From: Candidatus Tetragenococcus pullicola
GTDB taxonomy: Bacteria > Bacillota > Bacilli > Lactobacillales > Enterococcaceae
Length of the DNA stretch: 64,000 nucleotides
Reading direction: 5' to 3'
Assembly: GCA_019115705.1 (NCBI GenBank)
Contig: DXDB01000160.1
Location: 1-64,000 of the forward strand
Part shown: one piece after another, positions 1 to 64,000 of the stretch
Position numbering within the stretch: position 1 is the stretch's first letter
Layout: the number at the start of each line of letters is the position of its first letter
Made by a program: the position numbers and the translations under genes
The notes under the pieces: generated by a model
Databases searched by the model: none
What the model saw: only the letters and a program-made list of their open reading frames with translations
What the model was told of the DNA's origin: nothing

Positions 1-38
1 AAGCACTAAAAATAATGAAAGAAGCGCTTTTTATTATT

Positions 39-347
39 TTATTTTTGCTTAAGAACCCGATGTAATAGAAAAATGGCTAAAACAAAGGCTTGGTCTCTCG
101 GTTCTTGTTTCTGGCAAAAATCAAGTAATACATACTCTGCTTTTTCATTACGTTTGACTAATTCTTTTACTAATTGAAACGATTGTTTTTTATCCAAGGC
201 AGTAATCAATTTTTGAACTGTTTTCGCATCTATATCATTGCTTCTTTTATTAAGTAGTATAACAGAGGAAAAAACGTCTTTTACGTTACGACAGAAAATG
301 GCATAGTTTTTGCTTGGTAATGAGTGAAGCTTATGAAAAGATAGGAA
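39..347 (-). pseudogene. Possible 5'-truncated coding remnant (open frame of ~103 codons, no ATG)
   Basis: Minus-strand frame is open from 347 to the TAA at 39-41 with protein-like content (...DAKTVQKLITALDKKQSFQLVKELVKRNEKAEYVLLDFCQKQEPRDQAFVLAIFLLHRVLKQK*); no ATG start. Confidence 0.35.
299..314 (+). promoter_or_regulatory. Sigma-54 -24/-12 promoter (TGGCATAGTTTTTGCT)
   Basis: Matches TGGCAC-N5-TTGCW with correct GG-GC spacing; ~100 bp upstream of the GH28 gene at 411. Confidence 0.75.
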
Positions 348-410
348 TTAAAATACATAGCTACAAGATAGTTACCTATAAAATTTAAGTTAGAATGAGG
401 AGACTTCAGA

Positions 411-1619
411 ATGGAAAAATCTTTTTTGATTACTGATTTTAAAGCAATGCCAGACTCTCAAAAAGTTCAAACAAAGGAAATTCAAGCCTGCATTGACGCT
501 TGTCACCTTGCTGGTGGTGGTGAAATTATTATTCCAGCAGGAACTTTCATTATTGGGAGCATTCGATTGTATTCGAATATGACGCTGAGGTTAAAAAGTA
601 ACGCAATTTTAAAGGGCAGTAAAAACTTAGAGGATTATCGAGACTTTCATATCCCGACAACGATTAAATACCTGTATGATCCTGAATATATTAGGGAATG
701 GAACTTGCCACCTTATTATTTTTACGCCATGATTTGTGCCTTTCAAGAGGAAAATATTGCAATTATTGGTGAGATAGGATCGGTTATTGACGGTCAAGAT
801 GTTTTTGATCCAAATGGGGAAGAAAAATTCCGTGGCCCGATGGGAGTGATTCTTTCACAAGTGAAAAATGTGGACTTATCAGGTTATACCTTTAAAAATA
901 GTTCGAATTGGAGTCATACGATAGATGGCTGTGAAAAGATTAGAATCAAGGATGTTTCCATTAAAGCAGGACATGATGGTTTTAATTTGCATCATTCCAC
1001 TTATATTCACATTTCAAATTGTAGTTTAGAAACAGGCGATGATTGTTTTGCGGGTTATGATGTTCATGGTCTTGAGGTAACTCATTGTTATTTAAACACG
1101 GCTTGTAATGGCATGAGACTTGGTGGCACAAATCTTTCTTTCTCTCATTGTAACTTCAATGGACCGGGTCGTTATCCCCATTTGTCAGAAGATTCCTATC
1201 ATACACATGCGATCTTTAAGTACTATTCAGTACTGCCAGATACTATTTTGGAAGATTCTGAAAAGATTCTCTTTGATAGTTGTGTCATTTATAGTGCCGA
1301 TAAATTATTTTCTTATAGTTTTGGTGATAAAGAACTTCATCAAGTCAATCGACCATTACGGGAATTAACCATGGAAAATATGAAAATAAGTGGCATTCGT
1401 AAGACGTCTATTTTTAAAGGAAATGGTGAAAAAGTAACCCTAACACTTAAAAATGTACAGTTGTCTTTTGATGAAGAAGAGCCCATTTTCTTAGAAATAG
1501 ATGATAGCGTGACGTTGGTTTTAGACCATGTCTTCTTTAAAACACCAACAAAAATTCGGAATTTAAATCAAGAGTTGACTTTTTCAGGTGAGACGACTTT
1601 AATTGTTGAAAATAAATAA
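411..1619 (+). CDS. GH28-family (polygalacturonase-like) beta-helix glycoside hydrolase, no signal peptide
   Basis: GGGEIIIPAGTFIIGSIRLYSNMTLRL start and NSSNWSHTIDGCEKIRIKDVSIKAGHDGFNLHHS / ETGDDCFAGYD motifs typical of GH28-like pectinase folds. Confidence 0.8.
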   Translation: MEKSFLITDFKAMPDSQKVQTKEIQACIDACHLAGGGEIIIPAGTFIIGSIRLYSNMTLRLKSNAILKGSKNLEDYRDFHIPTTIKYLYDPEYIREWNLPPYYFYAMICAFQEENIAIIGEIGSVIDGQDVFDPNGEEKFRGPMGVILSQVKNVDLSGYTFKNSSNWSHTIDGCEKIRIKDVSIKAGHDGFNLHHSTYIHISNCSLETGDDCFAGYDVHGLEVTHCYLNTACNGMRLGGTNLSFSHCNFNGPGRYPHLSEDSYHTHAIFKYYSVLPDTILEDSEKILFDSCVIYSADKLFSYSFGDKELHQVNRPLRELTMENMKISGIRKTSIFKGNGEKVTLTLKNVQLSFDEEEPIFLEIDDSVTLVLDHVFFKTPTKIRNLNQELTFSGETTLIVENK

Positions 1620-1621
1620 GA

Positions 1622-1662
1622 AAAAGCAATGTGTCCGATGCAATCAGACACATTGCTTTTTA
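1622..1662 (+). terminator. Rho-independent terminator after GH28
   Basis: AAGCAATGTGTC ... GACACATTGCTT followed by T-rich tract. Confidence 0.8.
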
Positions 1663-1699
1663 TAAACCCTGAAGAAAATGCATTTTATTTTTATTAAAG

Positions 1700-1715
1700 T
1701 GGCATGGAAATTGCT
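1700..1715 (+). promoter_or_regulatory. Sigma-54 -24/-12 promoter (TGGCATGGAAATTGCT)
   Basis: TGGCAT-N5-TTGCT upstream of PTS EIIB. Confidence 0.85.
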
Positions 1716-1757
1716 TAATATATAAGTGAAAAGAAAAAAGAAAAGGATGTGTTTTAA

Positions 1758-2240
1758 TTGATTAAAATGGTTCGAATCGATGAACGCTTGGTTCACGGTC
1801 AAGTTGCAATGATTTGGAGTAAACATTTAGGAATTGATCGTATCATTGTCGTAAATGATAAGGCGGCATCAGATCCCATTCTGACTTCTACCTTAAAAAT
1901 GGCGGCTCCTTCTTCTGTAAAAGTGATTGTTTTATCCAAAGAGAAGGCAAAAGTGTTATTAGCTGATCCAAGGATGAAAGAGCTACAAAGTTTAATTGTG
2001 GTCAATTCACCAGAAGATGCTTTGTTTGTTGTAGAAAATGCGAAAGAAGTTTCCAAAGTCAACATAGGAAACTATGGGAAAGCTTCTGGTAGCAAAGAAG
2101 CAAAAACAAAACTAAATGATAATGTTTTACTTGATGATAAGGACAAAGAAAATTTAAAGAAAATCATTGAGCTTGGGTTTGTTACGCAATATCAATTAGT
2201 GCCGGATCAATCGATAACAGATTTAAGTAAAGTCTTATAA
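1758..2240 (+). CDS. PTS mannose/fructose/sorbose family EIIB
   Basis: RIDERLVHGQVAMIWSKHLG phosphorylation-site motif; followed by EIIC and EIID. Confidence 0.93.
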   Translation: MIKMVRIDERLVHGQVAMIWSKHLGIDRIIVVNDKAASDPILTSTLKMAAPSSVKVIVLSKEKAKVLLADPRMKELQSLIVVNSPEDALFVVENAKEVSKVNIGNYGKASGSKEAKTKLNDNVLLDDKDKENLKKIIELGFVTQYQLVPDQSITDLSKVL

Positions 2241-2258
2241 AAAAGGAGGAAAATCAAA

Positions 2259-3074
2259 ATGAAAGATGCACTGTTAGTTGCACTTGTTATGTATCTAGCA
2301 AAATTTCTTGATTGGGGCGCTTTAAATATTCAAGTTCGTCCCATTATTTTAGGACCCTTAGTAGGATTAGTATTGGGGGATCTGACGCAAGGCATTATTT
2401 TAGGAGCTGCTATTGAGGCTGTATTTATGGGGACTTTTACTGTCGGAGGTTCGGTGCCTTCTGATATTCCCTCGGGCGCCATTTTTGGGACAGCTTTTGG
2501 AATTTTGACAGGAAAAGGAGTGGCTGTAGGAGTTGCTTTGGCGGTGCCAGTTGGACTACTTGCAACTTTGCTATTTAACCTTGTTTGCTTGTTCTTTAAC
2601 TTCTTGGTAAGTTATCAAGATCGTGCAATTGCTGAAAAGAACGATCGTCGCTTTAATCAAATACACATATTTGCCATGTTCTTTTATCCCATTCCATTTG
2701 CAATCATGACCTTTATTGCGATTAAAGCAGGTGTAGGACCTATTGAAAGCTTTATGAACAGTTTGCCTGATCAAGTGATGGCGATGCTAAATGTGATGGC
2801 ACAAATGCTTCCGGCGCTGGGGATGGCTATCTTGACTAAATCTATGTGGGATAAAGAAATCATTCCATTTTTCTTTATCGGATTCGTATTGGCTGCTTAT
2901 CTTGGCATGGACACAATGGGAATTGCTGTTTTAGGAGCTGCTTTAGCCATCTACTTTATCTTTACTGATTTCAAAAAGAAAAAAGAAATGGCCGCTTTGA
3001 AACGATCTCCTCAAGCAGACCAAACAAATGACAGTAGTGAAATGACGGATGAAATGGAGGACTTTTTATCATGA
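2259..3074 (+). CDS. PTS mannose family EIIC
   Basis: Hydrophobic, GDLTQGIILGAAIEAVFMGTFTVGGSVPSD motif typical of the Man-family IIC. Confidence 0.92.
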   Translation: MKDALLVALVMYLAKFLDWGALNIQVRPIILGPLVGLVLGDLTQGIILGAAIEAVFMGTFTVGGSVPSDIPSGAIFGTAFGILTGKGVAVGVALAVPVGLLATLLFNLVCLFFNFLVSYQDRAIAEKNDRRFNQIHIFAMFFYPIPFAIMTFIAIKAGVGPIESFMNSLPDQVMAMLNVMAQMLPALGMAILTKSMWDKEIIPFFFIGFVLAAYLGMDTMGIAVLGAALAIYFIFTDFKKKKEMAALKRSPQADQTNDSSEMTDEMEDFLS

Positions 3075-3898
3075 AAGGTTTATCGTTAAATAAAGAAGAA
3101 AAAAAGGAAGTCAACACACTTTTTGTGCGCCAACTAACGGTAATGGCTGAATTGACCTATGTTCGTTTACAAGGACCGGGTTTTGGGTGGTCTTTGATGC
3201 CCTTATTACGGAAAATCTATAAAGATGATGACGAAAAGTATTATGCTGCATTAGAACGCAATGTCATGTATTTTAATACGAACCCTGCCTTTGTACCGTT
3301 TATTCAAGGAATTGTTTATTCTATGGAAAAAGAAAATGCCGAAACGCCGATGGAAGATATTGATACTTCTGTCAATGGGATTAAAGTAGGTTTGATGGGA
3401 CCTTTAGCAGGTCTCGGCGATTCCTTTTTCACAGGAACGTTACGGGTCATTGCAGCTGGTGTTGGAATGAGTTTGGCTCAAAAGGGAAATATTTTAGGCC
3501 CCATCTTATTTTTCTTGATTTACCATATTCCTTTTTATCTGGTTCGTTATTATGGGGGTGTCGTTGGCTATAAATTAGGAGCGAGTTTTATTAGTGAAGC
3601 TCAAGAAAGTGGCTTGTTACAGTCTATCACCAAAGGTTGTGGTATGCTGGGTCTAATGATGATTGGAGCTATGACCTATTTGAATGTTCCCTTTGGACTT
3701 AGCGTGGAAACAACGATGGCCGGTCAAGAATTTGTTTTACAAGATGTATTCGATCAAATTATGCCAGGTTTATTACCATTAGGTTTGGTATGGTTATGTA
3801 TTTATCTATTAAAGAATAAAAATGTGTCAGTCAATAAATTATTAATTGGAATTTTAGTAGTTTCTGTAATCCTTGGTGGTTTAGGAATTGCTGGATAA
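3071..3898 (+). CDS. PTS mannose family EIID
   Basis: GLMGPLAGLGDSFFTGTLRVIAAG motif typical of IID; overlaps EIIC stop. Confidence 0.93.
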   Translation: MKGLSLNKEEKKEVNTLFVRQLTVMAELTYVRLQGPGFGWSLMPLLRKIYKDDDEKYYAALERNVMYFNTNPAFVPFIQGIVYSMEKENAETPMEDIDTSVNGIKVGLMGPLAGLGDSFFTGTLRVIAAGVGMSLAQKGNILGPILFFLIYHIPFYLVRYYGGVVGYKLGASFISEAQESGLLQSITKGCGMLGLMMIGAMTYLNVPFGLSVETTMAGQEFVLQDVFDQIMPGLLPLGLVWLCIYLLKNKNVSVNKLLIGILVVSVILGGLGIAG

Positions 3899-3920
3899 AC
3901 GTGTTCAATGAGAATAGGAT

Positions 3921-3957
3921 AGGCTTTCTTTGTCTTTATAAGAAAGCCTCTTTTGTT
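3921..3957 (+). terminator. Intra-operonic hairpin (AGGCTTTCTT...AAGAAAGCCT + T-rich tract)
   Basis: Inverted repeat plus CTTTTGTTTT between EIID and esterase; may be partial terminator/attenuator. Confidence 0.65.
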
Positions 3958-3974
3958 TTAGGAGGTTTATAAAT

Positions 3975-4718
3975 ATGAAAATCGATGGTTCGTATTATTC
4001 AAACGTTTTAAATCGTTATAAAAATTATGTTGCTGTATTACCAGATAGTATCAATGAAAAGACCAAGGTACTGTTTCTTTTACATGGTGTAGGATCAGAT
4101 GCTGCAACATGGTCTTTGAATGTTCCGTTGGTTCGTTTTGCTAATACATACAATACCGCTTTTTTTTGCCCAGATGCTGAAAATAGCTTTTACACCGATC
4201 ATGCAGATGGTGAAGATTATGGATTGGCTATTGGGCAGGAGTTTTACCAACAAATGAAGCAAATTTTTCAAATGGATTTTAGCTATCAAAATGTGGCTAT
4301 TGCAGGATTTTCTATGGGGGGCTATGGGGCCTTATTATTAGGATTACGTTTTTCAGAAATTTATAGTCGAATTGGTGCTTTTTCCCCTGCGTTTGTTTTT
4401 TATAAAAAAGAAAGGCAGGAAGCACATTACCAACAAGTTTTTTCAAAAGGTGACTATGAGAGCGAAAATGACTGTGTGACTGTTTACAAAAATTTGTTAC
4501 AAAGAAATAAATGCCTACCAAGAATTGAATTTGCTTGTGGCTTACAAGATCCTTTGTGTGAACAAACGCAAAAAGTAATTGATCAAATCAAAAGCCTCGA
4601 TCCAATGGCACAGCTCCCTTTTTACAAACAAGCAGGGTTTCATGACTTTTCATTATGGGAAAAAGATCTGGTTCGTTTTTTAGAAAATGAAGGAAAAGAG
4701 GAAAATGAGAATGAATAA
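3975..4718 (+). CDS. Cytoplasmic alpha/beta-hydrolase esterase (EstA / S-formylglutathione hydrolase-like)
   Basis: FLLHGVGSDAATW, AIAGFSMGGYGALLLGLR (GxSxG nucleophile elbow). Confidence 0.8.
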   Translation: MKIDGSYYSNVLNRYKNYVAVLPDSINEKTKVLFLLHGVGSDAATWSLNVPLVRFANTYNTAFFCPDAENSFYTDHADGEDYGLAIGQEFYQQMKQIFQMDFSYQNVAIAGFSMGGYGALLLGLRFSEIYSRIGAFSPAFVFYKKERQEAHYQQVFSKGDYESENDCVTVYKNLLQRNKCLPRIEFACGLQDPLCEQTQKVIDQIKSLDPMAQLPFYKQAGFHDFSLWEKDLVRFLENEGKEENENE

Positions 4719-5121
4719 GATGTTTTTTCTGATTTCACATAACAAACTTGCACAAGGAATGAAAGAAGCGATTGAAATGATCGCAGGTCCCAAAGTAAAC
4801 TTACAAGCGTTTGGTTTAATGCCCGGTGATCACCCAGAGACAGTGATCAAACAAATCGAAACGCAAATCACAAAGGATATGGAAGTCGTAATTTTAGGCG
4901 ATATTGCCGGTGGGAGTGTCTGTAATGCAGCGATGCGTTTGACGAGCCTATCAAATGTTGTATTAGTGGCTGGCACGAACCTACCCTTGGCCTTAGAAAT
5001 TGTGATTAATCAAGTGACCTCTGAAAAAGCTATTGAGGCACTCATTGCAGAAGACAAAGAGGCAATGAAACTTTTAAACGTTGCGCCAGCTTCAGAAGAT
5101 TCTTTTGAAGATTTTTTTTAA
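4711..5121 (+). CDS. PTS mannose/fructose family EIIA (likely start ATG at 4711)
   Basis: MFFLISHNKLAQGMKEAIEMI, ILGDIAGGSVCNAAM, TNLPLALE; aligned by eye with the paralogue at 22861. Confidence 0.88.
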   Translation: MNKMFFLISHNKLAQGMKEAIEMIAGPKVNLQAFGLMPGDHPETVIKQIETQITKDMEVVILGDIAGGSVCNAAMRLTSLSNVVLVAGTNLPLALEIVINQVTSEKAIEALIAEDKEAMKLLNVAPASEDSFEDFF

Positions 5122-5190
5122 AAGTTGTTGTTTTGGCGCACTTTTTGATACTATAGTGTTTGAAAGTATAAAAAGTAGAAAGGATAACCA

Positions 5191-7719
5191 ATGAGCGTTC
5201 AAGACGAAATTTACCAATTCATTCAACAAAATTATAAAGAAGAGTTTGTAACGGCAGGTTTGATTGCTAGTCAAACGGGACAAAGTAGAAATACTGTGAG
5301 TCATCATTTGAATCGTTTGGTAGATGACGGCCGTTTGCAAAAAATAAAAAGTAAGCCGACGCAATTTTGTTTGTCTGATTCTATATCAAACAAAAGCGAT
5401 CCTTTTGATTCTCTTATCGGAAATAGTGGCTCGATGCGAAATATCGTCACGGAATTAAAAGCGTCAGTGATGTACCCACATGGATTGCCTTTGTTACTAA
5501 ACGGCGCTAGTGGGACTGGGAAAAGCTATATTGCCAAAATTGTTTATAAGTATGCTGTTGAAAAAGAAGTTCTCTTTGCTAATGCGCCATTTGTGGTACT
5601 AAATTGTTCTGATTATGCGAATAATCCAGAATTGCTTTCTTCCGTATTGTTTGGTTATACTAAAGACGCTTTTACTGGAGCCAACCAAGAAAAGAAAGGA
5701 CTCGTTGATGAAGCGAATGGTGGCTATCTTTTTTTAGATGAAATTCATAATTTGACACCAGAAAATCAAGAGAAATTATTTTTACTGATTGATTCAGGAA
5801 AATTTAGAAGACTAGGCGAAAACAATCAATGGCATCATGCCAAAGTTCGGTTGATCATGGCGACAACCGAAGCCCCTGAATCACGGCTATTAACGACTTT
5901 TAGACGTCGGATTCCTTATAAGATTTTATTACCTGCTTTTTCAGAAAGACCATATTTAGAAAAAATGGCTTTAATTCGTTTGTTTTTTGAACAAGAAGCA
6001 ACGGCTACTGGATGCACAATAGCAGTGAATCAAGCGTTGATCAAGAAACTTTCTGAAGAAAATCCTGAGGGAAATATCGGTCAGCTAAAAAATGAAATCA
6101 AAGTATTCGTGGCAAATGAACTGGCTCACACTGTTGGAGAAACGATTTATATTCCACAAACAACAGCGTCTAAAGAAAAAAATGACTATTTATTTTTTGA
6201 AGAAAAACAAGAAGATCGTTATCCATCACAAACGCGAGAAACCCCAGACTTTATTAGCCAACTAAAAGAGGCAAATTCTTTTGAGGAATTAAAAGAAAGG
6301 ATGACTCCTTTTATTTTTCAAATGACAGCTTATTTAGATGAGTCTGCTCCAACCTTAGAAAAAGATAAAGCATATTTTTCTAAACTTAATAATAGTGACC
6401 AGTCGATTGATGAAGTATTGAGAAATCATGGGTTTCATGCCACTTCTAGCCAGCTACAAACCATTGAAAATTTGTTGTATTGTTTTTTTGAAGAACATGC
6501 TTTTTTTGAAGAACATCTATTGTTAAAAAAAGATGAAAAAATACATATTCGGAAATATATAAAGATGAGTCGAGCTCTCTTATCTTTATTTCGTAATGAC
6601 CATTTATATGACTATCTTAGTATGATTCTTGCGGCCTATTTGGCTACAATTTTTACTATTCGTACCAAAGTAAATGCCTTAGTGATTATGCATGGAACGA
6701 ATAATGCCAAGACGCTTTCTCATGTGGCTAATGAAATGCTAGAAGATTATGTTTTTGACTATTTTGATATGCCAATTTTTGTGGATACGAAAGAAATTAT
6801 CCGCGAAATCGTGTCCTTTACCCAAAAAATCGAATCGGATCAAGGCCTTGTTATTTTAGTGGATATGGGCTCACTTGAGAAAATTTATAGCAGTATTAAA
6901 GGGACGATTATGGGGGATTTGATGGTTATGAATAATGTCTCAACGGCCCTTTGTTTGGAAGTTGGACATCATTTGATTCAAAATGCACGTGTGAGTCAGT
7001 TAGAAGAAATAGATATCTCCCAATTCAAAGTACGGGAACAATACTTTGAAGGGGCTTCTCAAAAGTTAAATATTTTAGTCTCTTGTCTTTCAGGAGAAGG
7101 CATCGCTGTTAAAATTAAGGATATTTTAGAAAAATATTTACCAAAAGACATAGAGGTATTGACCTTTGACTATAAGCATTTACAAAAAAAGTGTGATGAA
7201 GAAAATGAAGTTTTCTTTAAAAACACCTTAGCCATCATTACGACACCTAAAATTACGGCAACAAAATTACCAGTGATTCCAGTGGAAGATATCATTAGAG
7301 ACGATCATTCGCTCTTTATTTTGTCCAACTATTTATCTACAGAAGACTTAAAAAGGTGTACCTTTGAGATTCTTAAATTATTTACACTGGAAGGCGCGGC
7401 TTCTCGATTGACTTTTTTAAATCCTGAAAATGTTATTAACGAAGTGAGTGAAGTAATTGATGCCTATGAAGGGTATTACCGTTTGGAGCTGCCTAATTTT
7501 ATCCGGATGAATTTATTTTTACATTTGTCTATGATGATTGAACGATTGTTAAAATTTGGCGATGCCAATGATGAGGAATTTGAGAATGAAGCAACAGCTG
7601 AGTTTGAAAAATTTTGTCACTTTTCTGATATGACTTTTGAAAAGATCCGTACTAAATATAATATTTCGATTCCAAAGTCAGAATATGGATTATTGTATCA
7701 GTTGTTGCAAGAAAGTTAA
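5191..7719 (+). CDS. LevR/ManR-type sigma-54 transcriptional activator with PTS regulatory domains
   Basis: Walker A GASGTGKS, sigma-54 contact loop DAFTGA, N-terminal wHTH; C-terminal EIIA-like (VLVDMGSLEKI) and PRD regions. Confidence 0.92.
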   Translation: MSVQDEIYQFIQQNYKEEFVTAGLIASQTGQSRNTVSHHLNRLVDDGRLQKIKSKPTQFCLSDSISNKSDPFDSLIGNSGSMRNIVTELKASVMYPHGLPLLLNGASGTGKSYIAKIVYKYAVEKEVLFANAPFVVLNCSDYANNPELLSSVLFGYTKDAFTGANQEKKGLVDEANGGYLFLDEIHNLTPENQEKLFLLIDSGKFRRLGENNQWHHAKVRLIMATTEAPESRLLTTFRRRIPYKILLPAFSERPYLEKMALIRLFFEQEATATGCTIAVNQALIKKLSEENPEGNIGQLKNEIKVFVANELAHTVGETIYIPQTTASKEKNDYLFFEEKQEDRYPSQTRETPDFISQLKEANSFEELKERMTPFIFQMTAYLDESAPTLEKDKAYFSKLNNSDQSIDEVLRNHGFHATSSQLQTIENLLYCFFEEHAFFEEHLLLKKDEKIHIRKYIKMSRALLSLFRNDHLYDYLSMILAAYLATIFTIRTKVNALVIMHGTNNAKTLSHVANEMLEDYVFDYFDMPIFVDTKEIIREIVSFTQKIESDQGLVILVDMGSLEKIYSSIKGTIMGDLMVMNNVSTALCLEVGHHLIQNARVSQLEEIDISQFKVREQYFEGASQKLNILVSCLSGEGIAVKIKDILEKYLPKDIEVLTFDYKHLQKKCDEENEVFFKNTLAIITTPKITATKLPVIPVEDIIRDDHSLFILSNYLSTEDLKRCTFEILKLFTLEGAASRLTFLNPENVINEVSEVIDAYEGYYRLELPNFIRMNLFLHLSMMIERLLKFGDANDEEFENEATAEFEKFCHFSDMTFEKIRTKYNISIPKSEYGLLYQLLQES

Positions 7720-7748
7720 AAATCAACATTAGATAAGAAGGAACTCAG

Positions 7749-8621
7749 TTGAAAAAAATACAAGTACAGAATAAAAAACGGTTATTAATTTGTAGTGATG
7801 CTAAAAATGAAGCGGATGATCCATTTGCAATTGTCCATGCGCTTTTGACAGAAACTTTTGATGTCCGTGGATTGATTGCGACTCATTTTCGTGAGAAAAA
7901 TTCAAATGAAAAATCTTATCAAGAAATTATCCGCTTAGTGAAGCTAGCAGGTAAAGAGAACCAAATTCCGATTCTTCTAGGGGCAAAAAATGCTCATATG
8001 GAAAGTAAGAAAACTACAGCTTTTATCAAAAAAGAGATAGTAAAAGCCTCAAAGAAAGAGCCATTATTTATCCTATGTTTAGGTGCACTGACAGATGTTG
8101 CCAATGTTATAAAAGAGGCACCGGAGAACCTAGAAAATGTTGTCATTGTTTGGGTTGGAGGAGGACGATATCCACAGGGAAGTCAAGAAGCCAACTTAAG
8201 AAATGATATTTGGGCTGCAAATCAAGTATTCTCTTCCAATATGACAATTTGGCAAATACCGAGTCAAGCCTATAAAACCTTAGTTGCGCCTGTCTCAGAG
8301 TTAGCACTAAAAGTAGCAACTCAAGGGAAGTTAGGGCAGTATCTTTATGATCAGTTAGTAGATTTTGCCAATGAATTTGCAAGTGCAAAACCTTGGATAA
8401 ACTCTGAATGTTGGGTGCTGGGTGATTCTTCTGCAGTTGGTGTTTTATTGGATGAACAAAAAGGTTATTATAGGATGTCAACAGCGCCTTGTTTTAAAGA
8501 AAATTGTGAACATGATTTTAAGCCTAATCAAGACAAGCGCAAAATTCGTGTCTATCAACAATTAAATACGAGAATGATTCTGGAAGACTTCTTTGCAAAA
8601 CTGGCCTTACATAATTTGTAA
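7749..8621 (+). CDS. Nucleoside-hydrolase-like (IUNH/DUF1593 superfamily) protein, TTG start
   Basis: LLICSDAKNEADDPFAIVHALL and ILCLGALTDVANVIKE motifs. Confidence 0.75.
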   Translation: MKKIQVQNKKRLLICSDAKNEADDPFAIVHALLTETFDVRGLIATHFREKNSNEKSYQEIIRLVKLAGKENQIPILLGAKNAHMESKKTTAFIKKEIVKASKKEPLFILCLGALTDVANVIKEAPENLENVVIVWVGGGRYPQGSQEANLRNDIWAANQVFSSNMTIWQIPSQAYKTLVAPVSELALKVATQGKLGQYLYDQLVDFANEFASAKPWINSECWVLGDSSAVGVLLDEQKGYYRMSTAPCFKENCEHDFKPNQDKRKIRVYQQLNTRMILEDFFAKLALHNL

Positions 8622-8664
8622 TTTTTTTAACTCATATTAGCTTAGATAGCCAAAACCACAAAAG

Positions 8665-8716
8665 TTCGATTCCAAAGTCAGAATACGGATTATTGTATCA
8701 GTCATTGTAAGAAAGT
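8665..8716 (+). repeat. Imperfect duplicate of the 3' end of the LevR gene (7665-7716)
   Basis: TTCGATTCCAAAGTCAGAATAYGGATTATTGTATCAGT...GAAAGT occurs at 7665 and exactly 1000 bp downstream. Confidence 0.85.
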
Positions 8717-8743
8717 AAGTAAAGAAATTTTTCAAATCAAGAC

Positions 8744-9640
8744 ATGATTGGATGGGAAATAAAGATGGAAAACAAACAATCGTATAAAGAAGAGGCGCAA
8801 CATGGCACACAAGATTTTCCTTTTGCCTATTATGGCGAGATTAGACGCACTTGGAATGATTTTTATGTGCCACCCCATTGGCATGAAGAAGTAGAAATAA
8901 TTTGTCTTTTAAAAGGACAGGCGGAGGTTCGAATTGCTGAACAAACGTTTCTTGTCAAAGAAAAGACGATTCTTTTTGTTCCTCCCAATCAGTTGCACCA
9001 TGTCTACCAAGTCGACAATAGTCAAGCCGAGTTGTGCTCGTTTGTTTTTCATCCGGCTTTTGTTTCCAGTTTAGAAAAAGATCGCATTACTAAAGATCAA
9101 TTATCCTTATTGTTAAATGATACACCAAAAAGTACTTTTATTATCTATCCTGAAAGTAACCATCAAGAGCAAGTAACTGAGTTAATCAAAGAAGTAATCC
9201 TCTTTTCAGAAGAACAGCCTGATTTTTTTGAGTTACAAATCAAAGGACTTTTATTGCAACTGCTAGGGTATTTACTGCTATCTACCAAGGTAAAAGCACG
9301 TGAGACGATGAGCCAAAGAATTCAGAAAGACCGTGCTAAAACTGTTTTACGCTATATCAATAGACATTATCATGAGAAAATACAATTGGCCGATCTTGCT
9401 GCTAGTGTTTCTTTAAGTAAAGAGCAATTCTCACGCTTTTTTAAGGAGACATTCAAACAATCACCAATGCATTTTTTAACACAATTTCGTTTGCAAAAAA
9501 CAGTTGATTTGTTGCAAACAACCGAGAAAACCATTGCTGAAATAGCCCAATTAACTGGCTTTGACACTAGTAATTATCTAGCGGCATGTTTTAAAAAGTA
9601 TTTTCAAATGACCCCTTCTGAATTTCGTGAAATGACATGA
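8744..9640 (+). CDS. AraC-family transcriptional regulator (cupin + HTH)
   Basis: N-terminal HWHEEVEIICLLKGQAEV cupin; C-terminal IAEIAQLTGFDTSNYLAACFKKYFQMTPSEFR. Confidence 0.92.
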   Translation: MIGWEIKMENKQSYKEEAQHGTQDFPFAYYGEIRRTWNDFYVPPHWHEEVEIICLLKGQAEVRIAEQTFLVKEKTILFVPPNQLHHVYQVDNSQAELCSFVFHPAFVSSLEKDRITKDQLSLLLNDTPKSTFIIYPESNHQEQVTELIKEVILFSEEQPDFFELQIKGLLLQLLGYLLLSTKVKARETMSQRIQKDRAKTVLRYINRHYHEKIQLADLAASVSLSKEQFSRFFKETFKQSPMHFLTQFRLQKTVDLLQTTEKTIAEIAQLTGFDTSNYLAACFKKYFQMTPSEFREMT

Positions 9641-9724
9641 TTTTGCTAATAGATGACAGAATTCTATAAGACAAAAGCTTTTTTTCTTTCTATAATAAGA
9701 AGTAAAAAGATAGGAGGAAAATAA

Positions 9725-11722
9725 ATGGCTAATTTTACTTATGGAACTGATTATGTTGACTATCAAAACGGTAATGAACAAGTGCGTGTAATGGCTTGGG
9801 GAAAGAATAGCTTACGAGTTGTTAGTAACCCTAGTGGTCCAGTTGATTTGGATTGTGCAGCTCTTTTAGAGGTTGAACCAACCGAGGCAAGTATCACTAT
9901 TGAAGATGGGATTGCTAAAATTACCAATGGCAAAATTACTGGGGTTATTGATGAATCAAATACCTGGAATCCAAATGGGAGACTTTCTTTTTATAACCAA
10001 AAAGGAGAATTATTACTTAAAGAAGCTTATGATGGTCCTTTTTTAGACAAGCCACGATGGTTTAGAGGAATTCCTGGTGGTGATTTTCGTCTGCAAGCAA
10101 CCTTTGCCTCAAATCCTGAGGAAAAAATTTATGGAATGGGGCAATACCAACAAACTATCTTAAATTTAAAGGGCTGTAATTTGGAATTGGCACATCGCAA
10201 TTCACAAGTATCGATTCCTTTTTATATGTCGAACCTTGGTTACGGGTTCTTTTGGCATAATCCTGCGGTTGGCACTGTTTCTTTTGGTACTAACACAACA
10301 GAATGGCGCGCGGAAAGTACCAAACAGCTTGACTATTGGATTACAGCAGGTGATAGTCCAGCTGAAATTGAAAGCCAATATAGTGATGTGACAGGACACG
10401 CACCAATGATGCCAGAATATGGTTTAGGATTTTGGCAATGCAAATTACGTTATTCTTCTCAAGAAGAGGTGTTAGAAATTGCCCGAGAATATCACAAACG
10501 CAAAATTCCTGTTGATGTATTGGTCATTGACTACTACCATTGGCCGCGTTGTGGTGATTTTCGTTTTGATGAAAACTTTTTCCCAGATCCTAAGGCAATG
10601 GCCGATGAAGTACGTTCTTATGGGATGGAATTAATGGTTTCTATTTGGCCACAAATTGAAAGCCGTTCAGAAAATTATAACGAAATGAAAAGAAAAGGTC
10701 TTTTAGTCAAAACAGATCGTGGGATTGATGTCCAAATGCTCTTTCATGGTAACAATGTTTTCTATGATGCGACTAATCCTAAAGCGCGGCAGTATGTTTG
10801 GGAAAAAGTTAAAAAGAATTATCGAGAAAATGGCATTCGCTTGTTCTGGTTAGATGAAGCAGAGCCTGAATATGGCACGTATGATTTTGATATGTACCGT
10901 TATTATATTGGCAGTGCTCTACAAAAAACCAATCTTTATCCAAGAGAATATGTTCGAGGCTTTGACGATGGTGAAAAAAACGATTATCAGGAACATTCGA
11001 TTAAATTAGTACGTTGCGCCTGGGCTGGTAGTCAACGTTATGGTGCTTTGGTTTGGTCTGGAGATATTCATTCTAATTTTGAAGTTTTCAAGCGGCAAAT
11101 TGTTGCTGGACTACAAATGGGATTAGCTGGAATTCCTTGGTGGACAACGGATATCGGTGGGTTTCATGGTGGTAATATTTATGATAAAAATTTCCAAGAA
11201 TTGTTAATTCGTTGGTTCCAATGGGCAACTTTTTGTCCAGTCATGCGACTTCATGGTTCAAGACACCCGCAGACACCTTTATTTAAAGCTGACGGAGAAC
11301 CAACAGAAATGACAGGAGCGGCCAATGAAATTTGGAGCTACGGGGAAGAAAACTATGAAATCATGAAAAAGTTCATTTTTATTCGTGAAAGCTTACGAGA
11401 GTATACGCGAGAATTAATGCGAGAGGCATCTGAAGAAGGAAAACCAGTCATGCGAACCATGTTTTATGATTTTCCCAAAGATGCCATTACTTGGGATTTA
11501 GATACACAGTATATGTATGGTTCCGATATTTTAGTCGCACCAATCGTTGAAGAAAAGGCGACAGAGCGCCGGGTTTACCTACCAGAAGGAGCCACTTGGG
11601 TAGACGCACGAGATGGAGACTCTTATGAAGGTGGGCAATGGATAAAATCACAAGCAACCATTGAGACTTTACCAATCTTCTTGAGAGATGGAAAACAAGA
11701 ATACCTGATTGGAAAAGTGTAA
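9725..11722 (+). CDS. GH31 family glycosidase (alpha-xylosidase/alpha-glucosidase type), intracellular
   Basis: PMMPEYGLGFWQCKLRYSSQEEVLEIAREY, LFWLDEAEPEYG nucleophile region, WTTDIGGFHGG. Confidence 0.9.
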   Translation: MANFTYGTDYVDYQNGNEQVRVMAWGKNSLRVVSNPSGPVDLDCAALLEVEPTEASITIEDGIAKITNGKITGVIDESNTWNPNGRLSFYNQKGELLLKEAYDGPFLDKPRWFRGIPGGDFRLQATFASNPEEKIYGMGQYQQTILNLKGCNLELAHRNSQVSIPFYMSNLGYGFFWHNPAVGTVSFGTNTTEWRAESTKQLDYWITAGDSPAEIESQYSDVTGHAPMMPEYGLGFWQCKLRYSSQEEVLEIAREYHKRKIPVDVLVIDYYHWPRCGDFRFDENFFPDPKAMADEVRSYGMELMVSIWPQIESRSENYNEMKRKGLLVKTDRGIDVQMLFHGNNVFYDATNPKARQYVWEKVKKNYRENGIRLFWLDEAEPEYGTYDFDMYRYYIGSALQKTNLYPREYVRGFDDGEKNDYQEHSIKLVRCAWAGSQRYGALVWSGDIHSNFEVFKRQIVAGLQMGLAGIPWWTTDIGGFHGGNIYDKNFQELLIRWFQWATFCPVMRLHGSRHPQTPLFKADGEPTEMTGAANEIWSYGEENYEIMKKFIFIRESLREYTRELMREASEEGKPVMRTMFYDFPKDAITWDLDTQYMYGSDILVAPIVEEKATERRVYLPEGATWVDARDGDSYEGGQWIKSQATIETLPIFLRDGKQEYLIGKV

Positions 11723-11847
11723 GAAAATAAGAATTTATATTTTTGGTAGTTTTTAAATTAACAAGAAAAAACTACTTACTGATTCTATTTGTTTTAGATG
11801 ATAAAATAAGGAAAAATATTAGGTCTAAGGGTCAAATAAGCTATACC

Positions 11848-11900
11848 AAAAAAGAATCCATATCTGTCAGAAAGCCAACAGTCAGATATAGATTCTTTTT
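11848..11900 (+). terminator. Terminator after GH31
   Basis: AAAAAAGAATCCATATCTG ... CAGATATAGATTCTTTTTT inverted repeat. Confidence 0.7.
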
Positions 11901-12184
11901 TAACTTTTATGGTTTTATAGATTTCAGTTTTATTTTGCACTGAGATAAATAATTATAAACTTTCTTCTGATGTAAAAATAGCATTACATATTTCATTCTG
12001 TGAGCAGTTTTGATAAGTGATTTCCTTACTCTTATTCATTTTGTAGTTTCTGATTGAGGGAACTCATTTTGTTACTGTTTTTATTTATAGATGAAATTAG
12101 TTATTTTAAAATGATAACAATCGTATGAATTATTCATCTATATATAAGTGTATAAAGACTATAGAAAATTCTATCGACAGAATT

Positions 12185-12200
12185 TGGTATGAAATTTGCT
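12185..12200 (+). promoter_or_regulatory. Probable sigma-54 promoter (TGGTATGAAATTTGCT)
   Basis: GG(-24) and GC(-12) conserved with exact spacing; C4 of TGGCAC replaced by T; 52 bp upstream of the secreted lyase ORF. Confidence 0.55.
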
Positions 12201-12251
12201 TTTTGAGAACTGTAGAACTATTTTTAGAAAAATAATAGAAGGAGGAAAAGT

Positions 12252-15200
12252 ATGGCTAGAATTAGACGGGTAATAGTAGGAATGATAGGCTTATTTTTAT
12301 TGACAACAGGAGGTGCTACCGTAAATGCCAAAGAGCAACAAGAGATTACTTTAGAGGAAGATGCATTTGTCTCATCGTTTAACAACCAGAATGATCAAGT
12401 CATGATAGAAAGTAATGATAACAAAATAATTGTTGGAAAAGGAAGGCATGCTTTTTATAAACTGAATTTGAAAGAACTATCAAGTGATTCACTAGATAAG
12501 GTTACGTTAAATTTAGCTAAATCTCATGCTGCAAATACTTTAGTTTATAATGAAGCTTCGAACTTTTTACGTTCTGATGATGGTAAGGAAGGTGACGAGG
12601 AATGGACTGCTGATAATATAACTTTTAATAAACGCCCTATTAATTTAGATAATAGCAAAAAATACACACATGCATTAGATAAAAGCGGCGAGTATGATAT
12701 TTCTTTAGATGTAAGTGAAATCGTGAAAAAAGCAATAAATGAAAATAGAAATGTTATTACAATCCATATTACGACAGAAGAAGTAGAAGATTCGACAGTT
12801 AGTGCTACGGAATTTTATTCATCAAGGTCAGGTAAGAAACCTTATATTGCTATTTCTAAAAAAACAGATGAGCAACCAATCGAGATAGTTGGAAATGATA
12901 TTGGAGATTATACAACGAATAGTTTTTTACCAATTGGTTATTACAAGATAAAAGATCCGAAAAATTCATCACATTATGTCAGTACAGATGGGAATGGAAA
13001 TATTCAATTTGTTAAAGATTCTAATCAAGCGGAAGTTTTTTCTATATATAAGTCAGAAGCTGTGGAAAGTATAAAAGGGAATATTGACTCAACTTTTGCT
13101 ATTCAATCAACAGAAAATGGTAAATTTTTAACAATTCAACTCTATTTTAATTCTACAGATGATGATAAATCATATTACAATAAGTTAGATGAAAATAATT
13201 TTTATCTCAACTTCTCATCACCAAGAGTTAACTATAATGAGCGATTCAAATTAACGTTTTTTGAAAAAAGTAATAGAGTAACAATTGCCTCTCATCTAGA
13301 TACATTACGAGATGAAGAAAGTAAGAATGATTTTTACTTAAGCTCTTCAGAGAAAGGATTAACGACATCAAGAAATCAGCGCAATCCTTATTATTTTGAA
13401 TTAGAAGAATCGAATCATTCAGGCCCAATTGTTGTTACCAATGATGTTTATGGGGATGAAATGATTGTTTCTTGGAAAGCTGTTCAGGAAGATGATGACA
13501 TCAGTGATTATAAAATCAGTTCTGGAACGTCGATTATACAAGAAGGAGACTATTTTCAATCCACTATTCCTATAAATCAATTGGATGAAGAGAATTCAAT
13601 TGTTGTTAACTACAATAATGAGAATATTCAAGTAAGTGGTCAGACAAATTTTAAAAGTTTTACTCACCCAGGAATCCAATTAAATAATGAGAACCTACAA
13701 AATATGAAACAACATATTCAAGATAAAGAAGAACCATGGTATAGTGATTATTTAAAATTGAGAGATAACGTTCCCAACCAACAAAGTTCTGTAGATTATG
13801 TGACTAATGTTCATGAAGGAGTAGGCCGAGGCGATCCAGCAGGTCACGGGAATATCGGCGACTTTGAAAAAGCAGGAAATGCTGCTTATTTCAATGCCTT
13901 ACAGTGGGTAATAACAGGAGAAGATAAGTTTGCTAAAACAGCTACTAAAATATTGAATAGTTGGTCTAGCGAATTAAAAGTAATCGATGGTCGTGACCGT
14001 ATTTTAGGCGCTGGAATCAATAGTGTAAAATTAATTGAAGCTGCTGAAATATTGGCTTACTTTGATGGCGGATATGATGACTTTACAATGGAAAATCAGA
14101 GCCAAATGCAACGCATGCTAAAGAATGTTGTATATCCAGTTATTGAAGACCTAGGTAGTCCGATGATAGCCAATGGGAATTGGGATACAGCGGCTATGAA
14201 TGCTATGATTGCAATTGGAATTTTTACTAACGATCAAGAAATTTTCCAAAGAGCGATTGACCTTTATCAAGACACTCATATAAATGGATCAATCAGTGTG
14301 TATGTCAGTGATAGTGGTCAAAGTGTAGAAAGTGCTCGAGATCAAGCCCATGCACAGTTGGGCATCGGCTATATGGCAGCAACAAGTCAAGCTGCTTATA
14401 ATCAAAATATTGATTTGTTTTCACTTTACGATAATCGCCTTGCAAAAGCTTTTGAATGGGCGGCAAAATACAACCTTTATGAAGAAGTTTCTTTTACGCC
14501 ATTAATGAATGTTTTTCAAGATACTAAGCGAGGTTATTGGACTATTTTAGATAGTGAAAAAATTAATCGTGGCGAATTAAGACCAGTTTATGAACAAGTC
14601 CTTGCTCATTATCAGAATAAAGGAGTAGATATGACTTGGACAGAAAAAGCAGCTCGTGCTATGCGTTCAGAAGGATTGGTTCATAATGACAACTTAAATT
14701 TTTCAACACTTACATTTTACAATGGAGAAAAGTATGAAAGTGCACCAAGTCCTACTTTTAAAATAAGAACTCGTCTTGAACCTTGGTATGAAAGAAACTT
14801 GCAATTTGAAGATGATAAACCAGTCTATGAGACGTTGAGTTCATACTACTCACTATCAAATAATGATGAAATATCAGCAAACAAGCAAAGAGATAATGCT
14901 GATGTCTTTCAGTTGATTGCTAATGAGGATGGAACGTATGCGATATTAAATCAAGAAAATGGAAAATATCTATCAATCAAGGAAGAATTGAACAAAGAAG
15001 GAAATAACTTGTTGAAGGCTGATGCTACTAAAATAACAGATAGTGAGAAGTTTAATGTGATGGGGACTGGCGTTGGCTGTATGTACCTTGAATCACCAGC
15101 TTTTTCAAATCGTATTGTTACGACTACAGTTGAAAATGAGAAAGAGCCAGAAAATGCTAATTTAGTTCTATCATTAGGATCGAACCAAACGGATGATTTT

Positions 15201-15515
15201 GCTTCTGTTACTTTAAATGATCGTTTAATCTTCCATTATCTTGATGATGAAGAAGCATCAATTTTACCAGAATCTATTAAGTTAAATGCAACTGGAATAA
15301 AAACGTTGAAAAAAGGAAAACATATAGAACTTTCTCCAGAAATAACCCCAGAAAATGCTACAAGTAAACATATTGAATGGGCGTTTAGTAGAGAAGGTAT
15401 TGTTGAAATTGATGAAGACAATATATTGACAGCTAAAAAGCCTGGTATTACGAAAGTAACTGCGAAAACAGTTAATGGTAAATCAGCCACGGTAACAATC
15501 CGAGTGACAAAATAA
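12252..15515 (+). CDS. Large secreted alginate-lyase-superfamily polysaccharide lyase (lyase A): signal peptide, DNRLRE/CBM-like N-domain, alpha/alpha-toroid lyase domain, C-terminal Big_2-like domain
   Basis: Signal peptide MARIRRVIVGMIGLFLLTTGGATVNAKE; GNWDTAAMNAMIAIG and QSVESARDQAHAQLGIGYMA motifs; C-term SIKLNATGIKTLKKGKHIELSPEITPENAT...VTIRVTK. Confidence 0.8.
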   Translation: MARIRRVIVGMIGLFLLTTGGATVNAKEQQEITLEEDAFVSSFNNQNDQVMIESNDNKIIVGKGRHAFYKLNLKELSSDSLDKVTLNLAKSHAANTLVYNEASNFLRSDDGKEGDEEWTADNITFNKRPINLDNSKKYTHALDKSGEYDISLDVSEIVKKAINENRNVITIHITTEEVEDSTVSATEFYSSRSGKKPYIAISKKTDEQPIEIVGNDIGDYTTNSFLPIGYYKIKDPKNSSHYVSTDGNGNIQFVKDSNQAEVFSIYKSEAVESIKGNIDSTFAIQSTENGKFLTIQLYFNSTDDDKSYYNKLDENNFYLNFSSPRVNYNERFKLTFFEKSNRVTIASHLDTLRDEESKNDFYLSSSEKGLTTSRNQRNPYYFELEESNHSGPIVVTNDVYGDEMIVSWKAVQEDDDISDYKISSGTSIIQEGDYFQSTIPINQLDEENSIVVNYNNENIQVSGQTNFKSFTHPGIQLNNENLQNMKQHIQDKEEPWYSDYLKLRDNVPNQQSSVDYVTNVHEGVGRGDPAGHGNIGDFEKAGNAAYFNALQWVITGEDKFAKTATKILNSWSSELKVIDGRDRILGAGINSVKLIEAAEILAYFDGGYDDFTMENQSQMQRMLKNVVYPVIEDLGSPMIANGNWDTAAMNAMIAIGIFTNDQEIFQRAIDLYQDTHINGSISVYVSDSGQSVESARDQAHAQLGIGYMAATSQAAYNQNIDLFSLYDNRLAKAFEWAAKYNLYEEVSFTPLMNVFQDTKRGYWTILDSEKINRGELRPVYEQVLAHYQNKGVDMTWTEKAARAMRSEGLVHNDNLNFSTLTFYNGEKYESAPSPTFKIRTRLEPWYERNLQFEDDKPVYETLSSYYSLSNNDEISANKQRDNADVFQLIANEDGTYAILNQENGKYLSIKEELNKEGNNLLKADATKITDSEKFNVMGTGVGCMYLESPAFSNRIVTTTVENEKEPENANLVLSLGSNQTDDFASVTLNDRLIFHYLDDEEASILPESIKLNATGIKTLKKGKHIELSPEITPENATSKHIEWAFSREGIVEIDEDNILTAKKPGITKVTAKTVNGKSATVTIRVTK

Positions 15516-15531
15516 GAATAAAGGTGACAAA

Positions 15532-16141
15532 ATGAAGAAAATTTTGCATATTGGTTCGACGCTTTACACAATACTAATGATTGGTTTGGTCGCCAAAACC
15601 CTATTTTGTACTTTTTTCCATTTTAAAAACGTTGATATGAAGCCTTTTTAAGATAGTGAAAATGGAACTTTGAGGTTTTGGCTACCTAACCATGATTGGG
15701 TTTATTGGCTTTTTTATAGGGATACGACTCAACGGTGGTGAAGGGATTGGCCCCTGGCAGTTTCGGGCAGTCTTATCGGAAAGTATGCAAGAAACTTATC
15801 CTGTAGGAAGTTTGCTTGTCACAAAGCAAGTTCCTATCAAGGATATAAAAGAAGGCGATGTCCTTTCAATGCAAATAGGAGAGACTGTTCTTTCTCATCG
15901 AATTGTTCATAAATTTAGACAAGAGGATGACTATGTTTTTCAAACAAAAGGAGATAGTAACACGAAAAAAGATCCTTTTGTAGTAAAAGAAAATCAGATA
16001 TTAGGGAAGGTAGTCTTAGGTATTCCTAGCTTGGGGAAGTTTTTGTTAAAACTTCAAACCGCGAATGGAAAAATTGCTTTCTTTTTACTATTGATTGAAC
16101 TTTATTTGTTACAAACCTTTATCAAATTAATTTGGAGTTAG
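15532..16141 (+). pseudogene. sipW: SipW-type signal peptidase I gene interrupted in its N-terminal TM segment by a MITE-like insertion; downstream ORF 15692-16141 remains open
   Basis: ATG at 15532 encodes MKKILHIGSTLYTILMIG..., then insertion; resumes MIGFIGFFIGIRLNGGEGIGPWQFRAVLSESMQ...LSHRIVHKF. Intact paralogue at 49469 shows continuity. Confidence 0.8.
15585..15691. mobile_element. ~107-bp MITE-like insertion with imperfect terminal inverted repeats and 8-bp target duplication
   Basis: TIRs GGTCGCCAAAACC (15588-15600) / GGTTTTGGCTACC (15674-15686); flanking ATGATTGG at 15577-15584 and 15692-15699. Confidence 0.82.
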
Positions 16142-16153
16142 GAGAAAAAATAA

Positions 16154-16867
16154 ATGAAAAATAAATTAAAAACGTTGATGCATAGTAAATTAGTAAAAGT
16201 AATTATTACAGGAGTTGCGATAGGGACGGTTGGAATCGGAAGTACGTATGCTTGGTGGACTGCAGAATCAGAAGCTGCGTATACCGTAAAAACAGGGAAA
16301 ATGAATGTAAAAGCTGACTTTACAAATATTGAAAATGAAACAGGGTATGAACCAGGATTGTATGTAGAAGGCGATGGAACGATCATGAATACTGGTAGTG
16401 TGGATGCTTTAGTAAAAGTTTCTGATAATAGTAAAATAAAATTTGCCTACGACACAGACGAAAATGCGATCCCTTCTGATGCACGTGTTTTTGAAGAAGT
16501 GGATCCATCAGCAATCGTAATGGATATTTTACCGACTATCGATGATTCACAAGAGGATGCGTTTTGGTATACAGGAAGCAATGGTGATTTATATGTATTA
16601 ATGATTCCAGGCTCTCAAGTGAGTACCCATGTGACACAAAATTTTCTTGGGGATAAGCTAGACAATCGTTATATGTCGGCAGTAGTAAATACGAAACTAA
16701 AAGCAAATGCTACTCAAGCAATCGAAGAGGCAAGCCTTGCTAATTTTGATGAGAGTATGGAGAATTTAACACCATATGATGGTAACCCAATGGATAAGAC
16801 TTTTTCTACAAACGACTATGCAACGCGAGCTATGGAATTTTTGAACGACATGACTAATAAAAAATAG
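16154..16867 (+). CDS. TasA/camelysin-like exported protein with SipW-dependent signal peptide (copy 1)
   Basis: KVIITGVAIGTVGIGSTYAWWTAESEAAYTVKTGKMNVKADF: SipW-type signal and N-terminal TasA-like motif; directly downstream of sipW. Confidence 0.82.
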   Translation: MKNKLKTLMHSKLVKVIITGVAIGTVGIGSTYAWWTAESEAAYTVKTGKMNVKADFTNIENETGYEPGLYVEGDGTIMNTGSVDALVKVSDNSKIKFAYDTDENAIPSDARVFEEVDPSAIVMDILPTIDDSQEDAFWYTGSNGDLYVLMIPGSQVSTHVTQNFLGDKLDNRYMSAVVNTKLKANATQAIEEASLANFDESMENLTPYDGNPMDKTFSTNDYATRAMEFLNDMTNKK

Positions 16868-16910
16868 TGAAAAAATAATAGTATAAAAGCCTATATCTGG
16901 TTATGACATT

Positions 16911-16958
16911 CTCTCCTTACATAGGACACTGAAACACAAAGGTCCTATGTAGGGGGAG
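16911..16958 (+). terminator. Hairpin after tasA-like gene 1
   Basis: CTCTCCTTACATAGGAC ... GTCCTATGTAGGGGGAG inverted repeat. Confidence 0.45.
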
Positions 16959-17260
16959 TTTGTGTATCAAAAAGAAAAGATGAAGTATACTCTAGAAAAA
17001 CGAAAGGGAGGTAGTGAGGTAGTACAGAACTATCTGATTGCCAACTATTTTTAGCTTCTCTGTATTGGGACTTTACCTAAGTACGAACCTAAAGTTGGAA
17101 ATAGCGGACACTTTTATGTACTATCACATTAGTCTGAAGTTTTTGATTATGAATTGTAATAATCCAAAGGGAAGGTGTTTAATCATTAAAATAGCCTATC
17201 GACACAAAATAAAATAAGTGTTATAGTGTCGATGAATGAATTACTTTTGGAGGGGATCAT

Positions 17261-20017
17261 TTGTCTAAAGATAAAGTCATTGAACAATTGCAAATTGAAA
17301 CCGAGAAATTAAAAGAGGTCGTTGCCTCAGATGCGTTGACGACAGAAGCAATCTCAAGTGCCATTGGTATTCAGCGAAATACAACCAGCCAATATTTAAA
17401 TGAACTGATTAAAGAAGATCTAGCCATTAAAGTGAAGACGCGTCCTGCTTATTATTTTGATAAAGCTGTTTTTGCTGAGAAATTTTTTCCGACTTCAAAG
17501 AGCGTTTATAATCGTTTTGAAAATTTAAAAAAAGAAGCAGAATTTCTTGCTAATAATAAAAAGGACCCAGTTTTTGATGCTCTGATTGGTGCTGATTCTA
17601 GTTTGCGGACGGCAATCGATCAAATAAAAGCTGCGGTCAGATATCCCGGTGTGGGTTTACCAATGCTTTTTCATGGTGAAACTGGCGTCGGAAAAAGTAT
17701 GTTGGCTAAGACTACTTATGAATTTTGTGTGGAACAGCAGTTATTGCCGGCAAATGCGCCTTTTTTGGAATTAAATTGTGCGCAGTATTACCATAATCAA
17801 GAGTTGTTAAGTAGTATTTTATTCGGTTATAAAAAGGGCTCGTTTACGGGTGCAACCAATGATGGAGTGGGCTTGTTGGAAGCTTGTGATGGAGGTATTT
17901 TATTCTTAGATGAATGCCATCGCTTGTCGCCTGAAAGTCAAGAAAAGTTGTTTACCTTTATGGATAAAGGAACTTACCAACGGATTGGCGAAAACAATAT
18001 CGAGCGACATTCTCACGTGCGAATTATTTTTGCGACGACAGAAGATATTAATAATAATTTTTTACGGACCTTTATTCGTCGTATCCCCATTGTGGTGAAC
18101 ATTCCGGCGATGAAAGAACGCAGTCATCAAGAAAAAGTTGAGTATGTCTATTCTTTCTTTTTAGAAGAAAGTAAAAAACTTGGGAAAGAGTTGATTATTT
18201 CTCCATGGATCCTGACACGATTAACCTTAATGAATTATCAGGATAATGTGGGCGAGTTAAAGAATCTGATCAAAATCATTTGTGCTGGAGCTTTTAGTAA
18301 GCAACAAGAAAGCAAACAAGTAAAAGTAACTATCAGCAGTTTAGAAGCAAGGCTATTGTCACGCTTTATGCAAGTAAAGGAAATCAGTAGCTACGAGGGA
18401 AAAGAAATTTGTATCACGCCAACTAGTCAACTTTCTGAATTTGTCCAATCTACCAATTCAGATACTAGCTTGATCAATGATATCTATAAGGTCTTTCAAC
18501 GGTTGTTTGAACAGCTAAACAAAGAGGAAGTTACTGAAGATTATTTGATTCAACAGTCATCAAGAGAAGCGGCAACGGTGATTGAAATGATGGTTTTCAA
18601 AGATGGCGAACAACAAGATAACGCCTTGAAATTATTGCATACTACCATTCAAGAGCTCGTAAATTTTTTGGAAAGCAGTTTTTATATAAAAATCAGTGGG
18701 AACGCGATTACGGCGCTAACCAATTATCTGTATAAACGCAACAACTTTTCAGCAGTCTTTTCTTTTATTGATCCAACTTTTTTAAGTGAGTTGACTCAAT
18801 TCACCGAGACTAGATTGACTACAGAAAATAAAATATTAGATGCTCTGATTGAGTTATTTGAAACAAAATTAGATATTTCTTTAATGGATTTTGAAAAAGC
18901 ATTACTAATATTTTACTTGCACAGTTTGGATCTACAAATCAAACGACCTGAAGTACACGGCTTAATTTTAGCTCATGGGTTTTCCACGGCGAGTAGTATT
19001 GCAGATGTCGTGAATCGTTTTTTAGAAGAGCATATTTTTGATGCCTTTGATATGCCATTTAATGTATCCTTAGATAAGGTGAAAGAATATTTACAGTTTT
19101 ATCTTAAAAACAATGATTGCCAAAAAGGGCTAGTTGTCTTAGTCGATATGGGCTCTTTAGTAGATTTGGCTGATAATTTGGAAGACCAAGTGACAGGACC
19201 TATGCTTGTCATTGATAACGTCACAACCCAACAAGCTTTATTTGTCGGAGATATGCTGACACATAAAGAAAAGTTAGAAGAAATCGGAAAGAAAATCTCA
19301 GAAGGATTACAGATTCAATATCAAGTGACCTATCCTAAAGTTGTCAAAAAGCCTTTGATTATCACGGTTTGTCATACAGGATTAGGAGCTGCTCAACAAC
19401 TAAAAGAATTTTTGCAAAGTTCTTTACCAGATAAAATTGACTATCAAGTAGAAGCTGTGGATTATCATTATTTAAAAAAATATGGGACAGAAAATTCTTT
19501 GTTTAGTCAATACGACGTTGAGGGAATCATTGGAACTGTCGATCCTAAAATCGAAGGAATTCCTTATGTTTCTTTGGAAGATTTAATCTCAGGAGAAGGG
19601 CAGTTATATATCGAACAAATCTTTACGCAAGTTCATGAGGCAAGTATACGCAAAGAAATAAATGATAGCTTGATTCGGAATTTGTCGATTGAGCGTTTGA
19701 TTTCTGCTATTACCATTTTGGATGTGCAAAAAGTGATTAGTTATATTGATACCATGCTTGAAGAATTGGAAAAGAAATTAACCATTCAATTGTCTAATAG
19801 TAAGCGAGCGATTCTTTATGTGCATATCGCTGGCCTTGTGGAACGTTCCATTCGTAATATGGAGGTTTCCGAATATCATAACGATGAAGTGGTTGGAAAC
19901 CGACAAAAAGAGATTCGGATTATTTCTGAGAGTTTTAAAGAAATTGAAAGTGCCTATAGTATTCGTATCAGTGACTATGAATTAAATTATCTGTATGACA
20001 TTATTTATGATATTTAA
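17261..20017 (+). CDS. Second LevR/ManR-type sigma-54 activator
   Basis: GETGVGKS, KKGSFTGATNDG, EIIA-like and PRD-like C-terminal domains. Confidence 0.92.
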   Translation: MSKDKVIEQLQIETEKLKEVVASDALTTEAISSAIGIQRNTTSQYLNELIKEDLAIKVKTRPAYYFDKAVFAEKFFPTSKSVYNRFENLKKEAEFLANNKKDPVFDALIGADSSLRTAIDQIKAAVRYPGVGLPMLFHGETGVGKSMLAKTTYEFCVEQQLLPANAPFLELNCAQYYHNQELLSSILFGYKKGSFTGATNDGVGLLEACDGGILFLDECHRLSPESQEKLFTFMDKGTYQRIGENNIERHSHVRIIFATTEDINNNFLRTFIRRIPIVVNIPAMKERSHQEKVEYVYSFFLEESKKLGKELIISPWILTRLTLMNYQDNVGELKNLIKIICAGAFSKQQESKQVKVTISSLEARLLSRFMQVKEISSYEGKEICITPTSQLSEFVQSTNSDTSLINDIYKVFQRLFEQLNKEEVTEDYLIQQSSREAATVIEMMVFKDGEQQDNALKLLHTTIQELVNFLESSFYIKISGNAITALTNYLYKRNNFSAVFSFIDPTFLSELTQFTETRLTTENKILDALIELFETKLDISLMDFEKALLIFYLHSLDLQIKRPEVHGLILAHGFSTASSIADVVNRFLEEHIFDAFDMPFNVSLDKVKEYLQFYLKNNDCQKGLVVLVDMGSLVDLADNLEDQVTGPMLVIDNVTTQQALFVGDMLTHKEKLEEIGKKISEGLQIQYQVTYPKVVKKPLIITVCHTGLGAAQQLKEFLQSSLPDKIDYQVEAVDYHYLKKYGTENSLFSQYDVEGIIGTVDPKIEGIPYVSLEDLISGEGQLYIEQIFTQVHEASIRKEINDSLIRNLSIERLISAITILDVQKVISYIDTMLEELEKKLTIQLSNSKRAILYVHIAGLVERSIRNMEVSEYHNDEVVGNRQKEIRIISESFKEIESAYSIRISDYELNYLYDIIYDI

Positions 20018-20077
20018 GCGTTAAAGAAGGTGGTGAAATCTTATTCACTGCCTTTTTTTATTTTATTCGACACAACT

Positions 20078-20093
20078 TGGCACAGTATTTGCT
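20078..20093 (+). promoter_or_regulatory. Sigma-54 -24/-12 promoter (TGGCACAGTATTTGCT)
   Basis: Perfect TGGCAC-N5-TTGCW upstream of PTS EIIB 2. Confidence 0.92.
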
Positions 20094-20124
20094 TATGTAC
20101 ATAGTGTAAAGGAGGAAGAACAAA

Positions 20125-20613
20125 ATGATATCAATGATTCGTATCGACGATCGTCTGGTTCACGGACAAGTAGCTGTCAAATGGTCTAAAGAACTAGGAA
20201 TTGGTCGGATTGTAGTCGTTAGTGACACGATCGCAAAAAATGAAATACAGGTAAGTGCGTTAAAAATGGCAGCGCCAACGGGTGTAAAAGTGGCTTGTTT
20301 ACCTTTAGCCAAGGCAGTCAATATTTTAAATGATCCTCGTTCGGAAAAATTAAAAATATTGGTTGTGACCAATGACCCGAAATATGTTGCTGATTTGTTG
20401 CCCTTGTTAAACGAAAAGCCTCGTTTAAACATGGCTAATTATGGACGGATTGGCGGTTCTTTAACTGATAAACAAAAGGTATCAGAAACGGTTTATTTAT
20501 CAGATGAAGATAAACAAATACTCCAAAAAGTATTTGATATGGGCTTTGATTTTCAATATCAACCATTGCCTGATGACACACCACAATCGTTAAAGAAATT
20601 GATCGGAGGATGA
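20125..20613 (+). CDS. PTS mannose family EIIB (system 2)
   Basis: RIDDRLVHGQVAVKWSKELG. Confidence 0.94.
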   Translation: MISMIRIDDRLVHGQVAVKWSKELGIGRIVVVSDTIAKNEIQVSALKMAAPTGVKVACLPLAKAVNILNDPRSEKLKILVVTNDPKYVADLLPLLNEKPRLNMANYGRIGGSLTDKQKVSETVYLSDEDKQILQKVFDMGFDFQYQPLPDDTPQSLKKLIGG

Positions 20614-20617
20614 AATT

Positions 20618-21478
20618 ATGTTGATGAATGCACTTATTGTGGGATTTGTTGTAGCTTTTGCTAAATTTATCGATTGGTGGGGCTCCACTCAATTATCACG
20701 TCCCATTTTTATCGTGGCATTATTAGGAATTTTATTAGGACACCCTAAAGAAGGAATTATTCTTGGTGCACAATTAGAATTGATCTTTTTAGGAAATGTC
20801 AGCTTAGGCGGGGTTATGCCTTCTGATATTACCTTGGGCTCTATTTTCGGAGCTGCTTTTGCGATGATTCTTGGTTCTAACTTGGAATCAGCGATCGCCT
20901 TAGCTGTACCAATTTCAATGCTAGGAACTTTGTTATATTCAGTGATTAAAATGGTCGTTACTTCATTGGTTCCTCGTTTTGAAAAATATATCCAAGACCA
21001 TGATTACAAAGGATTTAATCGTTTATGGCATTTACAATTTTGGGGCTTTGAACTAGCTTACTTCTTACTAGGATTTATTGTGATTGTAGCAGGGACAGAT
21101 GCTGTCAGTGCCTTGATCAACGCTATTCCAGATTGGGTTCAAAGTTCAATGACCGTTGCTTCTACTATGCTTCCAGCAATGGGATTAGCGCTATTATTAA
21201 AAATGTTGTGGGAAAAATCATTGGCGCCATATTACTTCTTAGGTTTTGCTCTAGGTGCTTTCTTCTTCTATGACAAAGTAACAGGAATCAGTGACGGCGC
21301 AGCTACCACTGAACCAACAAGTATGCTTTCTTTAGTACAAATTGCCTTTATCGGAGTCATCATTGCAGCTCTTGTTGTCATGAATGAACTGAAAAAAGGG
21401 AAAAAACAAGTAGAAACATCTACAGAATCCACAGCCACAGAAGATTACGATGAAAGTGAGGATTTCTTCAATGACTAG
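20618..21478 (+). CDS. PTS mannose family EIIC (system 2)
   Basis: HPKEGIILGAQLELIFLGNVSLGGVMPSD. Confidence 0.93.
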   Translation: MLMNALIVGFVVAFAKFIDWWGSTQLSRPIFIVALLGILLGHPKEGIILGAQLELIFLGNVSLGGVMPSDITLGSIFGAAFAMILGSNLESAIALAVPISMLGTLLYSVIKMVVTSLVPRFEKYIQDHDYKGFNRLWHLQFWGFELAYFLLGFIVIVAGTDAVSALINAIPDWVQSSMTVASTMLPAMGLALLLKMLWEKSLAPYYFLGFALGAFFFYDKVTGISDGAATTEPTSMLSLVQIAFIGVIIAALVVMNELKKGKKQVETSTESTATEDYDESEDFFND

Positions 21479-22325
21479 TAATGAAACAAATAATTCACTC
21501 ATGAAAATGAATAAAGAAGAAAGAAAAAAAGTTTCAAAAATGTTCTGGCGCAACCAGTTCTTAATGTTTTGTACCAGTTATACCAAGCAACAAGGGATTA
21601 CGTATGGTTGGCTATTGGCACCTTTTCTTGAAAAAATCTATGGCAAAGACTCTGATGAATTCTATGATGCCATGTACCGCCACTTAGATTTCTTTAATAC
21701 TGCGCCTGCTATGAACGGAATGATCGGCGGCTTGGTGGTCTCCATGGAAGAAGAAAATAAAGCCATGAAAGATCAAGGAGAAGAATTTGATGAAACATCT
21801 ATCTCTGCAATAAAGACTGCTTTGATGGGCCCTTTAGCAGGGATTGGTGATGCATTATATCTTTCTGTGCTACGTGTTATTGCTACCGGGGTTGCTATTG
21901 GCTTATCCCAACAAGGTAGTATCTTAGGACCAATTTTATTCTTATTGATTGTCAATGTTCCCAATATGTTAATTCGTTGGTATACCACTGTCATCGGGTA
22001 TAAAGGTGGCGGACAGTTTATCAATACCGCGATGAAATCAGGGACGTTCCAAGCCATCACAAAAGGTTGTACTGTTTTAGGGTTGATTATGACCGGTGCT
22101 ATGACGGCCCAATTTGTTACTTTCAAAACAACCTTTACCGCGGACTTTGCCAATACGACTTTTGATTTGCAACAAGTTTTTGACTCAATCATGCCAGGTT
22201 TATTGCCACTTTCAATCACAATGATTTGTTTTGCTTACTTGAGAAAACACAACAAACCTGTGACAGTCTTAGTAGCAATGTTTGTAATTTCTATTTTACT
22301 GACTCTATTAGGAGTTGCGGGTTAA
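21450..22325 (+). CDS. PTS mannose family EIID (system 2)
   Basis: ALMGPLAGIGDALYLSVLRVIATG; overlaps EIIC end; probable start at an internal ATG (MTSNETNNS). Confidence 0.93.
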   Translation: MKVRISSMTSNETNNSLMKMNKEERKKVSKMFWRNQFLMFCTSYTKQQGITYGWLLAPFLEKIYGKDSDEFYDAMYRHLDFFNTAPAMNGMIGGLVVSMEEENKAMKDQGEEFDETSISAIKTALMGPLAGIGDALYLSVLRVIATGVAIGLSQQGSILGPILFLLIVNVPNMLIRWYTTVIGYKGGGQFINTAMKSGTFQAITKGCTVLGLIMTGAMTAQFVTFKTTFTADFANTTFDLQQVFDSIMPGLLPLSITMICFAYLRKHNKPVTVLVAMFVISILLTLLGVAG

Positions 22326-22338
22326 CTTAATTATTTTA

Positions 22339-22372
22339 AAAACACCTAAGAATTTCTTAGGTGTTTTTTTCG
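22339..22372 (+). terminator. Terminator after EIID 2
   Basis: AACACCTAAGAATTTCTTAGGTGTTTTTTT. Confidence 0.85.
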
Positions 22373-22464
22373 TCTAACAGGGAAATGTCTTTTTCGATAA
22401 AAACTAACTTTTTATGCATCGGTTTTATTAAGAATTGGTTTTATCAATAATAATGCGAATCATT

Positions 22465-22594
22465 AGAAGAATCGGTGGCAAATGACTGTGCTTTTCGTCA
22501 GTAAAGGTACAGAAGAATGGCAAACAACTGTGCCTTTAGCCAGTAAAGATACAGAAGAATGGTAAACTATTGTGCCTTTAACCGGTAAAGATAC
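22465..22594. repeat. Three imperfect tandem copies of a ~42-bp non-coding unit
   Basis: Units at 22465-22510, 22511-22552, 22553-22594: AGAAGAATGGCAAACAACTGTGCCTTTAGCCAGTAAAGATAC and variants. Confidence 0.9.
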
Positions 22595-22806
22595 AGAAGA
22601 ACCCGTTGTCTAATAAGAAAGTACATCTCTAAAAAATATTAAATTTTTGATGTATCACTTTTATTTGGAATGGTCATTTTGAATAGGGCAAATCATACGA
22701 GAATTTCCATAAAGTGTTCGTTTCCTCTTTTTATAAACAAGCAAATTAATTTTTTCGATTGTTAGTTTGGTATAATAGAAGTATGAAAAAGTAGGCGACA
22801 GATAGT

Positions 22807-22822
22807 TGGCATATTTTTTGCT
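22807..22822 (+). promoter_or_regulatory. Sigma-54 -24/-12 promoter (TGGCATATTTTTTGCT)
   Basis: TGGCAT-N5-TTGCT 39 bp upstream of EIIA ORF. Confidence 0.85.
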
Positions 22823-22860
22823 TAATAAGTAATTGAATCTAGAGGAAAGAGGTCGAATGA

Positions 22861-23274
22861 ATGAAAAAAGAATATTTTATGATTTCACATAATGAATATG
22901 CAGAAGGTTTAAAAAAAGCAGTGGAGATGATTATTGGCAAACAAGATAATTTAACAGCATATGGTCTGATGCCAGGAGAACATCCGGATGAAATCACTGC
23001 AAAAATTGAACAAAGTCTAAACGATCAGACAAAAACGGTTATTTTAGGCGATATTGCAGGAGGCAGTGTTTGTAACTCCGCTCTGCGACTAACAACGAAC
23101 CCAAATGTCACACTTGTTACGGGAACCAATCTTCCATTGGCTTTAGAAGTTATTGTTTCTCAAGCAACTACTGAAGAAGAAATCGCACCAATCATGAAAG
23201 TTACCAAAGAACAAATGAAAATTTTAAAAGTAGAACCAACGCTTCCCACAGACGGTGATGATTTTTTCTCATGA
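22861..23274 (+). CDS. PTS mannose/fructose family EIIA (system 2)
   Basis: MKKEYFMISHNEYAEGLKKAVEMI..., VILGDIAGGSVCNSALR. Confidence 0.9.
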   Translation: MKKEYFMISHNEYAEGLKKAVEMIIGKQDNLTAYGLMPGEHPDEITAKIEQSLNDQTKTVILGDIAGGSVCNSALRLTTNPNVTLVTGTNLPLALEVIVSQATTEEEIAPIMKVTKEQMKILKVEPTLPTDGDDFFS

Positions 23275-25058
23275 GTTGCCTTTCAAATAGAGATGAGTTG
23301 TTGCAATGGTTTGAAGAATTACTACCAGATGATTTAAGCTATTTAGAGCAATCAGGAGGTTCTTATTTAAAAGAAATTCGTGAATTAGAAGCTTTGCTAC
23401 GACCGATGTGGGCAGTATTACCGGCGTATTTTTCTGGATCTAGAAGCAAAAAAATTTTATTTTATATAGATTGGTTGCAACAAACAATTGAAAATCAAGA
23501 ATTACCAGAAATTTCGACAGAAAACCGACAGATTGCTGTGGAGACAGGGGTGCTTGGTTATGCCTTAGGAACCTATCAAGCCGATTTTTTACATTTGTTT
23601 TCTAAAAGTGGTCAAGAGTACTTGGTTGAATGGCTAAATCAGTTGAATCACATTGTCTTCCCAGAAGGAAATTGGTATTTTTTCCTGATTTTAGTTAATG
23701 GTGGATTAAAAAAGAATGATTGCAAGTACTCGGAGATTCGATTGCAAGAAGCTTTGGAAAAAATTGATTCTTTTTATCTAGGGAATGGCTGGTATTCAGA
23801 TGGGAGAAATTTTCAACGAGATTATTATGTGGCTTTTGCTTTTCATTTTTATGGCCTATTATATAGTCGTTTTTCAAAAGATGCTCATGCGGAGAAATTT
23901 AAAAAACGTGCGGTTCGATTTTCGGAAGATTTTATCTATTGGTTTGATGAAACAGGACGTTCCTTGCCTTTTGGAAGAAGCTTAACTTATCGATTCGCTC
24001 ATGTTTCTTTCTGGGTTGCTCTTATTTTGTCTGATGTTTATGAAAAAACACCTTATTCCTTAGGACAGATAAAAAAACTTATTCTTGATCACCTGTGTTT
24101 TTGGAAAGAACAACCAATCACCGCTAGTGCAAATGGTAATTTATCGATTGGTTATGGTTATAGTCAACAACTTTTATCAGAAGATTATAATTCCCCAGGC
24201 TCCCCAATGTGGGCTTTTAAAAGTTTTTTATTGTTCGAACTTGGCGGCGATGCTTTTTTTTGGCAAGTGGCCGAAGAAAAGATCACACGACAAAAGAGCT
24301 GCGTCCAAAAAGAGGCTGGTTTTTATATTCAGACAGACGCCCACCAAACCACCGCATTATCAAATCTTCAGTATAGCCAAAACGAGCAGTTGTACCATCG
24401 CCAGGAGAAGTATAACAAATTTTGTTACTCTACGCTTTTTGGCTTTAATATTTCACGAGGAAATGAGCAAATTGAACAATTTGCGGTAGATAACTGCTTG
24501 GCGATTTCAATGGCTGGTCACCACCAATTTCAAAGTCGAACCAAAATAGAGCAAAGCCGTTGTTATAAAAACTATGGAGTGAATAGCTGGAATCTTTGGG
24601 ACGAAGTATGGATAACTAGCTATTTGCTTCCTATTGATGCGAGGAGTCATGTTCGGATTCACGAAATTACAACTCCGTATGCATTGGATACTTATGAAGG
24701 TGGCTTTCCATTATGGGATTGGAATAAAAAATATCAACAGCCACAACTCACCGATAAGTCGTGTGTTTTAGCTAATAAGTGGGGATCCTCCCAACTAGTC
24801 GATTTAAAAAATAATCGTCAGCCAGTAGTAGTTAGCCAAGGCCCCAATACCAACATTTATAACTGTGAAAAAAATGGCGTACCAGCTTTGCAAAAGACCG
24901 TGGGCAAAGGAACAACTTTATTTGCTAGTTATGTGGCAGGAGACACGGTTAAACAAAAAATGCCACATTTACATTTATTGATTGATGAAACAGGGTACCA
25001 AGTAAGCATTGACCAACAAAAATACTTTATGAAAAAGGAGCATTTTTATGACGAATGA
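23271..25058 (+). CDS. DUF2264-family protein (putative carbohydrate-active alpha/alpha-toroid enzyme)
   Basis: N-terminal RELEALLRPMWAVLPAYFSG and NGGLKKNDCKYS / YSDGRNFQRDYYVAFAFHFYGLLYS resemble DUF2264; overlaps EIIA stop. Confidence 0.75.
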   Translation: MSCLSNRDELLQWFEELLPDDLSYLEQSGGSYLKEIRELEALLRPMWAVLPAYFSGSRSKKILFYIDWLQQTIENQELPEISTENRQIAVETGVLGYALGTYQADFLHLFSKSGQEYLVEWLNQLNHIVFPEGNWYFFLILVNGGLKKNDCKYSEIRLQEALEKIDSFYLGNGWYSDGRNFQRDYYVAFAFHFYGLLYSRFSKDAHAEKFKKRAVRFSEDFIYWFDETGRSLPFGRSLTYRFAHVSFWVALILSDVYEKTPYSLGQIKKLILDHLCFWKEQPITASANGNLSIGYGYSQQLLSEDYNSPGSPMWAFKSFLLFELGGDAFFWQVAEEKITRQKSCVQKEAGFYIQTDAHQTTALSNLQYSQNEQLYHRQEKYNKFCYSTLFGFNISRGNEQIEQFAVDNCLAISMAGHHQFQSRTKIEQSRCYKNYGVNSWNLWDEVWITSYLLPIDARSHVRIHEITTPYALDTYEGGFPLWDWNKKYQQPQLTDKSCVLANKWGSSQLVDLKNNRQPVVVSQGPNTNIYNCEKNGVPALQKTVGKGTTLFASYVAGDTVKQKMPHLHLLIDETGYQVSIDQQKYFMKKEHFYDE

Positions 25059-26181
25059 AGAAACGAAACAATGGGCCGAACAAGTCTTTGAAAAAATTGA
25101 TGAAAAATTACAAGTGGAAGTCAAACGATTAGGGGATAAAATCCCTTATGTTCCTGACGAAAAAACGGGTCTTTATCAAGAAGATAAAGGAGAAACAGAT
25201 CCTGTTTGGTGGACCAACGGCTTTTGGGCAGGCATGTTATGGCAAATGTATCATGCAACTGAAAATGAAGTCTATAAAAAAGCCGCTGAATCCAATGAAG
25301 AAACCTTAGATAAAGCATTTGATATTTATACAGGCTTACATCATGATGTGGGTTTTATGTGGTTACATACAGCTGTGGCCAACTATCGTTTAACAGGTAA
25401 CGAACGTTCCAAAGCCCGTGGTTTGCATGCAGCCCATTTGTTGGCAGGACGCTATAATCCTCGTGGCAAATTTATTCGTTCATGGAATCGTGATCGAGCA
25501 GGTTGGGTCATTATCGATTCGATGTTAAATATTCCCTTACTTTACTGGGCTGAAGATACCCTAGGCGATCCTCGTTTTGGCTATGTCGCCCAAGACCACG
25601 CCGATAAAGTCATGCAAGATATTGTACGTGCAGATGGTTCAGTGAATCATATTGGTGTCTTTGATCCAACCAATGGCGATTTGTTAGAAACGCCTGCTGG
25701 TCAGGGGTATGAAAGTGGTTCTTCTTGGTCAAGAGGACAAGCTTGGGCCATTTATGGTTTTGCTTTAAGTTATTTGCATACTGGCAAAAAGGAATATTTA
25801 GAAGTTGCCAAGAAAGTTAGTCATTACTTTATTTCAGAAGTTGCCAAAACAAATTGGGTGCCACTTGTTGATTTTAGAGCACCGAAAGAACCTGTGATGT
25901 GGGACACTTCTGCTGGTATGTGTGCCGCATGTGGCTTTTTAGAAATTGCCAAGCATGTCCCTGATTATGAAAAAGAGTTGTATACCGATGCCGCTGTCAA
26001 TATTTTACAGGCAACTTTTGAAAAACATGGAATCAAAGAACTTGAAAAAGATGGCTTGATTGATCATGCTACCGGTAGTTATCATGATGAAAGATGGACA
26101 GAAGTGCCTATTATTTATAGTGACTATTACTTTGTGGAAGCTATCTTAAGACTATTGGATAAAGACTTTCTTATTTGGTAA
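25048..26181 (+). CDS. GH88/GH105-type unsaturated uronyl hydrolase
   Basis: WWTNGFWAGMLWQMYHAT, HHDVGFMWLHTAVANYRLTG, NRDRAGWVIIDSMLNIPLLYWA, YESGSSWSRGQAWAIYGFALSY. Confidence 0.9.
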   Translation: MTNEETKQWAEQVFEKIDEKLQVEVKRLGDKIPYVPDEKTGLYQEDKGETDPVWWTNGFWAGMLWQMYHATENEVYKKAAESNEETLDKAFDIYTGLHHDVGFMWLHTAVANYRLTGNERSKARGLHAAHLLAGRYNPRGKFIRSWNRDRAGWVIIDSMLNIPLLYWAEDTLGDPRFGYVAQDHADKVMQDIVRADGSVNHIGVFDPTNGDLLETPAGQGYESGSSWSRGQAWAIYGFALSYLHTGKKEYLEVAKKVSHYFISEVAKTNWVPLVDFRAPKEPVMWDTSAGMCAACGFLEIAKHVPDYEKELYTDAAVNILQATFEKHGIKELEKDGLIDHATGSYHDERWTEVPIIYSDYYFVEAILRLLDKDFLIW

Positions 26182-26194
26182 CAAGGAGAGCAAA

Positions 26195-28363
26195 ATGAAT
26201 ATTTCCGTTGAACAAACGATTCATCTTACAACAAAAAATACGCAGTTGAGTCTACTTGTTTTAGATTCAGGGCATCTGCTTTTGGGGTACTTTGGTAAAA
26301 AAATTGGGGAAGTTTCACTGGCTTATGTGGTCGAAGAGATTCAGCGAGCCAGCTATATGGCAGACACAGATGGAATCAAGGATTTCAAGCTTGAACAACT
26401 TCCCAACCTTTATCCTGCTTTTGGCAATCCCGATTTACGAACGCCCGCACATCTAGAAAGAGATGCATCAGGAAGTGCTATTGCTGATTTTCGCTATAAA
26501 TCTCATTCTTTTTCTAATGAAAAAAAGCCACTTAAGGAGTTACCCTATTGTCAAAGTCAAGAAGATGTGACCACGTTAACCATTATTTTGGAAGATGCCT
26601 TGACTAAAAATGAATTGGCAATTACTCTTTCCGCTTTTGAAAAACAGGATGTCTTTACACAATCTGTTTGCTACCATAATCATTCAGAAGCGACCATCCA
26701 AATTGAAAATATGCAAAGTTTATCGCTCGATTTTTTGTCTGATCGCTTTGATTTGATTACGTTAAATGGTGCTTGGGGAAGAGAGACAAAGATCAATAGA
26801 CGACCGCTTGTTCAAGGAATACAAGGGGTCGATAGTAAAAGAGGAGCAAGTGGTCATGGCCAAAATCCTTTTATTGCCTTGGTAGATCCTCAGACAAATG
26901 ATGAACAAGGCACTGCAATTGCCTGCAGTTTATTATATAGTGGAAATTTTCAAGCAAGTGCTGAAGTGGACATGCATCAAAATACCCGTCTACAAATTGG
27001 CATCAATCCTTTTCAATTTTCTTGGGAACTTGTTTCTGGGGATTCTTTTACCACACCCGAAGCTGTCTTTTTCTATACAGATCAAGGCTTAAACACTCTT
27101 AGCCAAACCTTTCATCGTTTTTATCAAAATTGTTTATTGCGGGGGCCTTGGGCAAAAAAAAGCCGTCCTGTCTTGTTAAATAGCTGGGAAACCTTTTATT
27201 TTGATTTTAATCGCGAAAAATTAGAAAAACTGGCAGAAAAAGCAAAAGAAATTGGTATTGAATGCTTTGTGGTAGATGACGGATGGTTTTCAAAGCGAGC
27301 AGATAGTTCCTCTTCTTTAGGAGATTGGGTACCTAATGAAGCCAAATTAGGAGGTTCTTTAACCGATGTGATTCAAAGCATTCATCAAAAAAAGATGTTA
27401 TTTGGCCTATGGTTGGAGCCTGAAATGGTTTCGCCAGACAGTGATCTTTACCGCAATCATCCCGATTGGATTATTCAAAGCCCAGGAAGAACTCCGCAAC
27501 TAATCCGAGAACAATATGTGTTAGATTTGTCACTGAAAGAGGTTCAAGACCATTTAATCGTGGTGTTAACCACGCTTTTGAAAACATATAAAATCGATTA
27601 TATCAAATGGGACATGAATCGCAATATGACGGATCTTTGGAGTGGCGGGTTACCAGAAAATAGACAGAACGAATTGGCACACCGTTATATTTTAGGCTTA
27701 TACCGTATTCTTGAAGAAGTGACGCAAGCTTTTCCTCACGTATTATTTGAAAGTTGTGCCGGTGGAGGTGGGCGTTTTGACCCGGGGATGTTGTATTATA
27801 TGCCTCAAACTTGGACCAGCGATGATAGTGATGCAATCAGCCGTTTGTCAATTCAAGAAGGGACGAGCTTTGTCTATCCACCAGTAGCCATGAGTTGTCA
27901 TGTGTCGGCAGTCCCAAACCATCAATTGGGCCGAATGACCTCTTTAAATACGCGAACAACGGTGGCCCAACAAGGAAATTTCGGATATGAACTTGATTTA
28001 AATCAGCTTTCAAAAAGTGAAGAAGATGAACTCAAGCAGCAGATTGTATCCTATAAAAAAGAACGAGAAACCTTACAATTTGGGATACATTATCGTTTGT
28101 CACCCTATGATAAAAACCAAGTAGCTTGGCAAAAAAAGAATGAGAAAACAGGGGATATCATTGTGAGTCATGTGACGATATTGGTTCAACCCAATACCGT
28201 CCAAAAACGGTTAAAACTGGAAGGATTGAATCCACAAGCAAGTTATTCATTTGAAAATACCGTGCGTACGGGATCCGAATTGATGGAAATTGGTTTAATG
28301 ATTCCACGCCCCTCTCATGATTTTTATGCAAGTCAATGGTTCTTAAAAAAAGTAAAGGAGTAA
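26195..28363 (+). CDS. GH36 alpha-galactosidase
   Basis: RPVLLNSWETFYFDF, FVVDDGWFSKR, YIKWDMNRNMTD nucleophile region, LFESCAGGGGRFDPGMLYYMPQTWTSDDSDAI. Confidence 0.95.
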   Translation: MNISVEQTIHLTTKNTQLSLLVLDSGHLLLGYFGKKIGEVSLAYVVEEIQRASYMADTDGIKDFKLEQLPNLYPAFGNPDLRTPAHLERDASGSAIADFRYKSHSFSNEKKPLKELPYCQSQEDVTTLTIILEDALTKNELAITLSAFEKQDVFTQSVCYHNHSEATIQIENMQSLSLDFLSDRFDLITLNGAWGRETKINRRPLVQGIQGVDSKRGASGHGQNPFIALVDPQTNDEQGTAIACSLLYSGNFQASAEVDMHQNTRLQIGINPFQFSWELVSGDSFTTPEAVFFYTDQGLNTLSQTFHRFYQNCLLRGPWAKKSRPVLLNSWETFYFDFNREKLEKLAEKAKEIGIECFVVDDGWFSKRADSSSSLGDWVPNEAKLGGSLTDVIQSIHQKKMLFGLWLEPEMVSPDSDLYRNHPDWIIQSPGRTPQLIREQYVLDLSLKEVQDHLIVVLTTLLKTYKIDYIKWDMNRNMTDLWSGGLPENRQNELAHRYILGLYRILEEVTQAFPHVLFESCAGGGGRFDPGMLYYMPQTWTSDDSDAISRLSIQEGTSFVYPPVAMSCHVSAVPNHQLGRMTSLNTRTTVAQQGNFGYELDLNQLSKSEEDELKQQIVSYKKERETLQFGIHYRLSPYDKNQVAWQKKNEKTGDIIVSHVTILVQPNTVQKRLKLEGLNPQASYSFENTVRTGSELMEIGLMIPRPSHDFYASQWFLKKVKE

Positions 28364-28367
28364 ACAA

Positions 28368-29162
28368 ATGCTAACAATAAAGTTATTTGATGAAGATGGA
28401 AAACTTGTGGACCAACGTAGTCATGAAAAAGAGACTTATCTAGGCTTTAAAGACCGCCCTTACTCGCCAGGAGAAAAAATTGTCGTTGAGACAGATACTT
28501 CTAACCAATTTGTTTGGGTACAAGTAGATGAAGCCATTGAACCAAGCCTTGTTTATTTTAAAGAAAAGGTTTGGGAATTTCCTATTATTACAGATGATGA
28601 GTTGAGAAGAGCGTATTGTAGTCATTTATTTAGTGGACCAAAACACTACATTCGGGCCTTCTTACCAAGTGCGGCAGAGGTTTCGGCTTATCGTAATTTA
28701 GCTAGAAATGCCCACGACCAAAAAGAAGATACTGGTGTTTATCCGCATGCCTATGCCAATGTGGAAACCAGAAACGAATCGACTTTTTTTGCAAGAAATG
28801 CCATCGACGGGATTATTGCCAATGAAAGTCACGGGTCTTACCCTTACCAATCTTGGGGAATCAACCAACAAGCCGATGCTCAACTCACGATTGATTTCGG
28901 CCGCAAAATAAGGACCGATAAAATTGCTTTAGTTTTAAGAGGAGATTACCCTCATGATAGTTATTGGACCCAAGTGACGCTTTCTTTTGACGATGATAGT
29001 GAGTATGTTTTAAAAACAGAAGATAAGATGGATCGACAATATTTTGAATTTCCTGAACAAATAACGCAAACCGTTACCTTAAAAGATTTGATCAAGCATG
29101 AAGACGAATCACCATTTCCAGCTTTGACAGAGTTTGAAGTGTACGGTCACGAAGTAAACTAG
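28368..29162 (+). CDS. Cytoplasmic discoidin/CBM-like protein of unknown function
   Basis: ARNAIDGIIANESHGSYPYQSWGINQQADAQLTIDFGRKIRTDKIALVLRGDYPHDSYW resembles a discoidin/F5-8C-like fold; no signal peptide. Confidence 0.6.
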   Translation: MLTIKLFDEDGKLVDQRSHEKETYLGFKDRPYSPGEKIVVETDTSNQFVWVQVDEAIEPSLVYFKEKVWEFPIITDDELRRAYCSHLFSGPKHYIRAFLPSAAEVSAYRNLARNAHDQKEDTGVYPHAYANVETRNESTFFARNAIDGIIANESHGSYPYQSWGINQQADAQLTIDFGRKIRTDKIALVLRGDYPHDSYWTQVTLSFDDDSEYVLKTEDKMDRQYFEFPEQITQTVTLKDLIKHEDESPFPALTEFEVYGHEVN

Positions 29163-29176
29163 GAGGAAAAGACAAA

Positions 29177-30757
29177 ATGAAAATCACAAATCCCGTTTTG
29201 ACAGGATTTCATCCGGATGCTAGTGTGGTAAAAGTCGGTCAGGATTATTATTTGGCCACTTCTACTTTTGAATGGATGCCGGGAGTTGAAATCTATCACA
29301 CTAAAAATTTAGTGGATTGGCAACTGGTTAGTAATCCATTACAACAAAAAGATCAAGCCAATTTGATTGGAAATTATAATTCTGGCAGTATTTGGGCCCC
29401 TCATTTGAGTTATTCGGAAGGTAAATTTTGGCTCTTGATTACGGATGTGAAAACAGGAAATGCCTTTAAAGATACCCTTAATTATGTTTTATCCTGTGAA
29501 ACCATCGATGGTGACTGGGGAGAACCAGTTTTTATCACCGCTAGTGGTTTTGACCCAGCTTTCTTTCATGATGACGATGGTCGTCACTACATTTTGAGTA
29601 TGCTCTTTGATCACCGCTTGGAAAAACCGAACTTTTCAGGACTGGTTATGCAAGAATATGACCTCAAAGAAATGAAATTGGTCGGCAAACGAAAACATTT
29701 TTTCACAGGAACTGACCTTGGTGTCTGCGAAGGCCCTCAAATCATAAAAAAAGACGGTTACTACTACTTATTAGCAGCTGCAGGTGGGACTGGCTATTCT
29801 CATGCCGCTACGGTTTGTCGGAGTAAAGATGTCTTTGGACCCTACGAAGTTTCACCTTACCATCCCTTACTAACCAGTAAACCAGATCCGACGTTGCCGT
29901 TACAAAAGAGTGGGCATGCTTCTTTTATCGAAGTAACCAAAGACGAATGGTATATCTCCCATATTTGTGCGCGTCCTTTAACCCAGCGAGGCGCTTGTGT
30001 GTTAGGACGTGAAACAGCCTTACAACCGATTGAATGGATTGACGGCTGGCCTCGTTTAACAAACGGAACCATTTATCCAGATTTAGAAATCGTAGCACCA
30101 AGTATTGCTAAAAATGTTGTGCAAACAAACGATCATTCGACCTCTTGTGATTTTTCAGAAAAAACAATACCGACTTATTTCAAGTCCTTACGCCGTCCTA
30201 TGGAAGAAAAGACGAGTTTGACCGATTGTCCGGGTTATTTACGCTTGTATGGCGAACAAAGCCTTACAAGTGTTCACAATCAGACGATAGTCGTCCGTCG
30301 TTTTCAAGATTTCTCTTTTAAAGTGGAAACTGAGATGACCTTTGATCCCGATAATTTTCAACAAATGGCGGGTCTTACTTTGTTCTATGATACGGATAAT
30401 TGGCATTATCTGCATGTTTCTTATGATGAGGACTTAGAAAGTCGCTACATTCAGTTGGAAACTGATGAATTAAACCAATTTTCCTATGCATCAGAAAGAA
30501 TCCCAATCAAAGAAAATGCCCCGATTCAATTAGTTGTTGAAGTCGATCATGACAAGGCACAATTTTATTTTGGAACCTCAGAAAAACTTAAAAAAATTGG
30601 AGACACAGTTGCTGTAGATACGCTAAGTGATGATTTTATTAAAGCCAATGGCAAGCTCGCCTTTACTGGGGCAATGGTAGGTATATGTGCTCAAGATATG
30701 GATGATCATAGTTCCTATGCAGATTTCAGCTACTTTAATTATACGAGTAAAAACTAA
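29177..30757 (+). CDS. GH43 family (beta-xylosidase/arabinofuranosidase type) with C-terminal concanavalin-like domain
   Basis: NPVLTGFHPDASVVKVGQDYYLATSTFEWMPGVEIYHTKNLVDW; FDPAFFHDDDGRHYI; TGTDLGVCEGPQIIKKDGYYYL. Confidence 0.93.
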   Translation: MKITNPVLTGFHPDASVVKVGQDYYLATSTFEWMPGVEIYHTKNLVDWQLVSNPLQQKDQANLIGNYNSGSIWAPHLSYSEGKFWLLITDVKTGNAFKDTLNYVLSCETIDGDWGEPVFITASGFDPAFFHDDDGRHYILSMLFDHRLEKPNFSGLVMQEYDLKEMKLVGKRKHFFTGTDLGVCEGPQIIKKDGYYYLLAAAGGTGYSHAATVCRSKDVFGPYEVSPYHPLLTSKPDPTLPLQKSGHASFIEVTKDEWYISHICARPLTQRGACVLGRETALQPIEWIDGWPRLTNGTIYPDLEIVAPSIAKNVVQTNDHSTSCDFSEKTIPTYFKSLRRPMEEKTSLTDCPGYLRLYGEQSLTSVHNQTIVVRRFQDFSFKVETEMTFDPDNFQQMAGLTLFYDTDNWHYLHVSYDEDLESRYIQLETDELNQFSYASERIPIKENAPIQLVVEVDHDKAQFYFGTSEKLKKIGDTVAVDTLSDDFIKANGKLAFTGAMVGICAQDMDDHSSYADFSYFNYTSKN

Positions 30758-30873
30758 AAATTTTTATTAAAAACGTATTTCTTTCGAGAAAGGATAAACA
30801 CTTGGTATAACAGTTTTTGAGAGACTGTCATTATGGATAGCGCTAATTGCCCAGAAGAATACCAATTTATTTT

Positions 30874-30940
30874 ATTCATCATTGTGAAACTCTCCGAAAT
30901 GATCACCTTTCAATCAAATGAGAGAGTTCCAATGATGAAT
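30874..30940 (+). terminator. Long hairpin terminator after GH43
   Basis: ATTCATCATTGTGAAACTCTC ... GAGAGTTCCAATGATGAAT then TTGTTTTTT. Confidence 0.7.
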
Positions 30941-30978
30941 TTGTTTTTTGACGCATAAAAGTTGAAAGGAGTTTGAGA

Positions 30979-33066
30979 ATGAAAAAAATTAGTAGTTTTG
31001 AGTGTGGCGATATGTTGGTCAACTATTATCAAAATCCTATTGGGGGCGTCGAGTGGATCATTGTTCCTAAAAAGAAAGCGAGTCAAGTCTGTTTGCCTAT
31101 AAAGAAAAAATTTGACTCATTGATTCAAGTCAAGCTTTTGGGTGATGACTATCCCAAAGGCTTTGCAACAGGTAGTAGCATGCGTAATAGTGAGACCGTT
31201 AAAAGTTTGAAATATGTCCATTAAACGGTAACAGATGAGAGACAATTTTTAGAAATTACCACAGAAATGCGCGATAAACATGGCAATCTTTATAGCCATT
31301 TTGCTCATTGGGAGAAGGGATCGACTGTTATTGAGACGTGGATTCAATTTGAAAATACTAGCAATAAAGTTCAAACGTTAGAGTTTTTGGATAGTTTTTC
31401 CTTAAGTAATTTATCGCCTTTTGGAGAACAAAATCAACCAGGAAATCTCTGGATGACACGTTATCGAAGTAAATGGAGTATGGAAGGGAAAAAAGAAAAA
31501 CGGCGAATTGAAGATTTTGAATTGGAACCTTCTTGGAAACCATCAGGGGCTGGTATCGAAAAATTTGGACAAGTGGGCTCAATGCCTGTTCGTGGCTATT
31601 TTCCTGAGATGTTTTTGACAGATGAAAAAGAAGAAGTCACTTGGGGTGTACAACTCTGTCAACCAGGTTCATGGCAGCTTTTAGCCTATCGATTAGATGA
31701 AGATTTGTGTTTATCAGGAGGCTTAGGTGACTATGATTTTGGGCATTGGAAAAAGTCTGTTGGAAAAGGGGAATCTTTTACGACAGCTAAGGCGTATTTA
31801 ACGGTGGGAATAGGCGAAGAGTCAACTGTTTCACAACGTTTAACTGACTACCAAAAAAAGGCAATGGCTAAAAGAAATCATCCCTTAGAAACAGAACTGC
31901 CCATTGTGTTTAATGAATTTTGTACGACTTGGGGCAAGCCATCAGAAGCGTCTATTTTAGCTGACTTAAAGGCTTTGCGCGGACGAAAAATTACCTACTA
32001 TGTGATCGATGCTGGTTGGTACGCTGATGAAATCAAAGGATGGGAAAAAAATGTCGGTGACTGGAAAGTAAACGACCGTCAATTTCCAAATGGTCTGGCA
32101 CCAGTTATTCAACAAATTCGTGCGGCAGGAATGATTCCAGGTATTTGGTTTGAAATGGAAACTGTGGGAAGAGATGCAGTTGCCTTTAAAGAAAGTGCGC
32201 ATCAATTAAAACGCGGGGGTGCTCCTATCACAACGGGAGATCGTCGCTTTTGGAACATGCGTGATCCTTGGGTACAAGAATATCTACATAAGAAAATGCT
32301 TGACTTCTTGAAAGAAAATGGCATCGGTTATCTAAAAATTGATTACAATGATAATTTTGGTGTAGGTTTTGATGGCGAAGAGTCAGAGGGCGAAGAAAGT
32401 CGTCAAGCCTTAGAAGCAACGTTAGCTTTCTTTGATAAAATCCAAGCACAAATGCCGGACCTAATTATCGAAAATTGTTCTTCTGGAGGACATCGCCTCG
32501 TTGCTCCTTTCCTTGAGCGGTCCGATGTGTCAAGTTTTTCGGACGCACATGAAGCAAGCTGTATCCCCCTTATTGCGGCCAATATGCATGAGTTGATTTT
32601 ACCGCAACAAAGTTTGATCTGGGCAGTTATCAGAAAGAGCGATTCCTTATCTCGGATTACTTATACAATGAATGCGACTTTTTTAGGCAGAATGTGTTTA
32701 TCAGGCGATATTCATCAGTTATCTAAAGAGCAATGGCAATCTATCGATGAGGGATTGGCTTTTTATCAAAAAATAAGACCGATTATCCGTGAAGGGCGAA
32801 GCAAACGTTATGGTAATGCGATTTGTTCCTATAGAAATCCTGAGGGTAATCAAGCAGTGCTGCGATATGGAAAAAAAGGACAAGAAGCCTTTGTGACCGT
32901 CCATCATTTTACAGGTGAAAATGAAGTGACCATCCCCTTAAACGGAAATTATCAAATGGCAGATACGTATGGTCATTGTCAAAAGGTTTCTGTGGATCAA
33001 AATACTTGTCATTTGAAGTTTGAAAAAAACTTTCAAGCCCTTACTATTTTGTTGAAAAAAGCATAG
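30979..33066 (+). pseudogene. GH36/clan-D alpha-galactosidase-like gene interrupted by one in-frame TAA (31222-31224)
   Basis: ORFs 30973-31224 and 31267-33066 are in the same frame; translation across gives KSLKYVH*TVTDERQFLEITTEMRDKHGNLY. Motifs YYVIDAGWYAD, YLKIDYNDNFG, ENCSSGGHR. Confidence 0.85.
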
Positions 33067-33201
33067 AAATAAGTTTAGCTAACTTTTTTTCGTTTTTTAA
33101 AAAAAGGAGCGTTTATTTTCAAAGAGTCACATGAATAAATAAAAAGGATGAGCTATACTTGGTTATAAATAATTTTTTACTTAAGAAAGGAAAGGTAAAT
33201 C

Positions 33202-34149
33202 ATGGCCTACTTATTTGTACATTTCAAGGAAAAACGAGAACCGGACGGAGAACAGGTTTATTTTGGAATTAGTCAAGATGGTTTTCATTGGCAAGCTGTG
33301 AATGATGCCAAACCAGTCTTATGGAACTATTTTGGAGATAAAGGCGTTCGAGATATGACGATTACCAAAACAAAAGAAGGACGTTACGTTATCTTGGCGA
33401 CTGACCTGAGCTTGTCTTATGGAATGATTGGGAAATATCAAGATTCTTGGCAAAAAATCAAAGAATTGGGAAGCTCGGATTTAATCAAGTGGGAATCTGA
33501 AGATTTGATTCATTGGAGTCTTTCTAAACCAGTAACAGTGGGCGATGAATCTTTGGGATGTTGTTGGGCTCCTGACATTATTTGGGATCGAAAAACAAAC
33601 GACTATATTGTGCACTGGTCATCGCCTCAAAAAATAGATGGTTATCAGAAAATGGCCATTTATTATGCGCGAACAAAAGATTTTAAGAATTTCACAGAGC
33701 CTAAGGTACTCTATGAAAAAGCCGATGGTAGTGTCATTGATTCGGCTATTTATGAAGAAGACGGTCGCTATTATCTTTTTGTGAAGAGTGATGAAAATCC
33801 GACCACTTTATTACTTTTAAGTTCAGAAGATATTGCAGGTCCTTATAAACGTGTGGAAGCTTTTGATCAAAAAATGAAAAAAATTGAACAAGGTCTCTAT
33901 GAAGCGCCAACTGCAGTAAAACTCAAAGATGATAAGTGGTATCTTTTCTTAGATTATTATGGCGCTACGACTGCTTCTGGTCATGGCTATGTTCCTTTTG
34001 TCGCCAATAGTTTAGCACTCGGTAATTTCGAGCGTTGCGATGTCGATTTTTCTTTCCCATATGGGTTTAAACATGGTACGATTATTGAAATTTCTGATGA
34101 AGAATTTAAGCGATTAGAAACGTATCAAAAAACAAGTGATGAACGGTAA
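33202..34149 (+). CDS. GH43-like five-bladed beta-propeller glycosidase
   Basis: VRDMTITKTKEGRYVILATDLS, CCWAPDIIWDRKTNDYIVHWSS, LYEAPTAVKLKDDKWYLFLDYYG. Confidence 0.85.
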   Translation: MAYLFVHFKEKREPDGEQVYFGISQDGFHWQAVNDAKPVLWNYFGDKGVRDMTITKTKEGRYVILATDLSLSYGMIGKYQDSWQKIKELGSSDLIKWESEDLIHWSLSKPVTVGDESLGCCWAPDIIWDRKTNDYIVHWSSPQKIDGYQKMAIYYARTKDFKNFTEPKVLYEKADGSVIDSAIYEEDGRYYLFVKSDENPTTLLLLSSEDIAGPYKRVEAFDQKMKKIEQGLYEAPTAVKLKDDKWYLFLDYYGATTASGHGYVPFVANSLALGNFERCDVDFSFPYGFKHGTIIEISDEEFKRLETYQKTSDER

Positions 34150-34259
34150 AAAGACGTTAAACGAGAAAATATGAAGGTACCATTCACGACCCAATCAGTC
34201 GCTATGCTAGAAGATAGCCTTGCTTAAAGTTACCCGTACATTGTAACGATAGAAACTCT

Positions 34260-34296
34260 AAAAACCCCTCTTGTCTATTTGGCAAGAGGGGTTTTG
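34260..34296. terminator. Bidirectional terminator between convergent genes
   Basis: AAAAACCCCTCTTG...CAAGAGGGGTTTT. Confidence 0.85.
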
Positions 34297-34311
34297 GATG
34301 AGTAACACGCA

Positions 34312-35757
34312 TTAACTCTGTTCTCGGAATTGCGTAGGACTTTTACCATAGTAATTACTAAACACTTTATTAAAATGATGGGTACCAATATAGCCGGTTT
34401 CATCCGCAATTTCATAGATGCGTTTATTGGTATTCAGTAAAAGATTTTTGGCTTCTTTCATACGAAAATCGGTTTGAAAAGCCTTAAAGCTCGTTCCTGT
34501 ATGCTTTTTGAAATAGGCAGATACATAAGATTTATTTTTATGAACGAGTGCAGCCAATTCCTCTAAGGAAATATCACGAGCATAATTTTTTTTGATATAT
34601 TTTTTTAAAATAAATATATCTTCTGGGACATCTAAGCTCACGGCGTTTCCATGAGTGACCAAAATTTCTTCATATTGGTGCAAAACTACTTGCTGGTAGG
34701 AATCAAAAGTTAATTCATTTTCCCAAGTAGCAATCATTAATTTGCTTTTTTCCTTGGTCAATTCTAGTTTTTTCAATTTAGAACTCAACTGTTTTAATAC
34801 CTGAGAATGTAAGACAGCCATATTTTTGAAAAAGAGTAGTAAGTCATAGTTTGAATGGCTACATTCTTTTTGCATCAAGCTTTTTAGATATTCTAGGATC
34901 ATTCGTGAATCAGCATTTTGTTTGATGAGATCTAGTAAATATTCGTGACTTATTTCAGAAAAATTGCTAGTTTCTTTAGGAATCATTGAGAAAAACTGTT
35001 GATTACGCTCCCGTTGAATCTCCCCAAGAATAAAATAAATTTCATTCAAATGATTAAACCCTTTGGAAGCAACGAAATGCCAATTAGGATAGAATTTTTG
35101 CAAGTAATAGACTTCGACTTGCCAATCAATTCGTTCAGGACCTTCTAAAAGAAAATAAATTGAATTTGTCTTGATTTCAAAAGAAATGGCAGTTTTATAG
35201 ACTCGAAATATCTTTTCCCAAAAAGATTGTATGGCTACTTGATCTGCGTTTGTCTTCTGAATGTATAAAATACAAAGATTTTGTTTGTCGTCTTCCATCG
35301 TCAAATGATTTAATTTTGGTAATTTTTTTCCATAGAAAAACTGCTGAAGTTGTTCTTTAAGAATAAAGTGGTCTAAATTTTGTTTTTCATTCAATGAAAG
35401 TTCAGCCTTGGCCAATGCCGCAATCAAGTGTTCTTCATCGATAGGTTTTACTAGATAATTATCTATTTTATAAGTGATAGCTGCCTGTGCATATTCAAAA
35501 TCGCGAAAAGCTGTTAGAAAGATAATCGGAATGGCCTTTTTGGCTTCTCTAATTTTTTGAGCTAATTGAATGCCATCCATTTGTGGCATTTCAATGTCAG
35601 TCAAAACGATGTCAACTTCATGTTCTTGAAGAAACTTCCAAGCTTCTAGACCATTTTGCACAATTCCTTCGACTTGATACTTTAGATAATCACGTAGCAT
35701 GGCTTGAATACCTTTACCAATGATTGGTTCATCATCGACAATCAATAATCTAATCAA
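34312..35757 (-). CDS. YesN-like response regulator (REC + AraC HTH); probable TTG start at 35757
   Basis: LLIVDDEPIIGKG, IVLTDIEMPQMDG, C-term AraC HTH (IYEIADETGYIGTHHFNKVFSNYYGKSPTQFR). Confidence 0.9.
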   Translation of the reverse strand: MIRLLIVDDEPIIGKGIQAMLRDYLKYQVEGIVQNGLEAWKFLQEHEVDIVLTDIEMPQMDGIQLAQKIREAKKAIPIIFLTAFRDFEYAQAAITYKIDNYLVKPIDEEHLIAALAKAELSLNEKQNLDHFILKEQLQQFFYGKKLPKLNHLTMEDDKQNLCILYIQKTNADQVAIQSFWEKIFRVYKTAISFEIKTNSIYFLLEGPERIDWQVEVYYLQKFYPNWHFVASKGFNHLNEIYFILGEIQRERNQQFFSMIPKETSNFSEISHEYLLDLIKQNADSRMILEYLKSLMQKECSHSNYDLLLFFKNMAVLHSQVLKQLSSKLKKLELTKEKSKLMIATWENELTFDSYQQVVLHQYEEILVTHGNAVSLDVPEDIFILKKYIKKNYARDISLEELAALVHKNKSYVSAYFKKHTGTSFKAFQTDFRMKEAKNLLLNTNKRIYEIADETGYIGTHHFNKVFSNYYGKSPTQFREQS

Positions 35758-37510
35758 CTTTTTTTCCCTCCTTGGGAAGTAAAATACGAATAAGTGTCCA
35801 TTCATTTTTTCGAGAGTGAATCTTTAATCCATAATCTTTCCCATAATGATGCTGAATACGCATATGGACCACTCCTAATCCTAGATGGTTCGAAGGAGAG
35901 GAGAGTTGTTCATTCAATTTTGTAATTTCTTTTTCACTAAGACCAACCCCATTGTCAAAAATTTCAATAACGGCCACATCGGTTTCTAGGTATCCATTTA
36001 CAGTGATAATTCCTTGGTTACTTTTTTCTTTTAACCCATGTTTTACCGAATTTTCAATTAATGGTTGCAAGGTCAAACGTGGAATCTGCATTCTTTTAAT
36101 TCCTTCTTCAAAGTCTATTTGGTAAGAAATTTCCCCTTCGTAGCGAACATTGATCAACTCTAGGTAATCGACGATATTTTTTATTTCTTCATTGACAGTT
36201 ACTAATTCTTGATCGGTATTTCGTAAGACATATTCTAATTGATTGGATAAATGTTGAACCATTTTGGCTACTTGCATGTCTTCATTTATCAAGGCGCTCA
36301 TTCGAATGACTTCAAGCGTGTTGTATAGATAATGGGGTTGAAGTTGACTCTTGAGTGATTTTAATTCACTTTCTTTTTGTTTAACCTCTGCGATACGTAG
36401 TCTTTTGTTGTTATCATAAAGATCGACAAGCATTTGGTTAATTTGACGGGAAAGAAACCGCACTTCATTATCAGGTATTTTGCTCGTATCAATCAAAGAC
36501 ATCTCATTTTGGATTTTACCAATTTCAGTGACTAGCGTTTCTACAGGCTGAATTAGAATTTTATCTAACAACCGATAGATTGTATAGGGAATCATGGTCG
36601 CAATAAAAAGACTGAACAGTATAAAAAACCAATACTTAGGCTGATTCCAAATAACACTGCTTGTGGCATGCTGGCTTGTGATGATTTCAAAGCTTTTCAA
36701 GTAATTAGAAGGACTAAAAGAATTCTTAATGCTGTGATCCCGCTTTTTTTGATAAGCTTCTAACAGTTCGTTTTTTGAAAAGTTTAGATATCGTTGGGTT
36801 CGTTCCGGTGAATAAATGACCCGATCATTGTACAAAAGAAAGTAATCTAGCTGGTTGTAGGCAGTATTTGTTGAAAGTATCTGTTCAATTTTTTCTGGTT
36901 TAATAAATAAAAAAATGGTTCCAACATAGGCTTTTGAAGGTAACTGTTCTTTTAGTAAGTTAGGATCATAAATATTTCTAGAAATAACGATTAACGACTG
37001 CTGTTCCCCAAAAGTCTCTTGAATCTTTAAGGGACGAATCAAAATGGTACGTTTGGTAGGGTCAATGTGGCCATAGGATCGGTCATAAACTTTATTATTA
37101 AAGCTACTTCTTGTTTCAATAAATTGTTCCAATTTGTTGTTTTGAAAGGTAACTCCTTCTATTTCTGAATGGCTAGAAAGAATGCTAGACAAGGTAGAAC
37201 GAATATAGGAATCTGATAGTTCATTTTTTTTAGTTGCACTGTTAAAGCTTTGTGTCAGTAGCCGTGTCTGTGTTTCATAATCTTGAAATAAATCATGGAT
37301 TTGGTTGACAGATAGTTGACGATTACTCTCAAAATAATCATTATTTCTAGTTTCTGTTTCTTTGACATATAAGAGTAGAAAGCTTAAACACAAAATTAAA
37401 ATAGGGAGCAAACAAATTAACACGATTACGCGAAAAACAGAAACTGAAATTTGTTCATTGACCAAACCTAGCACCAAACGATTTTTAAGAGAGCGCTCTT
37501 TATTTTTCAT
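35750..37510 (-). CDS. YesM-like sensor histidine kinase (His_kinase/HATPase)
   Basis: LKSQLQPHYLYNTLEVIRMSALI; LTLQPLIENSVKHGL; VIEIFDNGVGLS. Confidence 0.93.
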   Translation of the reverse strand: MKNKERSLKNRLVLGLVNEQISVSVFRVIVLICLLPILILCLSFLLLYVKETETRNNDYFESNRQLSVNQIHDLFQDYETQTRLLTQSFNSATKKNELSDSYIRSTLSSILSSHSEIEGVTFQNNKLEQFIETRSSFNNKVYDRSYGHIDPTKRTILIRPLKIQETFGEQQSLIVISRNIYDPNLLKEQLPSKAYVGTIFLFIKPEKIEQILSTNTAYNQLDYFLLYNDRVIYSPERTQRYLNFSKNELLEAYQKKRDHSIKNSFSPSNYLKSFEIITSQHATSSVIWNQPKYWFFILFSLFIATMIPYTIYRLLDKILIQPVETLVTEIGKIQNEMSLIDTSKIPDNEVRFLSRQINQMLVDLYDNNKRLRIAEVKQKESELKSLKSQLQPHYLYNTLEVIRMSALINEDMQVAKMVQHLSNQLEYVLRNTDQELVTVNEEIKNIVDYLELINVRYEGEISYQIDFEEGIKRMQIPRLTLQPLIENSVKHGLKEKSNQGIITVNGYLETDVAVIEIFDNGVGLSEKEITKLNEQLSSPSNHLGLGVVHMRIQHHYGKDYGLKIHSRKNEWTLIRILLPKEGKKVD

Positions 37511-38825
37511 TATTCGCTTCCTCTCTTTGATGCTCAAATTCATTTTGTAATTGTTCAGCTACTTTTTCTTTGGGAATTTCTCCAACCATATATTGGTATA
37601 ATAATTGGTTTTGTATCGTAAAAAATTGATACAAATACGAAATCTCGGCAAAAGGCAAGGCGTTTCCTATCACTTTGTTTGGCGCGAGCTGTTTATCAAA
37701 ACGCAGTATTCGTTTCTCAATATTTTCGGGAATGTTTTCTGGCGTTGTACTTAGCTTTGGAGCGAACACTTGAAAATTGGAGAAAATTTCTTGACTTTCC
37801 TCGGAGTAATAAAACACTAAGAAATCCAGTAGGGCTTCTTTTTTGTCCGGATCATTCATTGCACTTTTGGAAAGGCCCCACCCGCTAGGAAACGCATTAT
37901 TAATAACATAAGTTGAGTTCTCTTCTTTTCCAGGCATTAGAAAATAATCAAGTTGAAAATAAGTGGAATCGCTGACAACAGGTTCAATAAAACTACTGGT
38001 AATGAGCATAGCTGTTTTACGATTTTGAAAATCGCTGATAGCCCCTGCTTCGGTCGTTGATTGCCAATTATTAGATGAATAATTGGAGACAAGTTCCTTT
38101 TCTTTTTCAAATAAAGCAAGATAGTCGTCAGAAAAAGAAAGGCTTCCTTGATCTAACTGTTGAAAAAAAGTCGGCTGTTCTTGTATAAATTCCCCCAAAA
38201 GCATGGTAAATAAGGTCTGAATCGTTCGATAATTGGCTCCGGAAAAACCTAATGGGACAATATTATTACCTTTCAACGTTTGACAGATGGTTAAAAAGTC
38301 ATCATAAGATTTAGGAGTTGTTAAACCCAACTCATGAAAGAGTTGTTTATTGTAATAGATTCGATAGTATTGGGATGTTGAAAACGAACGCGTCGGAGCT
38401 AACCAAATATTGTTCGTGTGGTCAAGGATTAATTCATTTTTATTAATAGTTGAAACAAGCTCTTGAGGATAAGGTGTAATAATATCTAAATAATTTGCTG
38501 TTTGAAAATCAGAAAGTTCAATGAGATCTGGCCAAGCGTCGGTCAGATAGAGATTTTTTTCTTCAGTTACAGGAAAATTTTGCTCTTGCAAGGTACTTGA
38601 AATAATCTTGATGTTCGGATTTTTCTCTTGGTAGGTTTGAATGATCGTATCCATTACCTTTGAGAATGTGGGGTCAGACGTTTGATAAGAAATGGTCAAC
38701 TTTTTTTCTAAAGTCATGGTTTCCTTGTCAGGTGTTACTGTGCGATTTAGAAAAAGAACGAATAGACTTAAGACAATCAAAGTTACGAGGATTGTCGTTT
38801 TTATATTACGATAGTTTGATTTCAT
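37500..38825 (-). CDS. Extracytoplasmic sugar-binding-protein-like accessory sensor, membrane-anchored (no lipobox)
   Basis: SBP family 1 features (TIIQTYQEKNPNIKIISS, AMLITSSFIEPV, FPSGWGLSKSAMNDPDKKEALLDFL); N-terminal hydrophobic anchor without Cys; overlaps HK gene. Confidence 0.82.
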   Translation of the reverse strand: MKSNYRNIKTTILVTLIVLSLFVLFLNRTVTPDKETMTLEKKLTISYQTSDPTFSKVMDTIIQTYQEKNPNIKIISSTLQEQNFPVTEEKNLYLTDAWPDLIELSDFQTANYLDIITPYPQELVSTINKNELILDHTNNIWLAPTRSFSTSQYYRIYYNKQLFHELGLTTPKSYDDFLTICQTLKGNNIVPLGFSGANYRTIQTLFTMLLGEFIQEQPTFFQQLDQGSLSFSDDYLALFEKEKELVSNYSSNNWQSTTEAGAISDFQNRKTAMLITSSFIEPVVSDSTYFQLDYFLMPGKEENSTYVINNAFPSGWGLSKSAMNDPDKKEALLDFLVFYYSEESQEIFSNFQVFAPKLSTTPENIPENIEKRILRFDKQLAPNKVIGNALPFAEISYLYQFFTIQNQLLYQYMVGEIPKEKVAEQLQNEFEHQREEANNEK

Positions 38826-38985
38826 AGTTATGCTTCCTCTTCAATCTTTTCATGAAAAGTATAACAAACCTCTTAATGGATGTCGAATACGGTTTTAAGT
38901 AATGATGGCACTTTCTATATAAAATGAGAGCGCTTTTTGAATTATCTAAAAAAAAGAGTCCTTCTTCTAAAAAAAGAATACACAA

Positions 38986-39001
38986 ATAAAACGATTGCAA
39001 T
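38986..39001 (+). promoter_or_regulatory. Possible CcpA cre-like site (ATAAAACGATTGCAAT)
   Basis: Near-match to WTGNAANCGNWNNCA upstream of the ABC permease operon; one core mismatch. Confidence 0.3.
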
Positions 39002-39093
39002 GTATACTCAAGATGTTCTTTAAAAAAACTTTACTTTTTGAGAAATGCACGAGGAGGATAGCAGAAAAAATATAGTTATAAGGAGGAAATATT

Positions 39094-40068
39094 TTGCAAA
39101 CGCTTGTTAAAGAACCGAAAGAAGCAAAGAAAAAAAGAAAAAAAGAGAAGATCTCTTTTAAGGAAGATTTCAAACGCAATAAGTCATTGTATCTTATGTT
39201 GATACCAGGAATCATATTTTTTATCGTCTTTTCATACGTACCTATGGGCGGCCTTATTCTGGCTTTTAAACGATTCAATGTCGTTGATGGTTTGTTCGGA
39301 AGTCCTTTCAATGGGTTAGATAATTTTCGTTTTATGTTAAGTTCAAGTATGTTTCCTGATTTAAAACGAGCAGTTATTAATACCTTTGTGTTAAATATTA
39401 TCTTTATCGTTTCAGGAACACTTGCTTCAGTGACTCTAGCTATTGTTTTTAGTGAAGTTCGCAATAAACGAGCTCAAAAATTAACACAATCATTGTCAAT
39501 CTTACCAAACTTTATTTCTTGGGTAATCATTGCTTTATTCCTAGATATCTTCATCAATCCCAGAACTGGAGTTATAACCAAGTTACTTTTGACGTTTGGA
39601 ATGAAAACCAACTTTTATTCTGATCCAACCTATTGGCCAATCATTTTAATGATTTTGAAAGTCTGGCAAGGGGCTGGTTATGGATCGATTGTCTATTTAG
39701 CGACCATTACTGGTATTGATAGCGGTATTATGGAAGCTGCGGATATTGATGGCGCCAGTCGCTGGCAAAAAATCACCAAAATTACGATACCAATTTTGGC
39801 CCCAACCGTCGTTTTATTGACCCTGTTTTCAATCGGGAAAATATTTAACGGAGATTTCGGTATGCTTTATGCCATCATCGGTGATAATTCTCAGTTGTAT
39901 CCGACGACCGATGTTATCGATACCTACGTTTATCGAATGATGCGAACCTTAAATGAATTTGGGATCTCAACTGCTGTTGGGTTGGTCCAATCATTAGTTG
40001 GTATGGTATTGGTTTTTGTATCAAATGCATTGGCTAGGAAATTCCAACCAGAATCAGCAATCTTTTAG
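39094..40068 (+). CDS. ABC sugar transporter permease (LplB/YteP-like)
   Basis: MLIPGIIFFIVFSYVPMGGLILAFKRF; EAADIDGASRWQKITKITIPILAP EAA loop. Confidence 0.94.
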   Translation: MQTLVKEPKEAKKKRKKEKISFKEDFKRNKSLYLMLIPGIIFFIVFSYVPMGGLILAFKRFNVVDGLFGSPFNGLDNFRFMLSSSMFPDLKRAVINTFVLNIIFIVSGTLASVTLAIVFSEVRNKRAQKLTQSLSILPNFISWVIIALFLDIFINPRTGVITKLLLTFGMKTNFYSDPTYWPIILMILKVWQGAGYGSIVYLATITGIDSGIMEAADIDGASRWQKITKITIPILAPTVVLLTLFSIGKIFNGDFGMLYAIIGDNSQLYPTTDVIDTYVYRMMRTLNEFGISTAVGLVQSLVGMVLVFVSNALARKFQPESAIF

Positions 40069-40074
40069 AAAGAG

Positions 40075-40980
40075 GTGACAATGTTGGCAACATCCACGAT
40101 TAAAAGAACCAAAGGAGATAAAACAATCGAAACGATTGCGACTGTGATAGCGATATTGTTTGCAATCGCTTGTATCGTTCCGTTTATCTATGTAATTTCG
40201 ACATCCTTTTCATCAGAAAAAGCCATTTCTGATTATGGGATTCGTTTGATTCCTAAAGAGTTTTCACTGGCTGCTTATTCCATGTTATTTAAAGGAAAAC
40301 AAATTTGGCAATCCTATGGTGTAACCATTTTTGTTACATTAGTAGGAACGGCGCTTAGTTTGATTTTTAGTGCCATGATGGCGTATCCTTTATCCACGGG
40401 ACGTTTAAAATTGACGGGAAAGATCAACTTCTTTGTTTACTTTACCATGTTATTTTCAGGCGGACTGGTTCCTACGTATTTGTTAATCAGTAGTTATTTG
40501 AAAATGAATAATACGATTTGGGTTTTTATTATTCCCGGCTTAATTAGTCCTTGGAATATGTTCTTACTACGCAATTTCTTCTCATCGATTCCTGCTTCTT
40601 TATCTGAATCAGCACGTATGGATGGTGCTAGTGAGATGACCATCTTATTTAAGATCATTTTACCAGTAGCAAAACCCGCACTTGCAACAATTGGTTTGTT
40701 TTATGCTTTAGGTTATTGGAATGAATGGTTTAAGGCGTTACTTTATGTTTCTAAGTCCAGTTTATATCCATTACAGTTTTTGATTATGCGTATTAATAAA
40801 GAAATCGAAGCCATTCAGGAAGCCGCTCGCCAAGGAGTCAGTATTTCAACAGAAAATCTTCCCGATATAACGATGAAGATGGCGACAGCAGTGGTAACAG
40901 TTGGACCTGTGGTAGCTTTTTATCCATTTGTTCAAAAATATTTTACTTCAGGACTAATGGTAGGTTCTGTAAAAGGATAG
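40075..40980 (+). CDS. ABC sugar transporter permease (LplC/YtcP-like)
   Basis: ESARMDGASEMTILFKIILPVAKPALATIGLFYALGYWNEWF. Confidence 0.94.
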   Translation: MTMLATSTIKRTKGDKTIETIATVIAILFAIACIVPFIYVISTSFSSEKAISDYGIRLIPKEFSLAAYSMLFKGKQIWQSYGVTIFVTLVGTALSLIFSAMMAYPLSTGRLKLTGKINFFVYFTMLFSGGLVPTYLLISSYLKMNNTIWVFIIPGLISPWNMFLLRNFFSSIPASLSESARMDGASEMTILFKIILPVAKPALATIGLFYALGYWNEWFKALLYVSKSSLYPLQFLIMRINKEIEAIQEAARQGVSISTENLPDITMKMATAVVTVGPVVAFYPFVQKYFTSGLMVGSVKG

Positions 40981-41027
40981 GCAATAAATTTTAAAAAATA
41001 TAAAAATCCTATTAGGAGGAAAAGAAA

Positions 41028-42635
41028 GTGAAAAGAAGAAACAAATTCATGTATTCAGCTCTTTTATTATCGTCAATTGCTTTATTAGGAGCATGTGGTA
41101 GTAGTAATGATAATAATAGCTCGGACGATGGCGAAAAAGAAAGTGCGGAAGTGTCAGGAAATTTAGAATTCGAAGATCCCGGAACCTTAAATATTTACTT
41201 CTTTAATGAAGGAAAAAACGTGGATAAAGTCGTCAAAAAATTTGAAGATGAAACCAAGGATACTTTAAATACGAAACTTAATTTTAATTGGACGACAGAC
41301 CATAAACAAGAAATGCCATTGAAATTTACAGCAAAAGAACCGGTCGATTTAACCTTTGATGCGTATTGGCAAAATTTAGCGAAAAACAAAGGCGATAAGG
41401 TTTATGCAGATTTATCTGGCTATCTAGAAAATGATGATTATCCTGGCTTGAAGAAGGCTTTTTCTTCTGATCTTTTGGATTTAGTACGAGAAGCAGACGG
41501 ATCGATTTACTCCTTGCCTCTGGTCCAATTACATGGTGGAAACCAAGCTCAAGGTTTTATTGTAGATGGAAAGCTTCGGAAAAAATACAATTTACCAGAA
41601 GTAACTGATGAAGAAACCTATAAACAATTTTTAGATACGATGTATGAACATCAAGAAGAAGAAGGCCTAACATCTGTCATGAGTTTGTGGGGCGTTGGTT
41701 GGTCAGACTTCTTAGCACAAAAAAATGAGAAATTAGCCAATAATATTGTGACAGTTTCTAATTTTGATGTGCAATTAAATGAGGATGCAACAAAAGTCGT
41801 AGGTGTTTTGGGTGTCGGCGATGATGACGATGCGGCAAAAGATTTTGCGGGAGACTTCCAAGGAACAAATTATTTGCGCGATCGTTTTAAATTATTTGCG
41901 GATGAGTATGGCAAGTATGTAGATGAAAACGCTTTAAATCCGAGCGATACCGGTGTTTCAAAAAATGCGTCTACCTTTACGTTCTTAAGTGAGTGGCCAA
42001 GTAAAAAAATAGATGCGGAAGAAGATGGGCAAGAACCTGAATTATATATTGCTCAAGAAGAGATTTCAAATGGAGAAGGTAAGGTCTATGAAGATATGAC
42101 TTCTGCCAATAACTTCATGGTTGTACCGGCGTATTCAAAAAATATTGATCGAACCATGGCCTTTTTAAACTGGGTGTATGCTAGTCAAGAAAATTGGGAC
42201 TTATGGAATTATGGGATTGAAGGAGAAGACTTTGAGGCTGTTGGTGATAAAGAATATAATCCTTTGAGCCCGTCGGATAAATATAGTTTCCCAGTTTATG
42301 AAATGACCGATAATGCCACTTATACACGAATTGATTCTTCTTTAGATGATAGATCGAAAGAAATGTTTGAATTTGTGTTGGATGAAAATAATTTTGAACC
42401 AAACCCATTGGCAGGCTTTATGTTTGATGCAGCAGCAACCCCAATGATTTCTCAATCGGCAGCTTCTTATAATACGATTTATGGGGATTACTCTGGTTAT
42501 TTTGCGACAGGACTTTACGGAGATACCTTTGATAAGAAATACGATGAATTTGTTAAACGTAGTGAAAAAGATGCCAAAGTAATGAAAGAAGAAATTGAAA
42601 CCCAAGTACAAGCTTTTCTTGATGCACGTAATTAA
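41028..42635 (+). CDS. Sugar ABC transporter substrate-binding lipoprotein (LplA/YtcQ, DUF3502 type)
   Basis: Lipobox SSIALLGACGSS; long SBP with DUF3502-like C-terminus (NPLAGFMFDAAATPM). Confidence 0.93.
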   Translation: MKRRNKFMYSALLLSSIALLGACGSSNDNNSSDDGEKESAEVSGNLEFEDPGTLNIYFFNEGKNVDKVVKKFEDETKDTLNTKLNFNWTTDHKQEMPLKFTAKEPVDLTFDAYWQNLAKNKGDKVYADLSGYLENDDYPGLKKAFSSDLLDLVREADGSIYSLPLVQLHGGNQAQGFIVDGKLRKKYNLPEVTDEETYKQFLDTMYEHQEEEGLTSVMSLWGVGWSDFLAQKNEKLANNIVTVSNFDVQLNEDATKVVGVLGVGDDDDAAKDFAGDFQGTNYLRDRFKLFADEYGKYVDENALNPSDTGVSKNASTFTFLSEWPSKKIDAEEDGQEPELYIAQEEISNGEGKVYEDMTSANNFMVVPAYSKNIDRTMAFLNWVYASQENWDLWNYGIEGEDFEAVGDKEYNPLSPSDKYSFPVYEMTDNATYTRIDSSLDDRSKEMFEFVLDENNFEPNPLAGFMFDAAATPMISQSAASYNTIYGDYSGYFATGLYGDTFDKKYDEFVKRSEKDAKVMKEEIETQVQAFLDARN

Positions 42636-42646
42636 AAAATAAAATG

Positions 42647-42675
42647 ACTGGAGATTCGTTTGAATCTCCAGTATC
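42647..42675 (+). terminator. Hairpin between SBP and DUF624 gene
   Basis: ACTGGAGATTCGTTTGAATCTCCAGT. Confidence 0.55.
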
Positions 42676-42698
42676 TTTTGAAAAAGGAACGAGCGAAT

Positions 42699-43298
42699 AT
42701 GAAGAAAATTTTTAGACTAGATAATCCAATTTATCAAAACATTACTAAATTTGTGGATTTTTTATATTTAAGTGTATTGATACTTATCTTTTCATCTTTG
42801 ATCGTAACGATAGGACCCGCTTTTTCAGCAGGTTATTATACATATAATAAGATTTTTTATACAGAAGAAGACCGTGTCTTTCATACCTTCTGGCATAGTT
42901 TTAAAGAGAATTTATCGGATACATTAGGTGTTTCAATTGTGACGGTATTGGTATTGGCGATTTTATATTTAAATTACCAATTTTGTGAAAAGGGCTTATT
43001 GTTCTTTCCCAATTTTAAATTTTTCTTTTTGATTTTGGGTATTTTGTTAGCTACTTATTTTCTATATTATCTGTGTTTGGCTGCTCGCTTTGAAAATACG
43101 GTCAAAGAACGACTGATTGTGACTTTGTCTAGTGCTGTATTAAACTTACCAACAACATTGATTTTAATGGTCATTCTCATTATTGCTTATTTCTTGGCTA
43201 CTATTGTCCCAATTACCTTTCTCTTGTTACCAGGACTTTTAGTTGCTACCAGTCACCGCTTCTGTGAGATGGTGTTTAAGTTTTATGCGAGGGGTTAA
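42699..43298 (+). CDS. DUF624/YesL-family membrane protein
   Basis: Multi-TM, 'FRLDNPIYQNITKFVDFLYLSVL' and 'ALLVATSHRF'-like C-terminus, location next to Ytc/Ytp ABC genes. Confidence 0.8.
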   Translation: MKKIFRLDNPIYQNITKFVDFLYLSVLILIFSSLIVTIGPAFSAGYYTYNKIFYTEEDRVFHTFWHSFKENLSDTLGVSIVTVLVLAILYLNYQFCEKGLLFFPNFKFFFLILGILLATYFLYYLCLAARFENTVKERLIVTLSSAVLNLPTTLILMVILIIAYFLATIVPITFLLLPGLLVATSHRFCEMVFKFYARG

Positions 43299-43299
43299 T

Positions 43300-43821
43300 A
43301 TGGAAAATACAATTGTAAAAGAAACGCTCAAACAAAAAAATGGTTTTAAAGGAAAAATTGGCTACCTCTTCTTTGCCTATAAAGGAGTTATTATTACGGT
43401 AGTTTTGACTATTCTTTTTATTATCAGCCTTGTTTTTTCCTATATAAGTAAGACTTCTCCAGTTTTAACGGTGCGTATCGTTAGTTCAGAAGAAACCTAT
43501 CAGAACATAGTTGATCCAATGAAAGATACTTATGGAGAGGTTTTAGATATCTCTGAGGGAGAATCGATTGATGTGACTGAGTTTGATATTAGTGATCAAA
43601 ACAATCAAGATGCTTTTGTAGCCCAACTTGTAGCCCAACAAATCGACGTTATTTTTGTGACAGAAGAAATGGATCAAAAAATGAAGACGTTGTTTGATGA
43701 AAATCAGATAGAAAAGGGAGAGATTAAGTATACTGATCAGTATGGACGCGAGTTTGTCTCGCGAATTCCTAGTGAAATTCCCCATAAAGAGAGTGTCATC
43801 AAATTAACGAATCTAGACTGA
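43300..43821 (+). CDS. Single-TM protein with short extracytoplasmic domain, function unknown
   Basis: One TM (VIITVVLTILFIISLVFSYI) then VLTVRIVSSEETYQNIVDPM...LVAQQIDVIFVTEEMDQK. Confidence 0.65.
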   Translation: MENTIVKETLKQKNGFKGKIGYLFFAYKGVIITVVLTILFIISLVFSYISKTSPVLTVRIVSSEETYQNIVDPMKDTYGEVLDISEGESIDVTEFDISDQNNQDAFVAQLVAQQIDVIFVTEEMDQKMKTLFDENQIEKGEIKYTDQYGREFVSRIPSEIPHKESVIKLTNLD

Positions 43822-43832
43822 GGAGAAGACGA

Positions 43833-45248
43833 ATGAATCAATTACAAACTTATGCAATACCTAATGAAATACCTAAACAAGAAGATTACTTACTAAGAAT
43901 GCGTCCGGTAGGTTCTGACAAGTGGGAAAAAATTGAAGCTTATCAAGTAAAAGTGGATATGCATGATGTAAGAGAAGCTTCGATGATATATTTTGATTTT
44001 CAAGGTGCGGTAGAATTGGAAATTACATTTCCTAAATTTTATACAGTGTATGATGTTCAAATTCGTCCGACTCATTTGAAATATCCAACCGATATCACTG
44101 AGAAAAAAATCATTGTAACCATCAATAAACCCGGAAATTTTTCTTTGGAAATCAACAAAGATCGTTTTCATAATTTGCATATTTTTGCAGGCACCATTGA
44201 AGAAGTTCCTGATAAAGAAGATGAAAACACAGGGATTAACCTGATTGGTGATCGGGCAAACAAAGAAATTGAAAAAATGCCGAAAGACCGTTTGATTTAT
44301 ATTGAGGCCGGCATTCACTATATCTCGAGTTATATTTGGACAATTCCAAGCAATACACGTGTTTATTTAGAACCTGGCGCTGTTTTAATGGGCGGATTAG
44401 CCGTTGAAAATAATGAAAATGTCAGAATCTTTGGTCGTGGTGTGGTATACCAAGGACATTTGTTGCGTCCTTATTTTACCGATGGCTTTTCGATTCGCTA
44501 CAGTCAAAATATTGCTATTTCTGGTGTCTGTTTTATTAATCCCTTGCATTATACGATTTCTTTTGAACAGTCAGAAAGAGTCCAAGTAGAAAATGTGAAG
44601 ACGTTCAGTTGTTACGGATGGTCTGATGGTTTTGACATGGTGAGTTCAAGTCATATTACAATTGATAATTGTTTTTTACGAACCTCTGATGACTGCATTG
44701 CTGTTTATGCTAGTCGCAAAGATAGTTTTGGAAGTAGTTGCGATGTAACAGTGAAAAACTCTGTATTATGGGCAGATGTGGCACATCCTTTTATTACTGG
44801 TACACATGGTAGTCAAAAAGAGCCAGGAGATATTATTGAAAATATTTCCTTGGAAAATATTGATATCTTAGAACACCATGAGTTTCAACCAAATTATTTA
44901 GGCGCCCTGGCTATTAATCCTGGAGATAATAATTTGATAAAAAATGTATCGTTTAAAGATATTCGCATTGATGCCTTTGAACATGGACGAGTTTTTGATA
45001 TTCGCGTGAAGTTTAATAAGGATTATAATCCGATGCCTGGAAAAGGAATTGAAGATGTTTTATTTGAAGATATCGCGATCACCAGTGGCCCAGGGGAAGA
45101 AGTGTCATTGATTGCCGGCTACGATGAGGAGCGCTTGGTAAAAAATATTACGTTTAAAAATATTTATCGGGATGGTATAAAGATGACTAACCTGAAAGAA
45201 GCCAATATATCTGTTGGTGATCATACAGAAAACATCAAATTTCAGTAA
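43833..45248 (+). CDS. GH28-family (polygalacturonase-like) beta-helix hydrolase, intracellular
   Basis: YIEAGIHYISSYIWTIPSNTRVYLEPGAVLMGG; YGWSDGFDMVSSSHITIDNCFLRTSDDCIAVYASR. Confidence 0.85.
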   Translation: MNQLQTYAIPNEIPKQEDYLLRMRPVGSDKWEKIEAYQVKVDMHDVREASMIYFDFQGAVELEITFPKFYTVYDVQIRPTHLKYPTDITEKKIIVTINKPGNFSLEINKDRFHNLHIFAGTIEEVPDKEDENTGINLIGDRANKEIEKMPKDRLIYIEAGIHYISSYIWTIPSNTRVYLEPGAVLMGGLAVENNENVRIFGRGVVYQGHLLRPYFTDGFSIRYSQNIAISGVCFINPLHYTISFEQSERVQVENVKTFSCYGWSDGFDMVSSSHITIDNCFLRTSDDCIAVYASRKDSFGSSCDVTVKNSVLWADVAHPFITGTHGSQKEPGDIIENISLENIDILEHHEFQPNYLGALAINPGDNNLIKNVSFKDIRIDAFEHGRVFDIRVKFNKDYNPMPGKGIEDVLFEDIAITSGPGEEVSLIAGYDEERLVKNITFKNIYRDGIKMTNLKEANISVGDHTENIKFQ

Positions 45249-45291
45249 AAGGCATCGATCATGCCTAACAATCAACGTGTCTCTTTTATTT

Positions 45292-45336
45292 AAAGGCAAT
45301 ATTTTAATGGGAGCATTAAAATTTGCCTTTTTTTAA
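45292..45336 (+). terminator. Terminator after GH28 no. 2
   Basis: AAAGGCAATATTTTAATGGGAGCATTAAAATTTGCCTTTTTTT. Confidence 0.85.
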
Positions 45337-45435
45337 AGAAATGAATGCTTGGTGATGAATAATGAACCAAAAGGAGGATAGAAGTTCAGGTGTTCACAAT
45401 AGAAAAGATAAAAAAATTTAAGGAGGAAGGGTATC

Positions 45436-48400
45436 TTGCATAAAAATTTTCAACGACTAATCATCGCAACACTTGCTGTCTGTTCACTTGTAGTGTCTTC
45501 TAAAGCTACTTTTGCCACAGAAACTACTGAAGTAAATGAACAAGTCAAATTGAACATCACAAATGAAGAAGGTTTTGTACATCCTGGAATCAGTGTGGAT
45601 CCAAACCAACTAGAAATAACCAGAAAAGAACTTATTGATGGGAATTCTGTATATAAAAAGTATTATGAAGCCATGAAGCAGACAGATGCTGCAAATAAAA
45701 ACTTTGGTTCAAGCAATTTAAAAGAAGGGACACTTCATGAACCCAATATTCCCGCCTATGAGAATAGTACGCAAACCATGCGTTTAAGTAGGGATAGTTT
45801 TAAAGCGTATACACAGTCTATTTTGTATTATCTGACAGGAGATAGTACCTATCGCTACAATGCTATGAGGTTAGTACGTATTTGGTCACAGATGGATCCA
45901 GAACAATTTGAATACTTTCCCGATGCGCATATTCATGTCCCTGTTCCTGCCTATTATTTGATTAGTGCAGCGGAGATGTTGAAATATACCGAAGCGGTTG
46001 AGGCAACCTATAGTGATGATGAAGTGAACGATTATGGATTAGAATGGACCAAAGAAGATGATGAAAATTTAGTCAATCACTTTATTGATCCTGCTCAAAA
46101 AGCTTTTTACAATCGCAATGATCATTATATGAATCAACATTTGTATGCAATCACAGGAATTATGGCGACGGCTATATATAAAAATGATCCTGAAATGTAT
46201 CAAACAGCAGTGGAATGGTTTACTGTAAACAAAGATACCCAACAACCTGAACGAAATGGTGCTTTGAGTCATCAGTATTCTTTAATCAAGGCTGACCAAG
46301 AAGGAAACCCGATTGGTAAAGATTATATTCAGCATTTGGAAATGGGACGAGACAATGCCCATTCTTCAGGTGATGTCTTGAATATGATTGGTCTTGCTAG
46401 AATTTTGACGCAACAAGAAACTTTAGTGGATCCTACCACAGGAGAAGCATCTAAAGAGGGCGTATCTATTTATAAGTTTTTAGATGATCGTTTATTGGAA
46501 GGAACAGAGCAATGGGCTAAATTTATGGTTGGCCAAACCATTCCTTGGACAAAAACAGGTGGTGGGATGGATTTTGGTGGCGATATTTCACCAGCCTATC
46601 GAGGTAGAACTAGCCTTTATTATAGCAGTACCGAGCTTTATGATCGTTACCGTTTTGGTGAAGGTATGTCTGAAAAAGACTTGGAAGAAAAAGCACCGAC
46701 GTTAAGTCATATGGCTAAAAATCAAGCAGCAGCTCGTTTTTATTCGGGTTCAGGACTCAATAACTTTTGGGGCTCGCATTCAGATAATAAAATGACAGAA
46801 ATTGGTGCAGAGTATTGGTTATCTATGCCTGTCGATCGAACCAAAGATCAAGCGCTTAGTGTGCCAGAAACGCCCGATACATCGGAAGTTTCATTTGTGG
46901 CTCGAGGCAGCATTTTAGATGAAGATAAAACACAAATTCAAACAGAGAATGGGAAAACTTTTTTCAGAACGCAAGCAGTAGCCTCTCAAAAAGAGCTGAA
47001 AGAAACAGCTTATAAACGCCTTTATCCCAATGATGAGACGACTAAACCTGGGGGCAACCATTTTTCTGTAGCCAGTCTGTTTAAAAATGATAATATGGCG
47101 ATTTCCTATCGTTCTAATGGTGAAGCAAAATTAATGTTATCTGGTGCCAATGACTTCAGTCAACCGCATTCTCAAATTCTTTTACCAGATACTTCTGGTC
47201 AATGGAAAACAATCGTATATTCAGCCAAAGATGTGATGAATAATCGTACGGCCAATCTTTCAAATCTTGACTTTTACGCAGTTCTTTCAGACGAAAAAGA
47301 CGTGCAAGTCGATTTTGAATGGGTTAACTATGTCAATGAAGGCGATGGGATAAAAGGAACCGTCCCTATTTATGGAGAGTCTTTTAGTAAAGAACATCAA
47401 TTATTAAAAGGTGATAACGTGACATTCGATGTGGACATAGAAACACCAAAAGAAGCCACAATTTCTTTTGGCAATCAATCAGAAGGTCTCTCCATTGACG
47501 GAAAAACGGTCACTGTAGACTCAAATAAATTAGAAGACGGTCTTACGCGTGTCTTTCTTATTGTAGAAGATGATCTGTTTATTTCAGCAAGAGAGCTCGT
47601 TTTTAATGTTCATCAAGATCCACAAAGTGCCTTTGATGAAGCTATGAAAAAATATGATTCGAACTTGATTTACACAAATGTTTCTAAGGAAAAATTTTTG
47701 AAAGAAAAAGAAGCGGTAGAACAATTATTGAAGTCAGAAGTTTCTACTGAAGAGTTCTTGAAAGCTTATGAGCAATTCTTAGAGGCCTTGGAAGGATTGG
47801 AATTATTAAATCCAAGGGTAGAAAAAGACCAATCCTTTAATTATGCAGCGTATCCTTCAATTTTACCAGGGAATACGAATGCGCCTAATCTATTAGATGA
47901 CGATGATGGGACCCATAGTGGTGACCTAAGAGGACCTTACTATTTTGATTTTGGACAAAGTTACCGAATGACGGCCAATAAATTCCAAATGCAAACCAGA
48001 CGAGGCTTTGCAAACCGTTATCAAGGATTTAATATTTATGTTTCGAATGATAATAAAAACTGGACGAAAATCAACGAAAATGAAACAACGCAAACTGACG
48101 AGATGGAAACCATTCGTGTAAAAGACGAATATAAAAAATTGCCTTTCCGCTATATTATGTTACGTTGTGACAATCCAGGCGTTCCAACAGATCCGGCGTA
48201 TCCAGGAATCAGTTCATTTGGTGAGTTTCGGATTTATGGGGAACGCTCTGAAGTAAATGACAAGATTTCAAATATAACAATGAAAAATTCTGGGTTGAAG
48301 AATATGATTTTACCTGGCGAAAAAGTAAGTCTTGAGATTGAAGCAACGGAAGAAATTTCAGATGTCAAGGTTCAAATGAATGATCTAAAAGCAGAAGTTT

Positions 48401-49449
48401 CAAGCGAAGATAACATTCACTGGGTAGCTTCTATCATTTATCCAAAAGGACAGGGATTTGGTTCAGAGATACCTATTCAATTGGATTATAACGATGCTTC
48501 AGGTAATCCGGGAGAAACTGTCTATGAAACAAGTAAAAAGCAAGAGTTTTATATTTCGGATGATACCAATCTAATTAATGATGCTTTTGATCGAGTAACC
48601 AAGACCAGTAATCGTTCACCCAAAGATACTGCAGCATGGTTTGATCAAGATGTTTCTACCATGTCTGAATTTGCCAAACAAGCGGATGGACAAACCTTTG
48701 TTGAATTTGATTTTTCGGATGGACCAATCAAAGTCGATCGAATTGAATTTTTAGCACGTCAAGACCAGTATGCCAATCGAGCAAAATATTATCAGCTGCA
48801 AGCATCACAAGATGGAAAAACATGGGAAGATATTGCGCCATGGGGGAAAGATACCCAAGATTGGCAAGCCTTTATTCCTGATGACAAGCATAAAGATACC
48901 GCCTATCCCTATCTTCGCTTGTACATGTGGGCCAACCATTTGGGGATCACTGAGTTAAGAATTTTAGGCGAACAAACAGAAATGCCTGTTGAAGTCGATA
49001 AATCAGAATTAGAAGAAAAAATAAAAGAAGCACAAGCACTTACTGACGATGATTACACGGAAGAAAGCTGGAAACACCTTGAAGAATCACTAAATCAAGC
49101 CGAGTCTCTTTTTGAAAGTTCTTCAGTCAATCAGGAAGAAATAGATGAAGCCGTTGTTTCTTTAAATAAAGCCATCGAAGCCTTAGTCAAAAAAGAAATT
49201 CCAGTGGAAAATTTATCATTAAGTGTAAAAGGAATCCAGACAGTGAAAGTTGGTCAAACGTTAGCGTTGACACCAACTATCACACCTCCAAATGCGACCA
49301 ATCAAACCATTGACTGGCAATTTAGTAAAGAGGATGTTGTCTCTATAGATGAAGAAAATATTGTGACGGCTGAAAAGACTGGAATTTGTAAGATAACCGC
49401 AAAAGCGGGCGAAAAAAGTGCAATTGTGACGGTACGTGTAACAAAATAA
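45436..49449 (+). CDS. Giant secreted alginate-lyase-superfamily protein (lyase B, 1337 aa) with F5/8C-like, FIVAR-like and C-terminal Big_2-like domains
   Basis: Signal peptide; HPGISVDPNQLEITRKELIDG..., DSTYRYNAMRLVRIWSQMDP lyase-type repeats; two discoidin-like segments; EEKIKEAQALTDDDYTEESWKHLEESLNQAE FIVAR; LSLSVKGIQTVKVGQTLALTPTITPPNAT...VTVRVTK. Confidence 0.8.
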   Translation: MHKNFQRLIIATLAVCSLVVSSKATFATETTEVNEQVKLNITNEEGFVHPGISVDPNQLEITRKELIDGNSVYKKYYEAMKQTDAANKNFGSSNLKEGTLHEPNIPAYENSTQTMRLSRDSFKAYTQSILYYLTGDSTYRYNAMRLVRIWSQMDPEQFEYFPDAHIHVPVPAYYLISAAEMLKYTEAVEATYSDDEVNDYGLEWTKEDDENLVNHFIDPAQKAFYNRNDHYMNQHLYAITGIMATAIYKNDPEMYQTAVEWFTVNKDTQQPERNGALSHQYSLIKADQEGNPIGKDYIQHLEMGRDNAHSSGDVLNMIGLARILTQQETLVDPTTGEASKEGVSIYKFLDDRLLEGTEQWAKFMVGQTIPWTKTGGGMDFGGDISPAYRGRTSLYYSSTELYDRYRFGEGMSEKDLEEKAPTLSHMAKNQAAARFYSGSGLNNFWGSHSDNKMTEIGAEYWLSMPVDRTKDQALSVPETPDTSEVSFVARGSILDEDKTQIQTENGKTFFRTQAVASQKELKETAYKRLYPNDETTKPGGNHFSVASLFKNDNMAISYRSNGEAKLMLSGANDFSQPHSQILLPDTSGQWKTIVYSAKDVMNNRTANLSNLDFYAVLSDEKDVQVDFEWVNYVNEGDGIKGTVPIYGESFSKEHQLLKGDNVTFDVDIETPKEATISFGNQSEGLSIDGKTVTVDSNKLEDGLTRVFLIVEDDLFISARELVFNVHQDPQSAFDEAMKKYDSNLIYTNVSKEKFLKEKEAVEQLLKSEVSTEEFLKAYEQFLEALEGLELLNPRVEKDQSFNYAAYPSILPGNTNAPNLLDDDDGTHSGDLRGPYYFDFGQSYRMTANKFQMQTRRGFANRYQGFNIYVSNDNKNWTKINENETTQTDEMETIRVKDEYKKLPFRYIMLRCDNPGVPTDPAYPGISSFGEFRIYGERSEVNDKISNITMKNSGLKNMILPGEKVSLEIEATEEISDVKVQMNDLKAEVSSEDNIHWVASIIYPKGQGFGSEIPIQLDYNDASGNPGETVYETSKKQEFYISDDTNLINDAFDRVTKTSNRSPKDTAAWFDQDVSTMSEFAKQADGQTFVEFDFSDGPIKVDRIEFLARQDQYANRAKYYQLQASQDGKTWEDIAPWGKDTQDWQAFIPDDKHKDTAYPYLRLYMWANHLGITELRILGEQTEMPVEVDKSELEEKIKEAQALTDDDYTEESWKHLEESLNQAESLFESSSVNQEEIDEAVVSLNKAIEALVKKEIPVENLSLSVKGIQTVKVGQTLALTPTITPPNATNQTIDWQFSKEDVVSIDEENIVTAEKTGICKITAKAGEKSAIVTVRVTK

Positions 49450-49468
49450 GGTAAAAAGGTGACAAACA

Positions 49469-49963
49469 ATGAAGAAATTTCTGCATGCTTGTTCTAGTCT
49501 ATATACAGTATTTATGCTGGGTTTGCTACTGCTGACTCTGTCGATTCGTATGGGTGGTGGCAATGCTCTGGGACCGTATCAATTCCGAGTAGTTTTAACC
49601 GAAAGCATGCAGAATACTTTTCCAGTAGGTAGCCTGCTGATTAGTAAGCAGGTTCCTATTGAAGAAGTGAAAGAAGACGATGTTATTTCGATGTCAGTGG
49701 GTGGGACTGTTTTATCCCATCGTGTGGTTCATAAATTTACACAGGATAACCACACTGTTTTTCAAACCAAAGGCGATAGCAATCAACGCAAAGATCCCTT
49801 TATTGTTAAAGAACAGCAAGTATTGGGAAAAGCTGTTTTAGCAATTCCGTGGATAGGAAAAATTCTATTAAAATTGCAAACGATAAATGGGAAAATCGCC
49901 TTTGGTTTATTTTTGATTGAAATCTATTTGTTGAAAGTTTTTATCCAATTAATTTGGAGTTAG
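49469..49963 (+). CDS. sipW: SipW-type (ER-type Ser/His) signal peptidase I, intact
   Basis: LGPYQFRVVLTESMQNTFPVGSLLISKQV; VLSHRVVHKF; TKGDSNQRKDPF. Confidence 0.9.
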   Translation: MKKFLHACSSLYTVFMLGLLLLTLSIRMGGGNALGPYQFRVVLTESMQNTFPVGSLLISKQVPIEEVKEDDVISMSVGGTVLSHRVVHKFTQDNHTVFQTKGDSNQRKDPFIVKEQQVLGKAVLAIPWIGKILLKLQTINGKIAFGLFLIEIYLLKVFIQLIWS

Positions 49964-49972
49964 GAGAGGAAA

Positions 49973-50686
49973 ATGAAAAATAAATTAAAGACGATCATGC
50001 ATAGTAAATTGACAAAAGTAATTATTACAGGAGTTGCTATTGGATCTGTGGGTATCGGGAGTACCTATGCCTGGTGGACAGCAGAATCAGAAGCTACTTA
50101 TACAGTAAAAACAGGTAAGATGAGTGTGAAAACGGATTTTACCAATATTGAAAATCAAACAGAGTATGAACCAGGCTTGAATGTTGAAGGGGATGGAATA
50201 ATTACCAATACAGGATCAGTGGACGCATTGGTTAAGATTTCAGATAACAGTCAGATTAAATTCTCTCGTGATGAAAACGGCGATGTCATTGCTTCTGAAG
50301 CACGTGTTTTTGAACCTGCTGACAAAGAAGCGATTCAAATGCAAATCACACCACAAATTGATGAATCCATAGACGATGCTTTTTGGTTTCAAGGGAAAAA
50401 CGGTGATTTGTATGCTTTGATGATTCCTGGTTCCGAACTTGTGGCTAATATTCAACAAGATTTTTTGGGTGATCAGATGGATAACCATTATATGGCTGCT
50501 GTTGTGAATACCAAACTAAAAGCAAATGCTACACAAGCAATTGAAGAGGCAGTTCTTTCAAATTTTGATGAAAGCATGAATGATTTGGTTCCGTATGAAG
50601 AAAGTTCAGATGTTAAAACTTTTTCTACAAGCGATTATGCAAGTCGAGCAATGGACTTTTTGCATAAAGTAATGGAAAAACAATAA
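49973..50686 (+). CDS. TasA/camelysin-like exported protein with SipW-dependent signal (copy 2)
   Basis: VIITGVAIGSVGIGSTYAWWTAESEATYTVKTGKMSVKTDF; close paralogue of 16154-16867. Confidence 0.84.
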   Translation: MKNKLKTIMHSKLTKVIITGVAIGSVGIGSTYAWWTAESEATYTVKTGKMSVKTDFTNIENQTEYEPGLNVEGDGIITNTGSVDALVKISDNSQIKFSRDENGDVIASEARVFEPADKEAIQMQITPQIDESIDDAFWFQGKNGDLYALMIPGSELVANIQQDFLGDQMDNHYMAAVVNTKLKANATQAIEEAVLSNFDESMNDLVPYEESSDVKTFSTSDYASRAMDFLHKVMEKQ

Positions 50687-50744
50687 AAGCACGAACCACT
50701 TATTTCATTTCACTTAAAAATTGAAAGGCAGGGGATATTTTTTA

Positions 50745-52841
50745 ATGAAAAAAAGAAGCAATATCATATTACTAAAAGGCTTGATACTAGGGACTGCTTT
50801 CTTCTTTAATCCGGTCGCTGCTACTGCTCAAGAAAATGGAGAAGACATGATTCGAATACAAGCGGAAGATTACACGAAGATAACAGGAAATGTAACAATC
50901 AGAGAAAATGGGGAAGATTTCCCCATAAAAGGCGGAGACAACGAAGATACAGAAAAGACAACGACGATGTATTTAGAAGATGCTGAAAATGGTCAGTTTT
51001 TAGATTTCAGTGATCCAATTACAGATATTTCATCCTATGAACATACAATTCCTGAAGGACAAGATAGTGCTAGCTGGAAAGTGAACGTTTCAAAGACAGG
51101 AGTTTATAAGCTGACTTTTAGCTATAACAATCCAGCAACCGCTTGGGATGGTCATCGCAATGCGCGAGATGAACGCAATTGTCGCATTGTGATCAATAAT
51201 GAAGACAATCTATTATCAGACGACGGTTGGGTTGGTTGGATGATTTTCAATGTTTCAGGATATAATGATCCGACTTACGATCAGTCAATACTTCAAGAAC
51301 CTTCAACAGTTACAGGAAATAAAGTTTGGAATGAAAACTACATGAATGTCTATTTAGAAGAAGGCGAAAATACAATCAGTTTAGCGATTCAAGCACCTCC
51401 CGGCCAAGCTGTTTTTGATGGCCCTAATCTAGATTATATCGATTTAGAATATCTTCAAGAAGATTTTGTTTCAGAAGAAGAGATTCCATATTTGACAGCT
51501 GATCATTCATTTAAGCATCCAGGAATTTTTTACACGCGGGCTGATTTAGAACGCATTAAAGCCAATAAGGAAGACTTGACAACGGTCGAAGGGAAAGGCT
51601 ATCAAGAAATTTTGGAAAGTGCACACTCCAGTGCAGAGTATCAGCCAAATCCTGTTCAAAAAATTGATGTGGGCCCTTATAATAACCCTAATATCGGTGG
51701 GACAGAGTTTACCAATGATGGCAATGCCGCTCATTACAATATATTGCGTTGGTATATGGATGGTGAGGTCGAAAATGCTAAAACCGCTATTAAAATTTTA
51801 AATGAATGGGCATCAACTTTAACCGAAGTGACTGATGGGAATGATTTGAAGTTGCGCTTTTCTTTGGTAGGGCCTGATTTTGTGAATACGGCTGAGATAT
51901 TAAAAAATATTTATAATAATGATCCAACTATCAATGAAGAAGACAAGTGGCAAGAAGAAGATATAGCTAAATTTGACTCCTTTTTAAAAAATCATTTACT
52001 AGAGAAAACTAGCAGTTTCTACCCACAAGCCAATGGGAATTGGGATGCTTTGATTGGTGCTTTTAATATGGCCAGTGCAGTTTATCTTGAAGATATTGAC
52101 CTATTTAATAAATCTTTACGACAGTTCTACTTAGGAAATGTCACAGGTGGCAATGTTTCTTCAATGGGTGCCTTACCCAATTACGTATACTCAAGCGGAG
52201 AATCACAAGAAAGTAGTCGGGACCAGACGCATGCCAGAATGGGTATTTCAGGATTAGCCTATCAATCTGAAGTCGCCTGGAATCAAGGCCTTGATATTTA
52301 TGGTGCCTATGAAGATCGCTTACTTATGGGAACATTATATAGTGCTTCTTATGTAACTAATCATTCTGTGGAATCTAATACCTTTATTTCTGATAAAAAT
52401 AGAAATCAAGCAGATATTTCCTCAATGGTCTATGAAATCGTAGGAAACCATTATAAAAACGAAACGCAAACGGATCAAGAATTGGATGTAATTGATCAAG
52501 CAGCCGCAACGACTTTAAGAGAAGTGACAACTGTAAATGAAGGCAAACAAAAAGCCTCTTACTTTGGTGCTATGCTCTTTTCAACCACACCGCCAGAGTC
52601 AGTGAAGTTAAATTATACGGGAATAAAGACCATCAAAAAAGGAAAAAAATTAGAGCTAATTCCCGAAATTTCTCCGATAGGCGCCAATTCATCTAATATC
52701 CAATGGTCCTTTAGCAAAGACGGAATTGTCGAAATTGATGAAACAAATAGACTTAAAGCCAAATCGGTAGGAATTACCAAAGTAACGGCAACAACAACTA
52801 ATAATAAAACGGCAAGTGTAACGATTCGAGTAACAAAATAG
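50745..52841 (+). CDS. Secreted alginate-lyase-superfamily protein (lyase C) with N-terminal CBM6/35-like and C-terminal Big_2-like domains
   Basis: Signal peptide; IRIQAEDYTKITG CBM-like; HPGIFYTRADLERIKANKE; ANGNWDALIGAFNMASAVYLED; SSGESQESSRDQTHARMGISGLAYQSE; C-term ...VTIRVTK. Confidence 0.82.
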   Translation: MKKRSNIILLKGLILGTAFFFNPVAATAQENGEDMIRIQAEDYTKITGNVTIRENGEDFPIKGGDNEDTEKTTTMYLEDAENGQFLDFSDPITDISSYEHTIPEGQDSASWKVNVSKTGVYKLTFSYNNPATAWDGHRNARDERNCRIVINNEDNLLSDDGWVGWMIFNVSGYNDPTYDQSILQEPSTVTGNKVWNENYMNVYLEEGENTISLAIQAPPGQAVFDGPNLDYIDLEYLQEDFVSEEEIPYLTADHSFKHPGIFYTRADLERIKANKEDLTTVEGKGYQEILESAHSSAEYQPNPVQKIDVGPYNNPNIGGTEFTNDGNAAHYNILRWYMDGEVENAKTAIKILNEWASTLTEVTDGNDLKLRFSLVGPDFVNTAEILKNIYNNDPTINEEDKWQEEDIAKFDSFLKNHLLEKTSSFYPQANGNWDALIGAFNMASAVYLEDIDLFNKSLRQFYLGNVTGGNVSSMGALPNYVYSSGESQESSRDQTHARMGISGLAYQSEVAWNQGLDIYGAYEDRLLMGTLYSASYVTNHSVESNTFISDKNRNQADISSMVYEIVGNHYKNETQTDQELDVIDQAAATTLREVTTVNEGKQKASYFGAMLFSTTPPESVKLNYTGIKTIKKGKKLELIPEISPIGANSSNIQWSFSKDGIVEIDETNRLKAKSVGITKVTATTTNNKTASVTIRVTK

Positions 52842-52859
52842 AAGGTTGTCAACGATTAA

Positions 52860-52915
52860 ACATAGGAGAAGATTGAGATAGTGATTGTCTATCGAATCAA
52901 CTCCTATGTTTTTTG
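52860..52915 (+). terminator. Terminator after lyase C
   Basis: ACATAGGAG ... CTCCTATGTTTTTT. Confidence 0.65.
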
Positions 52916-53830
52916 ACTATTCTCGAATTTCAACTAGCAAATAAGATTTACAATCACCAGTTACAAAACTAAAAGCTTCCGGTGCAGAAAAAATCTATTC
53001 TTAAAAATATACTGGTGCAAAAAATATGGCAGACCAAAACGATGTCTGAATGATAAATATTTGATAGATAAAATAACCTACAGAGAACTATGCACCAGAG
53101 TTGTCTGTGTTTCAGTAAAATATAAGTAAGGAGTTTTTATATGGATTTTTTTTAAAACTATAATCAATTTTGTTGTCTTTTAGCGTTTACTAACTCCGTT
53201 AATTCAAAAGTTCATTCCAATTAATGCATGAATTTGGCCGTTTTACTATTAAAACTGAAAGAGATATGATAATAGAGTTAAAGCCCTCATTGAAGCACTT
53301 AATACATTATCAGATAAAGTACTTGAAATGAGGAACAGTTAAGGAGATGTTCATGGCTCCGGCAGAATAATAATCAAGGAAGAAGCAATACCTGCTGAAT
53401 ATTTTTCTTTGATTTTATGTAATTATATTTTTACTAAGTATGAAACGTTAAACAAAAAATAGAAGTAATTTATGTTGCAAATGGCTCTTTATCAAATAGT
53501 GAAGGCTTTAGAAAATCATATAAAAAAAGGACTTCGCTTCTTCTTCAATACATCTATTCTAATAGAAAAAAATTTTCTAACAAAATTACAAGAAGCCCGA
53601 GTGTCAACAAGTTTTGGTTTTCCGAAAGTAACGCAGACAAATGGCCAAAGCGTACATAAATTATAGAAAGCATTGGACGTAAATAAAGTTTCGTTCTTTT
53701 TAGAAAATATAAAATTAAGACACGAATTATGCCAATGAGTCTACCTACTTTTGTTGTTTCCTATGATAAACTAATGGTAGTCATCACTAAATAATCTTAA
53801 AAATGCTTAAATAGAAAGGAAGGAACGGAA

Positions 53831-55780
53831 TTGAAAGTAAGAATTAAAGATGAATTTTGGGATAAGAGAATCGAAGTTGTTCAAAAGCAAATGTTACCCT
53901 TTCAATGGCGCGTTTTAAATGATCAAGAAGAAGGCGTCGAAAAATCAGGTGTTATTCATAATTTTAAGATTGCAGCAAAAGAAGCCGAAGGAACCTTTCA
54001 CGGAATGGTTTTTCAAGACACTGATTTATACAAGTGGCTAGAAGCAGTCGCTTATTCATTAGAAATAAAAGAAGATAAACAATTAGAAAGCTGGGCGCAA
54101 GAAGCCATTCGTTTAATTGCTAAAGCTCAACGAGAAGATGGTTATGTTAATACGTATTTTCAAATCTTTCAACCTGATTTAGAATGGACGGATTTGACCG
54201 ATAATCATGAATTGTATACCTTTGGCCATTTAATCGAAGCAGGTGTTGCCTACCATGAAGCAACTGGCGATGAAATGATTTTGACTGTTGTAAGAAAAGC
54301 GGCGGATTTGTTAGTCTCTAAATTCGGTTATGGAAAAACACAAGGTTTACCTGGTCATCCCGAAATAGAACTGGCGTTGTTACGTCTTTACCATCTGACA
54401 GAAGAAGAAAACTACTTAGAATTGGCCAAATATTTTATCTTAGAACGAGGCAAAAAACCTAATTATTTCATTGAAGAGCCTAAAAAACGAATCGAAAAGA
54501 AGATTCCTTCCTGGCTTGATGTGATGTGGAATGAAGGGTTTGTTCGTCCTGTGCATGAAGGAACAGAAGATGTTTCTTATTATGTGGCGTCCAAACAATT
54601 AGTTGATCAAATGGTGGCAGAAGGACATGCTGTTCGTGCTTGCTATTTGTATACCGCTTTGGCTGATCTTGCGTCTTTAAGAAATGATTCCGAATTAAAA
54701 GATGCTGCCGAACGTTTATTTGATAATACCACGACAAAACAAATGTATATTACAGGTGGCATTGGACAAACTTGGAAAAATGAAGGGTTCACTCATGACT
54801 ATCATTTGCCTAATGAAGATAACTATTGTGAAACTTGTGCCGGGATTGCCTTAATTTTTTGGGCAGAAAAAATGCTTTTGATGGAAACAAATAGCAAATA
54901 CACGGACGTGATCGAACGAACGCTTTATAACAATACCTTAGGATCCATGAATTTAGAAGGAGAGTCCTTTTATTATCGTAATGAATTAGAGCGTGCTGGA
55001 AAAGATGTCAAAAACGCTGGCCGTCCGGGTTGGTTTGGTTGTGCATGTTGTCCACCAAATTTGGCACGTTTAATTCTTTCGTTGAATCACTATATTGCCC
55101 ATTATGGAAAAAATGGGAACATTCTCTATCTTGACCAATTTATCGGTGCCACAATTCAAGGCGAAACAAACGAAGGTACCTATCAACTTGTCCAGGAAGC
55201 AAACATGCCTTGGAATGGAAATATCAAGGTAACCTTACAACAATTTCCTGAAAAAATGAGACTAGGCTTGCGTCTTCCAGAATGGAGTGCGTCTTTCCAA
55301 CTGAAAGTAAACGAGGAAACGATGATAGAAGGCGTTGATTTTACTATTAATCGTGGCTACATTATTTTCAATCATTCCTTATCAGAAGGCGCAGTCATTG
55401 ACTATGTGCTTGATCTTCAACCACGATTGGCCTATGCTAATACACTTGTAAAAGCAGATGCTGGAAAAGTCGCTATTACTCGTGGTCCTATCGTTTATTG
55501 CTTGGAAGAAGAAGATAATGGCAATCATCTCTGGCAACTAGCCTTTAGGGAAGGGACAATCTTTACGGAACAAAAAACAAGTGAGTTACAGGGAATTGTT
55601 CGCTTGAACAGTGAAGCTTTACGCGATGAAAGCTTAACGCATGGCTTGTATTCGTATCAAGCGCCAAAAAAGAAACAACAAAGCATTTCAGCCATTCCTT
55701 TTTATGCACGGTATAATCGTAGTGTAGGCGAAATGCAAGTTTGGCATCGTGTCGCTGACGGAGATGGAAACAATAAATAG
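53831..55780 (+). CDS. GH127 beta-L-arabinofuranosidase-like protein
   Basis: VRIKDEFWDKRIEVVQKQMLPFQWRVLND; NYCETCAGIALIFWAEKML; GWFGCACCPPNLARL (Cys-rich Zn/catalytic motif). Confidence 0.95.
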   Translation: MKVRIKDEFWDKRIEVVQKQMLPFQWRVLNDQEEGVEKSGVIHNFKIAAKEAEGTFHGMVFQDTDLYKWLEAVAYSLEIKEDKQLESWAQEAIRLIAKAQREDGYVNTYFQIFQPDLEWTDLTDNHELYTFGHLIEAGVAYHEATGDEMILTVVRKAADLLVSKFGYGKTQGLPGHPEIELALLRLYHLTEEENYLELAKYFILERGKKPNYFIEEPKKRIEKKIPSWLDVMWNEGFVRPVHEGTEDVSYYVASKQLVDQMVAEGHAVRACYLYTALADLASLRNDSELKDAAERLFDNTTTKQMYITGGIGQTWKNEGFTHDYHLPNEDNYCETCAGIALIFWAEKMLLMETNSKYTDVIERTLYNNTLGSMNLEGESFYYRNELERAGKDVKNAGRPGWFGCACCPPNLARLILSLNHYIAHYGKNGNILYLDQFIGATIQGETNEGTYQLVQEANMPWNGNIKVTLQQFPEKMRLGLRLPEWSASFQLKVNEETMIEGVDFTINRGYIIFNHSLSEGAVIDYVLDLQPRLAYANTLVKADAGKVAITRGPIVYCLEEEDNGNHLWQLAFREGTIFTEQKTSELQGIVRLNSEALRDESLTHGLYSYQAPKKKQQSISAIPFYARYNRSVGEMQVWHRVADGDGNNK

Positions 55781-55862
55781 AGATATTTAGAAATTCAGAG
55801 GCTGTCAATTTCTTTATTGAGTGAAAGGGAAAAAGCGACGTTCTAGAAATCTCAATAAATCA

Positions 55863-55901
55863 AGAGCTATTGAAAAATAATTTCAATAGCTCTTTGTTTT
55901 T
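55863..55901 (+). terminator. Terminator after GH127
   Basis: AAGAGCTATTGAAA...TTTCAATAGCTCTTTGTTTTTT. Confidence 0.85.
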
Positions 55902-55906
55902 TCTAC

Positions 55907-56120
55907 CTATTGTAGCCGATTATAAACCTTACAAGGATCTAATCCTATGCTTTTGGCATTTTCCAAAGACGTAGGGGAAAAGTTTTCAACCATAGGCAGG
56001 GTATTTTTTCTCGTAGGTGTTACATAAACCGTCGTTTCATTCATGTTTTTCTTCTAAATGTCCAATTTTCAGACGCTAAGGAGAATTTAAATTTTCTTTG
56101 CCATTGTGTATGACTTTTTT
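55907..56120 (-). pseudogene. Short coding remnant (possible transposase C-terminal tail)
   Basis: Minus frame open to TAG at 55907-55909: ...KFSLASENWTFRRKNMNETTVYVTPTRKNTLPMVENFSPTSLENAKSIGLDPCKVYNRLQ*; end vaguely recalls the SLVETAKxNGLxPxxYL tail of IS66-type transposases. Confidence 0.25.
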
Positions 56121-56240
56121 ACTTGTTATTCTTTTTGGAGATATTTCTAGGTCTTGTTCCTTTTCAATCGATAACTACAAAGTCACTTTGATATTTGTGG
56201 GTAGTTGTACGTGATAGTCAGATAATCTGTATCTGTACGT

Positions 56241-58256
56241 TTACCCATGATTTTTCCTTTCAAAGTAGATTTGATAGCTGTAAGGTGCTAGTTTGCTACT
56301 GTCTTGATCTTCAAAATAAGCGGTCCAGTTTTGAGGAATGTCTATTGTCATCGCTTCATCACGATGGTTTAATACAAAATAGTACGTACAGTTGTCATTT
56401 TCTCGAGATGTAATCTCTACACCAGCCGGAGTTTGTGGGAGATTCGTAAGTTCTTTGAGAGAAGGTGCTAAGAAGTGATGCATCAAAGTCGAATCAAGCT
56501 CGGTACCGACATAATAGGCGTCCCCTTTTCCATAATGATTGACAGTGATTGCTGCTTGTCCAGCATAAAATTCCGAACGATAGGTTGCTAGCGTTTGGGC
56601 TGTTGTTGGTGTTAATATGTCGGCCCATTTGCTACCGTAGCCTTTTTGTTCATTTAAGGTAACCGCAACATCATTTTTTCTTAAGCAATCGTATTCGTTC
56701 ACTTGAACACCTAAAACATCTTGCAGATTCCCTGGAAGTTCTTCATCAATCAAACACAGATTGTTTCTCATTTTGACACCTGTGCGCATGGTGACAATCA
56801 ATTTTCCTCCGTTTTTTACATACTTACGATACGCCTGTTCTTGTTCTTGCCCCATTAAATATTGAAAAGGAGCAATGACAAGCGAGTATTGTGACCAGTC
56901 TTCTAATTCAGAAACAAAGTCAACAGGGACATTGTTTTGATGAAGCTCATTATAAAAGGTCATCAGATGATTGACATAGTGTAAGTCTGGATGATGTGGT
57001 TGAATTTGCATAGCATAATTTTGCTCATAAGAATAGACAATCGCAACTTTTGGCTTTGGAAGGGAGCCTTTGATCTCTTTCATTAACGGTTTGACTCGTT
57101 GAATAAGAGCTTTGATTTCGTAAAAAGCACGACCTGGTTTACCAGAATGTGGTAAGATACCGTGCCAATATTGTTCAGTTCCCATTGGGCAAGAACGCCA
57201 ACGGAAATAAACAATGGTATCGGCACCGTGGGCCACAGATTGCATACTCCACAAACCGATTTGACCAGGACGTGGTGTCCGTCCCATAATCTCCCAACCG
57301 GCGATGCTTGATTGTTGTTCCATGATCCAAAAGTTATCTTTTTTGAGACTTCGAATAAAATCTAATTCAGCAGCTGGAAAAATTCCTTGGCGATGATTCT
57401 CCTCTGTAACTGTTGTCTCTTCATAATTTTTCCAATAGCCTTCACAATATTGATCGTGACTAACAAAATCGAGCTGTTTGGCTAAATCATAATAGCTAAC
57501 AATATCGGAAAAGCCCATACAGTTATGGGTAATAAAGCGATCTTTGGAGTAGCTTCGAATAATGTTTGCTTGTAAGGCGTGAAAATCATTGATCAAATCG
57601 GAATGAAAAATCTTCCAATCCAATACTTGCGAAGGATTGTGACCTGAAGCTGTTTTTTTAGGCGCATGAATCTCTTCAAACGTTTGATAGCCTTGGCTCC
57701 AAAATGTCGTTCCCCAGTTTTCATTTAAGGCGTCAATATTTTCATACTTGTTTTCAAGCCATTGACGAAACCTCTTTTCACAATATTCACAGTAACAAAG
57801 ATCCCCATGGCTATTTCCTAGTTCATTATCGACTTGCCAACCAATGACGCACTCTCTTTTTCCGAAATGTTTGGCAAAAGTCGTGACATAACGAATAATT
57901 TTTTCTCGATAACCTGGGTGTGATTGACAATCGTGGTGACGGCCACCAAAATAGCGTCTGGAGCCATCAGAAGCCATGGGTTGAATGTCAGGCATCTGTT
58001 CAATTAACCAAGCAGGAGGCGCCGCTGTGGGAGTTCCTAATACCACTTTTATTTTGTATGCTTCACATAAATCGAGAACTTCATCTAACCAATCGAAGGT
58101 AAATTGACCATCACTTGGTTCTAAAGCACTCCACGAAAATTCGGCCAAACGAATCACATCAAGCCCCATTTCTTTCATCATCTTTAAATCAACAGGCCAC
58201 CTGTTTTTGTTCCAATGTTCTGGATAATAATCTACGCCAAATTGTAAATGATTCAT
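56241..58256 (-). CDS. GH42 beta-galactosidase
   Basis: FGVDYYPEHWNKNRWPVDLKMMKEMGLDVIRLAEFSWSALEPSDGQF; VIGWQVDNELG; DFWIMEQQ-type region (FWIMEQQSSIAGW). Confidence 0.95.
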   Translation of the reverse strand: MNHLQFGVDYYPEHWNKNRWPVDLKMMKEMGLDVIRLAEFSWSALEPSDGQFTFDWLDEVLDLCEAYKIKVVLGTPTAAPPAWLIEQMPDIQPMASDGSRRYFGGRHHDCQSHPGYREKIIRYVTTFAKHFGKRECVIGWQVDNELGNSHGDLCYCEYCEKRFRQWLENKYENIDALNENWGTTFWSQGYQTFEEIHAPKKTASGHNPSQVLDWKIFHSDLINDFHALQANIIRSYSKDRFITHNCMGFSDIVSYYDLAKQLDFVSHDQYCEGYWKNYEETTVTEENHRQGIFPAAELDFIRSLKKDNFWIMEQQSSIAGWEIMGRTPRPGQIGLWSMQSVAHGADTIVYFRWRSCPMGTEQYWHGILPHSGKPGRAFYEIKALIQRVKPLMKEIKGSLPKPKVAIVYSYEQNYAMQIQPHHPDLHYVNHLMTFYNELHQNNVPVDFVSELEDWSQYSLVIAPFQYLMGQEQEQAYRKYVKNGGKLIVTMRTGVKMRNNLCLIDEELPGNLQDVLGVQVNEYDCLRKNDVAVTLNEQKGYGSKWADILTPTTAQTLATYRSEFYAGQAAITVNHYGKGDAYYVGTELDSTLMHHFLAPSLKELTNLPQTPAGVEITSRENDNCTYYFVLNHRDEAMTIDIPQNWTAYFEDQDSSKLAPYSYQIYFERKNHG

Positions 58257-58370
58257 CCTAATCCCTCACTTTAAATTTTTATTTCTTTTAGTGTAACCCC
58301 TTTAGCCAGTAGATAAAATAGTCTATACTGTAAGTGACTAACCTATTCTGCAATTTTAAGGAGATTTTTT

Positions 58371-59153
58371 ATGGTTTCTATATTGGATGGTGGTATTCAT
58401 GTCACACATAGAAAAGGATTTGAAATGAAACGACCTAAAGGGGTAAAGGAGTATCTTTTATTGCTGATAAAAACGGAAGCTGTGTTTTATTTAAATGGAG
58501 AAAAACAAAAGGTCACACCAACAACTATTTTATTGATTGATCGTAATACCCCTTATCACTATGAAAATCCCAAAGGAACCTATACCGACTCTTGGATTTT
58601 GTTTGAACAAAGAAATATGGCGAAGTTACGTCTTTTGCTTAATCAATTTTTTATTTGTCAAAATACAAACCAAGTTGAAATTTATTTACAACAATTATTA
58701 TGGGAAAAAGAATACGCTCCTTGCCAACATAAAAAAGAAAATACAGAGAACCTTTTTGAGGTGTTGATAAATAACTTGCTAGACTTGTATGAACGAAGAG
58801 AAGATCCCATACAAAAGAACCCTTATTATCATGCTTTTCGCAAATTACGTTTGGATAGTCAATCAGATCCTAGCTTAGCTTTAACAGCAAAAGAAGCAGC
58901 AGATTCATTAGACATCAGTCTTTCACACTTCCATCATTTATATAAACAATTTTTTCAAGAAACCTATGTAACAGAAGTGGTTCGATTTAAGATTCAGCAA
59001 GCACAAACCTTGCTATTGACAACAAATCTTACCGTTGATGAAATCATCAAAGAATGTGGGTATTCCAACAATGTCCACTTTTATCGTCAATTTAAAAAGA
59101 TAACACATTTGACGCCAACTGAATTTAGAATGAAAAACGGAGCGATTGACTAA
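58371..59153 (+). CDS. AraC-family transcriptional regulator
   Basis: C-terminal TVDEIIKECGYSNNVHFYRQFKKITHLTPTEFR. Confidence 0.92.
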   Translation: MVSILDGGIHVTHRKGFEMKRPKGVKEYLLLLIKTEAVFYLNGEKQKVTPTTILLIDRNTPYHYENPKGTYTDSWILFEQRNMAKLRLLLNQFFICQNTNQVEIYLQQLLWEKEYAPCQHKKENTENLFEVLINNLLDLYERREDPIQKNPYYHAFRKLRLDSQSDPSLALTAKEAADSLDISLSHFHHLYKQFFQETYVTEVVRFKIQQAQTLLLTTNLTVDEIIKECGYSNNVHFYRQFKKITHLTPTEFRMKNGAID

Positions 59154-59228
59154 AAATTTTTATGCTAGATTTTCCCTTGGGAATCTATTGCATGTTCTTC
59201 CATTTTGCGTTAAAGTAAGAAATAGTCC

Positions 59229-59249
59229 GTGAAACATTTTTTGTTTCAC
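59229..59249. promoter_or_regulatory. Inverted repeat made of two parS-like half-sites in everted order (GTGAAACA-TTTTT-TGTTTCAC)
   Basis: Consensus parS TGTTTCACGTGAAACA has the half-sites in the opposite order; located immediately upstream of rsmG-soj-spo0J. Confidence 0.35.
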
Positions 59250-59267
59250 AAAAGAGAGGGAGAAGGT

Positions 59268-59981
59268 ATGACACCTGAACAATTTCAACAAGAAGTCCTA
59301 GATTTGGGTTTTTCTTTAAATCAGAAACAAAGAGAACAATTTGAACGATATTATGAACTTCTGGTAGAATGGAACAAGAAAATGAATCTTACCGCCATTA
59401 CAGAAAAAGAAGAAGTTTACACGAAGCATTTTTTCGATTCTCTCACTTTAGTGAAAGTTTCTAGCTTTACTGGTAAGGCAAGCTTATGTGATGTGGGTGC
59501 TGGCGCCGGTTTTCCAAGTTTACCACTCAAGATTTTATTTCCAGAACTTCAGGTAACAATCATCGATTCTTTAAAAAAGAGAATTACTTTTTTAGAGACG
59601 TTAGTCAGTGATTTAGGACTAGAAAATGTTACGTTATGGCATGGCCGAGCAGAAGACTTTGGTCAAGATAAAAACAAGCGCGCCACTTATGATTTTGTTA
59701 CGGCTCGCGCAGTGGCTCGTTTAAATGTATTGGCAGAACTTTGTATGCCATTAGTTAAAAAAGAAGGCTTTTTTTATGCCTTAAAAGCTGCTAAGAGTGA
59801 AGAAGAGCTGGGCGAAGCTAGACATGCCATTGGACTTTTAGGTGGGAAATTTATAGAAGATAAGGTTTTTACTTTACCAGAATCAGAAGATGAACGGCAT
59901 CTTTTAATTATTCAGAAAAAGAAAGAAACACCTAATAAATACCCAAGAAAAGCGGGTTTACCCAATAAAAAACCATTATAG
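59268..59981 (+). CDS. rsmG: 16S rRNA (guanine527-N7)-methyltransferase RsmG (ATG at 59268)
   Basis: [18 protein letters not shown]...[33 protein letters not shown]. Confidence 0.96.
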
Positions 59982-59999
59982 TTGAAAGAGGAGGAAACT

Positions 60000-60764
60000 A
60001 TGGTACGAATCATCTCTGTTGCAAATCAAAAAGGCGGCGTTGGTAAAACAACGACGACGGTTAATTTGGGAGCTAGTCTAGCTCTTATGGGAAAGAAAGT
60101 GTTATTAGTAGACATCGATGCGCAAGGCAATGCGACTAGTGGCATGGGAGTTAGAAAACCTGATGTTACTCAAGATGTTTACGACGTGTTAGTCAATGAA
60201 ATCCCAATGGAAGAAGTTATTTTACCAAGTTCGCGCGAAAACTTAGATATTGTACCAGCCACTTTGCAATTAGCCGGTGCGGAAATTGAGTTGACGTCTA
60301 TGATGGCGCGCGAATCTCGCTTAAAAAGTGCCTTAGCTACTGTGAAAGATCGCTATGATTTTATTTTGATTGATTGTCCACCTTCGTTAGGTCATCTGAC
60401 GATTAACGCATTTACGGCTAGTCATTCGATTTTGATCCCAGTTCAATGTGAATACTACGCCTTAGAAGGATTGAGTCAATTGTTGAATACTGTTCGACTC
60501 GTTCAAAAACATTTTAATCCAACATTAAAAATCGAAGGTGTCGTGTTAACCATGTATGATGCACGAACCAATCTTGGTGCGGAAGTCATTGAAGAAGTCA
60601 GACGGTATTTTCAAGAAAAAGTTTATGATACAATTATTCCGAGAAATATCCGTTTGTCAGAAGCGCCTAGTCACGGCTTATCCATCATTGATTATGATGA
60701 ACGGTCTAAAGGGGCTCAAGTATATCAAGCCTTAGCAAAGGAAGTGTTGACTCGTGAAGAATAA
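60000..60764 (+). CDS. parA: ParA/Soj chromosome partitioning ATPase (ATG at 60000)
   Basis: RIISVANQKGGVGKTTTTVNLGASLA; VDIDAQGNATSG. Confidence 0.97.
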   Translation: MVRIISVANQKGGVGKTTTTVNLGASLALMGKKVLLVDIDAQGNATSGMGVRKPDVTQDVYDVLVNEIPMEEVILPSSRENLDIVPATLQLAGAEIELTSMMARESRLKSALATVKDRYDFILIDCPPSLGHLTINAFTASHSILIPVQCEYYALEGLSQLLNTVRLVQKHFNPTLKIEGVVLTMYDARTNLGAEVIEEVRRYFQEKVYDTIIPRNIRLSEAPSHGLSIIDYDERSKGAQVYQALAKEVLTREE

Positions 60765-61632
60765 AGTCAAAAGTTTGGGCAAAGGCATCGATGCCTTGTT
60801 TCAAGAATTAGAAGAAGTGGATGTAAAAAAAGAAGAAGTTGTACAACTTTCGTTAAATGAGTTACGTCCCAATCCGTATCAACCCAGAAAGACCTTTGAT
60901 GAAACTTCTTTACAAGAACTTGCTAACTCGATTGAACGTTCAGGAGTCTTTCAACCAATTATCGTGCGTCGCTCTACTGTCAAAGGGTATGAAATCATTG
61001 CAGGCGAGCGCCGTTTTCGAGCCTCTAAATTGGCTAAGACACAAACAATTCCTGCCATCATCCGTGAGTTTGATGAAGAAAGCATGATGCAAGTTGCGGT
61101 GATGGAAAACTTGCAACGAGAGGATTTGAATCCTTTAGAAGAAGCTGAAGCCTATGAAATGTTGATGAAAAACTTGAAATTAACACAAGCCGAAGTGGCG
61201 GAACGTTTAGGCAAGAGTCGTTCTTATGTCGCCAATTATTTACGTCTATTAACTTTACCAAAATTGGTCAAAGAAATGGTTGAAGATGAACGGTTGTCGA
61301 TGGGACAAGCTCGCACGCTGTTAGGGCTTAAAAATAAAGAGCAGATTTTGAAATTAGCCAATCGTTGTGTCAAAGAAGGTCTGACTGTTCGGCAATTAGA
61401 ACAAATGGTTGCCAACATGAACGAAGAAAAAACGAAGAAAAAAGTACCCCGAGTGATTAAAGAAAAACCTTATTATCTTCGTGAAAGTGAAGATCGTTTA
61501 ATGGATAAGTTTGGAACAAGTGTCGAAATACGTGAGAAAAAAGGCAAAGGAAAAATCGAAATTGAATATTTATCGCAAAGTGATTTAACACGAATTTTAG
61601 ATATTTTAGAAATCCGTTTTGACGAAGCTTAA
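60754..61632 (+). CDS. parB: ParB/Spo0J chromosome partitioning protein (GTG start)
   Basis: LGKGIDALF; LRPNPYQPRKTFDETSLQELANSI; IIAGERRFRASKLA. Confidence 0.96.
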   Translation: MKNKVKSLGKGIDALFQELEEVDVKKEEVVQLSLNELRPNPYQPRKTFDETSLQELANSIERSGVFQPIIVRRSTVKGYEIIAGERRFRASKLAKTQTIPAIIREFDEESMMQVAVMENLQREDLNPLEEAEAYEMLMKNLKLTQAEVAERLGKSRSYVANYLRLLTLPKLVKEMVEDERLSMGQARTLLGLKNKEQILKLANRCVKEGLTVRQLEQMVANMNEEKTKKKVPRVIKEKPYYLRESEDRLMDKFGTSVEIREKKGKGKIEIEYLSQSDLTRILDILEIRFDEA

Positions 61633-61645
61633 GCGAGGTGAGACT

Positions 61646-61834
61646 ATGTATGATTTAGGAGATATCATTGAAATGAAAAAGCCCCATGCTTGCCAAACCA
61701 ATCGTTGGCAAATCATTCGCATGGGTGCCGATATTAAGATAAAATGTGAAAATTGTGGGCATATTGTGATGATGCCCCGTCGTGAATTCGAAAAGAAAAT
61801 GAAGAAAATTTTAGAAAAAAAAGAGAAAGAGTGA
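61646..61834 (+). CDS. DUF951 family protein (ATG at 61646)
   Basis: MYDLGDIIEMKKPHACQTNRWQIIRMGADIKIKCENCGHIVMMPR. Confidence 0.93.
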   Translation: MYDLGDIIEMKKPHACQTNRWQIIRMGADIKIKCENCGHIVMMPRREFEKKMKKILEKKEKE

Positions 61835-61841
61835 AGGCAAG

Positions 61842-62942
61842 ATGGCATTAACAGCTGGAATCGTTGGTTTACCCAATGTCGGAAAATCAACTTTATTCAA
61901 TGCAATTACAAAAGCTGGCGCAGAAGCAGCAAACTATCCTTTTGCAACAATCGATCCAAATGTGGGTATGGTAGAAGTTCCTGATGGACGTTTAAACCGA
62001 TTGACAGACTTGTTCCACCCGAAAAAAACGACACCAGCAACTTTTGAATTTACTGATATTGCTGGAATTGTGAAAGGAGCCAGTAAAGGAGAAGGATTAG
62101 GGAATCAATTTTTGAGTCATATTCGTCAAGTCGATGCCATTATTCATGTGGTTCGTTGTTTTGATGATGACAATATCACTCATGTTGAAGGAAGAGTTGA
62201 TCCTTTAGCTGACATTGAAACAATTAATTTAGAACTGGTTTTAGCTGATCTAGAATCCGTCACTAAACGGTATAATCGAGTTGAAAAAATAGCGAAGACA
62301 AAGGATAAAGAAGCTTTAGCTGAGTTTGCGGTTTTGCAAAAAATCAAACCTGTGTTAGAAGAAGGCCTCTCTGCTAGAACAATCGAATTTACTGAAGAAG
62401 AACAAAAAATTGTAAAAGGACTCTTCTTATTGACAACCAAGCCAGTTCTTTATGTCGCTAATGTTTCTGAAGATGAAGTGGCTGCAGCTGATGAGAATCA
62501 TTACGTACAAGCAGTGCAAGAATTTGCGAAAAGTGAAAATTCAGAAGTCATTGCCATTTGTGCAGAAGCTGAAGAAGAAATTGCGGAGTTAGAAGATGAA
62601 GACAAGCAAGAATTTTTAGAAGCAATGGGAATAAATGAATCCGGCTTAGATCGCTTGATTCAAGCTTCTTATAGTTTGTTAGGCTTGGCTACTTATTTCA
62701 CAGCCGGTGAACAAGAAGTACGGGCGTGGACCTTTAAAAAAGGAATCAAGGCACCACAAGCAGCAGGCATCATTCATACAGATTTTGAGCGTGGGTTTAT
62801 CCGTGCTGAAACAGTTTCTTATGAAGAATTAGATCGTTTGGAAACCATGCATGCTTGTAAAGAAGCTGGCTTGGTTCGTTCAGAAGGAAAAGAATACATT
62901 GTTCAAGATGGCGATGTCATGTTGTTTCGATTTAATGTCTGA
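61842..62942 (+). CDS. ychF: Redox-regulated ATPase YchF
   Basis: AGIVGLPNVGKSTLFNAITKAGAEAANYPFATIDPNVG. Confidence 0.97.
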   Translation: MALTAGIVGLPNVGKSTLFNAITKAGAEAANYPFATIDPNVGMVEVPDGRLNRLTDLFHPKKTTPATFEFTDIAGIVKGASKGEGLGNQFLSHIRQVDAIIHVVRCFDDDNITHVEGRVDPLADIETINLELVLADLESVTKRYNRVEKIAKTKDKEALAEFAVLQKIKPVLEEGLSARTIEFTEEEQKIVKGLFLLTTKPVLYVANVSEDEVAAADENHYVQAVQEFAKSENSEVIAICAEAEEEIAELEDEDKQEFLEAMGINESGLDRLIQASYSLLGLATYFTAGEQEVRAWTFKKGIKAPQAAGIIHTDFERGFIRAETVSYEELDRLETMHACKEAGLVRSEGKEYIVQDGDVMLFRFNV

Positions 62943-63033
62943 TTTATAAATGTTTCAAAAAAAGAAATGAATATGAAAGAAAGTATGGTAAAATAGCAAG
63001 TATAAAAAGGGCCTATAGAGGGGGAACAAGGTC

Positions 63034-63726
63034 ATGGAAACAGAAACATTGCGTGACTATGTAGCAGAAAATCGGGAACTGGAAAAAAAACTCACAAAAC
63101 GTAATGAACAATATATTTTTGATTTAAAAAAGTCTTTGGATGCGGCAAATTTATCCGAAGAAGAAAAAGCGGTCGCCTTACATGATATTTTGCCAGTTTT
63201 AGCAAAAGAGCAAAAAGGCGGGAAAACAGCGCGCCAATTGTATGGAACTGTTTCAGAATGTACCGAAGCCATTTTAAGTAAACCAAAAGAAGACAAAACC
63301 ACAAAACCTGTGTTAATGTGGCTAGATAATACATTATTAATCTTTGGTGTATTTAGCTTGATGATGGGCGCTATGGGCTTATTTGTTGAAAGTAGTCAGC
63401 AAGTCTACGGCATTCTCAGTCTGATTTTAATGGCAATGATGGGCGGTTGGGTCTTTTACTTGATGTATAAATATATGTATCAATACGAACGACCCGGTGC
63501 CGATAAGAGCCAACGACCAAAAATGTGGAAAATCATTTTGATCATGGTGGGCGCATTCTTTGCATGGACAGCAGTTATTTCGATTTCTGCTTTAATTCCA
63601 GGACCAATCAATGCTCAGTTAGATCCAGTCATTTTAGCAGTATTAGGCGGAGTTTCTCTACTAGTTAGATACTATTTGAAGAAAAAATATAATATCGTGG
63701 GTAGTTTGACGGTGCCAAGAAAATGA
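63034..63726 (+). CDS. DUF1129 family membrane protein
   Basis: Soluble N-terminus plus four TM segments; position downstream of ychF as in lactic acid bacteria. Confidence 0.8.
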   Translation: METETLRDYVAENRELEKKLTKRNEQYIFDLKKSLDAANLSEEEKAVALHDILPVLAKEQKGGKTARQLYGTVSECTEAILSKPKEDKTTKPVLMWLDNTLLIFGVFSLMMGAMGLFVESSQQVYGILSLILMAMMGGWVFYLMYKYMYQYERPGADKSQRPKMWKIILIMVGAFFAWTAVISISALIPGPINAQLDPVILAVLGGVSLLVRYYLKKKYNIVGSLTVPRK

Positions 63727-63736
63727 TAATTGGGAG

Positions 63737-63770
63737 CAAGTGTATCTAAGGATCACTTGTTTCTTTTTTT
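63737..63770 (+). terminator. Terminator after DUF1129
   Basis: CAAGTGTATCTAAGGATCACTTG followed by TTTCTTTTTTT. Confidence 0.65.
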
Positions 63771-64000
63771 ATAGAAGAAATTTTTTAAGAGGATACAATA
63801 TGTGACAGATCTATTTAAAAGTAATGATGCAACTACCAGAAGCCAAAAAAACAAAAAATAATGATCAAGGGACTATCTGGATCCATTTTCGTAAAGAGTA
63901 GTAAAAAGCTGTCTAAAAATACTATCCTTTCCTTAGTTTTCTCTAGTGTAAAGGATGGTGTCTATTTTTTGTAGGTACTCAAGACGCTTACGTCTAAATA

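Follow-up and report, generated by a model that had tools for sequence, protein, structure and literature searches.

The window analysed here comprises bases 1–64000 of a 69.5-kb contig from a 2.6-Mb Lactobacillales genome, and it carries two paralogous gene sets, lyase A–sipW1–tasA1 (12252–16867) and lyase B–sipW2–tasA2–lyase C (45436–52841). The window also contains carbohydrate-use genes coding for GH31, DUF2264, GH88, GH28, GH127 and GH42 proteins, two melibiase-type proteins and two GH43 proteins, and a mannose-type PTS and an ABC importer are encoded in the same region. This gene content points to a plant-type, uronic-acid-containing polysaccharide as the target of the region. In the whole genome, M73/TasA-like and SipW-like genes were found only as the two pairs of the window. 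The set at 12252–16867 and the Big_2 domain common to all three lyases are additions to an earlier sequence-only reading, which had described a fibre-displayed lyase system at 45436–52841.

The four genes of set 2, for which that reading had given the same order with short gaps, were found as ORFs on the plus strand. Lyase B (45436–49449, 1337 aa) has a PF05426-like domain, two F5/8C domains, a FIVAR domain and a C-terminal Big_2 tag (residues 1255–1337) in Pfam scans; sipW2 (49469–49963) encodes an intact ER/SipW-type signal peptidase of 164 aa, tasA2 (49973–50686) a TasA-like protein of 237 aa, and lyase C (50721–52841, 706 aa) a protein with a PF05426 domain and a C-terminal Big_2 tag (residues 624–706). 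Because of its better ribosome site, the in-frame ATG at 50745 (698 aa) is a likelier start of lyase C than 50721. The genes are separated by 19, 9 and about 35–58 bp, and within the set, the plus strand shows no terminator-like site in a simple scan, which weakly supports a single transcript. The match to PF05426 is clear in lyase C (39.2 bits), while that of lyase B lies just under the cut-off (21.4 versus 22.2 bits); thus, the name "lyase", given to both proteins by the sequence-only reading, stands for lyase C and is less secure for lyase B, which shares 20–21% identity with lyases A and C across about 340 aa. Searching solved structures with lyases B and C gave no relative of the catalytic domain, the gp120 rows being at chance level. 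No LPXTG motif or lipobox, the absence of which had already been pointed out, and no SLH domain were seen in the lyases of the window.

Set 1 is also located on the plus strand. Lyase A (12252–15515, 1087 aa) comprises a signal peptide, a DNRLRE domain, Fascin/ricin-like stretches, a PF05426 domain (residues 488–742) and a Big_2 tag (residues 1005–1087) according to Pfam and NCBIfam, and tasA1 (16154–16867) encodes a 237-aa protein with a SipW-type signal peptide that is 71% identical to the tasA2 product. The sipW1 gene between them (15532–16141), the 3′ part of which aligns with sipW2 at 66% amino acid identity, is broken by a 107-bp MITE-like insert (a small transposon) at 15585–15691, which has inverted ends and is flanked on both sides by the 8-bp repeat ATGATTGG (15577–15584 and 15692–15699). 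The insert recurs twice elsewhere in the genome, with 100% identity in one copy and 87% in the other. Since the SipW profile matched the genome at two places only, sipW1 and sipW2, and sipW1 is interrupted, sipW2 must serve the products of both tasA1 and tasA2, provided that no other sipW gene is missing from the assembly.

The product of sipW2 passed the cut-off of TIGR02228, the ER/archaeal-type SipW signal peptidases (64.3 versus 51.85 bits), and it keeps the catalytic Ser and His in the pairs Ser46-Met47 and His84-Arg85, which are invariant in the aligned orthologues; the earlier assignment as a SipW-type peptidase was thus confirmed. The same is true of the adjoining TasA/camelysin-like protein, as the tasA2 product exceeded both the gathering score of Pfam Peptidase_M73 (PF12389; 28.0 versus 22.5 bits) and the cut-off of the SipW-cognate signal peptide TIGR04088 (25.8 versus 19 bits). 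The tasA1 product passed the latter with 20.5 bits and fell just short of the former with 22.4 bits. When the predicted structure of tasA2 was compared with 350,542 chains by Foldseek, the TasA fibre 8aur ranked third by E-value, at a probability of 0.98 over the full length and a TM-score of only 0.31; as the prediction itself is of moderate confidence (pLDDT 73, residues 1–47 below 50), the modelled fold is consistent with, but not proof of, the jelly-roll fold of TasA. After the signal peptide, the residues E66, P67, G68, G75, N79, G81, S93, F113, Q188, A193 and L230 are invariant in the TasA-like proteins of this family.

Of 400 Lactobacillales genomes searched with the TasA-like profile, 12 gave a match at E ≤ 2.3e-58, and the best of the remaining matches was at 6.4e-13. 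The scores were bimodal without intermediates between these 12 genomes and the rest, which marks the TasA-like proteins as a separate family of the Lactobacillales. The named genomes are those of Enterococcus sp. 5H, E. diestrammenae, E. lemanii, Vagococcus salmoninarum, V. acidifermentans and V. fluvialis, and three plasmids (two of E. faecium, one of L. paracasei) also carry a gene of the family. No further members were detected in a class sample (396 genomes), a phylum sample (398 genomes) or the 79 genomes of one family of the order (f4), and no match was obtained in the phages searched. Congeners of the window's genome, seven or eight in number, likewise gave no match, suggesting that the cassette is sporadic and probably mobile. 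The SipW-dependent clusters of Enterococcus (L042–L046) were also considered as members and rejected: they are of BsaA type and scored 16.8–39 bits versus 238–338 bits for the family (132 bits for a broken plasmid copy).

Lyases A, B and C pass the gathering score of Big_2 (PF02368, 22.8 bits) with 24.4, 28.0 and 23.5 bits, respectively, and all three finish, at the last residue, in one Big_2 subfamily with the terminal motif [ILV]R[VI]T[KRPN]. A profile of this tag gave 120.1 bits for lyase A (15264–15512), 101.5 bits for lyase B (49198–49446) and 112.6 bits for lyase C (52590–52838), all on the plus strand and each up to the last residue. Identity among the three lyases is 43–68% in the tag and only 20–32% in the catalytic domains; thus, the tag is far more conserved than the catalytic part, which is the reverse of what is expected for a passive appendix. 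Among the 400 Lactobacillales genomes, strong matches to the tag profile (E ≤ 5.5e-28) occurred in exactly the 12 genomes carrying the TasA-like family and stood only beside a TasA-like gene, while the next best match (3.2e-19) was an ORF adjoining genes of phage-like look; the profile was built partly from genomes where the tag was later found, for which only leave-out scoring corrects. With one group left out at a time, the tags of nine out of ten groups scored above the best unrelated Big_2 domains (72.8–116 versus 66.6–70.3 bits), the exception being the L. paracasei tag with 62.4 bits. All 17 tags carry Arg in the terminal RVT motif, as against 2 of the 24 other Big_2 domains that have a residue at this position. 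A single-sequence search of plasmids with the tag gave no match although tagged plasmid genes exist, so this search was too weak to count. The distances of tags and TasA-like proteins correlated at r = 0.44, owing only to close relatives, and no correlation was left after dereplication (r = −0.05); consequently, co-evolution adds no support.

All 16 TasA-like family genes, found in 15 records, adjoin a giant secreted enzyme ending in the same Big_2 domain, so that the co-occurrence seen in the window proved to be conserved elsewhere. The linkage rule had been framed from six loci and held in the next eight records, for which the TasA-like protein had been the sole search criterion; since several of these eight are closely related to earlier ones, about four independent successes are left. 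The tagged enzymes include GH33 sialidases, GH43 enzymes, GH53 galactanases, GH85, GH92 and GH101 enzymes, a PL11 rhamnogalacturonan lyase, PF05426 lyases and a purple acid phosphatase, and the tagged enzyme of one genome (G173) is 55% identical to a GH43 tagged enzyme. The PL11 locus belongs to E. lemanii, and a GH92 locus lies on the L. paracasei plasmid. The catalytic domain is therefore exchangeable; Big_2, SipW and the TasA-like protein are constant. In two genomes, several tagged enzymes accompany one or two TasA-like genes, and the set on one of the E. faecium plasmids contains frame breaks. The BsaA-type SipW clusters served as controls: they lack the C-terminal tag (one has an internal Big_2 domain of 45 bits), and where the tagged enzyme would stand, they encode a vWA giant or a different large protein.

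Besides these constant parts, a secreted protein of ~90–125 residues is encoded directly before sipW in 9 of the 15 loci, and in a tenth, where no sipW stands beside it, a small secreted protein is encoded directly before tasA. The small protein has a short, hydrophobic-alternating N-terminal stretch, starting with Y-F/L or F-F, followed by an acidic tail rich in Thr, Ser and Glu. In B. subtilis, tapA precedes sipW, the N-terminal residues 44–57 of TapA suffice for biofilm formation, and TapA has been proposed as the source of the first donor strand (PMC10151520, PMC9674648). The small protein is proposed as a putative minimal TapA. In four loci, tasA is followed by the gene of a ~200-aa protein with an LPxTG-like signal, LPATG in one and LPQTN, LPKLG and LPKTS in the others. 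In the window, no TapA-like small gene was seen in the gaps of either set and none is present upstream of sipW, and a homologue of the LPxTG-like protein was not detected in the window's own genome at E ≤ 1 with a four-row model, the performance of which was not validated on another genome.

The reading we favour, rated as slightly more likely than not, is that these genes form a modular enzyme-display cassette, a TasA-like fibre with enzymes docked through Big_2. The TasA-like protein would lose its special signal peptide to SipW and then assemble outside the cell, either as a donor-strand fibre of the kind published for Bacillus TasA (PMC9674648, PMC10151520) or as a shorter oligomer. The giant exoenzymes would leave the cell by their ordinary Sec signal peptides, be captured by the TasA-like protein via the C-terminal Big_2 domain and stay at the cell surface, beside the transporters taking up the products. 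At most of the other loci, the ~100-aa protein may act as the TapA part supplying the first donor strand, and at four loci, the LPxTG-like protein may fix the base of the fibre. The analysis itself establishes which genes are present and adjacent, the common terminal Big_2 subfamily, the exchange of catalytic domains and the families to which SipW and the TasA-like protein belong; from these we infer that the TasA-like protein polymerises, that Big_2 contacts it and that the enzymes are kept at the surface. The contact is the best-supported mechanism, and the most likely roles are those of a fibre or adaptor for the TasA-like protein and of a docking tag for Big_2. The absence of the small protein and the LPxTG-like protein from the window counts against display, as do the moderate confidence of the tasA2 model with its low TM-score and the wide range of partners bound by Big_2 domains in other proteins. 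A more complete version is put forward tentatively, its chances being rated a little under even: a mobile plug-and-play display system of Lactobacillales, in which a donor-strand fibre of the TasA-like protein, started by a mini-TapA and in some species based on the LPxTG-like protein, would hold any enzyme with an RVT-type Big_2 tail, as a Gram-positive counterpart of the cellulosome.

The main rival, which we nevertheless regard as unlikely, is that the TasA-like protein forms no fibre and instead, as a small membrane- or wall-located oligomer, retains the tagged enzyme after export or assists its folding. The same linkage data would fit it, as would the single TasA-like gene per enzyme set and the lack of a separate TapA-like protein in the window; however, the TasA relatives Bacillus TasA, CalY and C. 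perfringens BsaA form polymers or matrix (PMC9674648, PMC13082335, PMC7395162), and the small gene at the position of tapA in most loci suits a polymer initiator. Next comes the distinctly improbable alternative that the two parts function in parallel, the fibre in adhesion or biofilm formation on the substrate and Big_2 in binding a glycan or the cell wall alone, with the genes travelling together as both are useful there. Secreted enzymes commonly have Ig-like domains at the C-terminus, and the Big_2 stretch of a beta-1,3-glucanase (7quz) was among the nearest solved structures. Nevertheless, independent binding leaves unaccounted why one Big_2 subfamily, whose RVT end is invariant, accompanies only this TasA-like family and why it spans enzymes that act on mucin, N-glycan, galactan, pectin and sialic acid.

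Mere co-inheritance of parts that do not work together in a mobile cassette would agree with the sporadic distribution, the three plasmids, the lack of matches in the congeners and the missing extra signal of co-evolution, but it appears very improbable, as Big_2, SipW and the TasA-like protein have remained linked through repeated exchange of the catalytic domains, and pure hitchhiking does not keep a single end of a fusion gene intact. Hardly credible is the possibility that a camelysin-type (M73) metallopeptidase activity of the TasA-like protein trims or activates the enzyme: the matched Pfam family is indeed named camelysin metallo-endopeptidase, but it also takes in TasA, a structural protein, and the invariant residues include no evident metal site, such as a histidine pair. 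Taken against these alternatives, the display idea of the sequence-only reading is backed by the conserved linkage, while its restriction to lyases falls, since the catalytic domain varies freely.

SipW, TasA and Big_2 are each known already, and the cassette resembles several known systems in part. As in the tapA-sipW-tasA operon of Bacillus subtilis, a SipW-type peptidase adjoins a TasA/camelysin-family protein with a SipW-type signal, and the position of tapA is filled in 9 of the 15 loci; unlike there, the loci carry giant exoenzymes with one common terminal domain, the small protein differs in sequence from TapA, the window has no tapA-like gene, and the family occurs only in Lactobacillales among the samples searched. 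BsaA-type clusters (TIGR04090) of Enterococcus and Clostridium perfringens likewise combine SipW with SipW-dependent matrix proteins, those of Enterococcus also with a large secreted protein and an LPxTG protein, but they have several BsaA-like subunits where the cassette has one TasA-like protein, and (in the one scanned) a vWA-like giant where it has a Big_2-tailed enzyme, and the window's TasA-like proteins, with 26.7 and 22.8 bits, are far under the TIGR04090 cut-off of 60 bits. The cellulosome shares the idea that one non-catalytic tag brings different enzymes onto one scaffold by dockerin–cohesin pairing; here, Big_2 is the tag, a TasA-like polymer is proposed as the scaffold, and no dockerin or cohesin Pfam domain was found in the scanned enzymes or TasA-like proteins. 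Sortase-anchored pili and LPXTG enzymes are similar in the surface display of enzymes by Gram-positive bacteria, which is proposed here from the genes, but the lyases have no sorting signal and an LPxTG-like signal is found only on the separate ~200-aa protein of four other loci.

TasA-type fibres are known as biofilm matrix. The linkage is suggestive of a new mode of enzyme retention on the outside of Gram-positive cells, one that is interchangeable; if true, the swappable enzyme cargo would give these fibres a nutritional role, explain how very large exoenzymes acting on mucin, N-glycan, galactan and pectin are retained without a sortase signal in lactic acid bacteria, and provide a ready-made docking domain for engineering surface display into food-grade bacteria. 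In the open literature covered (TasA/SipW with Big_2, glycosidases or Enterococcus; subscription journals and preprints lay mostly outside its scope), no paper on an enzyme-carrying TasA-type locus was found. In the database annotation of the plasmid genes, a "TasA family protein" stands beside "GH53" or "GH92" proteins without comment.

The SipW-type signal peptidase gene of the first set in the window, sipW1, was found to be disrupted by a MITE-like element, 107 bp long and with its ends inverted, which occupies 15577–15699 together with its flanking repeats, the 8-bp target repeat being ATGATTGG. The source genome carries a second, identical copy of this element on another contig (C187:5885–5991) and a further one (87%) at C126:4911–5014.

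Downstream of lyase C, the last gene of the second set, a stretch of about 1 kb (52841–53831) is devoid of any long ORF and may represent a decayed gene. It is followed by a gene for a GH127 protein (53831–55780) related to aceric acid hydrolase, which scored 382 bits and did not reach the cut-off of 950; this relationship hints at a pectic substrate, be it rhamnogalacturonan II or a different one.

Variants of the cassette were also seen elsewhere. At L088 (8446–11587), a TasA-like family member has no adjoining sipW but is accompanied by the small protein of the other loci and by a purple acid phosphatase that carries the tag. In the E. faecium plasmid copy L090 (CP138458.1), both the GH53 tag and tasA contain frame breaks, reflecting either decay or sequencing error.

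A distinct multigene SipW cluster was present in the Enterococcaceae relatives L042, L043, L045, and L046. Besides BsaA-type subunits, it encodes a giant protein, which in L042 is vWA-like, and an EF0750-like LPXTG protein; it looks like a surface fibre bearing a large adhesin. At L085 (11598–18320), a SipW cassette with a Big_2 enzyme is immediately followed downstream by a BsaA-type SipW cluster.
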